This document shows positions 1-46,420 of a stretch of DNA of 46,420 bases, piece after piece. Positions within the stretch are counted from its first letter, which is position 1. Each line of letters opens with the position of its first letter. Under the pieces are notes generated by a model. That model saw only the letters and a list, made by a program, of their open reading frames with translations. It searched no databases and was not told where the DNA came from. Source of the DNA: Dehalococcoidales bacterium (GTDB lineage: Bacteria > Chloroflexota > Dehalococcoidia > Dehalococcoidales > UBA5627); NCBI GenBank assembly GCA_028707255.1, contig JAQTUQ010000011.1:1-46420 (forward strand). Reading direction: 5' to 3'. The position numbers were made by a program, and so were the translations under genes.

Positions 1-156
1 CGTTAATCTCGCATCGCAGTATCCGGAATCATTTAACCCTTCGCCTTTCGGTATAATAAACCAGATTATATAGCTCGTAAAAGCAATCGCCAGGAAAGCA
101 TAAGAAAGCAGCAGATATACGATATAGAAATAATAATTCTTTTTCGGTAATCTCAA
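1..156 (-). CDS. Membrane protein, N-terminal part (cut by window edge)
   Basis: The frame is open from a TTG at 156 to the edge, 52 codons. The start is chosen because a GGGGGA ribosome site lies six bases upstream. The protein begins with a basic stretch (LRLPKKN) and then a long hydrophobic helix (about residues 8-35) ending in IIPKGEGLND. A helix followed by a Pro-Lys-Gly turn recalls DUF4405-type four-helix membrane proteins that accompany oxidoreductases, but that is only a resemblance. It follows two other small membrane genes of the molybdoenzyme operon with a 46-base gap and is probably its last or next-to-last gene. Function unknown. Confidence 0.55.
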   Translation of the reverse strand, partial: MRLPKKNYYFYIVYLLLSYAFLAIAFTSYIIWFIIPKGEGLNDSGYCDARLT

Positions 157-202
157 CTTGTTCCCCCGAAAGCATATGCACTACTTGTATAATCAAATAG
201 TA

Positions 203-541
203 TTAAAAGCCTTTTCCGGTGTCTGGCGTTGCGCCATGAGTCCAGTGTACATCAGGTAAAGGTAAATCCATTACGCTTATCAATATTATACACACGCATA
301 ATATAATACCGGCTATTCCAAAAAGACGCTTTTTGCCCTTAATTGCACCCATAAAGCTAAGAATCAGACCAAGTGAGGCAAAGAGAATATTTATCCAGTT
401 GAGCCAGCCAAATATCGGGAAATAGAAAGACCAGTAACCGACCGTATTCATGCCCAGTACGCTAACCAGATACATAGTTAGATAATATGTCAGTATTCCA
501 AGCCCCGTAGCCGTGCCTATCATAAATCCCGAAATGCTCAT
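203..541 (-). CDS. Small three-helix membrane protein of the molybdoenzyme operon
   Basis: 112 residues starting MSISGFMIG. I chose this ATG because AGGAAG lies five bases upstream; an in-frame ATG at 586 would add 15 residues (MYASKNAFPRKVRKQ) but lies inside an inverted repeat and lacks a good ribosome site. Three hydrophobic helices are visible, about residues 4-31, 37-66 and 70-92, with a short tail containing the only histidines (HWTH). There is no heme-ligand pair inside the helices, so it is not a cytochrome b anchor of the usual type. It lies between two other membrane-protein genes on the same strand. I do not recognise the family; a structural partner or anchor of the exported enzyme upstream is the simplest guess. 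Confidence 0.7.
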   Translation of the reverse strand: MSISGFMIGTATGLGILTYYLTMYLVSVLGMNTVGYWSFYFPIFGWLNWINILFASLGLILSFMGAIKGKKRLFGIAGIILCVCIILISVMDLPLPDVHWTHGATPDTGKGF

Positions 542-585
542 TTGCTTCCTAACTTTCCTCGGAAATGCATTTTTAGACGCATACA

Positions 586-624
586 TAGGCTACCCAGAGG
601 AATTGCTTCCAATAAAGTAGCCTA
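586..624 (-). promoter_or_regulatory. Intercistronic inverted repeat (8-bp arms)
   Basis: TAGGCTAC at 586-593 and its perfect complement GTAGCCTA at 617-624 would form a stem in the transcript between the two membrane-protein genes. No U-run follows on the minus strand, so this is not a typical terminator. It would more likely affect mRNA processing or stability. The repeat covers the alternative ATG at 586. Confidence 0.45.
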
Positions 625-658
625 CATATTACGATAGTGTTTTAGCTATAGTTTATTC

Positions 659-1234
659 TTATTTACTTTTACCGACAATGAACTGCCGCAGTATAGACAG
701 GACTAACAGCACGGCGCCGGTTGCGATAAGGAGATAATAACCTGTTAATAAAGATGTATCCACATCGCTCTGGTACGGATCACCCATATCTACGGTAATG
801 GTGCCGTTTAAAGGCGCGTCATAAAAGTTTACCAGATTCATCTGTATAACCATGATGCCGATAACACAAACACCGATTACAGAAAGGCCGACACCGGCAA
901 TAAGCAGCGTCGGCAGCGATATTCTGAGCTTGCCAAGGCTAATCCCCTTTTCACTTTTTGCAAAAAGGCTGAAGGCAAGAACCAGCATACATATCACCAG
1001 ATATACCCACATGAACGGGGTAAACCACGCCGGCATAGTTGAGTCATAACCCGATATCCAGATTTTATACTCATCAGGAATAAACGATTCAAGACCATAA
1101 GCATAGATGTTTATGGCAGTAACTTTAAGTTCTACAACATAAGCCGTCCACCATGGTTGAAACCATGAATAAAGGAAGAACGCCGCAGCCGCCAGAACTA
1201 AAGCCCGAAATATCCAGGGTCTAGCTTTACTCAT
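659..1234 (-). CDS. Four-helix membrane protein of the molybdoenzyme operon
   Basis: 191 residues with four clear hydrophobic helices, roughly residues 9-31, 69-92, 106-131 and 163-186. Two longer polar loops, about 32-68 (rich in Tyr, Trp and Asp) and 132-162 (VDMGDPYQSDVD), lie on the same side of the membrane. The positive-inside rule (MSKAR at the N-terminus, KSEKGISLGK between helices 2 and 3) puts these loops outside, where the exported enzyme would be. The protein has no histidine at all, so it cannot be a b-heme quinol anchor, and it has no NrfD or DmsC features I can see. GGAGAAAAG precedes the ATG. It lies 124 bases after the ferredoxin subunit, across two hairpins. Family not recognised. 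Confidence 0.75.
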   Translation of the reverse strand: MSKARPWIFRALVLAAAAFFLYSWFQPWWTAYVVELKVTAINIYAYGLESFIPDEYKIWISGYDSTMPAWFTPFMWVYLVICMLVLAFSLFAKSEKGISLGKLRISLPTLLIAGVGLSVIGVCVIGIMVIQMNLVNFYDAPLNGTITVDMGDPYQSDVDTSLLTGYYLLIATGAVLLVLSILRQFIVGKSK

Positions 1235-1263
1235 AACTTTTCTCCTTTTCTTTTTTTACAGGT

Positions 1264-1347
1264 TAGCAGAGGGCAGGTTTAATAATAATTATTCCCACCC
1301 TCTGCTATGTTCCATACAATCAATTATATATCAAGGAGTGATTGTAT
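1264..1347 (-). promoter_or_regulatory. Two consecutive intercistronic hairpins
   Basis: Between the ferredoxin gene and the four-helix membrane gene there are two perfect inverted repeats. The first has 10-bp arms (TAGCAGAGGG at 1264-1273, CCCTCTGCTA at 1298-1307). The second has 9-bp arms (ATACAATCA at 1314-1322, TGATTGTAT at 1339-1347). On the minus strand they are followed by A-runs, not U-runs, so intrinsic termination is unlikely. A role in RNA processing that sets different levels for enzyme and membrane subunits is possible. Confidence 0.5.
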
Positions 1348-1358
1348 ACCAGATTCTG

Positions 1359-2165
1359 TTAGGATAGCGCCAGGTCTCCCACGTTGACATCTTCCTCTGT
1401 ACTGATATTGTCTTTAGTCAGAGATTTGCCATCTTTCTCAATTTTTAGTGAGAAAGCGCCTACTGCCAATCCTTCGAACCAGAAGTCGCCGAATTCATCT
1501 GTGGTAGCAGTACCGCTTCCGGCTCCGGAAAGGGTACAGGTAGCGCCTATTACCACCTCATTTGAAGACGGGTCATATACCGTACCTGCAATAAATCTCT
1601 TGGGCAGGTTAAGATAGTAAGCCCTCGGATTAGTGCCTTCTTCCGGTTTTAACACCTCAGCCTGACTTATCTCGGAGCTAAAAGCCGATTCCTCGCCGAA
1701 CATCAGGGCTGACATGGCACAGGCATCGACACATCTGGGTTCATCTATAGGACCGCCCCTGTCGAGAAGATGAGCACATCCGGTACACTTCTGAGCCAGC
1801 TTCAAATCTTCATTGAAGTAGATCGACTCATAAGGGCAAGCGTCTAAACATAACTTGCAGCCGCTGCATTTTGCCGGTTCTATCCACACCAGCCCGTCAT
1901 TTCTCTTGGATATGGCGGTGTCGGGACAGGCTTCGATACACGGAGCATCATCGCAGTGATTGCACCGCGTAAGAACATATGCTACCTTGACTTTGGGAAC
2001 CTGACCGCGAACATGTTCATTCAGCTTGCACCAGAACTGCCCCCAAACCGGTTGCGGTTTGGCATAGGGAGACCAGTCGTTACCGCAATGCTCGTCCTTG
2101 CAGGCTACCTGACAGTTGTAACATCCGCCGCACTCTGCAACATCATTAATAAATACTTTAGCCAT
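1359..2165 (-). CDS. Ferredoxin (electron-transfer) subunit of the molybdoenzyme, with C-terminal Ig/Cna-like domain
   Basis: 268 residues. It has the DmsB/PsrB pattern of four [4Fe-4S] motifs: C12-C15-C18-C22, C68-C71-C76-C80, C100-C103-C106-C110 and C127-C130-C145-C149, sixteen cysteines in all. After residue about 185 there is a beta-rich domain of the carboxypeptidase-regulatory or Cna-B kind (TDEFGDFWFEGL, FSLKIEKDG). This layout, ferredoxin plus a small beta-barrel tail after KPEEGTNPRAYYLNL, matches my memory of the small subunit of Pelobacter pyrogallol-phloroglucinol transhydroxylase and is rare elsewhere. No signal peptide is visible; it would be carried across the membrane with the Tat-bearing large subunit. 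Its ATG overlaps the large subunit's stop as TAATG, so translation is coupled. It should pass electrons between the molybdenum site and a membrane partner. Confidence 0.85.
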   Translation of the reverse strand: MAKVFINDVAECGGCYNCQVACKDEHCGNDWSPYAKPQPVWGQFWCKLNEHVRGQVPKVKVAYVLTRCNHCDDAPCIEACPDTAISKRNDGLVWIEPAKCSGCKLCLDACPYESIYFNEDLKLAQKCTGCAHLLDRGGPIDEPRCVDACAMSALMFGEESAFSSEISQAEVLKPEEGTNPRAYYLNLPKRFIAGTVYDPSSNEVVIGATCTLSGAGSGTATTDEFGDFWFEGLAVGAFSLKIEKDGKSLTKDNISTEEDVNVGDLALS

Positions 2166-5056
2166 TAATTGCCTCCTTCTACCCAGCCCTCAAAGATCGG
2201 GCCGTACTTCGGATCATATTTTCTCTCAAAGGCTTCGGGATACATCTCTTTCCACTCCATATACTCTTCGCCGCTGACCTTGGCAACTTCAATCAAGAAA
2301 CCGATTGGTTGGATACCGTAACAACGATAAGACATTACCCAATCCGGGCTGATACAGTTGCCGTTACCGCCCCTGTTAATGGAGGCAATGTCAATGAAGT
2401 CACCGCCGCCGGCTTTTTCCAGGTAGATATCGCCGGCAATTGCCCTTTCGCAAACTTCAGCAATAGCCAGAACAATACCCTTGTCGTTGTAGAGTTTAAT
2501 CAAATCACCGGTTTTGATGCCTCTGGCTTCTGCATCGACGGGGTTAATCCAGCATTCCGAATAGGCGTAACCATCGAAACCTATTTTATATTTAATTTCC
2601 CTGGTCCAGGGGATATCGCTATGCTGAGAATGCCTGCCCCATCTGCGGGTGCTGACATTAAGAGTCAAGGGATAATCCTGTGCTCTTGCGCTGAGCAGCC
2701 TGTCTTCATCATGCGTCCATCCCTCTGATGCCGGGCCTCCGCGTATAAATTTGGCTGTCGGCTGCCTTTCCTTATCATCGGGATGATTTTCAAGTAACAG
2801 CTGGGATTCATATTCCAGAAGCCCGGACGGCGTACGAAGCGGGTTTTTGCCGGGGTCATCGTAGAAACCTCTGCTCGCTGCCGGAGCCTCCTTCCAGTCG
2901 GTTTTCCTGGATTGGCTCCAGACCAGTTTTTCGTTTAAGTCTTCCCAGCTGATGGAATCAGCAAGATTAGCCGCATCGTAGGAAGCCTTGATACGCGCCG
3001 CAGGGGTATCATCGGCACCGCGGTCGTTGAGTTTATCGCCGTAACCGAGTTTCTCGGCGACCGCTTTAATAGCCATATAATCGCTCCTGGCTTCGCCTCT
3101 GGTGGTCAATGATTTTTTCTGGAGCACAAGGTGCGCAGCCGTATCGCTGACGCTGAATATATCTTCCGTTTCAGTGATAACCTCTATCGGCAGAATGATA
3201 TCGCACATGCACATACCGTCTTCCATAAACATATTGGCGCCGACGATGCATTCCAGTTTGGGGCTGCGGTGCGCCGCCAGGTTCTTGAAGCCGGCGCCAC
3301 GACTGCCGGTATAAGCAAAACCGGCACCCCATATCATATGGATTTCCGATTTGCCTTCCATAGGATAGGTACGCTTGTTGAACTGGTCGCCGGTAGACCA
3401 CCACTCGACGGGCGGAGCAGTAATTGCTTTCCAGATAAGGTCTCTGGGAACGAACTGCCTGTCGGTGTCGTTGCCGCTGAGCCTGACGCCCGTTTCAGCA
3501 ACCTGCTTGTTGGTAATATCTGTGCTGGGACGCTGGGTGGTTACCGAAGTACTTTTCGGCGCCGAACCCTGGATGATGTCGTCATACATACCGATATAAC
3601 ATACACCTGGGCCTCCCCATCCCTGCATGCCCAAAAGGTAAATCCACATCCTGGTGGAACCCTCGGCATACACACCCCTGCAACAACCGGCGCCTCTGCG
3701 TCCGTTCATTATCGAGGTTGGTTTGCTCGCCCAGGCACGGGCCAAGGCTTTGATGGTATATACGGGAACGCCGGTAATCGGCGCCGCCCATTCGGGAGTC
3801 TTGGCGACGCCCTCTGCGTCGGTTCCCATAACATAGGCCTGCCATTTATCGAAACCGTAGGCATGGGTGGCAATATATTCCTTATTATAGGTATCTTCGC
3901 TAAACCAGACATAGGCGATTGCCGCCATTAAAGCAGCGTCTGTTCTTGTATGCAGGGGAATCCACTTGCTGGCATAGAGCGCACCGGTGTGAGTCAAATG
4001 GGGGTCGATGTGTAATTGCTTGATACCGATTTTGTTCCACCATTTGTGAACCATTTGCTGAGTCGTTCCGTAAGCTTGTATCCATGATTTTGTGGAATCG
4101 CAGCACCAGCCTAAAAGCATTTCACAGTTTTCGGATATATCGTGGGTTTTCGGGTTGCCTTCGTAGTCATGTCCCCAGACATATCTGCCGCCCAACTGCC
4201 CGCCGGCGGAAGTGGTAGCGGCACCGTGATGTTCGGTGATGGGTTCGCCGTATTCGGAAAGAGCCCAGTACTGCATGAAGTTGGTATGAATACCGGCACT
4301 GTTGGTTACATTTTTCGGTTCGTTATGCCCACCGGAATAAACATCGCTGATAGCTGAAGGGCCGTATTTATCGGCGACTCTCTTCAACTCGTTGGCAATG
4401 ATGGTTGCCGCTTCATCCCAGGTAATTCTCTTGTATTTGCTCTTGCCGCGGTTCTGCGCATTGATTTTTGCAGGGTCACCGCCGGGTTCCCAGTCAACCC
4501 TTTGTATGGGATAAAGAATCCTGTTGGGTGAATCCTGTCTCTTGTAATAAGTCATTACGAAACTGGATACCGGGGTTTTCATGGGAGCCTGGAAGGTCTG
4601 GCCGCGTGCCGTAATCGAGAAGGGCTCAATGCCATCGGCAAAATGCCAGGGTCTGCTCCTGACGATTTTTCCGTTTTTAACTTCGGCGGCAGTAAGCCCG
4701 CTGTGGTTATACAGCGCAATGGTTTCTTCCGGCTCAAGATAAGGAGCTGTTCCGCCACCGCCCGGTTGCGTTACCGTCTGCGTAACTGTGGCTGTAGCGC
4801 CGCTGCCACCGACTGTTGTAGTTTCGGTAACGGTGACAGCACCGCTGCCGCCTACTGTAGTCGTAACTGTAGTCGGAACCGTTTTCGTGGTAGTAACAGT
4901 TGTTGTTTCGCCGCCGCTGCAACTGGAAAGTAATCCGGCGCCTACAGCTCCGCCGACAACTACAGTACCCGCACCGATAAGAAAATCTCTCCTGGTGACT
5001 TCGCCTGTTTGTTTCTTTTCTTCATTACGTGGTTGTTTTGATTGATCCTTATTCAC
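2165..5056 (-). CDS. Tat-exported Mo/W bis-MGD oxidoreductase, transhydroxylase-like large subunit
   Basis: 963 residues, GTG start at 5056 with GGAGG six bases upstream; the overlapping ATG is followed at once by a stop. Residues 21-46 form a twin-arginine signal (TRRDFLIG) ending in LSSC46, a plausible lipobox. A low-complexity Thr/Val/Gly linker runs about 48-104. The rest is a DMSO-reductase-family body: no N-terminal Cys cluster motif, ITWDEA at 211-216, the MGD-binding segment LLGWCCDSTKSW (314-325), HIDPHLTHTGALYASKWIPLHTRTD and a C-terminal cofactor-binding barrel (NPVDAEARGIKTGD). Lack of an Fe-S cluster in this subunit and the partner's tail point to the pyrogallol transhydroxylase branch. 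At the usual metal-ligand place the sequence reads T274-E-H-H-G, without Cys, Ser or Sec. Known transhydroxylase is cytoplasmic and not a net redox enzyme, so this exported form probably does something else. Substrate unknown. Confidence 0.85.
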   Translation of the reverse strand: MNKDQSKQPRNEEKKQTGEVTRRDFLIGAGTVVVGGAVGAGLLSSCSGGETTTVTTTKTVPTTVTTTVGGSGAVTVTETTTVGGSGATATVTQTVTQPGGGGTAPYLEPEETIALYNHSGLTAAEVKNGKIVRSRPWHFADGIEPFSITARGQTFQAPMKTPVSSFVMTYYKRQDSPNRILYPIQRVDWEPGGDPAKINAQNRGKSKYKRITWDEAATIIANELKRVADKYGPSAISDVYSGGHNEPKNVTNSAGIHTNFMQYWALSEYGEPITEHHGAATTSAGGQLGGRYVWGHDYEGNPKTHDISENCEMLLGWCCDSTKSWIQAYGTTQQMVHKWWNKIGIKQLHIDPHLTHTGALYASKWIPLHTRTDAALMAAIAYVWFSEDTYNKEYIATHAYGFDKWQAYVMGTDAEGVAKTPEWAAPITGVPVYTIKALARAWASKPTSIMNGRRGAGCCRGVYAEGSTRMWIYLLGMQGWGGPGVCYIGMYDDIIQGSAPKSTSVTTQRPSTDITNKQVAETGVRLSGNDTDRQFVPRDLIWKAITAPPVEWWSTGDQFNKRTYPMEGKSEIHMIWGAGFAYTGSRGAGFKNLAAHRSPKLECIVGANMFMEDGMCMCDIILPIEVITETEDIFSVSDTAAHLVLQKKSLTTRGEARSDYMAIKAVAEKLGYGDKLNDRGADDTPAARIKASYDAANLADSISWEDLNEKLVWSQSRKTDWKEAPAASRGFYDDPGKNPLRTPSGLLEYESQLLLENHPDDKERQPTAKFIRGGPASEGWTHDEDRLLSARAQDYPLTLNVSTRRWGRHSQHSDIPWTREIKYKIGFDGYAYSECWINPVDAEARGIKTGDLIKLYNDKGIVLAIAEVCERAIAGDIYLEKAGGGDFIDIASINRGGNGNCISPDWVMSYRCYGIQPIGFLIEVAKVSGEEYMEWKEMYPEAFERKYDPKYGPIFEGWVEGGN

Positions 5057-5117
5057 ATATTCCTCCTTTTAATAAATCAAGGTTAATTATTCATTCCCTA
5101 ATTATTTTCTACTATTC

Positions 5118-5128
5118 ATCACCTCCTT
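5118..5128 (-). other. Perfect Shine-Dalgarno sequence without an evident gene
   Basis: The minus strand carries AAGGAGGTGAT, an 11-base match to the 16S rRNA 3' end, between the receiver gene and the molybdoenzyme gene. The nearest ATG is only two bases after AAGGAGG and opens a five-codon frame (MNSRK). The true start of the enzyme gene has its own site further down. It may be a ribosome standby site, a leader peptide or a gene remnant. Confidence 0.4.
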
Positions 5129-5149
5129 GCACATAATAATTAATTAACG

Positions 5150-5515
5150 CTAATCATGATTTCCGCCCCGAAACAACACTCCCACCCTGGCAACAAATTC
5201 ACGATGATTAACAGGTTTTCTCATACAACTGCTTGCCCCCGCCTCGAGAGCATTTATCATTTCAGGACAGCCCCTCTCCGATAGTACAATAATCGGAACA
5301 TCGGAAATATTGCGCATCTTCTCTATTACCCGCATACAATCCATGCCCGATATATTGAGACTTAATACAACCAGATGAGGGTTATTCTTTTTTAAAATAT
5401 CCAGACAGTTACAGCCCGAATCGGTGATTACATTAAAATCAGGCAAATGCTCACTGAAAATACCTTCAATACTGCACCTATCCTCGAGGTCATCTTCGAT
5501 AATCAAGACATCCAT
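5150..5515 (-). CDS. Receiver-only protein lacking the phospho-acceptor aspartate
   Basis: About 121 residues from the ATG at 5515, which follows AAGGATGGGGGA; an ATG at 5545 would add ten residues but has no ribosome site. The fold is a CheY-like receiver: acidic pair E7-D8-D9, SER in the switch position (VLSERG) and the conserved Lys in MRKP. The phospho-acceptor place reads VVLSLNISGMD with Ser52 where Asp is expected, so classical phosphorylation is not possible. There is no output domain. It is the first gene after a candidate promoter and stands between the kinase/regulator pair and the enzyme genes. It may act as a protein-protein modulator of the kinase or the OmpR regulator, or bind a small molecule, as some atypical receivers do. 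Confidence 0.8.
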   Translation of the reverse strand: MDVLIIEDDLEDRCSIEGIFSEHLPDFNVITDSGCNCLDILKKNNPHLVVLSLNISGMDCMRVIEKMRNISDVPIIVLSERGCPEMINALEAGASSCMRKPVNHREFVARVGVLFRGGNHD

Positions 5516-5606
5516 TCCCCCATCCTTATAAGTATCGATAACCAAACGCCAGTAAATAAATTAATGTATCGGGGAAATCAAGCGGTAATCTGTTAATTAG
5601 GAGGAT

Positions 5607-5636
5607 ACTATAATGACGTAACAATCCGCATAACAA
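5607..5636 (-). promoter_or_regulatory. Candidate promoter of the receiver-molybdoenzyme operon
   Basis: On the minus strand TTGTTA (5636-5631) and TATAGT (5612-5607) are separated by 18 bases. This predicts a start near 5600 and an 85-base leader before the receiver gene. It lies downstream of the direct repeat and palindrome at 5642-5690, the arrangement expected for an activator. Both boxes deviate from consensus. Confidence 0.4.
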
Positions 5637-5641
5637 AATGA

Positions 5642-5690
5642 ACTGTACGTATTACAGTATTGTTATTTTATCGTGAATAAGAAGTGAATA
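5642..5690. promoter_or_regulatory. Candidate OmpR-family regulator binding site
   Basis: GTGAATA occurs twice, at 5673-5679 and 5684-5690, with an 11-base period, one helical turn, the classic layout for OmpR/PhoB-type dimers. Beside it ACTGT (5642-5646) and ACAGT (5654-5658) form an inverted repeat with a seven-base gap. Both lie just upstream of the candidate promoter and 200 bases from the gene for an OmpR-type regulator. The rest of the 370-base gap (5516-5885) shows no convincing gene; a 16-codon frame at 5701-5751 on the plus strand is discussed in the findings. Confidence 0.45.
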
Positions 5691-5885
5691 GGATTTACAG
5701 ATGGAACAACAGATTGATTCTTTACGAGTTATGATCGTTTCTAACAGATGAGTAACCATAATGACATTAGTTACAGCCACGGGAAAATGAAGCGATTATA
5801 TTAAGCAAATATAATGCAGAAACCTGTTTTACCGATCGGCGGTAGAAAGACTTAAAAACCGGTTATTAAAGATATTATTTAAAGG

Positions 5886-6569
5886 TTATTCCTGTAAATT
5901 AAAGGTATAGCCCATATTCGATTTGGTTTCGATGAAGTCGCTATGACCGGTAATCTCCTCTATTTTCCTGCGCAGTCTCTGTACATACACCCTGATAGCT
6001 TCTATCGAACCCGGATATTCATCTCCCCAGAGTTCCCGTGCAATACTGGAGTATGTAACCACCGTATTGGCATTCTGGATAAGTTTATAGAATATCAGGC
6101 ACTCGCTCTTTGTCAGCGTCACTTTGTTTTCATTGTAATATAAATGGTGCAACGACAGAAAAACCCTGAAATTCCCCCGCTCGTAGACGGTCAGATCGAC
6201 GGGAATATTTTTCCTGCGCACCAGTGATTTTACCCTTGCCAGAAACTCCATTTTTTTAAACGGTTTGACGATATAATCATCGGCATCCATCTCCAATCCC
6301 CTGACGATATCGTCCTCATCCCCTAAAACCGAAAGTATAATTATCGGAACATCGGAAAACATCCTTACCTGCCTCAAGACTTCAAAACCGTTTATATCAG
6401 GTAAGCCTAAATCCAGTACTACGATATCGGGGGAAAATGTTTCAACCAACTGCAAACCTTCTTCTCCCATTCCGGCTGAAGAAATATCTACATCAGGCCA
6501 ACGCATTCTCAGAGAGAGTGACAGCGATTCTACAATATTTTCATCATCTTCGATTATAAGAACTCTCAT
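5886..6569 (-). CDS. OmpR/PhoB-family response regulator
   Basis: 227 residues. The receiver domain (1-120) has the acidic pocket E7-D8-D9, phospho-acceptor D53 in VVLDLGLPD, switch S80 and K102 in VKPF. The C-terminal winged helix (about 130-227) shows LTKSECLIFYKLI, the recognition region IRVYVQRLRRKIE and the closing hairpin TKSNMGYTF. It is 26 bases downstream of the multi-PAS kinase on the same strand and is surely its partner. Its likely target is the promoter region just downstream of its own gene, where 11-bp direct repeats occur. Expected to bind DNA as a dimer after phosphorylation at D53. Confidence 0.95.
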   Translation of the reverse strand: MRVLIIEDDENIVESLSLSLRMRWPDVDISSAGMGEEGLQLVETFSPDIVVLDLGLPDINGFEVLRQVRMFSDVPIIILSVLGDEDDIVRGLEMDADDYIVKPFKKMEFLARVKSLVRRKNIPVDLTVYERGNFRVFLSLHHLYYNENKVTLTKSECLIFYKLIQNANTVVTYSSIARELWGDEYPGSIEAIRVYVQRLRRKIEEITGHSDFIETKSNMGYTFNLQE

Positions 6570-6595
6570 CTCTTTCCTCCTTTAATCATTACAGA

Positions 6596-9406
6596 TTAAG
6601 ATTGCGACTCAACCTGTTTATGGACATGAAGCGGCAGCGAAAACATAAAAGTGGACCCTTTGTGCATCTCACTTTCAACCCGCAAATTTCCACCGTGCAA
6701 TTCGATCAGCATTTTAGATAATATCAGCCCTACTCCGAGACCGCTAAACCTCTGATTGTTCTCGGGAGAGGTTTTTCTGGGATTAAACAGGTTTTCCATT
6801 TTCTCCTTACTGATTCCGCACCCATTGTCCTTAACCGATATAAATATATTATCCTTATCGGTTGTAATCGACATCACGATTTTTCCCCCTCTGGGGGTAA
6901 ATTTCAAAGCATTATCAAAAAGATTATAGATAACCTGCAATATGCGTTCGTCATCCATCTTTACGGAAGCAATATCGATATCTTTATTGCATTCCAGAGA
7001 AATGCCCTTTTTACTTGCTATCGGGATTAATTCTTCTTTAATTCCGGCACAAAAAGCTTCAAGGTTAACCTTACGATACCTTAAATTAAGCAATCCGATT
7101 TCGCCCCTGGCAATATCCAGTAATTCATCCGCCCTCTTGGAGAGCTGCTTTACACTGCGGCTGATATTATTGGAAACATCCAGATAAGGGCTTGCCGTGG
7201 CAATTTCACAGAGGATGTCACTGGCAATTTGTAATGATGTTAAAGGTGTCTTAAGCTCGTGTACCAGTGCCCGGGTATATTCCATTTTTTTCTGTAATTG
7301 ATTTTTTAACTCTTCTTCAGCCCGTTTACGCAGCACAGCCTTCCAAACCGAATCCATCAACAAAATAAGCTGCTGGGTATCCGATTCATTATAATCGGTT
7401 TCTTTATTGGCTACCGCTATAACCGCCACAATCCTGTTCTGAAAAAAAACAGGTATGGTCAGGTATTTATGAATTTCCGCGTGTCCCACAGGATATCCCT
7501 TTTTTAAAGGATTGTTTGCTTGAAAGTCATTGACTATTATGGGTTTAGACTGTCTTACGACTTCGCCCCAGATACCTGTATTTTCCAGATGAAAAACCAT
7601 CGGCGTGTCGATTATATTACATTCTTTCATCGTTTCTTTCGACCATGTATTAAAAGTAAATTCTTTTTTATCTTCATCATAGAAGTTGATATATCCAAAT
7701 TTACTTTTTGTCAGCTTTATAGCCTCTTCCAGCGTAAAATCGAGAAGCTGCTGTATACTTTCCGATTCATATTGTACAATCTCTGCAAGGCTTTTCAGCC
7801 GTTCGGCTTCCAACCTTACAGCTTCAGTCATTTTCTTACGCTCCGTGATATCTTTGATAGTTGCCATGAAATAGCGGAATTTACCACCGGCATCTATCAT
7901 CGAATAGGGACTGACGAGAACCGGGAAACGCTCGCCGTTTTTTCTCTTGTATACCAGTTCGAAATCGGAGGATTCACCGGCTAATACCTTTTGAAAAGCG
8001 GCATTTATTGAATCGTATTCCTCTTCAGCCCAATAAGGGAATGGTCTTTTCTGACCGACCAGTTCATTATATTCGAATCCGGTCATCCGGCATAAAGCTT
8101 CATTTACATTAAGCAGTATCCCTTCACTATTGAACATGGAAAAACCATCTTTCATAACCCTGACAACTTTTTCCGAAAACTCTTTACTCTCCTGTAATTG
8201 CTTCTCCATCTTTTTTCGTTCGGTTATATCTTTCACAGTTGCCATAAAATAAGTGATCTCTCCGCGAGGTCTTTTCATATAATAGGGACTAACAATAACC
8301 GGAAAACGTTCCCCGTTTTTTCTCTTGAAAACCAATTCGAAATCATCGAATTCGCTCTTTAATGTTTTTTGAAAAGCTTCCTGGATACTTCTGTATTCCT
8401 CTTCCGGCCAATAAGGGAATGGAGCCTGTTTACCAACTAATTCATCATATGAATACCCTGTCATCAGGCAAAAAGCATCGTTAACGTCCAGTTGCACACC
8501 TTTGTCATTTACAGTAGAGAATCCATCCTTCATAGACCTGATAATATTATCCGAAAATTCCTTGCTCTCCTCTAATTGCTGTTCTATATATTTACGCAAG
8601 GTGATGTCTTTCAGCGTCGACCTGAGAGCTATGGTTTTTCCTTCCGCATTCTTTAAAGGATTAATCGAAAGCAGACAATAAATCTTATACCCGTCCTTAC
8701 TTATATGTATCACTTCTTTGTCTTGAATAATTTTGCCCTGTGTCGCCTGTTTAAAAATAAGCATCCCCTCGTCCTTCAATTCATCAGGATGCAGGTCGTA
8801 AATCTTGATTCCGGTTAACTCATCATGCGTATAACCCAAAAGTTTCCGGGCTTCCTTATTGCTATCCCGAATAAACCCGTTGAAGTCTACATATATATAT
8901 GCAATCGGAGCATCATCGAATAATTCCCTGTACTTTCTCTCCGATTCCTCAAGCTTGCGCTCCAGCATTTTATGTTCGGTAACATCATGAAAAAAACAGA
9001 ATATGAGGCCGGATTCGATATCCAAATACTGAATGCTGCCGATAACATCGATGATGATGCCTATTTTGCACTTCAGTTGCGACTCGAAATGATGAATCCC
9101 GCCAAGCTGTTTTAATTGGTCTACCATTTTCGACAGTTTTTCACAATTGTTATTTAAACCGAAGTCGTAATCGAGCACTGTTGTAGAAAGCATCTCTTCA
9201 CGGCTGTAGCCGAGCATACTGCAAAGGGATTCGTTTACATCGATTATTGCCCCGTTACTTTCAAACAGCAAAAAACCTTCTTCCGAACCCTTGACCATAG
9301 TTCTGTACCACTCGGAAGAAATTTCGTATTTATTAGCAGATTTATGTTTTTGGGCGCTATGAATCGGAGACTGAGTTATTTCTTTAGCCCGGCTGTCTTT
9401 TGACAT
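6596..9406 (-). CDS. Cytoplasmic multi-PAS/GAF sensor histidine kinase
   Basis: 936 residues with no membrane helix, so it senses inside the cell. Domains in order: PAS about 31-145, PAS 155-275, PAS 285-400, PAS 410-525, GAF 545-690, HisKA 700-770 with phospho-acceptor H716 (VHELKTP), and the ATP-binding domain 780-926 with N828/N832, D860-x-G-x-G and G889-x-G-x-G. PAS 3 and 4 are near copies of each other (MKDGFS, PFPYW, RKNGERFPV in both), a recent internal duplication. RBS GGAGG is nine bases before the ATG. Followed directly by its response regulator, then the atypical receiver and the exported molybdoenzyme, whose expression it probably controls. The ligand is unknown; PAS domains of this kind may bind heme, flavin or an aromatic compound, but no cofactor residue can be named from sequence alone. 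Confidence 0.95.
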   Translation of the reverse strand: MSKDSRAKEITQSPIHSAQKHKSANKYEISSEWYRTMVKGSEEGFLLFESNGAIIDVNESLCSMLGYSREEMLSTTVLDYDFGLNNNCEKLSKMVDQLKQLGGIHHFESQLKCKIGIIIDVIGSIQYLDIESGLIFCFFHDVTEHKMLERKLEESERKYRELFDDAPIAYIYVDFNGFIRDSNKEARKLLGYTHDELTGIKIYDLHPDELKDEGMLIFKQATQGKIIQDKEVIHISKDGYKIYCLLSINPLKNAEGKTIALRSTLKDITLRKYIEQQLEESKEFSDNIIRSMKDGFSTVNDKGVQLDVNDAFCLMTGYSYDELVGKQAPFPYWPEEEYRSIQEAFQKTLKSEFDDFELVFKRKNGERFPVIVSPYYMKRPRGEITYFMATVKDITERKKMEKQLQESKEFSEKVVRVMKDGFSMFNSEGILLNVNEALCRMTGFEYNELVGQKRPFPYWAEEEYDSINAAFQKVLAGESSDFELVYKRKNGERFPVLVSPYSMIDAGGKFRYFMATIKDITERKKMTEAVRLEAERLKSLAEIVQYESESIQQLLDFTLEEAIKLTKSKFGYINFYDEDKKEFTFNTWSKETMKECNIIDTPMVFHLENTGIWGEVVRQSKPIIVNDFQANNPLKKGYPVGHAEIHKYLTIPVFFQNRIVAVIAVANKETDYNESDTQQLILLMDSVWKAVLRKRAEEELKNQLQKKMEYTRALVHELKTPLTSLQIASDILCEIATASPYLDVSNNISRSVKQLSKRADELLDIARGEIGLLNLRYRKVNLEAFCAGIKEELIPIASKKGISLECNKDIDIASVKMDDERILQVIYNLFDNALKFTPRGGKIVMSITTDKDNIFISVKDNGCGISKEKMENLFNPRKTSPENNQRFSGLGVGLILSKMLIELHGGNLRVESEMHKGSTFMFSLPLHVHKQVESQS

Positions 9407-9503
9407 TCTGAAATACCTCCTTTGAGAGGACAGTTATAACAATATAACGAGAAGTATCTGATTCCAATATTAATCCCTGATTAAGCTAAAATCAATAGTA
9501 AAG

Positions 9504-9556
9504 ACCTGCTTGCAGGTAATTATTATACAATTATTGTAATAGAATTACCTGTAATT
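9504..9556. promoter_or_regulatory. Cluster of symmetric elements upstream of the kinase gene
   Basis: The gap 9407-9647 holds ACCTGC-TT-GCAGGT (9504-9517) running into AATT, a related AATTACCTGTAATT at 9543-9556 sharing the TTACCTG/CAGGTAA core, and TACAATTATTGTA between them. On the minus strand a TATAAT (9527-9522) lies between the two sites. This looks like paired operator half-sites around a promoter serving the kinase operon. The controlling protein is unknown. Confidence 0.35.
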
Positions 9557-9647
9557 TTAAATATCTTTCTTTATTTGAAGAGGATTTATCACGTAAAATT
9601 ACCAAATAAGAAGGCAACCAAAAAACCGATTTATACTAAATTCGGTA

Positions 9648-11030
9648 TTATCTCCGCAGTCTGCCCCTGGCGAGGGATGCAAAGATACCGAAGAGACATA
9701 AAGCGGTAAAGATAAGGAATGCCGTTTTCATACTCTGCAGAAAGGAGCCATAGTATTCGGGAGTTATCTCTACCCTTCCTATAAATACCGCAAACAGCAC
9801 TGTTACAATTCCCATACTGAACATATTGCCAACCATTCGCATCGTTGACAGTATTGCCGAGGATACTCCATAATACCTGCTTTCAACAGAGCTCATGATA
9901 GCATTGGTATTGGGTGATGAAAATAAAGCCAACCCTAACCCCACGATTACCAGCCCCAGAATTATAACCCCCATCGGAGTATCCGTATTTATGAAACTAA
10001 AATACAGTAACCCGCCGGCGGTTAAAGCCATCCCGAAAGAGGCAATTACGCTCGGTTGAATTCTGTCGGAGAGCCTGCCGGCAAGCGGAGAAAGAATCGC
10101 CATCACGACAGGTTGAGCAATGAGAATGAGACCGGCAGTCTGGGCGCTCATCCCTTGCGTATACTGCAAATAAAGGCTTAACAAAAAAGCAACGGCAAAC
10201 GTAGCGCTGTAATTAATAAGCGCCGCCACATTGGAAAAAGCGAATACCAGGTTGCGCCTTATCAGATTCAGATTTAAAAGGGGACTGCTGCTTTTCATCT
10301 CCCACCGGATAAAAGCCAGAAGACACAGAAATCCCGCTATCAGGAACCACAAGGCAGACAGTTCAGGAAGTACCGATAGCCCGTACATCACACAGATCAA
10401 ACTGGCGCCATAGATAAAGGAACCGGTAAAATCGAATTTTTCACCTTTTGCCTCTGCCCACTCCCCCTTAAGTTTCCAAAGTATCATAAAGATTACAATC
10501 AAACCCAACGGAACGTTTACCCAGAAGATGCTGCGCCAACCGAGGCTTTCAGTGAGAATACCACCGAGAAAAGGGCCGAGAGAGAGCCCCAGATAGACCG
10601 AAGCCACGTTTATACCGAGTACTCTGCCCCTTTCCCTGACCGGAAAAGCGGAGGTAAGTATGGCAACGCCGGTACCGAATATCATGGCGCTGCCGATGCC
10701 CTGCAAAGCCCTCAGCGCAATTAAAAGCGGCGTAGATGAGGTAATTGCCACCAAAAAGGAAAAAACTGTAAAAGCGATTATTCCCAGTAAGAGAATCTTC
10801 TTTCTTCCGCATATATCCGCCACCCTGCCGATTGGTAACAGAAAGACCGCCGAAGAGAGCAGATATGAGCTGACAACCCAGCTTAGTGAAATGGCGTCCA
10901 TCGAGAACTCGTTGCCGATAGCCGGTAGAGCAATAATTACCGATGACCCCATAAAAGGTGTCAGAAAGGAAGTCATAACCGCGATAGCTAAAATGACATT
11001 TTTGCTTAACTTATTTTCTGTTTGATTCAC
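9648..11030 (-). CDS. MFS transporter, DHA2 (EmrB-like) drug exporter family
   Basis: 460 residues, GTG start with AGGCAG a few bases upstream. The protein has about 14 hydrophobic segments. Family signs: SWVVSSYLLSSAVFLLPIGRVADICGRKK (motif A between helices 2 and 3), ALRALQGIGSAMIFGTG (motif B) and LGLSLGPFLGGILTESLGWRSIFWVNVPLG (motif C, the antiporter motif). Proton-driven export of toxic compounds across the inner membrane is the family role; the substrate cannot be told. It stands alone, divergent from the AmmeMemoRadiSam genes, behind a spacer with two inverted repeats that could hold an operator. No adjacent local repressor or periplasmic adaptor is encoded. Confidence 0.9.
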   Translation of the reverse strand: MNQTENKLSKNVILAIAVMTSFLTPFMGSSVIIALPAIGNEFSMDAISLSWVVSSYLLSSAVFLLPIGRVADICGRKKILLLGIIAFTVFSFLVAITSSTPLLIALRALQGIGSAMIFGTGVAILTSAFPVRERGRVLGINVASVYLGLSLGPFLGGILTESLGWRSIFWVNVPLGLIVIFMILWKLKGEWAEAKGEKFDFTGSFIYGASLICVMYGLSVLPELSALWFLIAGFLCLLAFIRWEMKSSSPLLNLNLIRRNLVFAFSNVAALINYSATFAVAFLLSLYLQYTQGMSAQTAGLILIAQPVVMAILSPLAGRLSDRIQPSVIASFGMALTAGGLLYFSFINTDTPMGVIILGLVIVGLGLALFSSPNTNAIMSSVESRYYGVSSAILSTMRMVGNMFSMGIVTVLFAVFIGRVEITPEYYGSFLQSMKTAFLIFTALCLFGIFASLARGRLRR

Positions 11031-11046
11031 TATTGTCTGCCTGTTG

Positions 11047-11104
11047 CCGGAAAAAAGAAAAGCCGCTCGATTTTCCGGGGAAATTTTTTAGTATATAAAA
11101 TACT
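11047..11104 (-). promoter_or_regulatory. Inverted repeats in the MFS transporter leader
   Basis: CCGGAAAA at 11047-11054 pairs with TTTTCCGG at 11071-11078. AGTAT (11090-11094) pairs with ATACT (11100-11104), where the minus-strand TATACT could also be a -10 box. The second resembles an operator over the promoter; the first would be a hairpin in the leader. Confidence 0.3.
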
Positions 11105-11206
11105 ATTCTTTCGGATTGACGATGTCAAAAACCAAGCCGGCTGGTTGATAACATCCTAAAAAACAAAATGCTCTTGATATAGTGTATAATAAGACTGAGG
11201 TTAATT

Positions 11207-12232
11207 ATGCATCAGGCTTTGCTCTATGAAAAATTGACCGATGCGCGCGTACGCTGTAACACCTGCCAGTGGCATTGCAGTATGGCTCCGGACAGGAAGG
11301 GCGTCTGCCGCATGTATCACAATAAAGACGGCGAACTTTATAACCTCAACTACGCACAGGTATCCTCTGTCGCCGCCGACCCGGTCGAAAAAAAACCGCT
11401 CTTTCATTTCTTTCCTGGCAGTACCGTGTTCTCATTGGGTAGCTGGGGCTGCAACTTCCACTGCGACGGTTGTCAGAACTGGGAAATATCCTGTGTAAAC
11501 AACCCATTACAGGGAAGACGGATATTACCCCGCGAAGCCGTAATGCTGGCAAAGGAATATCAATGCCGCGGAATTGCCTGGACGTATAACGAACCGACCG
11601 TCTGGTTCGAGTATACTCTAGATTCAGCCAAACTGGCGAAAGAAAGCGGGCTTTATACCGTTTATGTCACCAACGGATATATGACCACGGAAGCGCTGGA
11701 CACCATCGGCCACTACCTGGATGCTTATCGCGTCGATATTAAGGGATTTACCGGCAAGGCTTATAAGGCGCTGGCTAATATAACAAAATGGGAAGGCATC
11801 CTCGATAACGCCAAAAGAGCCAAAGATAAATGGAACATGCACGTAGAAGTGGTTACCAACATCGTTACGGAAATAAATGACGATAACTTTCAACTGGAAG
11901 GCATTGCCCGCTGGATTAAAGAGGAACTGGGAGAACTGACTCCCTGGCATATAACCAGATTCTATCCGAATCATAATATGACCGATGTTCAACCGACTCC
12001 GGTCGAATCACTGGAACATGCCATCTATATCGGTAAAAAAGCCGGCCTTAAATTCGTTTATGGCGGAAATATTCCCGGACACGACAGCGAGAATACAGTC
12101 TGCTACTCTTGCGGTAAGATGATTATACAGAGACATGGATATCAGACGAAGATACTCGGACTGAAAGATGTTAACTGCGCTTTCTGCGGAGCAAAGCTGA
12201 ATTTCAGGACAGATGGTGAGGTGAAGTTATGA
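11207..12232 (+). CDS. amrS: AmmeMemoRadiSam system radical SAM enzyme
   Basis: 341 residues. The radical SAM cluster motif is C82-NFH-C86-DG-C89 after SLGSWG, typical of this family. The N-terminus has an extra cysteine set (C17, C20, C24, C34), and the C-terminus has CYSCGK and CAFCGA, a zinc-ribbon-like tail. [11 protein letters not shown] is another hallmark of the pyruvate formate-lyase activase-like group. GAGG lies eight bases before the ATG and TATAAT is at 11185-11190. The gene overlaps the following MEMO1-AMMECR1 gene by ATGA, so the two products are made together. The system is widespread in anaerobes but its substrate is not settled; a radical-based modification is expected. Confidence 0.93.
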
Positions 12233-13569
12233 TAAGAGAAGCAGCCGTTGCCGGTATGTTTTACCCCAATTCCCCTTCCGAATTGAGAGAGATGATATCG
12301 GAAATGGTCGATAAAAATGCCGTAAAAGAAGATGTTATCGGATTAATAATGCCGCACGCGGGATATGTCTATTCCGGAAGCGTAGCCGGAGCTACCATCT
12401 CGAAAGTAAACTTAAAGGATACCTGCATCATCATAGGTTTTAATCACAGGGGGATAGGTAAACCCTATAGTATAATGACTAACGGCATCTGGAAAACGCC
12501 ACTCGGTGAAGTAGCTGTCAATTCACACATCGGAAAACAAATTCTTAATAACTCTAAATACCTGCAGGAAGACTATTCAGCTTTTGACTCGCCTGAACAT
12601 TCAATCGAGGTGCAACTTCCCTTTTTGCAATACTTTAAACCTGATATCAAAATAGCACCTATTAATATCGCCCCTTATAAAAAAGCAACGATTTATAAAG
12701 AAATAGGCAGGGAAATAGCAAAAGTTATTGAAGATAGTCAAGATGAAGTAATGATTATCGTTTCCAGTGATATGCATCATAAAGAACGAAACGAACAGCT
12801 GGAATCGTCACAAGGAAAAGACAATCTTGCAATTGAACCCATCCTTGCGCTAAACGAAGATGAACTATTAAACCGTATACAAAAATATTATATTACTATG
12901 TGCGGATATGCGGGAGCCGTCAGCCTGATTGCGGCAGTTAAAGAACTCGGCGCTAAAAAAGTTGAGTTAGTAATGCAAAAAAATAGTGCTGATGTGACAG
13001 GGGATTACGCCAGAGTTGTCGGATATGCAGGTATAATTATCAAAAAAGCTGAGGATAAAGACCTTTCGGAGCCGGTTGAACTGGCAAAGAAAACTATAGA
13101 AACATACGTCAACGAAGGAAGGATTATAGAGACTCCCAACCCCCTGCCTCCCCTTTTTCAGGAAAAAGCCGGCGTTTTCGTTTCCCTGCACAAATTCGAC
13201 CAGCTTCGCGGCTGTATCGGAACGTTCGAGCCGGCACACGATAATATCGCCGAAGAAATTATATCCAACGCCATCAGTTCTGCAACCCGCGACCCCAGGT
13301 TTTCGCCGGTTACCGCAGACGAATTGAAGCAACTCGAATACAATGTAGATGTTCTGACGACACCGGAACCCGTCAATGATATCAGCGAACTGGATGCGAA
13401 GAAATACGGTGTTATCGTGGAAAAGGATTACCGCAAAGGGCTGCTTCTGCCAGACCTCGAGGGGGTGGATACCGCAGAGCAGCAAATCGATATCTGTCGA
13501 CGCAAAGCCGGCATTATGCCGCATGAAAAAGTACAGCTTTACCGTTTCGAGGTTAAGAGGTATAAATAA
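12229..13569 (+). CDS. MEMO1-AMMECR1 fusion protein (AmmeMemoRadiSam A/B)
   Basis: 446 residues. Residues 1 to about 265 are the MEMO1 domain, related to metal-dependent class III extradiol dioxygenases: AGMFYPN at the start, [10 protein letters not shown] near 40, GFNHRG and SSDMHHKER near 180 with candidate metal or active-site histidines. Residues about 275-446 are the AMMECR1 domain: [21 protein letters not shown] with the LRGCIG signature, and DVLTTPEPV. In many genomes these are two genes; here they are one chain. Overlap with the radical SAM gene (ATGA) supports a complex or one pathway. Confidence 0.93.
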
Positions 13570-13581
13570 CATTGATATTAC

Positions 13582-13704
13582 CATTGCGAGGACGACACAG
13601 GAGAACGCGGCAATCTTTCACGAATAGAGATAATTGTATATAACAGTAATTTATTCGGTAGAGATTGCCACGTTGTCCCGAATAAATCGGGACTCCTCGC
13701 AATG
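13582..13704. repeat. MITE-like palindromic repeat, copy 1
   Basis: A 123-base element with 11-bp terminal inverted repeats, CATTGCGAGGA at 13582-13592 and TCCTCGCAATG at 13694-13704. Inside are a second inverted pair (CGGCAATCT / AGATTGCC) and a small GTCCCGA/TCGGGAC hairpin. Related elements lie at 14317, 19352 and 40927. No gene is visible in this spacer. Confidence 0.75.
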
Positions 13705-13794
13705 ACAGTTTGTTGTCTTGCAGGGTTCGTGAAGGACAAATGAAGATTCTTGGGTGTGGAGTAAATAAAAAGTCAAAAAGGATAAACAAATTGT

Positions 13795-14310
13795 ATGAGA
13801 GACTACGATGAAATCTACGGCGAAACCATCCGCTTTAAATTCATGTATTATTTGATTATATCAGAGGGGGCAGTCGGTATTTTATTTCTGGTATTCTTCT
13901 TCCTGCAGTTGTCCGGCAATTTCATACCCGATGAGGACGCCTCGGCAATTTTCTGGCTGATAATGGCTCTTGTCATGTTCGCAGTAACCGCTTTCTTAAC
14001 AACGTTGACCAAACTGGATATCAGCGTTACGCAGTACAAGTTAAAAGCCTCCTTCGGATTGATAAAATTCGAGACCCCGATTACCAATATCGCCGATGTA
14101 TATACAGACGATAAAATCGGGTGGGTGTACGGCGGCTGGGGAGTGCGCGTGACAAAATTAAAACAAGGGCTGACGCTGGCATATAGCACTATCGGATATA
14201 AAAGAGTCGTAGTCGAGCTTAAGACCGGAAAATATAAACTTTTCGTATTTTCCACATCCAATCCCGAAGAATTTATCAATGTTATTAAGAACCAGATGAA
14301 ACGTTTTTAA
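13795..14310 (+). CDS. Membrane protein with PH-like domain
   Basis: 171 residues. Two hydrophobic helices (about 16-41 and 48-72) are followed by a soluble beta-rich C-terminal part: LDISVTQYKLKASFGLIKFETPITNIADVY, then GGWGVRVTK and a final helix NPEEFINVIKNQMKRF. The order of two helices then a short beta domain ending in a helix is that of bacterial PH-domain membrane proteins. No role is known for most of these. It stands alone between two palindromic repeat elements. Start ATG at 13795 has no strong ribosome site. Confidence 0.65.
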   Translation: MRDYDEIYGETIRFKFMYYLIISEGAVGILFLVFFFLQLSGNFIPDEDASAIFWLIMALVMFAVTAFLTTLTKLDISVTQYKLKASFGLIKFETPITNIADVYTDDKIGWVYGGWGVRVTKLKQGLTLAYSTIGYKRVVVELKTGKYKLFVFSTSNPEEFINVIKNQMKRF

Positions 14311-14316
14311 TAACAT

Positions 14317-14495
14317 TGCCATTGCGAGAAGTGAGTCCTGATCGTAACAGGACGAACGACGCGGCAATCTCTACCGCTGAAATTTAATATGGGCTTTTTT
14401 TATAAGCAAAGCATTTCATATCATATGCGAAGCGGAGGAATTAAGTTGAACGGTAGGGATGGCTTCATCCCGATAATTCGGGATTCGCAGTGGCA
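14317..14495. repeat. MITE-like palindromic repeat, copy 2 (degenerate)
   Basis: The left half (14317-14375) holds ATTGCGAGAA, a GTCCTG...CAGGAC hairpin and CGGCAATCTCTACCG. The right half (about 14453-14495) holds CGGTAGGGAT, ATCCCGATAATTCGGGAT and TTCGCAGTGGCA, a decayed inverted partner. Same family as the copies at 13582, 19352 and 40927. Confidence 0.6.
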
Positions 14496-14521
14496 AAAAA
14501 TAAGTAAATAATAAAAACCTC

Positions 14522-14566
14522 TTGTATATTGCCCGGCTCATCATTATAATATAGAACTACAGTTCT
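14522..14566 (+). promoter_or_regulatory. rarA promoter with LexA-like operator
   Basis: TTGTAT (14522-14527) and TATAAT (14545-14550) are 17 bases apart. Directly after the -10 box lies the palindrome AGAACT-AC-AGTTCT (14553-14566), which contains GAAC-N4-GTTC, the core of the LexA box of Gram-positive type. A repressor bound there would cover the transcription start of a DNA-repair gene, so SOS control is likely. Confidence 0.5.
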
Positions 14567-14590
14567 AATAATGTACGATTGGTAATAAAA

Positions 14591-15928
14591 ATGGATATGT
14601 TCGAACATGAGTTTGAAAAAGAAAAGCTGAAAGAAGCGCCGCTGGCGGCGCGCATGCGTCCGAAAACGCTGGATGAGTTCGTCGGGCAGGAGCATATCGT
14701 CGGTAAGGGTAGAGTTTTAAGGCTCGCCATCGAATCCGGCAACCTGCCATCGATAATGCTTTGGGGGCCTCCCGGAAGCGGCAAGACCACCCTGGCAAAC
14801 ATCATCGCCAACACCACTTCCTCTCATTTCAGCCCGCTATCGGCTGTCAGCGCCGGAGTTGCCGACCTCAGAAAGACCATCGAAGAAGCCAAGGAAAGAC
14901 GCCTGCTCAACAGGAGAAAGACCATCCTATTTATAGATGAAATCCACCGCTTCAACAAGGCACAGCAGGATGCCATTCTCCCGTTCGTGGAAGACGGCAC
15001 GGTAACACTTATCGGCGCCACCACCGAGAACCCGTCTTTCGAGGTTATCTCACCCCTGCTCTCACGCTCCCAGCTATTCGTCTTGAAACCGCTCACAAAA
15101 GAAGAAATCAGAATCATTATCATCCGCGCCATAAAAGATACTTTGCGAGGATTGGGGGCATATAAAGTTGAAATAACAGACGATGCACTGGACTACCTGA
15201 TAACCATGTCCAGCAACGATGCACGCACCGCCCTGAATACGCTGGAAACCGCTACACTGACCACATCGCCGGATGCGGACGGCAGGCGCAGAATCGTTTT
15301 AGCAACCGTCGAGGATACCATCCAGCACCGGGCGATATCCTACGATAAAGGCGGAGATAAACACTTCGACACCATATCCGCCCTGCATAAATCGATGCGC
15401 GGCTCCGACCCCGATGCCTCCCTCTATTGGCTGGGAAGAATGATAGAAGCCGGTGACGACCCGTTATATATTGCCAGGCGGCTGGTAAGGTTTGCTACAG
15501 AGGACGTAGGAATGGCCGACCCGCAGGCGCTGGTAGTGGCAATGGCGGCACAGCAGGCAGTACATTTTCTCGGGCTGCCGGAGGGCAACCTGGCACTGGC
15601 AGAAGCAGCAATCTACCTGTCCACCGCACCCAAGAGCAATTCGCTCTATACCGCATATTCGGCGGTACAGGAAGAAATCAGGAAAGGCTCCAACGACCCC
15701 GTTCCTTTGCACTTGCGCAATGCGGTTACCCCGATGATGAAGAACATCGGCTACGGCAAGGGCTACAAGTACGCTCACGATTACGAAGGACACTATGTTG
15801 AGCAGCAAAACCTGCCGGATTCCGTAAAGGATAAGAAATTCTATACTCCCGGCGATCAGGGCAACGAACAAAAAGTAGCCGAACGCCTTAAAAAATGGCG
15901 CCCCGAAAATAAAGACAAAACGGAATAA
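14591..15928 (+). CDS. rarA: Replication-associated recombination protein A (AAA+ ATPase)
   Basis: About 445 residues from the ATG at 14591 (MDMFEHEF); an in-frame TTG at 14579 is less likely and no clear ribosome site is seen for either. RarA/MgsA is a clamp-loader-like tetrameric ATPase that acts at stalled forks. Seen here: Walker A GPPGSGKT (59-66), Walker B FIDEIH with D116-E117, sensor 1 TTENPSF, the arginine-finger region LLSRSQLF, and the C-terminal tetramerisation part with DVGMADPQAL and RNAVTPMMK. Length and motifs are normal for the family. It is a single gene behind a LexA-like operator. Confidence 0.95.
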   Translation: MDMFEHEFEKEKLKEAPLAARMRPKTLDEFVGQEHIVGKGRVLRLAIESGNLPSIMLWGPPGSGKTTLANIIANTTSSHFSPLSAVSAGVADLRKTIEEAKERRLLNRRKTILFIDEIHRFNKAQQDAILPFVEDGTVTLIGATTENPSFEVISPLLSRSQLFVLKPLTKEEIRIIIIRAIKDTLRGLGAYKVEITDDALDYLITMSSNDARTALNTLETATLTTSPDADGRRRIVLATVEDTIQHRAISYDKGGDKHFDTISALHKSMRGSDPDASLYWLGRMIEAGDDPLYIARRLVRFATEDVGMADPQALVVAMAAQQAVHFLGLPEGNLALAEAAIYLSTAPKSNSLYTAYSAVQEEIRKGSNDPVPLHLRNAVTPMMKNIGYGKGYKYAHDYEGHYVEQQNLPDSVKDKKFYTPGDQGNEQKVAERLKKWRPENKDKTE

Positions 15929-15965
15929 CCGGCTCTCCCAGACCGTTGCGTCGACCGCGCTTACT

Positions 15966-15995
15966 TTGACATCGCAAGCTATAAAGGATTATACT
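15966..15995 (+). promoter_or_regulatory. Strong promoter of the initiator tRNA gene
   Basis: Consensus TTGACA (15966-15971), 18 bases, then TATACT (15990-15995). The predicted start is near 16002, ten bases before the tRNA. Confidence 0.75.
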
Positions 15996-16011
15996 GTTCG
16001 GGTGGTGTTGA

Positions 16012-16086
<75 letters not shown>

Positions 16087-16104
16087 AAATTCAAAAAAGA
16101 GAGA

Positions 16105-16132
16105 GCACGGATTAATTGTCTGTGCTTTTTTT
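16105..16132 (+). terminator. Rho-independent terminator after tRNA-fMet
   Basis: Stem GCACGGA / TCTGTGC (one G-U pair), loop TTAATTG, then seven T residues. Confidence 0.85.
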
Positions 16133-16143
16133 GTTTTCAAATC

Positions 16144-16172
16144 TTGTTATGTATTTCTTCTAAGTATATAAT
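16144..16172 (+). promoter_or_regulatory. hicAB promoter
   Basis: TTGTTA (16144-16149), 17 bases, TATAAT (16167-16172), followed by a 38-base leader to the HicA start. It begins directly after the tRNA terminator, so the toxin-antitoxin pair is transcribed on its own. Confidence 0.6.
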
Positions 16173-16209
16173 GAATCTACATCAATAATTCACATGCTTC
16201 TTAACTAAA

Positions 16210-16431
16210 ATGACCAGCTTAAAAAATCTTAAAGCGGCAGACGCCATTAAAGCATTCGAAAAAGCCGGTGGTATAATTAGATATGGCAAAGGCGACCATG
16301 TCAATATTAAGATGCCCAACGGGAGAATTATTACATTACGTTCAACAGGTGAGGTAAAACTAGGACTTCTGATAGATTCCTTACGCGAAGCCGGTTTAAC
16401 TAAAAAGCAATTTTTGGAGTTACTGAAATGA
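16210..16431 (+). CDS. hicA: HicA-family mRNA interferase toxin
   Basis: 73 residues of the YcfA/HicA double-stranded-RNA-binding-like fold: KAADAIKAFEKAGG, then the strand with the catalytic histidine H30 (KGDHVNIKMPNG), then TLRSTGEVKLGLLIDSLREAGLTKKQFLELL. HicA toxins cut mRNA and tmRNA when free of antitoxin. The gene overlaps hicB by ATGA, toxin first, the usual order. There is no Shine-Dalgarno site before the ATG, which may keep toxin synthesis low. It stands just after the tRNA-fMet gene. Confidence 0.9.
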   Translation: MTSLKNLKAADAIKAFEKAGGIIRYGKGDHVNIKMPNGRIITLRSTGEVKLGLLIDSLREAGLTKKQFLELLK

Positions 16432-16658
16432 AAGAATACACGGTCATAATCTATCAAGCCGAGGAAGGCGGATACTGGGCCAAAGTACCCGCTTTGCAGG
16501 GATGCTATTCTCAAGGCGAAACCATCGATGAAACCATGAATAACATAAAAGAAGCAATCGAAAGTCACATAGTGGCTCTAAAGGAAGATGGGCAAGACGT
16601 CCCGACAGAACGCGGACAGGTGATAAGCAGCCGCATTGCCATATCGGTCGGCAAGTGA
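16428..16658 (+). CDS. hicB: HicB-family antitoxin (short form)
   Basis: 76 residues. The partly RNase H-like HicB fold is seen in EYTVIIYQAEEGGYWAKVPALQGCYSQGETIDETMNNIKEAIESHI. The C-terminal helix-turn-helix or ribbon DNA-binding domain of longer HicB proteins is missing, so autoregulation would need another protein. Neutralises HicA by direct binding. Its stop overlaps a GTG that opens the next small frame. Confidence 0.9.
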   Translation: MKEYTVIIYQAEEGGYWAKVPALQGCYSQGETIDETMNNIKEAIESHIVALKEDGQDVPTERGQVISSRIAISVGK

Positions 16659-16666
16659 AAAGCGTA

Positions 16667-16801
16667 ATGTCAGATAAAAGCCAGGCTTACTTCTGGGCTG
16701 AGAAAAGGCAGGATAATGAAAGAAAGGCTAATGAGGATATTAATTCCGGACGTATGGAGACCTTCGATTCTGCACAGGAATTATTTAAAGATTTAGGCTA
16801 G
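16667..16801 (+). CDS. AbrB/MazE-type antitoxin tail fragment
   Basis: 44 residues from the ATG at 16667, or 48 from the GTG at 16655 that overlaps the hicB stop as GTGA. The sequence QAYFWAEKRQDNERKANEDI then NSGRMETFDSAQELFKDLG reads like the C-terminal, toxin-binding part of AbrB/SpoVT-type antitoxins, where a swapped-hairpin DNA-binding domain normally comes first. That domain is absent here. It may be a remnant of a second toxin-antitoxin locus or a free-standing toxin-binding peptide co-transcribed with hicAB. A terminator follows 24 bases after the stop. Confidence 0.6.
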   Translation: MSDKSQAYFWAEKRQDNERKANEDINSGRMETFDSAQELFKDLG

Positions 16802-16825
16802 ACCGCTACCAATTTCAAAGCTAAA

Positions 16826-16858
16826 AAGCCCCCGATTCCATAAGGATTCCGGGGGCTT
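16826..16858. terminator. Bidirectional terminator
   Basis: AAGCCCCCG pairs with CGGGGGCTT around an imperfect inner stem. It closes the hicAB unit on the plus strand. Read on the minus strand the stem is followed by TTTTTAG, so it also ends the Cys-rich gene at 16909. Confidence 0.75.
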
Positions 16859-16908
16859 AATATTTTCCGATTGATTATTACGTGGCTATTTAATTTACTT
16901 AACTGTAA

Positions 16909-17172
16909 TTACGCACCGAAGCGGTCTTCTTTATGAAGCACGCTGGGCAACTGCCGGTAACATTCGTTGCAATAAACCGTGTAGGCATTTATATTATCGC
17001 CGCCGGCAACGAACATTTTGCAGATTTTCCACCCCCCTACTTCCGATTTATCCAGCATTTCTTTAACAATTTCCGCATTACACTTACCGCCCGGATGATT
17101 ATGCGCAGCTTTAACGCACTCGCATTTACCGCCGCATCTTTCCCATATTTTTTCTATCATTTCGGGATTCAT
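16909..17172 (-). CDS. Small Cys/His-rich protein, HNH-like
   Basis: 87 residues. The N-terminal part ERCGGKCECVKAAHNHPGG then KCNAE has C13, C17, C19, C31, H24 and H26 in an order that resembles the zinc knuckle and HNH motif of small homing-type nucleases, and a second pair C68-x-x-C71 comes near the end. It may bind zinc. A complete catalytic HNH site cannot be shown. The ATG has GGAGG six bases upstream. It has a strong promoter and a leader of about 130 bases, unusual for so small a gene. Confidence 0.65.
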   Translation of the reverse strand: MNPEMIEKIWERCGGKCECVKAAHNHPGGKCNAEIVKEMLDKSEVGGWKICKMFVAGGDNINAYTVYCNECYRQLPSVLHKEDRFGA

Positions 17173-17307
17173 ATAGTACCTCCATCATAAATATAAATAT
17201 AATTATAATTTTAATTCCGAAGAATAATATTATTTTTTCCGTAATTTGGCAATGATTAAAAATACCTCGGCAACCGGAGAAGGTCTGAGAAGGTGTTTCG
17301 ATTACTA

Positions 17308-17335
17308 ATTATAGCAATCGGTTTGAACTTGTCAA
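17308..17335 (-). promoter_or_regulatory. Strong promoter of the Cys-rich gene
   Basis: On the minus strand a consensus TTGACA (17335-17330), 16 bases, then TATAAT (17313-17308) preceded by TGC, an extended -10. The predicted start is near 17301. Confidence 0.65.
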
Positions 17336-17396
17336 GGCTGATAAATTAATCGGCTCCTAAAAAAGTTAAATCGACAGCAGCTAAACAAACATTAAG

Positions 17397-17852
17397 TCAC
17401 CCTATCCGTGTCTTGATCGGGGTTTTCAGACCGTTCTCATCGACAGCCACAAAGGTAATCCTGGTCTCGAAGAGGACTTCGTCCACGTTATCGTTTTCCC
17501 TGGTACCGAATGTGCGCACGTTGTACTGGACGGAAGTTCTGCCGAGGTAGTTAAGGGTAATCACGAAGCGCATGATTTCACCCAGCGATACCGCTTTCCT
17601 GAAAACGACGTTGTCCAGCGCAATCGTGAGGAAATTGTTGCCGGGGAATTCCTGGCTGGCGGTGATGTAGGCAAACTCGTCTATCCATTTGAGGGTGTTG
17701 CCGCCGAACAGTTTGCCCTTGTGGTTCAAATGTTCCGGGAGAATCAGCTTGTAGTACTCCATAAGAAATGCTAGCACAAAGCGCGGATTGATGTCTAATA
17801 AACTGCGCCTGATATTCTGCCTCCGAAGTCTGGCTTCCTCCACTCCATTCAT
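17397..17852 (-). CDS. Acyl-CoA thioesterase, hotdog fold
   Basis: 151 residues of the YciA/BACH-like group. Hydrolyses acyl-CoA to free acid and CoA in the cytoplasm. The active segment is N43-HKGKLFG-G51 followed by TLKWIDEFAY with D58, and the central strand NFLTIALDNVVFRKAVSLGEIM is typical. A single hotdog domain, so the enzyme would be a dimer or hexamer. No ribosome site is visible before the ATG at 17852. Divergent from the AhpD-like gene with about 50 bases between starts. Confidence 0.85.
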   Translation of the reverse strand: MNGVEEARLRRQNIRRSLLDINPRFVLAFLMEYYKLILPEHLNHKGKLFGGNTLKWIDEFAYITASQEFPGNNFLTIALDNVVFRKAVSLGEIMRFVITLNYLGRTSVQYNVRTFGTRENDNVDEVLFETRITFVAVDENGLKTPIKTRIG

Positions 17853-17853
17853 A

Positions 17854-17862
17854 TGCTATAAT
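17854..17862 (+). promoter_or_regulatory. Extended -10 promoter of the AhpD-like gene
   Basis: TGCTATAAT, an extended -10 box, 40 bases before the gene start. No good -35 box is seen, as allowed for this promoter type. The same TGCTATAAT occurs before the genes at 17172 (minus) and 30304. Confidence 0.45.
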
Positions 17863-17903
17863 TACCAAAAGCAGTTTATTTTATCTGCTCCTTGCGGACG
17901 GTA

Positions 17904-18389
17904 ATGAACATGAAATTCAGAAAGAGGACATACAAAAATCCCTGGGAATTTTTTAAAGATTTGTGGCTTTTAACCAAAAACAGCGGGAAAATCAGAAAAA
18001 CCATGAAAAGCGGCATTATTTCACACGAATTCAGGGAAAGGCTGATGCTGACGGTAACCGCAGTCAACGGCTGTAAATATTGCTCTTACTTTCACACGAA
18101 GCAGGCTCTGAAAACCGGATTGACACAGGAAGAAATCGATTTACTGCTTTCGGGAAGCATCGCCAATTGCCCCGAAGATGAAAATATCGCGCTTATTTAC
18201 GCTCAGTACTGGGCTGAATCCAACGCCCGACCCGACAGCGATGCGGTGGATAAATTGAAGGAAGTCTATGGAGACGAAAAAGCGCAGGCTATCGATTTAA
18301 TTCTGCGCATGATACGAATGGGCAATCTGGCAGGCAATACCTGGGATTACCTGCTGTATCGAATTTCTTTCGGAAAGCTGGACAGATAA
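17904..18389 (+). CDS. AhpD-like / carboxymuconolactone decarboxylase family protein
   Basis: 161 residues from the ATG at 17904; an ATG at 17910 has GGACGG at better spacing. The all-helical AhpD core carries VNGCKYCSYFHTKQA with the redox pair C57-x-x-C60 and H64, the proton relay seen in alkylhydroperoxidase D. These proteins reduce peroxides or act in thiol redox chemistry; the partner here is unknown. The stop overlaps the next ATG by one base, so it is coupled to the DUF3795 gene. Confidence 0.85.
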   Translation: MNMKFRKRTYKNPWEFFKDLWLLTKNSGKIRKTMKSGIISHEFRERLMLTVTAVNGCKYCSYFHTKQALKTGLTQEEIDLLLSGSIANCPEDENIALIYAQYWAESNARPDSDAVDKLKEVYGDEKAQAIDLILRMIRMGNLAGNTWDYLLYRISFGKLDR

Positions 18390-18835
18390 TGGATAAGGAA
18401 CTGATCGCCCCCTGCGGCATGAACTGCGGATTGTGCACCAGATATCTTGCCATGCAAAACGATGTGCAGAGCAAGGGAGTCGAGATTTCCTATTGCATCG
18501 GATGCCGCCCGAAAAACAAAAAATGCGGCTTCGTGCAGAAAGATTGCGAATTGCTGCGCAGGAGAAAGATACGATTCTGCTACGAGTGCCCCGATTTCCC
18601 CTGTGAAAAATTAAAGAAGCTTGATGACGGCTACCGTAAGCGCTATCGAATGAGTATGATAGAGAACCAGCAATACATAAGGGATTATGGGATGGAGAAG
18701 TTCCTTGAAAAGGAGGAGCAGAAGTGGAAATGCCCCGATTGCGACTCCGTGATTTGCTGCCATAACGGTCTCTGTTATAATTGTAAAATCGACCAACTGA
18801 AAAATACAAAGGATAAAAACAGATGGAAACAGTAA
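18389..18835 (+). CDS. DUF3795 cysteine-rich protein
   Basis: 148 residues with sixteen cysteines in CxxC-like groups: PCGMNCGLC at 9-17, CIGC, CGF, C at 53, FCYECPDFPCEKLK, then a zinc-ribbon-like CPDCDSVICCHNGLCYNC near the end. The opening APCGMNCGLC and the C-rich middle mark the DUF3795 family, common in anaerobes and of unknown function. It probably binds zinc or an Fe-S cluster. It starts at the stop of the AhpD-like gene and overlaps the DUF456 gene by 13 bases, so all three form one operon. Confidence 0.85.
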   Translation: MDKELIAPCGMNCGLCTRYLAMQNDVQSKGVEISYCIGCRPKNKKCGFVQKDCELLRRRKIRFCYECPDFPCEKLKKLDDGYRKRYRMSMIENQQYIRDYGMEKFLEKEEQKWKCPDCDSVICCHNGLCYNCKIDQLKNTKDKNRWKQ

Positions 18836-19305
18836 TCTTTGCTATTATTTGCGCTATCCTGATACTGGTGGGATTGGTAGGCGTGGTCATGCCCTATCTT
18901 CCGGGTATTCCCATTGCCTGGCTGGGTCTGTTTATCTACGCCATTGGAACGGACTGGGAACGTATCTCGCTTACCACTGTTATCGTCTTTGCGGCAATTA
19001 CAGTTTTTGCTCTTTTAGTGGATTTCATCGCACCGCTGCTGGGAGCAAAAAAATACAAATCCAGCAAATGGGGTATTATCGGGGCATCCATCGGGCTGTT
19101 TCTGGGTATTATTATCTTCCAGATGTGGGGCATTATCCTCGGTCCGCTGCTGGGAGCGCTTATCGGAGAACTGATTGCCGGCAAGCCTGCCGGACAGGCT
19201 TTCAAATCGGCGCTCGGCACTTTTGTCGGCTTCCTCTTCGGCAGCCTGATGAAAATCGTTCTGATACTGGTGATGGCCGGGTTCTTCATCGTTTCGCTGT
19301 TTTAA
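18823..19305 (+). CDS. DUF456 membrane protein
   Basis: 160 residues, nearly all hydrophobic, about five helices. Glycine-zipper stretches (GIIGASIGLFLGIII, GPLLGALIGELIAG, ALGTFVGFLFGSLMK) and the proline turn MPYLPGIPIAWLG are typical of DUF456. Such proteins sit in the inner membrane; no activity is known. Last gene of a three-gene operon. Confidence 0.88.
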   Translation: METVIFAIICAILILVGLVGVVMPYLPGIPIAWLGLFIYAIGTDWERISLTTVIVFAAITVFALLVDFIAPLLGAKKYKSSKWGIIGASIGLFLGIIIFQMWGIILGPLLGALIGELIAGKPAGQAFKSALGTFVGFLFGSLMKIVLILVMAGFFIVSLF

Positions 19306-19660
19306 ACGTATCGTAATCCTTCGACAGGCTCAGGAAGAACGGAAAAAGATTGTCTTTGCGAGGAGTCCCGATGAATCGGAACGACGAAGCAATCTTTCAC
19401 GGATAGAGCAAGACCGATTCCTCCACTTTGGAAAAGGGGAGTCAGAAGGGATTTGATACGATTACCCCTCATCAGTCTCATTTCATTCGATAGATTCCCC
19501 CGAGGGAAGCCTTTTTCAATGGGTATGCTTCGTCCCGATAGGTCGGGACTCGCAAAGACGAAACATAAATCTCATTGCAGGGACGATACAGGTGGACGAC
19601 CATTGGTCGTCCCTACGATATAAAAACCATTCATCCGAACGGGGCGGGGTTAATTTACAA
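19306..19660. repeat. Composite intergenic repeat region, MITE-like copy 3
   Basis: No gene is visible in this gap. A repeat of the 13582 family spans 19352-19559, with perfect 11-bp ends GTCTTTGCGAG (19352-19362) and CTCGCAAAGAC (19549-19559). Inside it lies a second element (about 19425-19515; CCCCTCATCAGTCTC, CCCCCGAGGGAAGC) of the family also found at 27606 and 40859. Just before it, TTCGACAGGCTCAGGAAGAA (from 19320) belongs to a third family. So the elements are nested. Confidence 0.7.
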
Positions 19661-19691
19661 ACAAAAAGCCGGGATATCGCTACCCCGACTT
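19661..19691 (-). terminator. Rho-independent terminator
   Basis: On the minus strand AAGTCGGG pairs with CCCGGCTT (one G-U pair), followed by TTTTTG. It ends the 125-residue hypothetical gene. Confidence 0.7.
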
Positions 19692-19718
19692 AAAATTACT
19701 GACCGTTAAGTATTCGGT

Positions 19719-20096
19719 TTAAGATTTCTTAGGTTCAGCTGGCTTCCCGGATGGTGTTTCTTTTGCAGGCAAAGCCTCGACATCCTCATCACCCTGCTTG
19801 GTTATTTCGCTCATCAAATAGGCATACACATAGATAACATTTCGGCCGGTATCGGTATTGGAACTGCCTTTACATCCAAGGTCAACCAGCGCTTCTTTTA
19901 CTGTTTTTGCAGCAATCGGCGTATAGCACTGACGCACCATCCACCAGTATCCCTTAGGCGGAACCTTATGCTCCTTGAATATAGTGGTTTTCCAGTCGGA
20001 AGTGGTATCTGCATACCAGGTTTCGTATTTCCCGCTCTGCTTTTCTATGTGAGCTACGATATCATCGTATGCTGACTGTATGTCCTGACGGTCCAT
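19719..20096 (-). CDS. Hypothetical soluble protein
   Basis: 125 residues, no membrane helix or signal. Charged N-terminal helix (DRQDIQSAYDDIVAHIEKQSG), aromatic-rich middle (YETWYADTTSDWKTT, PPKGYWWMVRQCY), then AAKTVKEALVDLGC and a Pro/Glu/Lys-rich disordered tail from about 105. A strong AGGAGGA-like site precedes the ATG, and a terminator follows the stop. Family not recognised. Divergent from the uracil-DNA glycosylase gene. Confidence 0.65.
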   Translation of the reverse strand: MDRQDIQSAYDDIVAHIEKQSGKYETWYADTTSDWKTTIFKEHKVPPKGYWWMVRQCYTPIAAKTVKEALVDLGCKGSSNTDTGRNVIYVYAYLMSEITKQGDEDVEALPAKETPSGKPAEPKKS

Positions 20097-20211
20097 TATA
20101 CGTTCCTCCTGTTATTACTGCCTATGATTATACTACATAGCGCGAAATGATAAAAATATTGCGTACGGAGAGGTTGCCGGAGAGTGGGGTCGGAACACCA
20201 CTTTAATTGAC

Positions 20212-20240
20212 TTGACATATTGCCCATGTTATCATAACAA
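20212..20240 (+). promoter_or_regulatory. Candidate promoter for the DNA glycosylase-RNase J operon
   Basis: A perfect -35 box TTGACA (20212-20217). The -10 is weak: TAACAA at 20235-20240 with 17-base spacing or CATAAC at 20233-20238. It lies 42 bases before the first gene. Confidence 0.4.
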
Positions 20241-20281
20241 AAAGATGGGATTAAAACTTTAACTTCTTGATACAGGGAAAA

Positions 20282-20905
20282 ATGTCAGCGCTTAGCGAGC
20301 TTTATGATAATATCAGGTGCTGTGAGAAATGTGAAATTGCCCGGTCCCGAATTAAGGTCGTGCCGGGTGAAGGCGCAGAAGACGCTGAAATAATGTTCAT
20401 TGGGGAAGCCCCCGGTTTTCATGAAGACCAGCAGGGGCGTCCTTTCGTAGGTCCGGCAGGCAAATTTCTGGATGAACTGCTGGCTTCTATAAATCTGAAC
20501 CGCCAACAGGTCTATATTGCCAATGTCATCAAGTGCCGTCCTCCGGCTAACCGCGACCCGTTACCGCAGGAGATACTTAACTGCCGGGAGTGGTTGAACA
20601 GACAGATTGAGATTATAAACCCCAAAGTAGTCGTTACTCTCGGTCGTTACTCTATGGCTATGTTCTTCCCGCAAAAGACTATCAGCAAAATCCATGGCAC
20701 CGCTGAAAAACGGAATGGCGTATTGTATGTCGCCATGTACCATCCGGCGGCGGCTTTGCACCAGGGTAATTTAAAAGACGTCATCAAAGCTGATTTTCTC
20801 AGGCTTCCCGGCTATATTTCTGCTTACAATAAAACCGCCGAAGCAAAAGAAGAGAAAAAAGAATCTTCTCCCGTTACAAAACAGTTAAATATGTTCGAGG
20901 TTTAA
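20282..20905 (+). CDS. Type-4 (Fe-S) uracil-DNA glycosylase
   Basis: 207 residues from the ATG at 20282, which follows CAGGGAAAA. The enzyme removes uracil from DNA as the first step of base-excision repair. Family 4 marks: the four cluster cysteines C14, C17, C85 and C101, motif A GEAPGFHED at 41-49, QGRPFVGPAGKFLDELL, and the late motif MYHPAA. The last 30 residues (KEEKKESSPVTKQLNMFEV) look disordered and end in a QLNMF-like tail that resembles beta-clamp-binding peptides (QLxLF), an inference. RNase J follows three bases after the stop. Confidence 0.92.
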   Translation: MSALSELYDNIRCCEKCEIARSRIKVVPGEGAEDAEIMFIGEAPGFHEDQQGRPFVGPAGKFLDELLASINLNRQQVYIANVIKCRPPANRDPLPQEILNCREWLNRQIEIINPKVVVTLGRYSMAMFFPQKTISKIHGTAEKRNGVLYVAMYHPAAALHQGNLKDVIKADFLRLPGYISAYNKTAEAKEEKKESSPVTKQLNMFEV

Positions 20906-20908
20906 ACA

Positions 20909-22579
20909 TTGAGAAAAAACAAAAAAACAACTAAATTGAGAATCATACCCCTCGGAGGGTTCGGTGAAATAGGTAAAAATATGACCATCCTCGAATACGG
21001 GGATGAGATTATTGTCATCGATGCCGGATTGATGTTCCCGGAACAGGATATGCTCGGCATCGACCTGGTGATACCGGATATCAGTTATTTACTGCAAAAC
21101 AAGGAAAAAATCAAGGCAATTTTTATAACCCATGCCCATGAAGACCATGTTGGCGCTTTACCTTATATTCTGCCCCAATTGAATGTGCCTCTCTACTGCA
21201 CAAAGCTCGCAAAGGGCTTGATTTCTGGAAAGCTCAAGGAGAGAAAAGCTTTAGCCGGAGCAGAGCTGAATGTAATTACTTTCGGCGAGCAAATCAACCT
21301 GGGAAAGTTCCGGGTAGAATTCTTCCCGGTTTGCCACAGCATACCGGATGCCGCCGGATTGATTATCCAGACACCCATCGGAACGCTGGTGCATACCGGC
21401 GATTTCAAGCTCGACCATACACCGGTGACCGGACCGCAGACAGACCTTTCGAGGCTGGCACAGGCCGGTTCCCAGGGTGTTCTTTTACTCTTTTCCGATT
21501 CCACTTATGCCGAAGTCCCTGGTTATACTCCATCCGAAAAGGTGGTCGGCGAAGCGCTGGAGAATATCATCGCCAAGTCCAAGGGAAGGGTAATTGTAAC
21601 AACATTCGCTTCGCTGGTAACACGCGTGCAGCAGGTTATCGATGCCGCCGTCAAACACCAGCGTAAGGTCTTTATCATCGGGCGCAGCATGACGGAAACG
21701 GTGAAGATTTCGCTGGAACTGGGTTATTTGAAAGCGCCTAACGGAGTGCTGGCTAAAATTGAGGATTTGCATAAAGTGCCCAATGAGAAGGTGGTTGTTA
21801 TAGCCACCGGCAGCCAGGGAGAACCGACATCCGGATTGGTAAGAATCGCCAACCATGACCACCGGCAAATCAGCATTATAAAGGGTGACACTGTCATTTA
21901 TTCGGCGTCTCCCATCCCGGGGAATGAATCGCTGGTCTATAAGACTGTCGATAACCTTTTCAAACAGGGAGCCGAGGTTTATTACGGCCGAATGGCGGAG
22001 ACACACGTCCACGGACACGCCAGCCAGGAAGAGCTGAAATTGATGCTGAACCTGGTAAAACCGCGCTTCTTCATACCGGTTCACGGCGAATTCCGTCACC
22101 TTGCCAGTCATGCCAAACTTGCCGCAAGTGTCGGCATACCAGAAGAAAGAATCTTTACGCTGGAAGACGGTGATATACTCGAATTGACCACGCTCGGCGG
22201 TAAAAAGGCCGGCAAGGTCGAATCGGGAAATGTCTATGTGGACGGACTTAGCGTCGGCGATGTCGGCGGTATCGTACTGCGCAACAGACGCATGCTCTCG
22301 CGCGACGGCATCGTGGTAATAGTAATCGCCGTCAGGAAACAGGATGATAAACTGGTGGGGCGTCCCGATATCGTTACCAGGGGATTTATCGATATTAACG
22401 AATACAAGGATATGCTTGAAACAAGCAAGGATATCGTAACGAAGATAATGAATCACGAGGGTGAATTTTCAGCGGAAATCGGTTTCCCGGATAGCAGAAT
22501 CAGGGCAGAACTGAACAAGTATTATTTCGACCAGACCAAGAGGCGCCCGATGATACTTCCGGTGATGGTTAAGGTATAA
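20909..22579 (+). CDS. rnj: Ribonuclease J
   Basis: 556 residues, TTG start with GAGG upstream. Metallo-beta-lactamase/beta-CASP RNase with both 5'-3' exonuclease and endonuclease activity, central to mRNA decay and rRNA maturation in bacteria without RNase E. Seen here: H75-A-H77-E-D79-H80, HTGDFKLDHTP, the beta-CASP region with SDSTYAE, GRSMTETV and TGSQGEP, then HVHGHAS and FIPVHGEFRHL for the final metal ligands. The C-terminal domain has the normal length. Placed three bases after the DNA glycosylase gene and 36 bases before ftsK, probably one operon. Confidence 0.95.
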   Translation: MRKNKKTTKLRIIPLGGFGEIGKNMTILEYGDEIIVIDAGLMFPEQDMLGIDLVIPDISYLLQNKEKIKAIFITHAHEDHVGALPYILPQLNVPLYCTKLAKGLISGKLKERKALAGAELNVITFGEQINLGKFRVEFFPVCHSIPDAAGLIIQTPIGTLVHTGDFKLDHTPVTGPQTDLSRLAQAGSQGVLLLFSDSTYAEVPGYTPSEKVVGEALENIIAKSKGRVIVTTFASLVTRVQQVIDAAVKHQRKVFIIGRSMTETVKISLELGYLKAPNGVLAKIEDLHKVPNEKVVVIATGSQGEPTSGLVRIANHDHRQISIIKGDTVIYSASPIPGNESLVYKTVDNLFKQGAEVYYGRMAETHVHGHASQEELKLMLNLVKPRFFIPVHGEFRHLASHAKLAASVGIPEERIFTLEDGDILELTTLGGKKAGKVESGNVYVDGLSVGDVGGIVLRNRRMLSRDGIVVIVIAVRKQDDKLVGRPDIVTRGFIDINEYKDMLETSKDIVTKIMNHEGEFSAEIGFPDSRIRAELNKYYFDQTKRRPMILPVMVKV

Positions 22580-22615
22580 TATATAATATATTATATGCCG
22601 GGACGGTGAAAAGCA

Positions 22616-25105
22616 ATGGCAAAGACTACAGCAAAAACGACTCCCAAAAAACAGGTTAAACCGAAAGCGGCTAAACCCAGTGTGAAAAAGAATAATAAAA
22701 AAGCGATTCCGCAGAAAAGAATAAAATCTCGCAGCGGAGTTTCACCCGTAAAGTCTTTCTTCGGGTTTCTGTTTTCGAAATGGGTGCGCCGCACAATCCT
22801 GTTAATCGCCATCCTGGCCCTGCTTTTTTGGCAGTGGGATAACATTTATGATTGGATTACTGTCACCGTTACCGACACCATCGGGGTTCTGGGGTGGGGC
22901 TTAATCCTTATCGCGCTGGCAATCATAATCATTATTTTTGTTATTTACCGTAAACCGATCGGCGCTTTCATAGCTCGCTATAAGCTCTACCTCTGGAACA
23001 AGTGGCTGGGCGGAGCCGCCATCTTCTTTGCCGTCTGGGGGATACTGGGACTTTTCGATGTCGGCGGCAGCTTCGGACGCCTTATCGTCAGCTATGATAC
23101 GGCTGCCGGCATTTTCATGGTAATTGGTTTATTCGTACTGGGCATTATCTTGATTGCGCCACGCGCCTGCCTGCATGGCTGGGTAAAATTCTCCATGTGG
23201 ATTACAAAGCCGTTCACTTCGCCGGCAACGCAGGTTAAGCCTGAAAAGCCGGGCTATCAGCCTCCGCTGCAATCTACCGATTACTACAATAAGAAGTTCG
23301 GCGAAAAGAAGACCGTACCCACACCGGATGTTTTGCTGGTTAAAGAGCAAACCGCAAAAGCTGCGCCTGTCAGCGAGCCGGTAAAGCGTGAGCCGCTAAC
23401 GGATAAAATCGTACCGCCGAAGGTTTTGATACCCCCCGAAGTCGACAGAAAAAAACCGGTTGCCGATTCGCTGGTTGCCGAGGCAATGAAGAACAAGCAG
23501 GAAGCCGAAGCGGTGGCGGCGCAACCGAGACCGGAAAAGAGCGAAAAAGCGGAGAAAGCCGATATCACACAGGTGGCGCAGGATGTCTGGCGCAAATATG
23601 GACAGTCCTCTTCGCTGGTAATGGTGGACGGCTGGAAATTGCCGCCCATCGATATACTGGATAAAGCCATCGAGTTGGAATACGGGCAGGCGGATAATGC
23701 CCTGCGCGCCAGGAAAATCGACGAAGCGCTGGCAAGCTACGGCGTCGATGCCAGGGTAATCCAGATTAACGTAGGTCCTACCGTTACCCAGTTTGAAATC
23801 GAACCGGGCTGGGACGTAAAAACCAGGCTGGTTAAGGAAAGGGACGAAAACGGCAACATCAGAGAGAGAATCGAAGAGATTTCGCGCACCAGAGTCAAGG
23901 TGGATAAGATTACTTCCCTTTCAAACGACCTGGCGCTGGCCTTGGCATCACCGACTATCAGGATTGAAGCCCCGATTCCGGGCAAATCCGCTGTCGGTAT
24001 CGAGGTTCCCAATTCCTCTTTCGGTACCGTCAGCCTGCGCAGCGTTATCGAGAGCAACAACTTCCAGAAGCTGCTGGCAAAATCCAAGCTGGCAATGGCT
24101 CTCGGTAAGGGGGCGGGCGGTGAATCCATAGCCGGCGACCTCGCTAAAATGCCTCACCTCTTAATAGCCGGCGCTACCGGAAGCGGCAAGACCGTCTGTT
24201 TGAATGCCGTTATTTCCTGTATTCTGATGTGCAATACGCCTTATGATACCAGGATGATTATGATAGACCCCAAGAGGGTGGAGTTGGTGCAGTTCAACAG
24301 CCTGCCGCACCTGTCTACACCGGTTATTGTGGATACCAACAAGGCTGTGAATGCCTTGCGCTGGCTGAACCAGGAAATGGATTTACGCTATCAGAAACTG
24401 GCGGCCGCCTCGGCGCGTAATATAGAAGGCTATAACAAGAACAAGACCGGCAAGGACAAGATGCCGAATATTATTTTGATTATAGATGAGCTGGCAGACC
24501 TGATGATGGCCGGATTCGACGAAGTCGAGCATATACTCTGCCGTCTGGCACAGCTTGCCCGCGCAATCGGTATTCACCTGGTGGTAGCGACACAACGTCC
24601 CTCGGTGGATGTTGTTACCGGTTTGATTAAAGCCAACTTCCCGACGCGCATCAGTTTTGCCGTTACCTCGCAGGTAGACTCGCGCACCATTTTAGATATG
24701 GTAGGCGCGGAGAAACTGCTGGGCAAGGGCGATATGTTATATATGCCGACCGAGGAATCGAAGCCCAAGCGTCTGCAGGGCTGCTTCATTTCCGATTCCG
24801 AAATCGAAAGGCTGGTTTATTTCTGGAACAACCAGAAACCCGAGGAAATCGGGGCTGAAGCTGCCAGCCCTTTGAAGCTGGACGAGATAGTTATTCCTGA
24901 TACCGTTACCGCAGGAAGGAAAGATGCCTACCCCAAAGACCCGTTGCTTGGCGAAGCGTTGGAACTGGCGAAAGAACACGAGCAGGTATCCACTTCTTAT
25001 CTGCAGCGCAAACTGCACATCGGCTACCCCAGAGCCGCCAGGCTGATGGAACAGCTCGAGGAAGAACTGGGGAAGGTCATCGACGATGGAGGGGCGGAGG
25101 CGTAG
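22616..25105 (+). CDS. ftsK: DNA translocase FtsK/SpoIIIE
   Basis: 829 residues. Pumps chromosomal DNA through the closing septum. The basic N-terminus (first 60 residues rich in Lys) is followed by four hydrophobic helices between about 60 and 205, a Pro/Glu/Lys linker (210-320), the alpha and beta motor domains with Walker A GATGSGKT (519-526), Walker B LIIDELADLMM, and the sequence ATQRPSVDVVTG. The last 60 residues (DPLLGEALELAKEHEQVSTSYLQRKLHIGYPRAARLMEQLE) are the gamma winged helix that reads KOPS/SRS-type DNA guides. GGACGGTG precedes the ATG. An AT-only palindrome lies between it and the RNase J gene. Confidence 0.95.
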   Translation: MAKTTAKTTPKKQVKPKAAKPSVKKNNKKAIPQKRIKSRSGVSPVKSFFGFLFSKWVRRTILLIAILALLFWQWDNIYDWITVTVTDTIGVLGWGLILIALAIIIIIFVIYRKPIGAFIARYKLYLWNKWLGGAAIFFAVWGILGLFDVGGSFGRLIVSYDTAAGIFMVIGLFVLGIILIAPRACLHGWVKFSMWITKPFTSPATQVKPEKPGYQPPLQSTDYYNKKFGEKKTVPTPDVLLVKEQTAKAAPVSEPVKREPLTDKIVPPKVLIPPEVDRKKPVADSLVAEAMKNKQEAEAVAAQPRPEKSEKAEKADITQVAQDVWRKYGQSSSLVMVDGWKLPPIDILDKAIELEYGQADNALRARKIDEALASYGVDARVIQINVGPTVTQFEIEPGWDVKTRLVKERDENGNIRERIEEISRTRVKVDKITSLSNDLALALASPTIRIEAPIPGKSAVGIEVPNSSFGTVSLRSVIESNNFQKLLAKSKLAMALGKGAGGESIAGDLAKMPHLLIAGATGSGKTVCLNAVISCILMCNTPYDTRMIMIDPKRVELVQFNSLPHLSTPVIVDTNKAVNALRWLNQEMDLRYQKLAAASARNIEGYNKNKTGKDKMPNIILIIDELADLMMAGFDEVEHILCRLAQLARAIGIHLVVATQRPSVDVVTGLIKANFPTRISFAVTSQVDSRTILDMVGAEKLLGKGDMLYMPTEESKPKRLQGCFISDSEIERLVYFWNNQKPEEIGAEAASPLKLDEIVIPDTVTAGRKDAYPKDPLLGEALELAKEHEQVSTSYLQRKLHIGYPRAARLMEQLEEELGKVIDDGGAEA

Positions 25106-25160
25106 GGGATTACGCCACGACATATCAGCGATAAATATATAGCGGGAAGGGGTACCGGAC

Positions 25161-25652
25161 ATGTTTCGCTATGTGCATACGAATATTATAGCCAAAGATG
25201 TCGCAAAGCTGATCGATTTCTACAAGACCGTACTTCACTGTAAAAGCATTGACCAGACGCGCGACCTGCGCGGGGAGTGGTTAGATAAGCTTACCGGCTT
25301 AAAACAAGCCCACATTTCAGGAGAACACCTTCTTTTACCCGGTTACGAAAACGACCACCCGACGCTCGAGATATTTTCATACGACACGCTGAAAGAATCT
25401 ATAGGTTCTGAGATTAACCGGCTCGGCTATGCACATATAGCTTTCGAAGTAGACGACGTGGCAGCAACTTTGGCAGAAATCCTTAATGCAGGCGGCAGTT
25501 GTGTCGGCGATATGGTTACCGCTGCATATCCGAACGGAATGGAGGCTGTGATTGTTTACGCCAGAGACCCGGAAGGCAATATCGTCGAACTGCAAAGCTG
25601 GAGACCGATAAGAACAGGTGGGGGCGAAGGGATAGGCCTAAATAGCATATGA
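25161..25652 (+). CDS. VOC-family (glyoxalase-like) protein
   Basis: 163 residues built from two beta-alpha-beta-beta-beta units: [26 protein letters not shown] at the start and [26 protein letters not shown] in the middle. Candidate metal ligands are H6, a Glu in TLEIFSY, H in YAHIAFEV and E in GNIVELQSW. The family covers glyoxalases, epimerases and ring-cleaving dioxygenases, and the substrate cannot be read from sequence. RBS GGAAGGGG lies upstream. The 3' end overlaps the convergent DUF5131 gene by 15 bases. Confidence 0.85.
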
Positions 25653-26363
25653 GAACTGGGATGGCATTTCATCCCACGTACGGCCATTAAGCTCCCTACC
25701 CGCTTTCTTTTTATTTACACCACCCCATTGTTTAAAAAAGAAAGGAACTCCGCTTTCTTGGCATTGGTTACGAATATCTATAACCCAAGATTTTTGCATT
25801 GGTCTTGCTTTAGGGCCTGACTCACCACCAACTATAACCCAATCGATATTAGCCAAATTAATATTAGTTATCTGACTAAGAAGCGGCTCTAATGATAAAA
25901 ACTTTATATGTGCCCCTGTATTTTGTAAATGCTGAATACGATATTTGTAATCTTGTTCCTCTACAGTAACACCCATCCATATATTCGACTTCCAAGGTAA
26001 TTTAGGGCTAAGAACCTCTAACCTTTCTGCTCTTTTTGTAAGTATTTGATAATTATGCCAGTTTGCCCGACACATTACATCGAAAACACGGAGGATAAAA
26101 TCCTCTGGAACATCTTCATGGAATAAATCACTCATGGAATTAACAAATATGGTTTGTGGCTTCTTCCATTTCAAAGGAAGCTCCAAGGCATTTTCATGCA
26201 TTGTTATATTAAACCCATTAACATAATTCGGATTCCCCATCGCTTTTAATCTCAATGCCATTCTCTCAGCATAACAATTAACGCAACCCGAGCTAATTTT
26301 TGTACATCCGGTCAACGGATTCCAAGTCGATTCTGTCCATTCTATAGAAGATGATAAAGCCAT
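25638..26363 (-). CDS. Phage Gp37/Gp68 (DUF5131) three-Cys protein
   Basis: 241 residues. The N-terminal [14 protein letters not shown] then [16 protein letters not shown] gives a C20-x6-C27-x2-C30 triad, the three-Cys motif of PF07505. It resembles a radical SAM cluster site with changed spacing. Further signs are [41 protein letters not shown] and WVIVGGESG. The fold is thus probably a radical SAM-like barrel. It lies four bases after the tcmP gene, the partner that defines this pair across many bacteria and phages. The region is much richer in A+T than its neighbours, pointing to recent transfer. The biological role of the pair is not established. Confidence 0.9.
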
Positions 26364-26367
26364 ATTA

Positions 26368-27201
26368 TTATCCTTGATTTCGGTATTTTTTAAAAATATC
26401 GTTTACTATTTTATTACCAGTATCATTTTGCGAGGCAAAAAATAAATAATAAACTATGTTATTTAAAGAATTTCGCATTGGTAATGGATTTGATACATTT
26501 TTAAAACCTGCTATACATTTTAATCTATCTTTAAATGCCATAGCAATTGATTTATTAGATTCCTTGTTATTATGTATATCTCCAAACATATCTATAGTAG
26601 ATGAATACGCAACATCTCTCCAAGAATCATCACCCCAGAATTCATTCATCCTAATAATATCGGATTGTCCAATTCCTGCTGTATTCTTTGTCCATAATAC
26701 ACTACGATTCATTGCCATTACTGGGAAATTAAGAAAAATCTCTATGCTTTGCATTTTCCCAGCTTTTTCGATTACTTCCCATCTCAAATCTAACCCATAA
26801 GGGTCTAATAAACACAGCCCTCTACGATAATCCCCATATTTAATATAAGGAAATACTTCTTCAATTAATTTTTTATTACAATCACCCTCTAATATGTGAA
26901 CATCTTCTCTTCCTAAAGTAATTTTCTGAAGATTGGCTACTTTTTCTCCGTTAATATCAATAAAATAATATTCTTTAAAAGGAGGAGTAATTGCTAACGC
27001 TCTCTGCGGACTACCAGAAATGCGATTCTGTGTATTTTTTAAAATATGTTCACCTGCCCCAGCAAAAGCATCTACATATATATGATGTAGCGAAGGGTTT
27101 ACCCATTTTGATAGTATTAGAGAATAAGAACTAGCATATTTCTCAATAATATCTAACTTTATTTGTGACCAATAACCAATTTCATCAAACTTTAATGTCA
27201 T
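26368..27201 (-). CDS. tcmP: Three-Cys-motif partner protein TcmP
   Basis: 277 residues. A Rossmann-type fold with a methyltransferase-like loop, [13 protein letters not shown] (D44-AFAGAG), a second acidic strand [18 protein letters not shown], and [11 protein letters not shown] with D133-P-Y-G, which resembles the DPPY motif of amino-methyltransferases of DNA. The last part (residues 190-277) is Asn/Lys-rich. It precedes the DUF5131 gene by four bases on the same strand. A TGG-TACAAT extended -10 lies on the minus strand at 27277-27272. AT-rich like its partner. A nucleic-acid modification role is an inference from the motifs. Confidence 0.88.
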
Positions 27202-27762
27202 TTTAATTTACAACTGACCATTACCCTAAAAAATATCCACCATCACATACGACTTATCCATCAGTCATTTAATTGTACCACATTTGTCAATACCTAATGC
27301 CAGTTGTCACCTCCACACCACCCAGATAACTAGCCCTGTTTGATTGATTATCGAATGGCATTTAGATCCTTCACTACATTCAGGATGACAGGGAAAAATA
27401 ATATTTCCGTTCGCCCTGAGCGTGTCGAAGGGTTTATAGAACGGGAATATTAATACAATTAATTTTCGACGCCGCTATGGTTCGACAGGCTCACCACGAA
27501 CGGCTTTTGAGTGTTTATTCCGCCTCCACAGATGCTTCGTTCGACCACCACGAACTCAGCATGACAATACAACTTACAAAACAGTTAGTCCTTAATCCAT
27601 CATTCCCGACTTGTCGGGACTTCCCTAAGGGGAAGCCTGTTTAAGTCATAATTAAACGCAATTCATCCTTCCCTCGGGGGAAGGTGTCGAGCAAAGCGAG
27701 ACGGATGAGGGTCATAAATGGCTGATATGAATTATATTAAGTTATAGTGTCAAAAAGAGAAC
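27202..27762. repeat. Intergenic region of dispersed palindromic repeats
   Basis: No gene is visible. From 27402 to 27504 lies an element with ends like CCGTTCGCCCTGAGCGTGTC and GACAGGCTCACCACGAACGG. A near copy in the opposite direction lies at 30107-30198, on the other side of uvrB. At 27606-27716 lies a different element (GTCGGGACTTCCCTAAGGGG, CCTTCCCTCGGGGGAAGG, ACGGATGAGGG) of the family also seen near 19425 and 40859. The first 130 bases hold the tcmP promoter region. Confidence 0.7.
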
Positions 27763-27915
27763 TTACTTCTTCTTTCTGGCTAACCTCTTGAAAAGGGAAT
27801 CGATGTAAACCCTTGCAGTGCTCTTGCCGTGCTTCTGCATGGCTTCTTTCTTATTTGCCAGTTTTCTTTCGCGGCGTTCCTGCTTTGTTTCGATTACAAC
27901 ATCTTCATCGTTCAT
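27763..27915 (-). CDS. 50-residue basic protein coupled to uvrB
   Basis: The ATG at 27915 overlaps the uvrB stop as ATGA, which indicates translational coupling and a real gene. The product begins acidic ([11 protein letters not shown]) and then is strongly basic ([29 protein letters not shown]), with a middle segment [14 protein letters not shown]. Probably helical and able to bind nucleic acid. I do not recognise the family. Its place suggests a role with the excision-repair protein. Confidence 0.7.
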
Positions 27916-29903
27916 TGCGGCAACTCCTTTACAATAAGTTCTCTCCTTAGTTCAACAATGCGGTCGCGCAGTAATGCGGCTTTTTCGAATTCCATGTTTT
28001 TGGCTAAGGCCTTCATCTGCTTTTCCAGTTCTTTTATCAGGCGCGCGATGTCCTCTTTTGTACGGGGAATAGCAGTATACTCCATTTTCGGCTCGGCAGC
28101 AACCCCCACCCGGACGCGCTCGGTGATGTCCTTGATGGCTTTTTTGATGCCCTGCGGGGTGATGTTGTGCTCGGCATTGTAGGCTTCCTGAATGCGGCGG
28201 CGGCGCTGGATTTCATCGATAGCGCGCTGCATCGAACCGGTAATAGTATCGGCATACATGATGACATGCCCGTCGATATGGCGCGCCGCCCTGCCCATCG
28301 TCTGGATGAGAGCGCCCTCCGAGCGCAGGAAGCCTTCCTTGTCGGCATCCAGTATGGCAACCAGGCTGACCTCCGGCAGGTCCAAACCCTCGCGTAAAAG
28401 GTTGATACCCACCACCACGTCATAGACTCCGAGACGCAGGTCGCGCAGGATTTCCACGCGCTCGAATGTCTCGATTTCGGAGTGCAGATACTGGGTTTTA
28501 ACGTCCATCTCGATAAGGTAATCCGCCAGCTTCTCCGCCAGCACCTTCGTCAGCGTGGTAACCAGGCAGCGCTCTTTCTTAGCCACCCTGAGCCTGATTT
28601 GAGCTAATAAATCGTCAATTTGACCGTTTGTAGGTTTGATTTCGATAGTCGGCTCCAGAAGCCCGGTAGGACGTACCAGTTGTTCGACTATCTGAGAACT
28701 ATTCTTCAATTCGTATTCGGCAGGCGTCGCCGAGGTAAATATGACCTGTTTGATGCGCGCCTGAAACTCATCGAAATTCAAAGGACGGTTATCCAGCGCC
28801 GAAGGCAGCCTGAATCCATAATCTACCAGCGTTTCCTTGCGCGAGCGGTCGCCGTTGTACATGCCGCGTATTTGAGGCACCGTCATGTGCGATTCGTCTA
28901 TGATAAGAAGGAAATCCTCCGGGAAATAATCCAGCAGTGTATAGGGAGAACTGCCTGGCGCGCGCTGCGAGAGGTGGCGCGAGTAGTTTTCAACGCCGTT
29001 GCAGTAGCCGGCTTCCGCCAGCATTTCGAGATCGTAATTGGTGCGCTGTTCCAGCCGCGCCGCCTCCAGCACCTTCCCCTGCTTCTGAAACTCCTCCAGT
29101 CTTTCGACTAATTCCTGCTTGATGGTTTCGATTGCTAAAACCAGTTTTTCCCGCGAGGTGACGAAGTGTTTAGCCGGATAGATATCGATTTTATCCAGAA
29201 CAGCCAGGAATTCCCCGCTGAGCGGGTCGATCCTGACGATGCGCTCGACTTCGTCGCCGAAGAACTCGATGCGTAAAGCAATATCCTCGTAAGCCGGCTG
29301 GATTTCCAATGTATCGCCGCGAATGCGGAACTTGCCGCGCGAAAAATCGATGTCGTTGCGCTCGTACTGCATATCCACCAGTTTACGCAGAACTCCGTTG
29401 CGTTCATACAGTTGCCCCTTTTCGAGGCTGAGGACAAAGCTGCGATATTCATCCGGTTCTCCCAACCCGTAGATACAGGAGACGGAGGCAACGATAACCA
29501 CATCGCGCCGCTCGAAGAGCGAACGGGTGGCGGCATTGCGCAGCTTGTCGATTTCCTCGTTGATATCGATTTCCTTTTCGATATAGGTATCGGTGCGCGG
29601 TATATACGCCTCCGGCTGGTAGTAATCATAATAGCTGACGAAGTACTCGACGGCATTTTCGGGGAAAAACTCCTTGAACTCGGAGTAAAGCTGCGCCGCC
29701 AGCGTCTTGTTGTGGCTGATGACCAGCGTCGGCCACTGCACACGTTCGATGACGTTGGCCATAGCAAAGGTTTTGCCGCTGCCGGTAACACCCAGCAGGG
29801 TTTGTCCTTTATAATCTTTATTGAGACCGTCAACCAGTTTTTCCACTGCCTGAGGCTGGTCGCCGGTCAAACCGAAATCGGAGACGATTTTGAATTGTGG
29901 CAT
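27912..29903 (-). CDS. uvrB: Excinuclease ABC subunit B
   Basis: 663 residues from the ATG at 29903 ([20 protein letters not shown]); a longer frame from 29975 would start inside the promoter. UvrB opens DNA at a lesion handed over by UvrA and positions UvrC. Seen here: Walker A GVTGSGKT (38-45), the beta-hairpin [37 protein letters not shown] and [31 protein letters not shown] of the helicase core, and the C-terminal UVR motif ([21 protein letters not shown]) for UvrC contact. There is no ribosome site; a promoter ends six bases before the ATG, so the mRNA is probably leaderless. Confidence 0.96.
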
Positions 29904-29909
29904 AATTAT

Positions 29910-29938
29910 AGTATAAATGTTAAAGAGGGGAGTGGCAA
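29910..29938 (-). promoter_or_regulatory. uvrB promoter giving a leaderless mRNA
   Basis: On the minus strand TTGCCA (29938-29933), exactly 17 bases, then TATACT (29915-29910), then six bases and the uvrB ATG at 29903. Both boxes match consensus at five of six positions. Transcription would begin at or next to the A of the start codon. Confidence 0.65.
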
Positions 29939-30251
29939 TGGCTGTTTGATAAAGACTGGCATTCCAGGATTCCAATTTACCGAAACATAGAATACAAAGA
30001 TAAGCAATCCGTTATTACCTCACCCTCCAACTCCCTCTCCGTAAACAGAGAAGGGGGCAGGGGGATGAGATTGACTATACTCCAACCACTCAGCATTCAG
30101 ATCAAAGCCGTTCGTGGTGAGCCTGTCGAACCATAGCGGCGAAATATTTAATCAGATTTCCGTTGAAACCCTTCGATAAACTCAGGGCGAGCGGAAATCT
30201 TTTTTCTCTACTCTCTGGGCATATTACTCTATTATGTATGATTTTCCCCCC
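29939..30251. repeat. Intergenic repeats on the other side of uvrB
   Basis: At 30018-30069 is a short element (CTCACCCTCCAACTCCCTCT, AGAAGGGGGCAGGGGGATGA). At 30107-30198 is the inverted near copy of the 27402-27504 element; the first 35 bases, read inward from the opposite ends, are identical. No gene is visible. Confidence 0.7.
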
Positions 30252-30279
30252 TTTACTCGATGTCCAACAGTGCTATAAT
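30252..30279 (+). promoter_or_regulatory. Promoter with extended -10
   Basis: TTTACT (30252-30257), 16 bases, TATAAT (30274-30279) preceded by TGC. It drives the small membrane gene at 30304. Confidence 0.55.
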
Positions 30280-30303
30280 GTCTGATATAAGGAAGGTGGA
30301 GAG

Positions 30304-30534
30304 ATGATAATAAACAGATTTCTGTCACCGAAAGGCTGGCGCGTAGTATCTCATTCCCTGCTGGCTGCCAACGCACTCGCCATTATTTATCTGCTGTCGC
30401 AAATGGCTTTCAACAATATTCAGCAGGGTAATTCGGTTAACTGGTGGGTCTGGGGCAGTGTATACGCTATTTTACTGTTTATAACCACCATCGGCAGCAT
30501 GCTGGCAAAAGCTGAGCTGACCGAGTGGCGATAA
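30304..30534 (+). CDS. Small two-helix membrane protein
   Basis: 76 residues. Two hydrophobic helices (about 14-37 and 46-68) are joined by a polar loop with Asn and Gln (NNIQQGNSVNWWVW). N-terminus basic (NRFLSPKGWR). AAGGTGGAG lies five bases before the ATG and a good promoter is just upstream, so the gene is real. Family not recognised. Confidence 0.7.
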   Translation: MIINRFLSPKGWRVVSHSLLAANALAIIYLLSQMAFNNIQQGNSVNWWVWGSVYAILLFITTIGSMLAKAELTEWR

Positions 30535-30677
30535 CTATTTAATCGATATTCCCGATGTTGTTATTCGCCGACCTGAACAGCACGGCTATATTTTAAAATC
30601 GACAAATAGCATTAATTTATTAAGCTTATCCGGATTATTCAATAACAACGGCTGATTGGAAGAGGAGGCTATAATAA

Positions 30678-31532
30678 ATGCATAAAGTAGCTGTGGTAAC
30701 CGACAGTGTCGCCGATATCCCCCCGCAACTGGCCGAAGAGCTCGGAATCACTATTGTCCCGCTCGTTCTCCGCTTCGGCACCGATGTTTACCGTGACAGC
30801 CTGGATATCAGCCCGGACGAATACTATGAAAAATTGACAACGGTAAAGGCGCTCCCCAAGACATCCGCACCCCCGCCGCTGGCTTTCTCGGAGATTTACG
30901 ACCGACTGGCTGAAAAGACGGACAGCATTTTATATATCGGGCTAAGTTCAAAATTAAGCGGCACCTTCCAGATTGCCACCCAATCGGTGTACCTGATGAA
31001 GAAAAAATGCCGAGTTGAACTTTTAGACTCGCAGTGGGCTGCCATGGCTCAGGGCTTTATAACAATTACCGCCGCCAGAGCAGCTATAGCCGGAGCCGGC
31101 CTCGATGAAACGCTTGCCATAGCCCGCCAAGCCATACCCAGGGTAGGTATATGCGCCGCTTTCGATACTCTCGAATACCTGGAGCGCGGCGGACGTATCG
31201 GCAAGGCGCAGGCTTTTCTGGGTTCATTGCTCAAGATAAACCCTATCATCGGTATAAAGGACGGAGAGGTGATTCCCCTGAGCAAGCAGCACTCCAGGGC
31301 TAAGGCGATAGACTATCTTTATCACTACGCCGCCGATAAGCCCGATATCGAAGCACTGGCGGTAGAATACGCTTCAGACCGAGGCGAAGCCGATAAACTG
31401 ATTGAAAGGTTAAAAGCAAAATTCCCGCATGTACCCGTTTACATTTCGCGTGCGACACCGGTTATGGGTACGCATACCGGCCCGGGGCTGATTGTGGTAT
31501 CTGTAATGACAAAAGGCAAGACCTGCCTATAG
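30678..31532 (+). CDS. DegV-family fatty-acid-binding protein
   Basis: 284 residues. DegV proteins bind a fatty acid; in Firmicutes the related FakB hands it to the kinase FakA for phospholipid synthesis. Seen here: VAVVTDSVADIPPQLAEELGITIVPL, TSAPPPLAFSEIYDRL, the ligand loop IGLSSKLSGTFQIA, FDTLEYLERGGRIGKAQAFLG and the final RATPVMGTHTGPGLI, all standard. AGAGGAGG lies 11 bases before the ATG. No FakA gene is next to it. Confidence 0.93.
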   Translation: MHKVAVVTDSVADIPPQLAEELGITIVPLVLRFGTDVYRDSLDISPDEYYEKLTTVKALPKTSAPPPLAFSEIYDRLAEKTDSILYIGLSSKLSGTFQIATQSVYLMKKKCRVELLDSQWAAMAQGFITITAARAAIAGAGLDETLAIARQAIPRVGICAAFDTLEYLERGGRIGKAQAFLGSLLKINPIIGIKDGEVIPLSKQHSRAKAIDYLYHYAADKPDIEALAVEYASDRGEADKLIERLKAKFPHVPVYISRATPVMGTHTGPGLIVVSVMTKGKTCL

Positions 31533-31674
31533 AAATTTCGGGATGATATTATAAGCAATCGATGGCTGGCTATTACAGTCATTCCCATAATCATGAATGG
31601 CATCAAATTCAATATTGATATATACTATATTCCTGTAAAAGTTTTATAGACTAGATATAACAAGGAGACCTATA

Positions 31675-32085
31675 ATGGCAAAAATGCCCCCGAGAGTAAT
31701 GGAAATGATTAACTCCAATCCCGTTCTGCCCAAGGTATTATGCACCTGCGATGCGGAAGGAAATTTAAATGCCGTCCCCAAAGGAACCTTGTATGCGCTG
31801 GACGCGGAAACGCTTGTTTTCGCCGATATCTGGGGATATAAAACCAACCAGAATCTGGAAGCCAATAAAAAAGTAGCGGTAACCGTCTTCAGTATTCAAA
31901 TGCTGCCAGTCGGTTATCAGGTTAAGGGTACTTTTCAGGGTTTTGAAACCGAGGGTGAGATTTACAATACCTACGCCAGGCATGTCAAAGAGCAGATAAA
32001 CATGGATATTCCGGCTGTGGGCGTCATCAAAGTGGATTCGGTTTTTACGCACTGCCTCCCGGAACCCGGCGTACAGCTTGCATAA
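31675..32085 (+). CDS. Pyridoxamine 5'-phosphate oxidase-like (split-barrel) protein
   Basis: 136 residues, a single split beta-barrel that likely binds FMN or another flavin. Signs: VLCTCDAEGNLNAVPKGTLYALDAETLVFADIWGYKTNQNLEANKKVAVTVF, where the NL-x-x-N-x-x-VAV segment is the usual FMN contact. Not a true PdxH, which is longer and has PLP-binding residues absent here. AAGGAGA precedes the ATG. Stands alone. Confidence 0.85.
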   Translation: MAKMPPRVMEMINSNPVLPKVLCTCDAEGNLNAVPKGTLYALDAETLVFADIWGYKTNQNLEANKKVAVTVFSIQMLPVGYQVKGTFQGFETEGEIYNTYARHVKEQINMDIPAVGVIKVDSVFTHCLPEPGVQLA

Positions 32086-32165
32086 TTAAATCCTGTTAAA
32101 GGGTTTGTAAAGTATACCCGTTTGCACTCGACTGCTTCGATAGAGCCCCGTATAAGTAAATAAGC

Positions 32166-32906
32166 TTAACGTTCGACCGTTTTGCGCACCGGAATGCATG
32201 AAACCGACAGCAGGCCTGAAAGCCACTTGAGTAACAGCTTGGCCTGCTCCAGGGTCAATTTCGACTCCATCAGCGTCTCGTACACAAATTGCGGATTTTC
32301 ATAATACCTGTCTGTAGAGATATCCACCACAGTGATTTTGCCGATTCCTTTATATATATCGGCAGGGGATATACCGCTTTCGCCGATGGCTTTTTCAAAA
32401 AACCTGAACGTCTTTACCATCGGGTGCTGAGAGGGGAGTGGTAAATGGTCGTTACCCTCTATCAGCCGCCTGTAAATCTTGTTGTCGAGCGAAGAAAGCA
32501 CCAGTTTATAATAAAGGGTATCGCTGTCTTCTTCTTTATTTAAAGTGTTATTCGTAAAATAGTTATCGTAAATATATTTACACGAAAATTCAACAGTTCC
32601 GTTATTGCCGGCACCGGCGGCTTTCGCCAGCGCCGCCAAAAGTAAATGGATGGTCACCAGCCGCTGGTGCCCGTCTATAAGTATCAGCTTGGGTATTTCA
32701 TAGGTACAAAAAAGACCCTTTTCCAGTATCATGAAGAGGCCTAAATAGTATTCCGTAACCGATTCATCCGTCGAAAGGTGGACGATATTGTCCCAGAATC
32801 CGGCGCGCTTTTCATCGCTAAAATCGTAAGGCGATTGGCTGTCGGGTAAAATCAACTGTTTCGGTTCGCGTAAAAAATTTAATAAATTTGTTCTTGAAGC
32901 TTCCAT
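32166..32906 (-). CDS. Lone, short DUF262 (ParB-like) protein
   Basis: 246 residues. The N-terminal half matches DUF262, the ParB/Srx-like nucleotide-binding domain of GmrSD-type restriction enzymes: FLREPKQLILP, FWDNIV, YYLGLFMIL and LILIDGHQRLVTIHLLLAAL. The signature DGQQR is changed to D78-G-H80-Q-R, and the usual QRxYxW box reads QSPYDF. The DUF1524 HNH half of full GmrSD proteins is missing, and the family's FETLN region reads VYETLMESK. So either a degenerate remnant or a specialised single-domain form. GGAGATAG lies upstream of the ATG. No second defence gene is adjacent. Confidence 0.75.
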   Translation of the reverse strand: MEASRTNLLNFLREPKQLILPDSQSPYDFSDEKRAGFWDNIVHLSTDESVTEYYLGLFMILEKGLFCTYEIPKLILIDGHQRLVTIHLLLAALAKAAGAGNNGTVEFSCKYIYDNYFTNNTLNKEEDSDTLYYKLVLSSLDNKIYRRLIEGNDHLPLPSQHPMVKTFRFFEKAIGESGISPADIYKGIGKITVVDISTDRYYENPQFVYETLMESKLTLEQAKLLLKWLSGLLSVSCIPVRKTVER

Positions 32907-33094
32907 TATCAGGCTATCTCCAGCTAAAAAATATCGTTATATTATTGTACCAGATTGCCAGTCTAACACTAAAATTTTAATGAGTCAAAAAATCGCGCCT
33001 GTTTTATGACACGGCAGTGCAACGGTTTTTTTAAATATATCTTTGTGATAGAATAAACAGAATCCTGAAAACGTGTGCGTGAAACGAATATATC

Positions 33095-34207
33095 ATGAAT
33101 AAAAATATTTCACTGGTCATCCCAACCTACAAGGAAAAGGATAATATCGAACCCCTGGTAACAAGGCTCTCCACAGCTCTTGCCGATTATAAATACGAAA
33201 TAGTCATAATGGACGATAACAGCAGGGACGGCACCGAAGAACTGGTAAAATCCCTCTCTGAGAAATACCCGGTTAAAGTAATCGTCAGGCGCGATAAAAA
33301 AGGATTGGCTTCGGCAGTCGTTGACGGTTTCGGGCACGCCGCAAGCGATATAATCGTTGTTATGGATGCCGATTTGCAGCACCCGCCGGAAGTCGTTCCG
33401 TCGCTGATAAAAGCTATTAATGACGGCGCCGATATAGCTATCGGTTCCAGGTACATCAAGGGAGGCGGCTGCGAGGGATGGAGCCTGCTGCGCAGGATAA
33501 TGTCGAAGGGCGCCGCTTTTATATCCCACCTGTTCCTTCCATCGACCAGGAAGATCAAGGACCCGATGTCGGGCTTCTTTGCACTCAGAAAAGACGTTGT
33601 AAAAGACGCTAGGCTGAATCCTTCCGGTTTTAAGATACTTTTAGAGATTCTGATGCTGGGGGAATGGAAATCGGCCGTCGAAGTGCCATTTATGTTCGTC
33701 ACGCGCAGCCGGGGCGAAAGCAAGTTAAACACCAAACAGCAGCTGGATTACCTGAAGCATATTTACAGCCTGATGCAGCGCACCGGAGAACTGGTGCGCT
33801 TTATCAAGTTCTGCGTTGTCGGGGGCAGCGGTGTAGTTGTCAATCTCGGTTTATATACCCTGCTGACTCGATACGGGGGTTTTACACCGATAGACGATAC
33901 CTCAGCCGGTATCCTTTCGGGAAATATCGCCCTTACTATAAGCATTGAAACATCGATTATCACCAACTTCATCCTCAATAATTTCTTCACCTTTTCAGAC
34001 CGCAACACCGGAGGAATCGGTTCATTCTTCAAGAGGCTTTTAAACTTCAACCTGATATGCCTCATCGGAGCCCTGATACAGATAGGCGTAACCAATTTGT
34101 TTGCGGTTGTCATCGGTTTCAACGACATTGTGTCGGTACTAATCGGTATTGTTATCGCTTTTCTCTGGAATTATCTGTTGAACAATTTCTTGACATGGAA
34201 AAAATAA
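33095..34207 (+). CDS. Polyprenol-phosphate mannose synthase fused to GtrA-like flippase domain
   Basis: 370 residues. Residues 1-225 are a GT2 glycosyltransferase of the DPM1 type: SLVIPTYKEKDNIEPL, VIMDDNSRDGT, the catalytic D91-A-D93-LQHPPE, GSRYIKGG and FKILLEIL. It makes polyprenyl-phospho-mannose (or a similar sugar) from the GDP sugar. Residues about 232-370 form a GtrA domain with four membrane helices (FIKFCVVGGSGVVVNLGLY at its start), thought to move the lipid-linked sugar across the membrane. The stop overlaps the next gene's start by 13 bases. The next gene is a PMT-type protein mannosyltransferase, which uses exactly this donor. Confidence 0.9.
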   Translation: MNKNISLVIPTYKEKDNIEPLVTRLSTALADYKYEIVIMDDNSRDGTEELVKSLSEKYPVKVIVRRDKKGLASAVVDGFGHAASDIIVVMDADLQHPPEVVPSLIKAINDGADIAIGSRYIKGGGCEGWSLLRRIMSKGAAFISHLFLPSTRKIKDPMSGFFALRKDVVKDARLNPSGFKILLEILMLGEWKSAVEVPFMFVTRSRGESKLNTKQQLDYLKHIYSLMQRTGELVRFIKFCVVGGSGVVVNLGLYTLLTRYGGFTPIDDTSAGILSGNIALTISIETSIITNFILNNFFTFSDRNTGGIGSFFKRLLNFNLICLIGALIQIGVTNLFAVVIGFNDIVSVLIGIVIAFLWNYLLNNFLTWKK

Positions 34208-35535
34208 AACGCGCATTCTTCAAGTTCATCAACTGGCAGTATTGCGGATTATTCTTAATAATCCTCTTCTCGCTTGTAATGCATTTGAGCGTCATTACCC
34301 AGCCTTCGGACGGGTATATCTTCGACGAAACCTACTATATTAAAGATGCCCAGAACATTATCGACAGCCATACCACCGACCGCCCCGAACACCCTCCGCT
34401 GTCAAAACTGATAATTGTCGGCGGCATCCAGCTATTCGGCGATAATCCCATCGGCTGGCGACTGCCGCCCATCCTTTTCGGAATAACCAACCTGTTTTTA
34501 CTTTTCCTGATTTGCCGGCAGTTAAAACTTTCCATGATGGTTTCGACCCTGGCGACATTTTTGCTGGCGCTTGAAAATCTCAACTTCCTGATATCGAGCG
34601 TCGATATGCTGGACGTCTACAGCCTGTTTTTCATGCTCTTAGCTTTCTGGCTTTACCTGAAGGATAAGTTCTTCCTGGCCTGCGGATGTCTCGGATTATC
34701 GATGCTCTGCAAGATGACCGGCGCTCTCGGATGCGTCGTTATCGGTCTGCACTGGCTGTTTGCCGGGCACCGCAAACCGCTGCGTTTCCTGCTTTCGATT
34801 TACATGGTGCCGATTGCTTTCTTTGCCGGCTTGTTCATCTGCGATTCCATAATTTACATGAAAGCAATCAATCCGTTTACAAATTTCATGGATATGATGT
34901 CTTCAGCCGGCGAGCTGACCTTTGAAAATTATGCCGGCGGTTGGGAAGCCTATCCCTGGTTATGGATCTTCGTTCCGCAGAATCCTATCTTCTACGGCAC
35001 GGATATTATCAGGTGGCAGGGACTCATCAATCCGACACTGATGTATGCGATTATACCTGTTTACGGTTACCTGATTTATCGCTTTATAAAAGGCGAACGC
35101 CAGAGTTTCTTCAGTATGTTATGGTTCGTCGGAACTTACCTGATGTGGATACCGATTGTACTCATTACAGACCGACTGACATACTACTTCTATTTCTATC
35201 CGGCTATCGGTGCGGTTGCCATAGCAATGGCCATCGTAATGGAAAAATTAAACCAGCGGCGTTTCGGAAAGGCAATCCTTTTATTGTGGCTGTCAGGCCA
35301 TGTTGCATCCTTTATTGTGCTCTCACCTCTGAATTTATGGCTATCCATTCCGATATGCCTGATACTGCTGGCTTATATCATCTGGAATATGGGTATATTT
35401 AAAAAACCCGTTCCTGCAAGTACGGATACGGTTGATGTTCAGGCGGAATTTCCCACCGATTCCCAAGATAATATTCCTTCTGAAACTATTGACAGCACTG
35501 AAGTGATTCAGGTTGATAAGCAATCGGAACAATAG
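34195..35535 (+). CDS. PMT-family (GT39) protein O-mannosyltransferase-like membrane protein
   Basis: 446 residues from the ATG at 34195, 13 bases inside the previous gene. A polytopic membrane glycosyltransferase that moves a sugar from polyprenyl phosphate to a protein (Ser/Thr) on the outer face. The first loop has the conserved acidic pair D44-E45 in YIFDETYYIKDA, then RPEHPPLSKLI, the LPPILFG helix, SSVDMLDVYSLFFMLLAF and CKMTGALG. About ten or eleven hydrophobic helices follow. The last 50 residues are soluble and acidic. Translationally coupled to the synthase/flippase gene, so donor synthesis, flipping and transfer are made together. Transfer to protein rather than to lipid is an inference from family. 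Confidence 0.87.
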   Translation: MEKIKRAFFKFINWQYCGLFLIILFSLVMHLSVITQPSDGYIFDETYYIKDAQNIIDSHTTDRPEHPPLSKLIIVGGIQLFGDNPIGWRLPPILFGITNLFLLFLICRQLKLSMMVSTLATFLLALENLNFLISSVDMLDVYSLFFMLLAFWLYLKDKFFLACGCLGLSMLCKMTGALGCVVIGLHWLFAGHRKPLRFLLSIYMVPIAFFAGLFICDSIIYMKAINPFTNFMDMMSSAGELTFENYAGGWEAYPWLWIFVPQNPIFYGTDIIRWQGLINPTLMYAIIPVYGYLIYRFIKGERQSFFSMLWFVGTYLMWIPIVLITDRLTYYFYFYPAIGAVAIAMAIVMEKLNQRRFGKAILLLWLSGHVASFIVLSPLNLWLSIPICLILLAYIIWNMGIFKKPVPASTDTVDVQAEFPTDSQDNIPSETIDSTEVIQVDKQSEQ

Positions 35536-35577
35536 TACAATTAGTTATATTCATTTCATTCCTCAGGAAGGAGATTT

Positions 35578-36825
35578 ATGAGCTCTTTAAACCAAAACGA
35601 CCCGGAAATCAGTCAGGCTATCGAACTGGAGAAAAAGCGCCAGCATGAAACGATAAACCTGATCGCTTCCGAAAACTACGCCAGTAAAGCCGTGCTCGAA
35701 GCACAGGGCACTTTCTTAACAAACAAATATGCCGAAGGATACCCGGGCAAACGTTATTACGGCGGTTGCGAAGATATCGATATCATAGAAACAATCGCCA
35801 TAAAGCGCGCCAAAGAACTTTTCCATGCCGAACACGCCAACGTGCAGCCGCACAGCGGAGCACAGGCAAATATGGCAGTCTACTTTGCCCTCGTAAACCC
35901 GGGAGATACCGTTATGGGAATGAATCTCTCTCACGGAGGGCATTTAACGCACGGGGCGCCGGTCAATTTTTCAGGAAAATATTACAACATCGTACCCTAC
36001 GGATTGAACCCGGAAACGGAACGCATCGACTACGCGGAAGTCGAAAAACTGGCGCTCGAGCACAAACCGAAGATGATAATTACCGGCTCCAGCGCCTATC
36101 CGAGGATTATCGATTTCGAGCGCTTCAGATTTATAGCCGACAAAGCCGGCGCAATCTTGATGGCAGATATGGCGCACATTGCCGGATTGGTGGCTGCCGG
36201 GTTGCATCCCTCTCCTGTTCCCTATGCGCAGGTGGTAACATCTACCACGCATAAAACGCTAAGGGGGCCGAGGGGTGGTTTTATTCTTTGCACAGGAGAA
36301 CTGGCAAAGACAATTGATTCGGCGGTGTTCCCCAGGATGCAGGGCGGGCCTTTAATGCACGTTATTGCCGCCAAGGCAGTCGCTTTCAAAGAGGCCATGC
36401 AGCCCGAATTCTATCAGTATCAAAAAGCTATAATAGAGAATACGCTCACACTGGCAACAGAGCTTAAACGAATGGGACTGAGACTGGTTTCCGGCGGAAC
36501 GGATAACCACCTGATACTGGTGGATTTATGCGGCAGCGGAGTCAACGGCAAGCAAGCCGAAGAAGCGCTGGGACGCGCCGCTATTGTCGTCAACCGCAAT
36601 ACCGTTCCATTCGACACGACTTCTACGGCACGCGTTCCGGGAGGTATGCGACTGGGAACTGCAGCAGTAACCTCGCGCGGATTCGGCATGGAAGAAATGA
36701 AACGCATTGCCGAAATGATTATGAAAGTAATAAATAACATCAACGATGCGGAAATACAGGCACAGGTCAAGAATGAAATAGTCGAGATGTGCAAACACTT
36801 CCCGGTTCCGGGAATCGATAAATAG
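35578..36825 (+). CDS. glyA: Serine hydroxymethyltransferase
   Basis: 415 residues, the normal length. PLP enzyme converting serine and tetrahydrofolate to glycine and methylene-tetrahydrofolate. The PLP lysine is K226 in [14 protein letters not shown]; other signs are [42 protein letters not shown] and NRNTVPFD. Strong site AAGGAGA before the ATG. It begins 42 bases after the PMT gene and is followed by prs. Confidence 0.97.
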
Positions 36826-36863
36826 ATTGAAAGGTTATAATTATTATGTATAGGGGGATTTCG

Positions 36864-37808
36864 ATGGATGAACTGAAGGTATTTACAGGCAATGCTAACC
36901 CCGACTTAGCTAAAGCTGTTGTTGAATATCTTGATATCCCGCTGGGAAAATGTGAGGTGATGCAGTTCAGCAACGAGAATACTTTCGTACGCATACTGGA
37001 AAACGTTCGTTCGCGCGATACGTTCGTGGTGCAACCCATAAGTTCCCCCGTTAACCAGAGCCTGGTGGAACTTTTAATTATGATAGATGCCTTAAAAAGA
37101 GCTTCCGCCGGCCGCATTACCGCCGTTGTTTCTTATTACGGCTACAGCCGCACCGATAAAAAAGATCAGCCGAGAGTCCCTATTACCGCCAGACTGGTGG
37201 CAGACCTTTTAACGGTAGCCGGAGCCAACCGCATTCTGACGGTAGACCTGCACGCTGCTCAAATCCAGGGTTTCTTCAATATCCCGGTAGACGAACTGAC
37301 GGCTATCGGCATTATCAGCAGTTATTTCAAACAGAAAAACCTTAAAGAGATGGTCGTCGTGGCAACCGATATCGGCAGCACCAAGCGCGCCCGGGATTAT
37401 GCCGCCAAGCTGGATGCCCCGCTGGCAATCATGGAGAAAAGGCGCATCGGTAATGCCGACCAGACCGAAACCCTGAACATAATCGGTGAAGTTGACGGAA
37501 AGACCGCTCTTACAGTGGATGATGAAATCGATACCGGAGGTTCTCTGGTTAATACCGTAAACGCCCTTTTAAATAACGGAGCCAAAGAGGTATACGCCTG
37601 TTGCACCCACCCGGTATTTTCGGGTCCCGCCATCGAACGTATTGCGGCTTCTCCCGTTAAGGAAGTGGTGGTAACCGATACCATTCCGGTAGCCGGCAGG
37701 AAAAAACTGGATAAAATAACCGTTTTACCCATTGCTCCACTGCTTGGAGAGGCTATTAAACGCATACATACCGGGCAATCGGTCGGGGAGTTGTTCGAAC
37801 CCAAGTAA
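36864..37808 (+). CDS. prs: Ribose-phosphate pyrophosphokinase
   Basis: 314 residues from the ATG at 36864, preceded by AGGGGG; an ATG at 36846 would add six residues. Makes PRPP from ribose 5-phosphate and ATP. Seen: KVFTGNANPDLAKAV, FSNENTFVRILENVR, the PRPP region VVATDIGSTKRARDYA, VDLHAAQIQGFF (the DLH metal site) and the phosphate loop VDDEIDTGGSLVNT, where most enzymes have DDMIDTGGT. Second gene of a housekeeping run glyA-prs-DUF2007-secA. Confidence 0.95.
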   Translation: MDELKVFTGNANPDLAKAVVEYLDIPLGKCEVMQFSNENTFVRILENVRSRDTFVVQPISSPVNQSLVELLIMIDALKRASAGRITAVVSYYGYSRTDKKDQPRVPITARLVADLLTVAGANRILTVDLHAAQIQGFFNIPVDELTAIGIISSYFKQKNLKEMVVVATDIGSTKRARDYAAKLDAPLAIMEKRRIGNADQTETLNIIGEVDGKTALTVDDEIDTGGSLVNTVNALLNNGAKEVYACCTHPVFSGPAIERIAASPVKEVVVTDTIPVAGRKKLDKITVLPIAPLLGEAIKRIHTGQSVGELFEPK

Positions 37809-37818
37809 TAACAGCAGT

Positions 37819-38058
37819 ATGATAGAAGTGTATAAAGCTAAAGGGGAATTGGAAGCCCAGCTAATCAAGGGGATGCTGGATAGTTATGGTATACCCTGTA
37901 TACTTCGCTCGAATGCCGCCGGCTCGGTTCACAGTTTTGTTTTCGACGGTATGGGGGAAGTCAGGGTCATGGTTCCCGAGCCATACGCCGAAGAAGCCCA
38001 AAACATCATCAACTCGGAATATCAGTCCGATTCCCTAAACAGCCAGGAAGAAGACTAA
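37819..38058 (+). CDS. DUF2007 domain protein
   Basis: 79 residues from the ATG at 37819. The sequence IEVYKAKGELEAQLIKGMLDSYGIPCILRS, then GEVRVMVPEPYAEEAQNII, is the compact DUF2007 fold, distantly like a PII/ACT-type sandwich, and the last 15 residues are acidic and disordered. Often called a putative signal-transducing protein, with no proven role. Ten bases after prs and 54 before secA. Confidence 0.85.
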   Translation: MIEVYKAKGELEAQLIKGMLDSYGIPCILRSNAAGSVHSFVFDGMGEVRVMVPEPYAEEAQNIINSEYQSDSLNSQEED

Positions 38059-38112
38059 CCCCCTATTCCCGATAATGAAAACTGTTAAATCAAAGTAAAC
38101 AAAGGTGATAAG

Positions 38113-40776
38113 ATGTTCAAATTATTCGGAGGTTCCGGAGATTCCAACGAAAAAGTAATCAAGCGACTTCAACCGATAGTCGATAAAATAAATGCCCTCG
38201 AACCCGATTTCCTGAAACTGAGCGATGCCCAACTGCGCGCCAAGACTGATGAGTTTAAATCCAGATTGAAAGACGGAGCCACACTCGACGAACTGATGCC
38301 GGGAGCGTTTGCCGCCGTACGCGAAGCTGCCCGGCGCACCCTCGGAAAGAGGCACTTCGATGTGCAGTTAATGGGCGGCATGATTTTGCATTATGGCAAA
38401 ATTGCCGAAATGAAAACCGGTGAAGGTAAAACCCTTGTGGCGACGCTTCCGTTATATCTGAATACGCTGACAGGCGAAGGCTGCCACCTGGTAACAGTAA
38501 ATGATTATCTGGCACGGCGCGACCCGTACTGGATGGGGCCGGTATTCCATGCCCTCGGCGTCAGCGTCGCCAGTATTTATCCTATGCAGAAGACAGACGA
38601 ACATACCCCATCATTATTGTTCGACCCGGATTACAATTCCGGGATGGAAAACGACGTCTGGAAACACTTTAAACCGATAACGAGGCAGGAAGCCTATAAA
38701 GCCGATATCACTTACGGGACTTCGGCTGAATTCGGCTTCGATTACCTCAGGGACAACATGGCAATCGATACGGTAAGATGTGTTCAGAGACCGCTGAACT
38801 ACGCCATCGTCGATGAGGTGGATAACCTGTTGATAGATGAAGCGCGTACACCGCTTATTATCAGCGCGCCGGATATGGAAGCCGGTCAAAAATACCAGAT
38901 ATTTGCCCGCTTGATTCAAAGGCTCACTCCCGAAGCGGATTACGAAATCAAGTTAAAGGAACGCATTGCCGAACTTACGGATGAGGGTTTTGCCAAGATG
39001 GAAACCCTGATTGCCCGCGAGGGGTTATTGAAAGATGGCAGCGGCTTGTACGACCCGGAAAACGCCGACTTGATGCGCCATATGCGTAACGCCTTAAATG
39101 CGCGCGAATTCTACAAGAGAGACCATCAGTACGTAGTAAAAGACGGACAGGTCATAATTGTAGATGAATTTACCGGGAGAATGATGCACGGCAGACGCTA
39201 TTCCGAGGGACTGCATCAGGCTATCGAAGCCAAGGAAAGCGTTAAAATACAGCAGGAAAGCCGTACCTATGCCACCATCACCATTCAGAACTTCTTCCGT
39301 ATGTACAACAAGCTGGCCGGCATGACGGGTACCGCCGTTACCGAAGCCGAGGAATTCCATAAAATCTACAACCTCGAAGTTGTGGTTATTCCCACCAATA
39401 AACCGCTAGCAAGAGAGGATTTCGCCGACCAGATATACAAGGATATCGAGGCCAAGTTCAAGGCTGTTGTCAGGGAAGTCGATGAAGTTAAAAAAACGGG
39501 CAGACCGGTGCTTATCGGTACCGTATCCATCGAAAAATCCGAGTACCTCGGTGAAATGTTGAAAAGGAAAGGCATCAAACACGAAGTACTCAACGCCAAG
39601 CAGCACGAAAGGGAAGCCAATATCATCGCCGAAGCCGGAAAACCGGGAGCTGTTACCGTTGCCACCAATATGGCGGGACGCGGCGTCGATATTATACTCG
39701 GAGGGAGAGAACCGGACGATGCCGACAGCAAGGAGTGGCAGGAATGGAAAGAGCGGCATGACCGGGTGATAGAGCTCGGCGGATTGCATGTAGTCGGCAC
39801 CGAACGTCACGAGGCGCGCCGCATCGATAACCAGTTGCGCGGCAGAGCCGGACGACAGGGAGACCCCGGCAGTTCGCGTTTCTTCGTATCGCTGGAAGAC
39901 GACGTTATGAAACGTTTCGGCGGAGACCGTGTTAAAGGACTGATGGAAAACTTGGGATTCGATGAAAATACTCCCATCGAGAACAAGCTCATCAGCCGTT
40001 CCATCGAAAATGCCCAGATTCGCGTCGAGGGTTACCATTTCGATATACGCAAACACCTGGTAGATTACGATGACGTCATCAATAAACAGCGCGAGATTAT
40101 CTACGGCGAGCGGCTTAAGATAATCGGCGGAGCAGACCTTAAGGCAAATATCCTCTCGCTGGTGGAAAAAGATATAAAAAATATCGTGGCTGCTAACTGC
40201 AACGGCTATGACATGGAAGAAGCCGCATCTTCGGTCGTCAACGAAGTGGGAGCAATTATGCCGTTATCCGCCGAAATAAGCGTGGAATCACTCTCCAGAA
40301 TGAGCGCCGAAGAAATAAGGAACAGGCTGATAGATTATTCAAAGGAACTCTATGAACGCAAAGAAGCCGAAATAGGCAACGAAAATATGAGGATGCTCGA
40401 AAGGCTCCTGATGCTGCGGATTATAGATACCGCCTGGGTGGAACACCTGACGGCAATGGATAATATGAGACAGGGCATCGGCTTACAGGCAATGGCGCAA
40501 CGCGACCCACTGGTAGCCTATAAACGACAGAGCCACGAGATGTTCGATGACCTGATGGCCTCCATTCAGAATAATGTAGTACGTTCCATCTTCAGGATGT
40601 CGATTAAAAAGGGCGCGCCGCCACCCAAACCGGTAAACGTAATGGCAAAGGCTACCGGAGAGGATAAAGAGAGCAGGACTCAGAAAGCGCCCAGGATAGC
40701 GGGGAAAACCATCGGCAGAAACGACCCCTGCCCCTGCGGCAGCGGCAAAAAGTTTAAAAAGTGCTGCGGGAAGTAA
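38113..40776 (+). CDS. secA: Preprotein translocase ATPase SecA
   Basis: 887 residues. Motor of the Sec export pathway, pushing unfolded proteins through SecYEG. Seen: Walker A MKTGEGKT (100-107), DEVDNLLIDEARTPLIIS, the preprotein cross-linking domain (residues about 225-375), TGTAVTEAEEF, NMAGRGVDIILGG, GRAGRQGDPGSSRFFVSLED, the helical scaffold, and the C-terminal zinc SEC-C tail CPCGSGKKFKKCC for SecB or ribosome contact. AAAGGTGA lies before the ATG. Complete and normal in length. Confidence 0.97.
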   Translation: MFKLFGGSGDSNEKVIKRLQPIVDKINALEPDFLKLSDAQLRAKTDEFKSRLKDGATLDELMPGAFAAVREAARRTLGKRHFDVQLMGGMILHYGKIAEMKTGEGKTLVATLPLYLNTLTGEGCHLVTVNDYLARRDPYWMGPVFHALGVSVASIYPMQKTDEHTPSLLFDPDYNSGMENDVWKHFKPITRQEAYKADITYGTSAEFGFDYLRDNMAIDTVRCVQRPLNYAIVDEVDNLLIDEARTPLIISAPDMEAGQKYQIFARLIQRLTPEADYEIKLKERIAELTDEGFAKMETLIAREGLLKDGSGLYDPENADLMRHMRNALNAREFYKRDHQYVVKDGQVIIVDEFTGRMMHGRRYSEGLHQAIEAKESVKIQQESRTYATITIQNFFRMYNKLAGMTGTAVTEAEEFHKIYNLEVVVIPTNKPLAREDFADQIYKDIEAKFKAVVREVDEVKKTGRPVLIGTVSIEKSEYLGEMLKRKGIKHEVLNAKQHEREANIIAEAGKPGAVTVATNMAGRGVDIILGGREPDDADSKEWQEWKERHDRVIELGGLHVVGTERHEARRIDNQLRGRAGRQGDPGSSRFFVSLEDDVMKRFGGDRVKGLMENLGFDENTPIENKLISRSIENAQIRVEGYHFDIRKHLVDYDDVINKQREIIYGERLKIIGGADLKANILSLVEKDIKNIVAANCNGYDMEEAASSVVNEVGAIMPLSAEISVESLSRMSAEEIRNRLIDYSKELYERKEAEIGNENMRMLERLLMLRIIDTAWVEHLTAMDNMRQGIGLQAMAQRDPLVAYKRQSHEMFDDLMASIQNNVVRSIFRMSIKKGAPPPKPVNVMAKATGEDKESRTQKAPRIAGKTIGRNDPCPCGSGKKFKKCCGK

Positions 40777-41150
40777 TTCGGCAACAATGTCGACTCAGTT
40801 TGACCTATCGTGACGAAGCGTCTTGGATAGCTAATAATAAATCGTCATTGCGTTAAGTTTTGCCTTCCCTTGTGGGGAAGGTGTCAGACCTGTAAATCGG
40901 TCTGACAGATGAAGGTTTCCTAAAGTGTCTTTGCGAGCAGTTCCGACAAATCCGCTCGTGGTGAGCTTGTCGAACCACACGGCAATCTCTACCTAATAAA
41001 TTGCCGTTACTTACCAATAGCACTATTCGCGAAAGATTGCTTCGCCTTCCCTGTCGGGAATGGACTCGCAATGGCAGTCTATTAGCGATAAGACTGTCAA
41101 ACCATGGAAACATAATAAACACTAAAAAACAGAAAATACAGATTGTTAGA
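40777..41150. repeat. Intergenic repeats after secA, MITE-like copy 4
   Basis: At 40859-40915 is an element of the CCTTCCC family (CCTTCCCTTGTGGGGAAGG, then GTCAGACC/GGTCTGAC hairpin and AGATGAAGG). At 40927-41079 is a copy of the 13582 family, starting GTCTTTGCGAG and ending CTCGCAATGGCAGTC. A piece of the third family (CGCTCGTGGTGAGCTTGTCG, from 40953) is nested inside it. Reading frames here are repeat-derived; I see no gene. Confidence 0.65.
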
Positions 41151-41843
41151 ATGGAGATGAACACACACACCAAACACCCGGCACCGCCGGAAGAACAAGC
41201 CATCCGGCATTTAAGGAATTCCATCATTGCCGGCAAACACTGGTACCTTGCCCTGCTGGAAGCCGTTAAGCTGTGGCAGATTCCGGAAGAGAAAGTAGGC
41301 AAGCGCAAATACAAATACATCATCGATGGCGATGCCTTCGACTGGCTGCTGCTGGCTGAAAGGCTGTGCCGGACGGTAGATGAAATGATACCGGAAGATG
41401 AAAAACATTCCCTTCTTTTCAACGGCGAACCGCCGCTTCAAATAGACACCGAGGAATTTAAAAGATTAATCGGGGAACAAAAATATCAGCAACACCTGAA
41501 CTTTTTCTACGGGGTAACAGTCGAGGAAGTCCTCTTGCAGGTGGTTGAAGACGAGGTACGTAAGGAACAGTCGCTCGATTATATTACAGAGGAAAGCATA
41601 ACCAACGAGGCTTATAGACGTATTTACGACCTGACGCAACCGGAGATGTTAAAGCTTTTCAAACGGGAGAAGGGTTATCATTACCTGCATGAAATGGATA
41701 TGGCAACGCTGAAAGAGTTCACATACTGGTCTTTTAAATACCGGCTGAAAACCTGTGATAAAGCCCGCATTGCCAGCGATACTAAAAAAGCACTTACCTG
41801 GCTCAGAAAGAAAACGGGTAAAAATATGCATGGTTTATGCTAA
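41151..41843 (+). CDS. Hypothetical soluble protein
   Basis: 230 residues from the ATG at 41151 (MEMNTHTK); the frame is open back to 41001 but that part lies in a repeat element. Mostly helical and charged. Segments seen: EEQAIRHLRNSIIAGKHWYLALLEAVKLW, KYIIDGDAFDWLLLAERLCRTVDEMIPEDEK, FFYGVTVEEVLLQVVEDEVRKEQS and a C-terminal KYRLKTCDKARIASDTKKALTWLRKKTGK. No signal, helix in membrane or known motif. The start has no clear ribosome site. Family not recognised. Confidence 0.7.
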   Translation: MEMNTHTKHPAPPEEQAIRHLRNSIIAGKHWYLALLEAVKLWQIPEEKVGKRKYKYIIDGDAFDWLLLAERLCRTVDEMIPEDEKHSLLFNGEPPLQIDTEEFKRLIGEQKYQQHLNFFYGVTVEEVLLQVVEDEVRKEQSLDYITEESITNEAYRRIYDLTQPEMLKLFKREKGYHYLHEMDMATLKEFTYWSFKYRLKTCDKARIASDTKKALTWLRKKTGKNMHGLC

Positions 41844-41947
41844 TTTTATGTTAAGTTATGTTGACATAGTAACCTTTAATGTGCCAGAATTGCCAGCAGA
41901 TTACATTAATCACTGGTAACAAAATAGAATATAAGTCAGGAGGTAAT

Positions 41948-42331
41948 ATGCGCAATATCAAGGCTACTTTGATAATCTGCGGTGCTATTTATATAGCCCA
42001 AGGTTTCATTTTTCTGGTTGCCCCGGACAGAATAGTCAGTTTATACGGATTCGAAGCGTTAAATGATAGCATGGCTTTTCTGATGACCATCATCGGAAGC
42101 GCCTTTGTTGCCGCCGGAGTCTGGTTTATAATGACCATCCTCGACCCCATCCGCAATATAAATGCCATCAAATTTGCCATATTATGGTGCAGCCTGTTCG
42201 TAGTTAGCCCACTCTACGGGCTCTGGCAGGGGTATGTCGATTTCAGCCAGATCTGGCTGGGCATGGTTATAAACGCCGTTTTCGTGGCAGCGCTTTTAAT
42301 CTTCTACCCCAGAAAACAAATTGAAGTTTAA
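41948..42331 (+). CDS. Four-helix membrane protein
   Basis: 127 residues from the ATG at 41948, preceded by AGGAGGT at good spacing; an upstream ATG at 41879 lacks one. Four hydrophobic helices, about 6-28, 40-62, 73-94 and 98-120, joined by short loops (APDRIVSLYGFEALND between 1 and 2). The spacing and the first-loop form resemble DUF4345-type small membrane proteins, an uncertain match. A strong terminator follows. Confidence 0.7.
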   Translation: MRNIKATLIICGAIYIAQGFIFLVAPDRIVSLYGFEALNDSMAFLMTIIGSAFVAAGVWFIMTILDPIRNINAIKFAILWCSLFVVSPLYGLWQGYVDFSQIWLGMVINAVFVAALLIFYPRKQIEV

Positions 42332-42356
42332 TTACTCAAATTCGCATTGAAACGAT

Positions 42357-42391
42357 AAAGCCGTTCTTTTTATAGAGCGGCTTTGTTTTTT
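42357..42391 (+). terminator. Rho-independent terminator between convergent genes
   Basis: Stem AAAGCCGTTCT (42357-42367) with AGAGCGGCTTT (42374-42384), 11 bp with one G-U pair, loop TTTTAT, tail GTTTTTT. It ends the membrane gene and touches the valS stop on the other strand. Confidence 0.85.
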
Positions 42392-45059
42392 ATGCTTCAA
42401 GGTGAGCCAGATGCTCTTTTAGCTTTTCCAGCTTTTCCTGTTTGGCAGCCAGGTTGGCTCTCTCTTTCTCAACTACCTGAGGAGGAGCTTTCGATAAGAA
42501 CGCCTCATCCTTGAGCCTGCCTTCGAGGCGTTTTACCTCACTTTGGAACTGCTCGATTTCTTTCTGTATGCGCTTCTTCTCCGCTTCGATATCCACCATG
42601 CTCTGCATGGGTATAATCACTTCCACCCCTTTTAGCACGATAACCAGCGAGTTTTCCGGCGGAGCGACTTCCCTGTTTCGTAGAATTGACGGAGCAGCCT
42701 TTGCCAGCATCCGGATTGCCGAAGCGTAAGCGCCAATCTCCTTTTCCATATGTCCGGCGTATATTATAACCTCGATTTGCTTCGATTGCTCCACCTTATA
42801 CTCGGTTCTGGCGTTACGAATCGAGCGTATTATTTCCACAACGGAAGCCATCACTTCTTCGGCAACAGTGTCTTTGAAAGATCCGTCGGCCTGCGGATAG
42901 GGTGCAATCATGATGGATTCCGGCCTCGATTTATCTTCAGGTAATTTATCTACAATGTTCTGCCACAACTCCTCGGTTATAAACGGCATAAAGGGATGCA
43001 GCAGGCGTAACGATTTTTCCAGAACTTCTATCAGAACAGCTATGGGAGATATGACGCCATCGCCGGCATTCAACCTGACCTTGGTGATTTCGATATACCA
43101 GTCGCAAAACTCGCCCCAAAGGAAATCGTGTATCTGGCGCTGCACCTCTCCGAACTGGAACTCTTTCATTAGCCTGTCGACATCGGCAATAGTGGCGTTG
43201 AGACGGCTTAATATCCACCTGTCTTCAAGAGGCAGGGATTCTTTTTCGATTTTCATATCGCCGTTGTACGACTCCATGCTTTTCAACACAAAACGAGTGG
43301 CATTCCACATCTTGTTGGCAAAGTTTCTGCCGGCTTCCATTTTTATGGGGGTAATCTTGGTATCGTTGCCCGGAGAAATGCCTGTCGAAAGCGCAAAGCG
43401 CAGGGCATCGGTGCCGTACTGGTCCATCAACTCCAGCGGGTCGACCACATTGCCCTTGGTTTTGCTCATCTTCTCTCCCTTTTCATCGCGCACCAGCCCG
43501 TGCAGGTAAACCGTGCGGAAAGGTATATCCCCGGTATCCTCGATACCAAGCATTATCATGCGGGCAACCCAGAAGAATAGGATGTCGTAAGCCGTTTCCA
43601 TAACGGAAGTGGGATAGAAATAGCGCAAGTCTTCCGTATCGTCAGGCCAGCCGAGCGTCGAATGAGGCCACAGCCCCGAACTGAACCACGTATCCAGCAC
43701 ATCGGGGTCCTGCTCGATGACGGCAGATCCGCAGGCGGAACAACGCTGCGGGTCTTTGGTATCTACCGTCAGTGCATCGCACTTTTTGCAGTACCATACC
43801 GGTATGCGGTGTCCCCACCACAGCTGGCGCGAGATGCACCAATCGCGAATATTTTCCATCCAGTTCAGGTAAACCTTGGTAAAACGATCGGGCAGAATGG
43901 TAATTCTGCCGTCGGTTACAGCTTCGATCGCTGGTTTTGCCAGCGGTTCCGTCTTAACAAACCACTGCTTGCTGGCAATCGGTTCCACGATGGTATGGCA
44001 GCGGAAACAATGACCAACGGAATGGTTATACGCTTCGATTTTTACCAGCAGGCCGTCCCTGTCGAGGTCGGCGATGATGGTCTTGCGGCAAACAAATCTG
44101 TCCAGACCGACATATGGGCCGGCATTTTCGTTCATGGTAGCGTCGGGATTCAGTATATTGACAAGTGGAAGATTGTGTCGCTGTCCGATTTCAAAATCTA
44201 CCGGGTCGTGTGCTGGGGTAACTTTTACGGCGCCGGTACCGAATTGCAAATCCACCACGTCATCACCGACAATCGGGATTTCGCGGTTTATTACAGGAAC
44301 AATCGCTTTTTTACCGATAAGACCTCCGAAACGTTCATCTGCCGGATTGACGGCAACTGCCGTATCGCCGAGGAGGGTTTCGGGGCGTGTGGTGGCAACC
44401 GTCAGGTAATTATCGCTGTCGTCTACCAGCTTATAACGGATGTAGTAGAGATTTCCGGTTACATCCTTGTGGTCGACTTCAAGGTCGGAAAGCGCGGTGG
44501 CGCAGCGCGGGCAGCGGTTGATGATGCGTTCTCCGCGGTATATCAAACCTTTATTATACAAGCGTACGAAGACCTCGCGTACCGCCTTGCTCAAACCTTC
44601 ATCCAGCGTAAAACGCTCGCGGCTCCAATCACAGGAGATACCGAGCCTCTGGTGCTGGTGCATGATGGTATCATGGCACTGCCCAGCCCATTTCCACACC
44701 CTCTTTTCAAACTTTTCACGCCCCATCTCGTATTTGTTGGTGCCTTCCTGTGCCAGCTGTCTCTCGACAACTACCTGCGCCGCAATACCGGCATGGTCGA
44801 AACCGGGCAGCCATAATGTCGGCTCTCCCAGCATGCGATGCCAGCGTATCATGATATCTTCCAGTGTCGCAGTGAGAGCATGGCCGACATGCAAACCGCC
44901 GGTAACGTTGGGAGGAGGCATCATGATGACGAAGGGTTCTTTATCATGGTCAATTTTCGGTTTGAAATAGTCCTTCTTCATCCAGTATTTATACCATTTG
45001 GTTTCAACCTTAGCCGCTTCGTAGGCTTTCGGCATTTCGTTTTGTTCAGATTCAAACAT
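42390..45059 (-). CDS. valS: Valyl-tRNA synthetase
   Basis: 889 residues. Class I aminoacyl-tRNA synthetase with editing domain. The HIGH motif reads H57-V-G-H60 in PPPNVTGGLHVGHALT, and the KMSKS motif is K530-M-S-K-T534. The editing domain holds TVATTRPETLLGDTAVAVNP and KVTPAHDPVDFEIG. Zinc-type cysteines CRHRC-like FRCHTIV and CKKCDALTVD with CSACGS lie around 350-450. The C-terminal coiled coil (MVDIEAEKKRIQKEIEQFQSEVKRLEGRL) contacts the tRNA. AAGGGG precedes the ATG. No T-box leader is visible upstream. Confidence 0.97.
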   Translation of the reverse strand: MFESEQNEMPKAYEAAKVETKWYKYWMKKDYFKPKIDHDKEPFVIMMPPPNVTGGLHVGHALTATLEDIMIRWHRMLGEPTLWLPGFDHAGIAAQVVVERQLAQEGTNKYEMGREKFEKRVWKWAGQCHDTIMHQHQRLGISCDWSRERFTLDEGLSKAVREVFVRLYNKGLIYRGERIINRCPRCATALSDLEVDHKDVTGNLYYIRYKLVDDSDNYLTVATTRPETLLGDTAVAVNPADERFGGLIGKKAIVPVINREIPIVGDDVVDLQFGTGAVKVTPAHDPVDFEIGQRHNLPLVNILNPDATMNENAGPYVGLDRFVCRKTIIADLDRDGLLVKIEAYNHSVGHCFRCHTIVEPIASKQWFVKTEPLAKPAIEAVTDGRITILPDRFTKVYLNWMENIRDWCISRQLWWGHRIPVWYCKKCDALTVDTKDPQRCSACGSAVIEQDPDVLDTWFSSGLWPHSTLGWPDDTEDLRYFYPTSVMETAYDILFFWVARMIMLGIEDTGDIPFRTVYLHGLVRDEKGEKMSKTKGNVVDPLELMDQYGTDALRFALSTGISPGNDTKITPIKMEAGRNFANKMWNATRFVLKSMESYNGDMKIEKESLPLEDRWILSRLNATIADVDRLMKEFQFGEVQRQIHDFLWGEFCDWYIEITKVRLNAGDGVISPIAVLIEVLEKSLRLLHPFMPFITEELWQNIVDKLPEDKSRPESIMIAPYPQADGSFKDTVAEEVMASVVEIIRSIRNARTEYKVEQSKQIEVIIYAGHMEKEIGAYASAIRMLAKAAPSILRNREVAPPENSLVIVLKGVEVIIPMQSMVDIEAEKKRIQKEIEQFQSEVKRLEGRLKDEAFLSKAPPQVVEKERANLAAKQEKLEKLKEHLAHLEA

Positions 45060-45117
45060 GCTTGCCCCTTAATAATTTAGTTAAACACCCTCTCGATAAT
45101 ACCCGAAGAGAATACGA

Positions 45118-45142
45118 TTAAAAGAGAGGGGCACCGCCCCTC
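45118..45142 (-). terminator. Rho-independent terminator
   Basis: On the minus strand GAGGGGC (45142-45136), loop GGT, GCCCCTC (45132-45126), then TCTTTTAA. It ends the orphan gene at 45167 and separates it from valS. Confidence 0.7.
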
Positions 45143-45166
45143 ATAGATTTTACATTTATTTTAACA

Positions 45167-45760
45167 TTAATCCAATAAATCCGAATCTTGTAGAGACGCT
45201 GGACTTTCCAAATACCACTTAGGGATTAATCTTTCTATCAAAGTTAACATTTCATTGATACATTGAAGTCCTTGCTCACTTCTATCAAACATCGCTTGTG
45301 CAACATCCAATCTAAAATCTTCACTTTTCTTAGAGGATATTACGCTATCTAATAAACACATAGGTTGAGTGTAATATTGTGCTCCTGTAACTAATATTTC
45401 CTGCAACCAATCAGGTAAATAAACATAATCTCCTTTATTAATAAGCCCTTTTGGTTGTCCATTCCAAAATTCAACATGAATATTAAAATCCCTACCGGAT
45501 TTGATATTACTAATAATGTCATTCTTGTTCTTTCTAAGTAATTCCAAATCTTTTTTCCAATTTTCTAAATAAGCAAGCACGCTAATTATTGAATAAGATC
45601 TTGGTAGATTTGATATAAATCTTGATTGTTCAGAATCTTTTAAGTTTTGTTCGTTTATTTGAACAGCTTTTCTGGTTAGATACGTCTGCCATGCCACAAT
45701 ACCTAAAGCAAACAGATTAATTATCCCAACGACTATCGCAATTATTACGGATGCTTCCAT
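45167..45760 (-). CDS. Orphan membrane-anchored protein, AT-rich
   Basis: 197 residues. One N-terminal hydrophobic helix (about 4-26) is followed by a basic stretch and a soluble, mostly helical domain (ENWKKDLELLRKNKNDIISN, LDVAQAMFDRSEQGLQCINEMLTLIERLIP). Such single-helix plus cytoplasmic helical layout occurs in DUF4760-like phage or defence-associated proteins, but I cannot assign a family. Codons are A/T-ending and the region is far richer in A+T than valS and coaBC on each side, so it was probably acquired. It has its own terminator. Confidence 0.65.
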   Translation of the reverse strand: MEASVIIAIVVGIINLFALGIVAWQTYLTRKAVQINEQNLKDSEQSRFISNLPRSYSIISVLAYLENWKKDLELLRKNKNDIISNIKSGRDFNIHVEFWNGQPKGLINKGDYVYLPDWLQEILVTGAQYYTQPMCLLDSVISSKKSEDFRLDVAQAMFDRSEQGLQCINEMLTLIERLIPKWYLESPASLQDSDLLD

Positions 45761-45841
45761 ATTAAACTCTTTGAAAAAACAATTCCAAATCTATAACAAT
45801 ATTTCTACTAGTAGTTTAATCTCTTTAATATTACCCTTAAA

Positions 45842-46420
45842 TTAAAGTATCTCTTTCACCCTGTCCAGTATTCTATCTGCTACTTCACGTTTGTTTAACA
45901 GAGGTAATTCTTCCATTCCTTCTTTTCTATCGATGATTGTTACGCAATTGGTCTCGCTGCCGAATCCGCTGTCTTTAGAGGTAATATCGTTAACAACTAT
46001 CAGATGCAAACCTTTTTCTTTTAGTTTGGTTAGCGCGTTCTCAATTATATTTTCACTTTCGGCGGCAAAGCCCACTTTTATAAAACTTCCTTTTACCTCA
46101 GATAATATATCGGGGGTTTTAATCAGTTTCAGTTCAAGAACATCATCCGCCTTTTTAATCTTGTTATCGCATACTTTTTCGGCCTGATAATCCGCTACCG
46201 CCGCCGCCATGATTAACACATCGGCGCCGAGAACTGTGTTTTCTACAGCCTTTTTCATTTCGCGAGCCGATTCGACGTTAACGACATTCATTCCGGCAGA
46301 AGGATTAAGAGAAACGGTAGTTATCAAGGTAACCTCAGCGCCTCTGTCACGCGCCGCCTGCGCAATAGCAAAACCCATTTTGCCCGAAGAACGATTGCCG
46401 ACAAAGCGCACTGGGTCGAT
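45842..46420 (-). CDS. coaBC: CoaBC, C-terminal (phosphopantothenate-cysteine ligase) part, cut by window edge
   Basis: The frame continues to the window end; 193 codons including the stop are visible. They form most of the CoaB domain, which joins 4'-phosphopantothenate and cysteine using CTP for coenzyme A synthesis. Signs: IDPVRFVGNRSSGKMGFAIA at the left edge of the protein, VLIMAAAVADYQ (the AAVADY site), NKIKK, KTPDILSE, VGFAAE and IVVNDIT. The N-terminal CoaC decarboxylase half must lie beyond the window. A GTG inside this frame at 46411 is not the real start. Confidence 0.95.
   Translation of the reverse strand: MDPVRFVGNRSSGKMGFAIAQAARDRGAEVTLITTVSLNPSAGMNVVNVESAREMKKAVENTVLGADVLIMAAAVADYQAEKVCDNKIKKADDVLELKLIKTPDILSEVKGSFIKVGFAAESENIIENALTKLKEKGLHLIVVNDITSKDSGFGSETNCVTIIDRKEGMEELPLLNKREVADRILDRVKEIL

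Follow-up and report, generated by a model that had tools for sequence, protein, structure and literature searches.

Analysis of the window, a 46,420-nucleotide stretch of DNA from a Dehalococcoidales bacterium, revealed the genes of a two-subunit molybdenum enzyme. Our preferred interpretation, held at somewhat less than even confidence, is that this exported, lipid-anchored member of the AthL/BthL (transhydroxylase/resorcinol hydroxylase) family serves as the catalytic part of a respiratory oxidoreductase outside the cytoplasm, most likely a terminal reductase. Judged from these genes, it looks as if a Dehalococcoidia sediment bacterium has turned a molybdenum enzyme family whose other members act on plant phenols within the cell into a family of lipid-anchored enzymes outside the membrane, each with sensor genes of its own; this would amount to a novel mode of respiration with organic molecules. 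The features used in the analysis are listed below by position and strand.

203..586 (-), small membrane protein in the same direction as the operon, of uncertain role and not belonging to the conserved cassette
659..1234 (-), four-TM membrane protein, a candidate for the membrane partner, with no Pfam family above cut-off
1359..2165 (-), small subunit of 268 aa with 16 Cys for four [4Fe-4S] clusters and no signal of its own
1362..1592 (-), Cna/CarboxypepD_reg-like beta domain at the C-terminus of the small subunit (PF13620, E 2.7e-10, residues 192-257)
2165..5056 (-), large catalytic subunit, an AthL/BthL-family molybdopterin (bis-PGD) enzyme of 963 aa with a GTG start
4208..4216 (-), Thr-Thr-Ser (codons 281-283), aligned with BthL Asp174-Ser175(Mo ligand)-Trp176
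4703..4918 (-), Thr/Gly/Val-rich linker (codons 47-118; 72 residues with 24 Thr, 12 Gly and 9 Val)
4919..5056 (-), Tat signal peptide carrying the lipobox LSSC46 (codons 1-46; TRRDFL at 21-26, Cys46)
5150..5545 (-), receiver-only protein with Ser in place of the phospho-acceptor Asp (PF00072)
5886..6569 (-), OmpR-type response regulator (PF00072 and PF00486), phospho-acceptor Asp kept
6596..9406 (-), PAS/GAF sensor histidine kinase with PAS, GAF, HisKA and HATPase_c matches and a predicted TM count of 0

Family placement and export

Comparison of the large subunit with the PDB revealed BthL (4v4c_A) as the top match (E 3.9e-81, 276 bits). Other enzymes reached at most 171 bits, among them polysulfide/thiosulfate reductase PsrA (72 bits), acetylene hydratase Ahy (2e7z, 43.6 bits) and ArrA (33 bits). 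The large subunit scored above cut-off for the Pfam families Molybdopterin, Molydop_binding and AhtL-like_1st (PF21423), the reductive dehalogenase domains TIGR02486 and PF13486 were absent, and the AF2 model (pTM 0.81) also found 4v4c_A as its top fold match. The small subunit, whose gene overlaps that of the large subunit by one base, matched best to BthS (4v4c_B, E 5.2e-48), and its PF13620 domain aligned with the BthS C-terminus. BthLS is hence the nearest solved relative of both subunits by sequence, and of the large one also by fold, in agreement with the kinship to pyrogallol-phloroglucinol transhydroxylase proposed in the preliminary description. Both structural features on which that proposal had been built were found: the small subunit ends in the Cna-like beta domain, and the mature large subunit starts with no Cys-rich Fe-S motif, with zero Cys in residues 47-180.

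In a tree whose outgroup was E. coli DmsA, YnfE, TorA and BisC, the large subunit was placed in a four-cluster clade that is sister to BthL, so the kinship stands and membership of the BthL branch proper does not. The small subunits of this sister branch mostly keep the fourth Fe-S cluster, which is lost in BthS. A placement within DmsA, PsrA or ArrA had been named as grounds for rejecting the kinship; the enzyme fell outside the DmsA/YnfE and TorA/BisC branches in the tree, and was separated from ArrA and PsrA by score only. By tree and bit scores, the large subunit groups with the RhL/PgtL (AthL-like) family of the MopB superfamily.

From its N-terminus the large subunit shows TRRDFL, a hydrophobic stretch, LSSC with Cys46 and then the linker. 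The AF2 pLDDT is below 50 for residues 1-85 and 98-117, with blocks at 81-100 reaching 56-61. The twin-arginine signal, lipobox and long linker noticed earlier are thus all present, and the design is considered more than chance because this combination of signal, lipobox and linker recurs in five other exported enzymes from two genomes and because genes for TatC and signal peptidase II are present in the bacterium's own genome. On the basis of the twin arginine, hydrophobic stretch, lipobox Cys and export genes, the large subunit is a predicted Tat-exported lipoprotein, and the earlier suggestion of an exported, lipid-anchored transhydroxylase relative is upheld at this level. None of the 80 homologues fetched from named genomes was convincingly exported. 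RR matches in five of these (L058, L069, L071, L086 and L087) were judged to be chance, since the majority fall within starts that had been over-extended and a lipobox is missing from all five. The exported enzymes comprise four paralogues in the bacterium's own genome, which was covered by searches and by individual stretches, and two in a relative from another family. A single clade for all six is neither rejected nor established (AU p 0.055), and a cytoplasmic Eggerthellaceae group may be nested among them.

Active-site loop and Fe-S clusters

Analysis of 98 family sequences revealed that the DSWEGW motif is missing in the window enzyme alone. Thr282 stands opposite the Mo-ligating Ser175 of BthL, a residue kept in 92 of the 92 non-exported members compared and in the other five exported enzymes. 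The loop is divergent and allows a one-residue shift, which would set Ser283 at the Mo-ligand position. A sequencing error was rejected as the source of TTSAGG, the frame being open and continuous with no DSWEGW codons in a neighbouring frame. As the Mo-ligand Ser in DSWEGW was not found, what we claim is that the enzyme descends from and resembles the RhL/PgtL family, and we do not ascribe the standard metal site of that family to it. Thr replacing the Ser ligand would be a novel variant of a metal site that has been studied extensively. His144, Asp174 and Tyr404 are presumably catalytic residues of the BthL active site. His144 is conserved in the window enzyme, and neither Tyr404 nor Tyr560 has a Tyr opposite it in the alignment; Tyr404 faces Thr, in a weakly aligned region.

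Two other readings bear on this loop. The window copy may have lost molybdenum-site chemistry through the Thr-for-Ser change and be a decaying or regulatory paralogue, in keeping with its unique loss of DSWEGW and with its branch length of 1.15, the longest among the exported enzymes. The open 963 aa frame, the small subunit with all 16 Cys, the intact cassette and a Thr hydroxyl that could also bind Mo argue against this, and we rate it the least probable reading considered. The second reading is a DMSO reductase-like enzyme that would reduce S-/N-oxides or an inorganic oxyanion, in which case the kinship with phenol enzymes would be misleading. The window loop TTSAGGQ is more like the Ser-ligand loop of DMSO reductases than DSWEGW, an ungapped PDB alignment would set Thr282 opposite the Ser that serves as ligand in DMSO reductase, and DMSO/TMAO reductases are the second-best PDB and fold matches. 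This reading nevertheless appears improbable, as all NCBIfam DMSO/TMAO reductase models scored far under cut-off for the large subunit (TIGR02166: 248.8 vs 777.7 bits) and the tree parts the enzyme from DmsA/TorA.

All 16 DmsB ligand Cys are aligned in the small subunit, whereas BthS has 12 and is without the four equivalent to DmsB Cys79/99/102/105. Among about 80 small subunits these four positions are mostly kept or lost as a block; one single change that recurs affects the position of DmsB Cys102. The cluster holding Cys102 is, as we take it from work on DMSO and nitrate reductases, the membrane-proximal one. The fourth cluster weighs against a true extracytoplasmic transhydroxylase, or another enzyme with no net redox chemistry, that differs from BthLS in location only. 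BthLS as nearest solved structure and the conserved His144 would suit such an enzyme; the replacement of BthL Asp174, Ser175 and Trp176, the lack of Tyr at the Tyr404 and Tyr560 positions, the tree position outside the BthL branch and the conserved membrane partner gene would not, and we consider it very unlikely.

Conserved cassette and proposed role

The exported enzymes share a cassette of histidine kinase, OmpR regulator, receiver without phospho-acceptor Asp, enzyme, Fe-S subunit and 4-TM protein, and this set is conserved between two genomes that belong to different families. The contigs analysed break at these loci. In all six exported-enzyme cassettes the phospho-acceptor Asp of the receiver-only protein is replaced by Gly or Ser. 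In C29, C33 and both G253 loci, the 4-TM gene comes directly after that of the small subunit. Members of the 4-TM family also adjoin exported xanthine-oxidase-family enzymes in relatives (G298, G299 and G211), and one stands beside a reductive dehalogenase in G244, at a single locus and in opposite orientation. The small membrane protein at 203..586 matched no family, and the other cassettes contain nothing equivalent to it. A coding role for a short leader ORF was dropped, as the ORF is interrupted in C66 and C33.

The preliminary description had not noted the paralogues, the cassette, the altered active-site loop or the four Cys lost in BthS; it had proposed a respiratory or electron-bifurcating role. 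The respiratory part stands as a better fit than transhydroxylation; bifurcation finds no support, because the window operon encodes no flavin subunit and no second acceptor module. In the proposed mechanism, the folded large-small complex would leave the cell on the Tat signal of the large subunit, as in DMSO reductase, and the large subunit would carry a lipid at Cys46 and be tethered through the linker. Electrons would pass through the four small-subunit clusters, the outermost being the one lost in BthS, towards a membrane partner, for which the 4-TM protein is the candidate. This link to the membrane is only a candidate, because no His is invariant in the 4-TM family and no quinone enzyme is known to be related to it; the lack of an invariant His also led us to reject a heme-bearing membrane subunit. 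The most likely direction of flow is outward, with the Mo site reducing an organic substrate, for example by removing a hydroxyl group from a phenolic compound, which would make the system a terminal reductase, probably of phenolic or other organic substrates. An aromatic substrate is suggested by the family. Its own two-component system would switch the reductase on, and the sensor genes would fit an inducible catabolic enzyme equally well. Since the family's Mo-ligand Ser is missing and the branch is long, function could also have drifted.

Resorcinol hydroxylase, the characterised redox member of the family, is listed as oxidative and cytoplasmic and serves as an electron donor in respiration (PMC10100899), which argues against the outward direction. 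It is the model for an exported oxidative hydroxylase that would add a water-derived hydroxyl group to a phenolic compound outside the membrane and feed electrons into the respiratory chain, as resorcinol hydroxylase does but on the opposite membrane side. The four-cluster wire can be used in both directions, and a UbiA-family prenyltransferase is present in the bacterium's own genome, although this is only a hint of quinones. Products formed outside the membrane would need uptake, and the regulatory set-up, together with a 4-TM partner that is common to other exported redox enzymes, looks more like interchangeable acceptor modules. We regard this reading as unlikely, though the likeliest rival of the terminal reductase.

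If the terminal reductase is the correct interpretation, these abundant subsurface bacteria could draw on extracellular organic compounds, perhaps phenolic ones, for respiration. Multiplied, exported and individually regulated enzymes in a genome where a search found no reductive dehalogenase would carry this meaning. The shared surroundings of unrelated enzymes suggest a common export-and-wiring scaffold. A bolder form of this idea, which we put forward as rather doubtful, is a modular extracytoplasmic respiratory platform in Dehalococcoidia (two-component system, receiver without phospho-acceptor, Tat-lipoprotein anchor with Thr/Val linker and 4-TM protein) that would take swapped, unrelated catalytic modules for different organic substrates: AthL-like molybdoenzymes, xanthine-oxidase-family molybdoenzymes, a UGSC selenoprotein and perhaps reductive dehalogenases, the window copy having a Thr-ligated Mo site.

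Comparison with known systems

BthLS (AthLS/PgtLS) of Pelobacter acidigallici (PDB 4v4c) resembles the window enzyme in fold, absence of an N-terminal Fe-S motif, AhtL-like first domain, Cna-like small-subunit end and His144. It is cytoplasmic (PMC10100899), with three clusters, Asp174/Ser175/Trp176 and no cassette, whereas the window enzyme is predicted to be exported and has four clusters and Thr-Thr-Ser. Resorcinol hydroxylase RhLS of Azoarcus anaerobius belongs to the same RhL/PgtL family and has a redox role (PMC10100899); its cytoplasmic location and Ser ligand set it apart from the window enzyme by description, not by sequence. Transhydroxylase-family members in sediment Chloroflexota have so far been assigned to phenol degradation or fermentation. 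The uncharacterised AthL-like enzymes of RBG-2, RBG-1351 and DEH-C11, of the same family and the same host class or phylum, were interpreted as transhydroxylases of phenol degradation, and the parts of these reports available to us describe no exported lipoprotein form or cassette for them (PMC3971608, PMC4959651).

The gut catechol dehydroxylases Dadh, Cadh and Hcdh are also bis-MGD enzymes acting on phenols, and the Eggerthella ones are Tat-exported with Fe-S and membrane subunits; unlike the window enzyme, they are reported to branch with acetylene hydratase and away from transhydroxylase (PMC7028382). DmsABC-type S/N-oxide reductases share the Tat signal on the catalytic subunit, the four-cluster B subunit and a membrane partner, but differ in the N-terminal cluster of DmsA, the larger size of the membrane protein DmsC, the absence of a Cna-like domain and a separate tree branch. 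The RdhAB loci of Dehalococcoidia likewise combine a Tat-exported enzyme, a small membrane partner (RdhB, with 2-3 TM helices) and their own two-component system, which adjoins every rdhA with an assigned function in Dehalogenimonas (PMC13390414). RdhA is an unrelated cobalamin enzyme, the lipobox and linker were not seen in the one RdhA examined, and RdhA is absent from the bacterium's own genome; there, the exported molybdenum enzyme would play the part held by reductive dehalogenases in related bacteria.

Kinship, active site and iron-sulphur clusters

The enzyme is encoded by two gene calls:
5056-2165, minus strand: molybdopterin enzyme large subunit, 963 residues
2165-1359, minus strand: Fe-S partner (small subunit), 268 residues

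Molybdopterin, Molydop_binding and an AhtL-like first domain were found above cut-off in the large subunit; all its scores against NCBIfam models for DMSO, TMAO and other reductases fell far below cut-off. For both subunits the closest solved structure is that of pyrogallol-phloroglucinol transhydroxylase, each matching one of its two chains (large subunit 276 bits, E 3.9e-81; small subunit E 5.2e-48), and the AlphaFold2 model of the large subunit (pTM 0.81) matched the same enzyme first, followed by DMSO and TMAO reductases. The kinship proposed in the preliminary description is thus borne out by sequence and fold. A maximum-likelihood tree, the check proposed there, placed the large subunit in a large branch that is sister to BthL (the transhydroxylase large subunit), apart from E. 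coli DmsA/YnfE and TorA/BisC. Reduction of S/N-oxides or an oxyanion is considered unlikely.

Comparison with 92 non-exported family members revealed that all 92 keep BthL Ser175, the molybdenum ligand, as do the five remaining exported enzymes; Asp174 is kept in 90 of the 92 and His144 in all members compared. The window enzyme has Thr281-Thr282-Ser283 in place of Asp-Ser-Trp, the next tryptophan is glycine, and the flanking length is the same. Since this length is unchanged and a helix begins at residue 282 in the AlphaFold2 model of the enzyme, threonine as molybdenum ligand is the simplest reading; a one-residue shift that makes Ser283 the ligand is possible. Loss of function is the least probable explanation considered. 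Asp174 is also replaced in three other exported enzymes (by Tyr, Val and Cys), and this variety points to differing substrates among the exported enzymes.

Small subunits are of two main types: one has the 16 ligand cysteines of E. coli DmsB, the other the 12 of BthS, the transhydroxylase small subunit. Equivalents of DmsB Cys79/99/102/105 are lost together in the 12-cysteine type; some of the 16-cysteine type lack the Cys102 equivalent alone. In the window small subunit, unlike BthS, the full set of 16 is present, and the same holds for the five remaining exported enzymes. The cluster involving Cys102 is presumably the closest to the membrane, going by DMSO and nitrate reductase work. Presence of the fourth cluster argues for electron traffic, and its absence in BthS for a net non-redox reaction of BthS. 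True transhydroxylation, the reaction of the nearest solved relative, is quite improbable for the window enzyme. Reduction of an organic substrate is tentatively preferred; oxidative hydroxylation, also compatible with electron traffic, is rather less probable.

Among small subunits from Coriobacteriia and Clostridia of the gut (L053, L057, L058, L066, L082), several also lack the four cysteines missing from BthS. Their large subunits belong to the sister branch, not with BthL, which suggests that the fourth cluster was lost repeatedly.

Export, paralogues and cassette

The Tat signal, lipobox and long linker claimed earlier are all present: TRRDFL, a hydrophobic stretch, LSSC46 and a Thr/Gly/Val-rich segment of 72 residues, largely of low confidence in the AlphaFold2 model, follow in this order. 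Genes for TatC and signal peptidase II occur in the genome, and the large subunit is presumably lipidated. Lacking its own signal, the small subunit would be co-exported with the large subunit, by analogy with DMSO reductase. A respiratory oxidoreductase, lipid-anchored and extracytoplasmic, is the most probable reading of the window enzyme.

Four exported enzymes of this type occur in this genome, the other three (contigs C29, C33 and C66) being 43-46% identical to that of the window, and one contig end holds the start of one more Tat-lipoprotein with the same linker. Two further exported enzymes were found in G253, a genome of the same order and another family. Searching 156 genomes of the order gave a relative (E 1e-60 or better) in 25; among these 25, matches extend into the signal region only in this genome and G253. 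No large subunit was found in five same-genus genomes, its absence from one (G322) being uncertain because the 4-TM gene present there sits at a contig end.

The gene order in the window is PAS/GAF histidine kinase, OmpR regulator, receiver-only protein, large subunit, small subunit and 4-TM protein. The same order was observed at C29, C33 and G253:C98, and at C66 and G253:C153 as far as the contigs reach. Kinase type varies, with beta-propeller sensors, for example.

5150-5545: receiver-only protein lacking the phospho-acceptor Asp, with counterparts in the five other cassettes

This Asp is Gly or Ser in all six receiver-only proteins and is retained in the OmpR regulators. The 4-TM family gave no Pfam match over cut-off and no invariant His. 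B12-binding radical SAM genes follow exported-enzyme cassettes in both genomes (L025:15494-17143, L026:3474-6833, L148:10086-10325), and one G253 contig ends in a CRISPR-like array (L148:166-501) whose 28-base repeats are identical and spaced about 61 bases apart.

The leader and other catalytic modules

The C29 and G253:C98 loci share a block of about 200 bases spanning leader and signal peptide.

L025:8440-8610 vs L148:5530-5700: leader and signal-peptide DNA, about 99% identical, in genomes of different families

The block stops near the lipobox, and the catalytic parts behind it are just 44% identical; this disparity suggests that the front end may be a recombining module exchanged between loci or genomes. 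The leader GGAGGTGATGCCTAT (at most 2 mismatches) is conserved about 60 bases ahead of the start codon of the large-subunit genes at C29, C33 and C66 and of a UGSC gene on contig C35; a second Shine-Dalgarno stands at the start itself. In the window the leader has diverged more.

A profile search found the 4-TM protein in 8 of 156 genomes. In three (G298, G299, G211) its gene follows an exported xanthine-oxidase-family enzyme. The [2Fe-2S] subunit of that enzyme is a Tat-lipoprotein whose Thr/Val linker is similar to those described above; a MoCoBD large subunit and an FAD-binding subunit accompany it, and histidine kinase and regulator adjoin.

L182:7036-14329, L183:574-7867, L181:1-8185: exported xanthine-oxidase-family enzymes with kinase, regulator and 4-TM genes
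L027:8681-10666 (C35, in this genome): likely exported UGSC selenoprotein, Tat-lipoprotein, with its own kinase and regulator

The C35 frame holds an in-frame TGA GGG TCT TGT (Sec-Gly-Ser-Cys) with a UGSC-family match downstream, and its signal peptide closely resembles those of the exported molybdoenzymes; its product is likely an exported selenoprotein. The 4-TM gene follows an FAD-binding-subunit-like gene in G214 and lies close to a reductive dehalogenase, in opposite orientation, in G244; a lipoprotein with an FMN-binding domain adjoins in G322 and partly so at G253:C153. Because 4-TM, anchor and sensor features recur with unrelated enzymes, different catalytic modules appear to share one export and membrane scaffold. 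ThiF-like (one compared with Pfam), acyl-carrier, ketosynthase-like and short-chain dehydrogenase genes also recur as a set near the 4-TM gene in several relatives (L180, L181, L182, L183).

Characterised dehalogenase operons of Dehalogenimonas adjoin a two-component system (PMC13390414); a search of the present genome found no reductive dehalogenase. The transhydroxylase family is listed as cytoplasmic (PMC10100899), and a convincing Tat signal with lipobox was found in none of 80 homologues from named genomes of Chloroflexota, Desulfobacterota, Actinomycetota, Bacillota and archaea. Chloroflexota members are reported as transhydroxylases in phenol degradation (PMC3971608, PMC4959651). Exported phenol-acting molybdoenzymes are already known in a separate group, the catechol dehydroxylases (PMC7028382).
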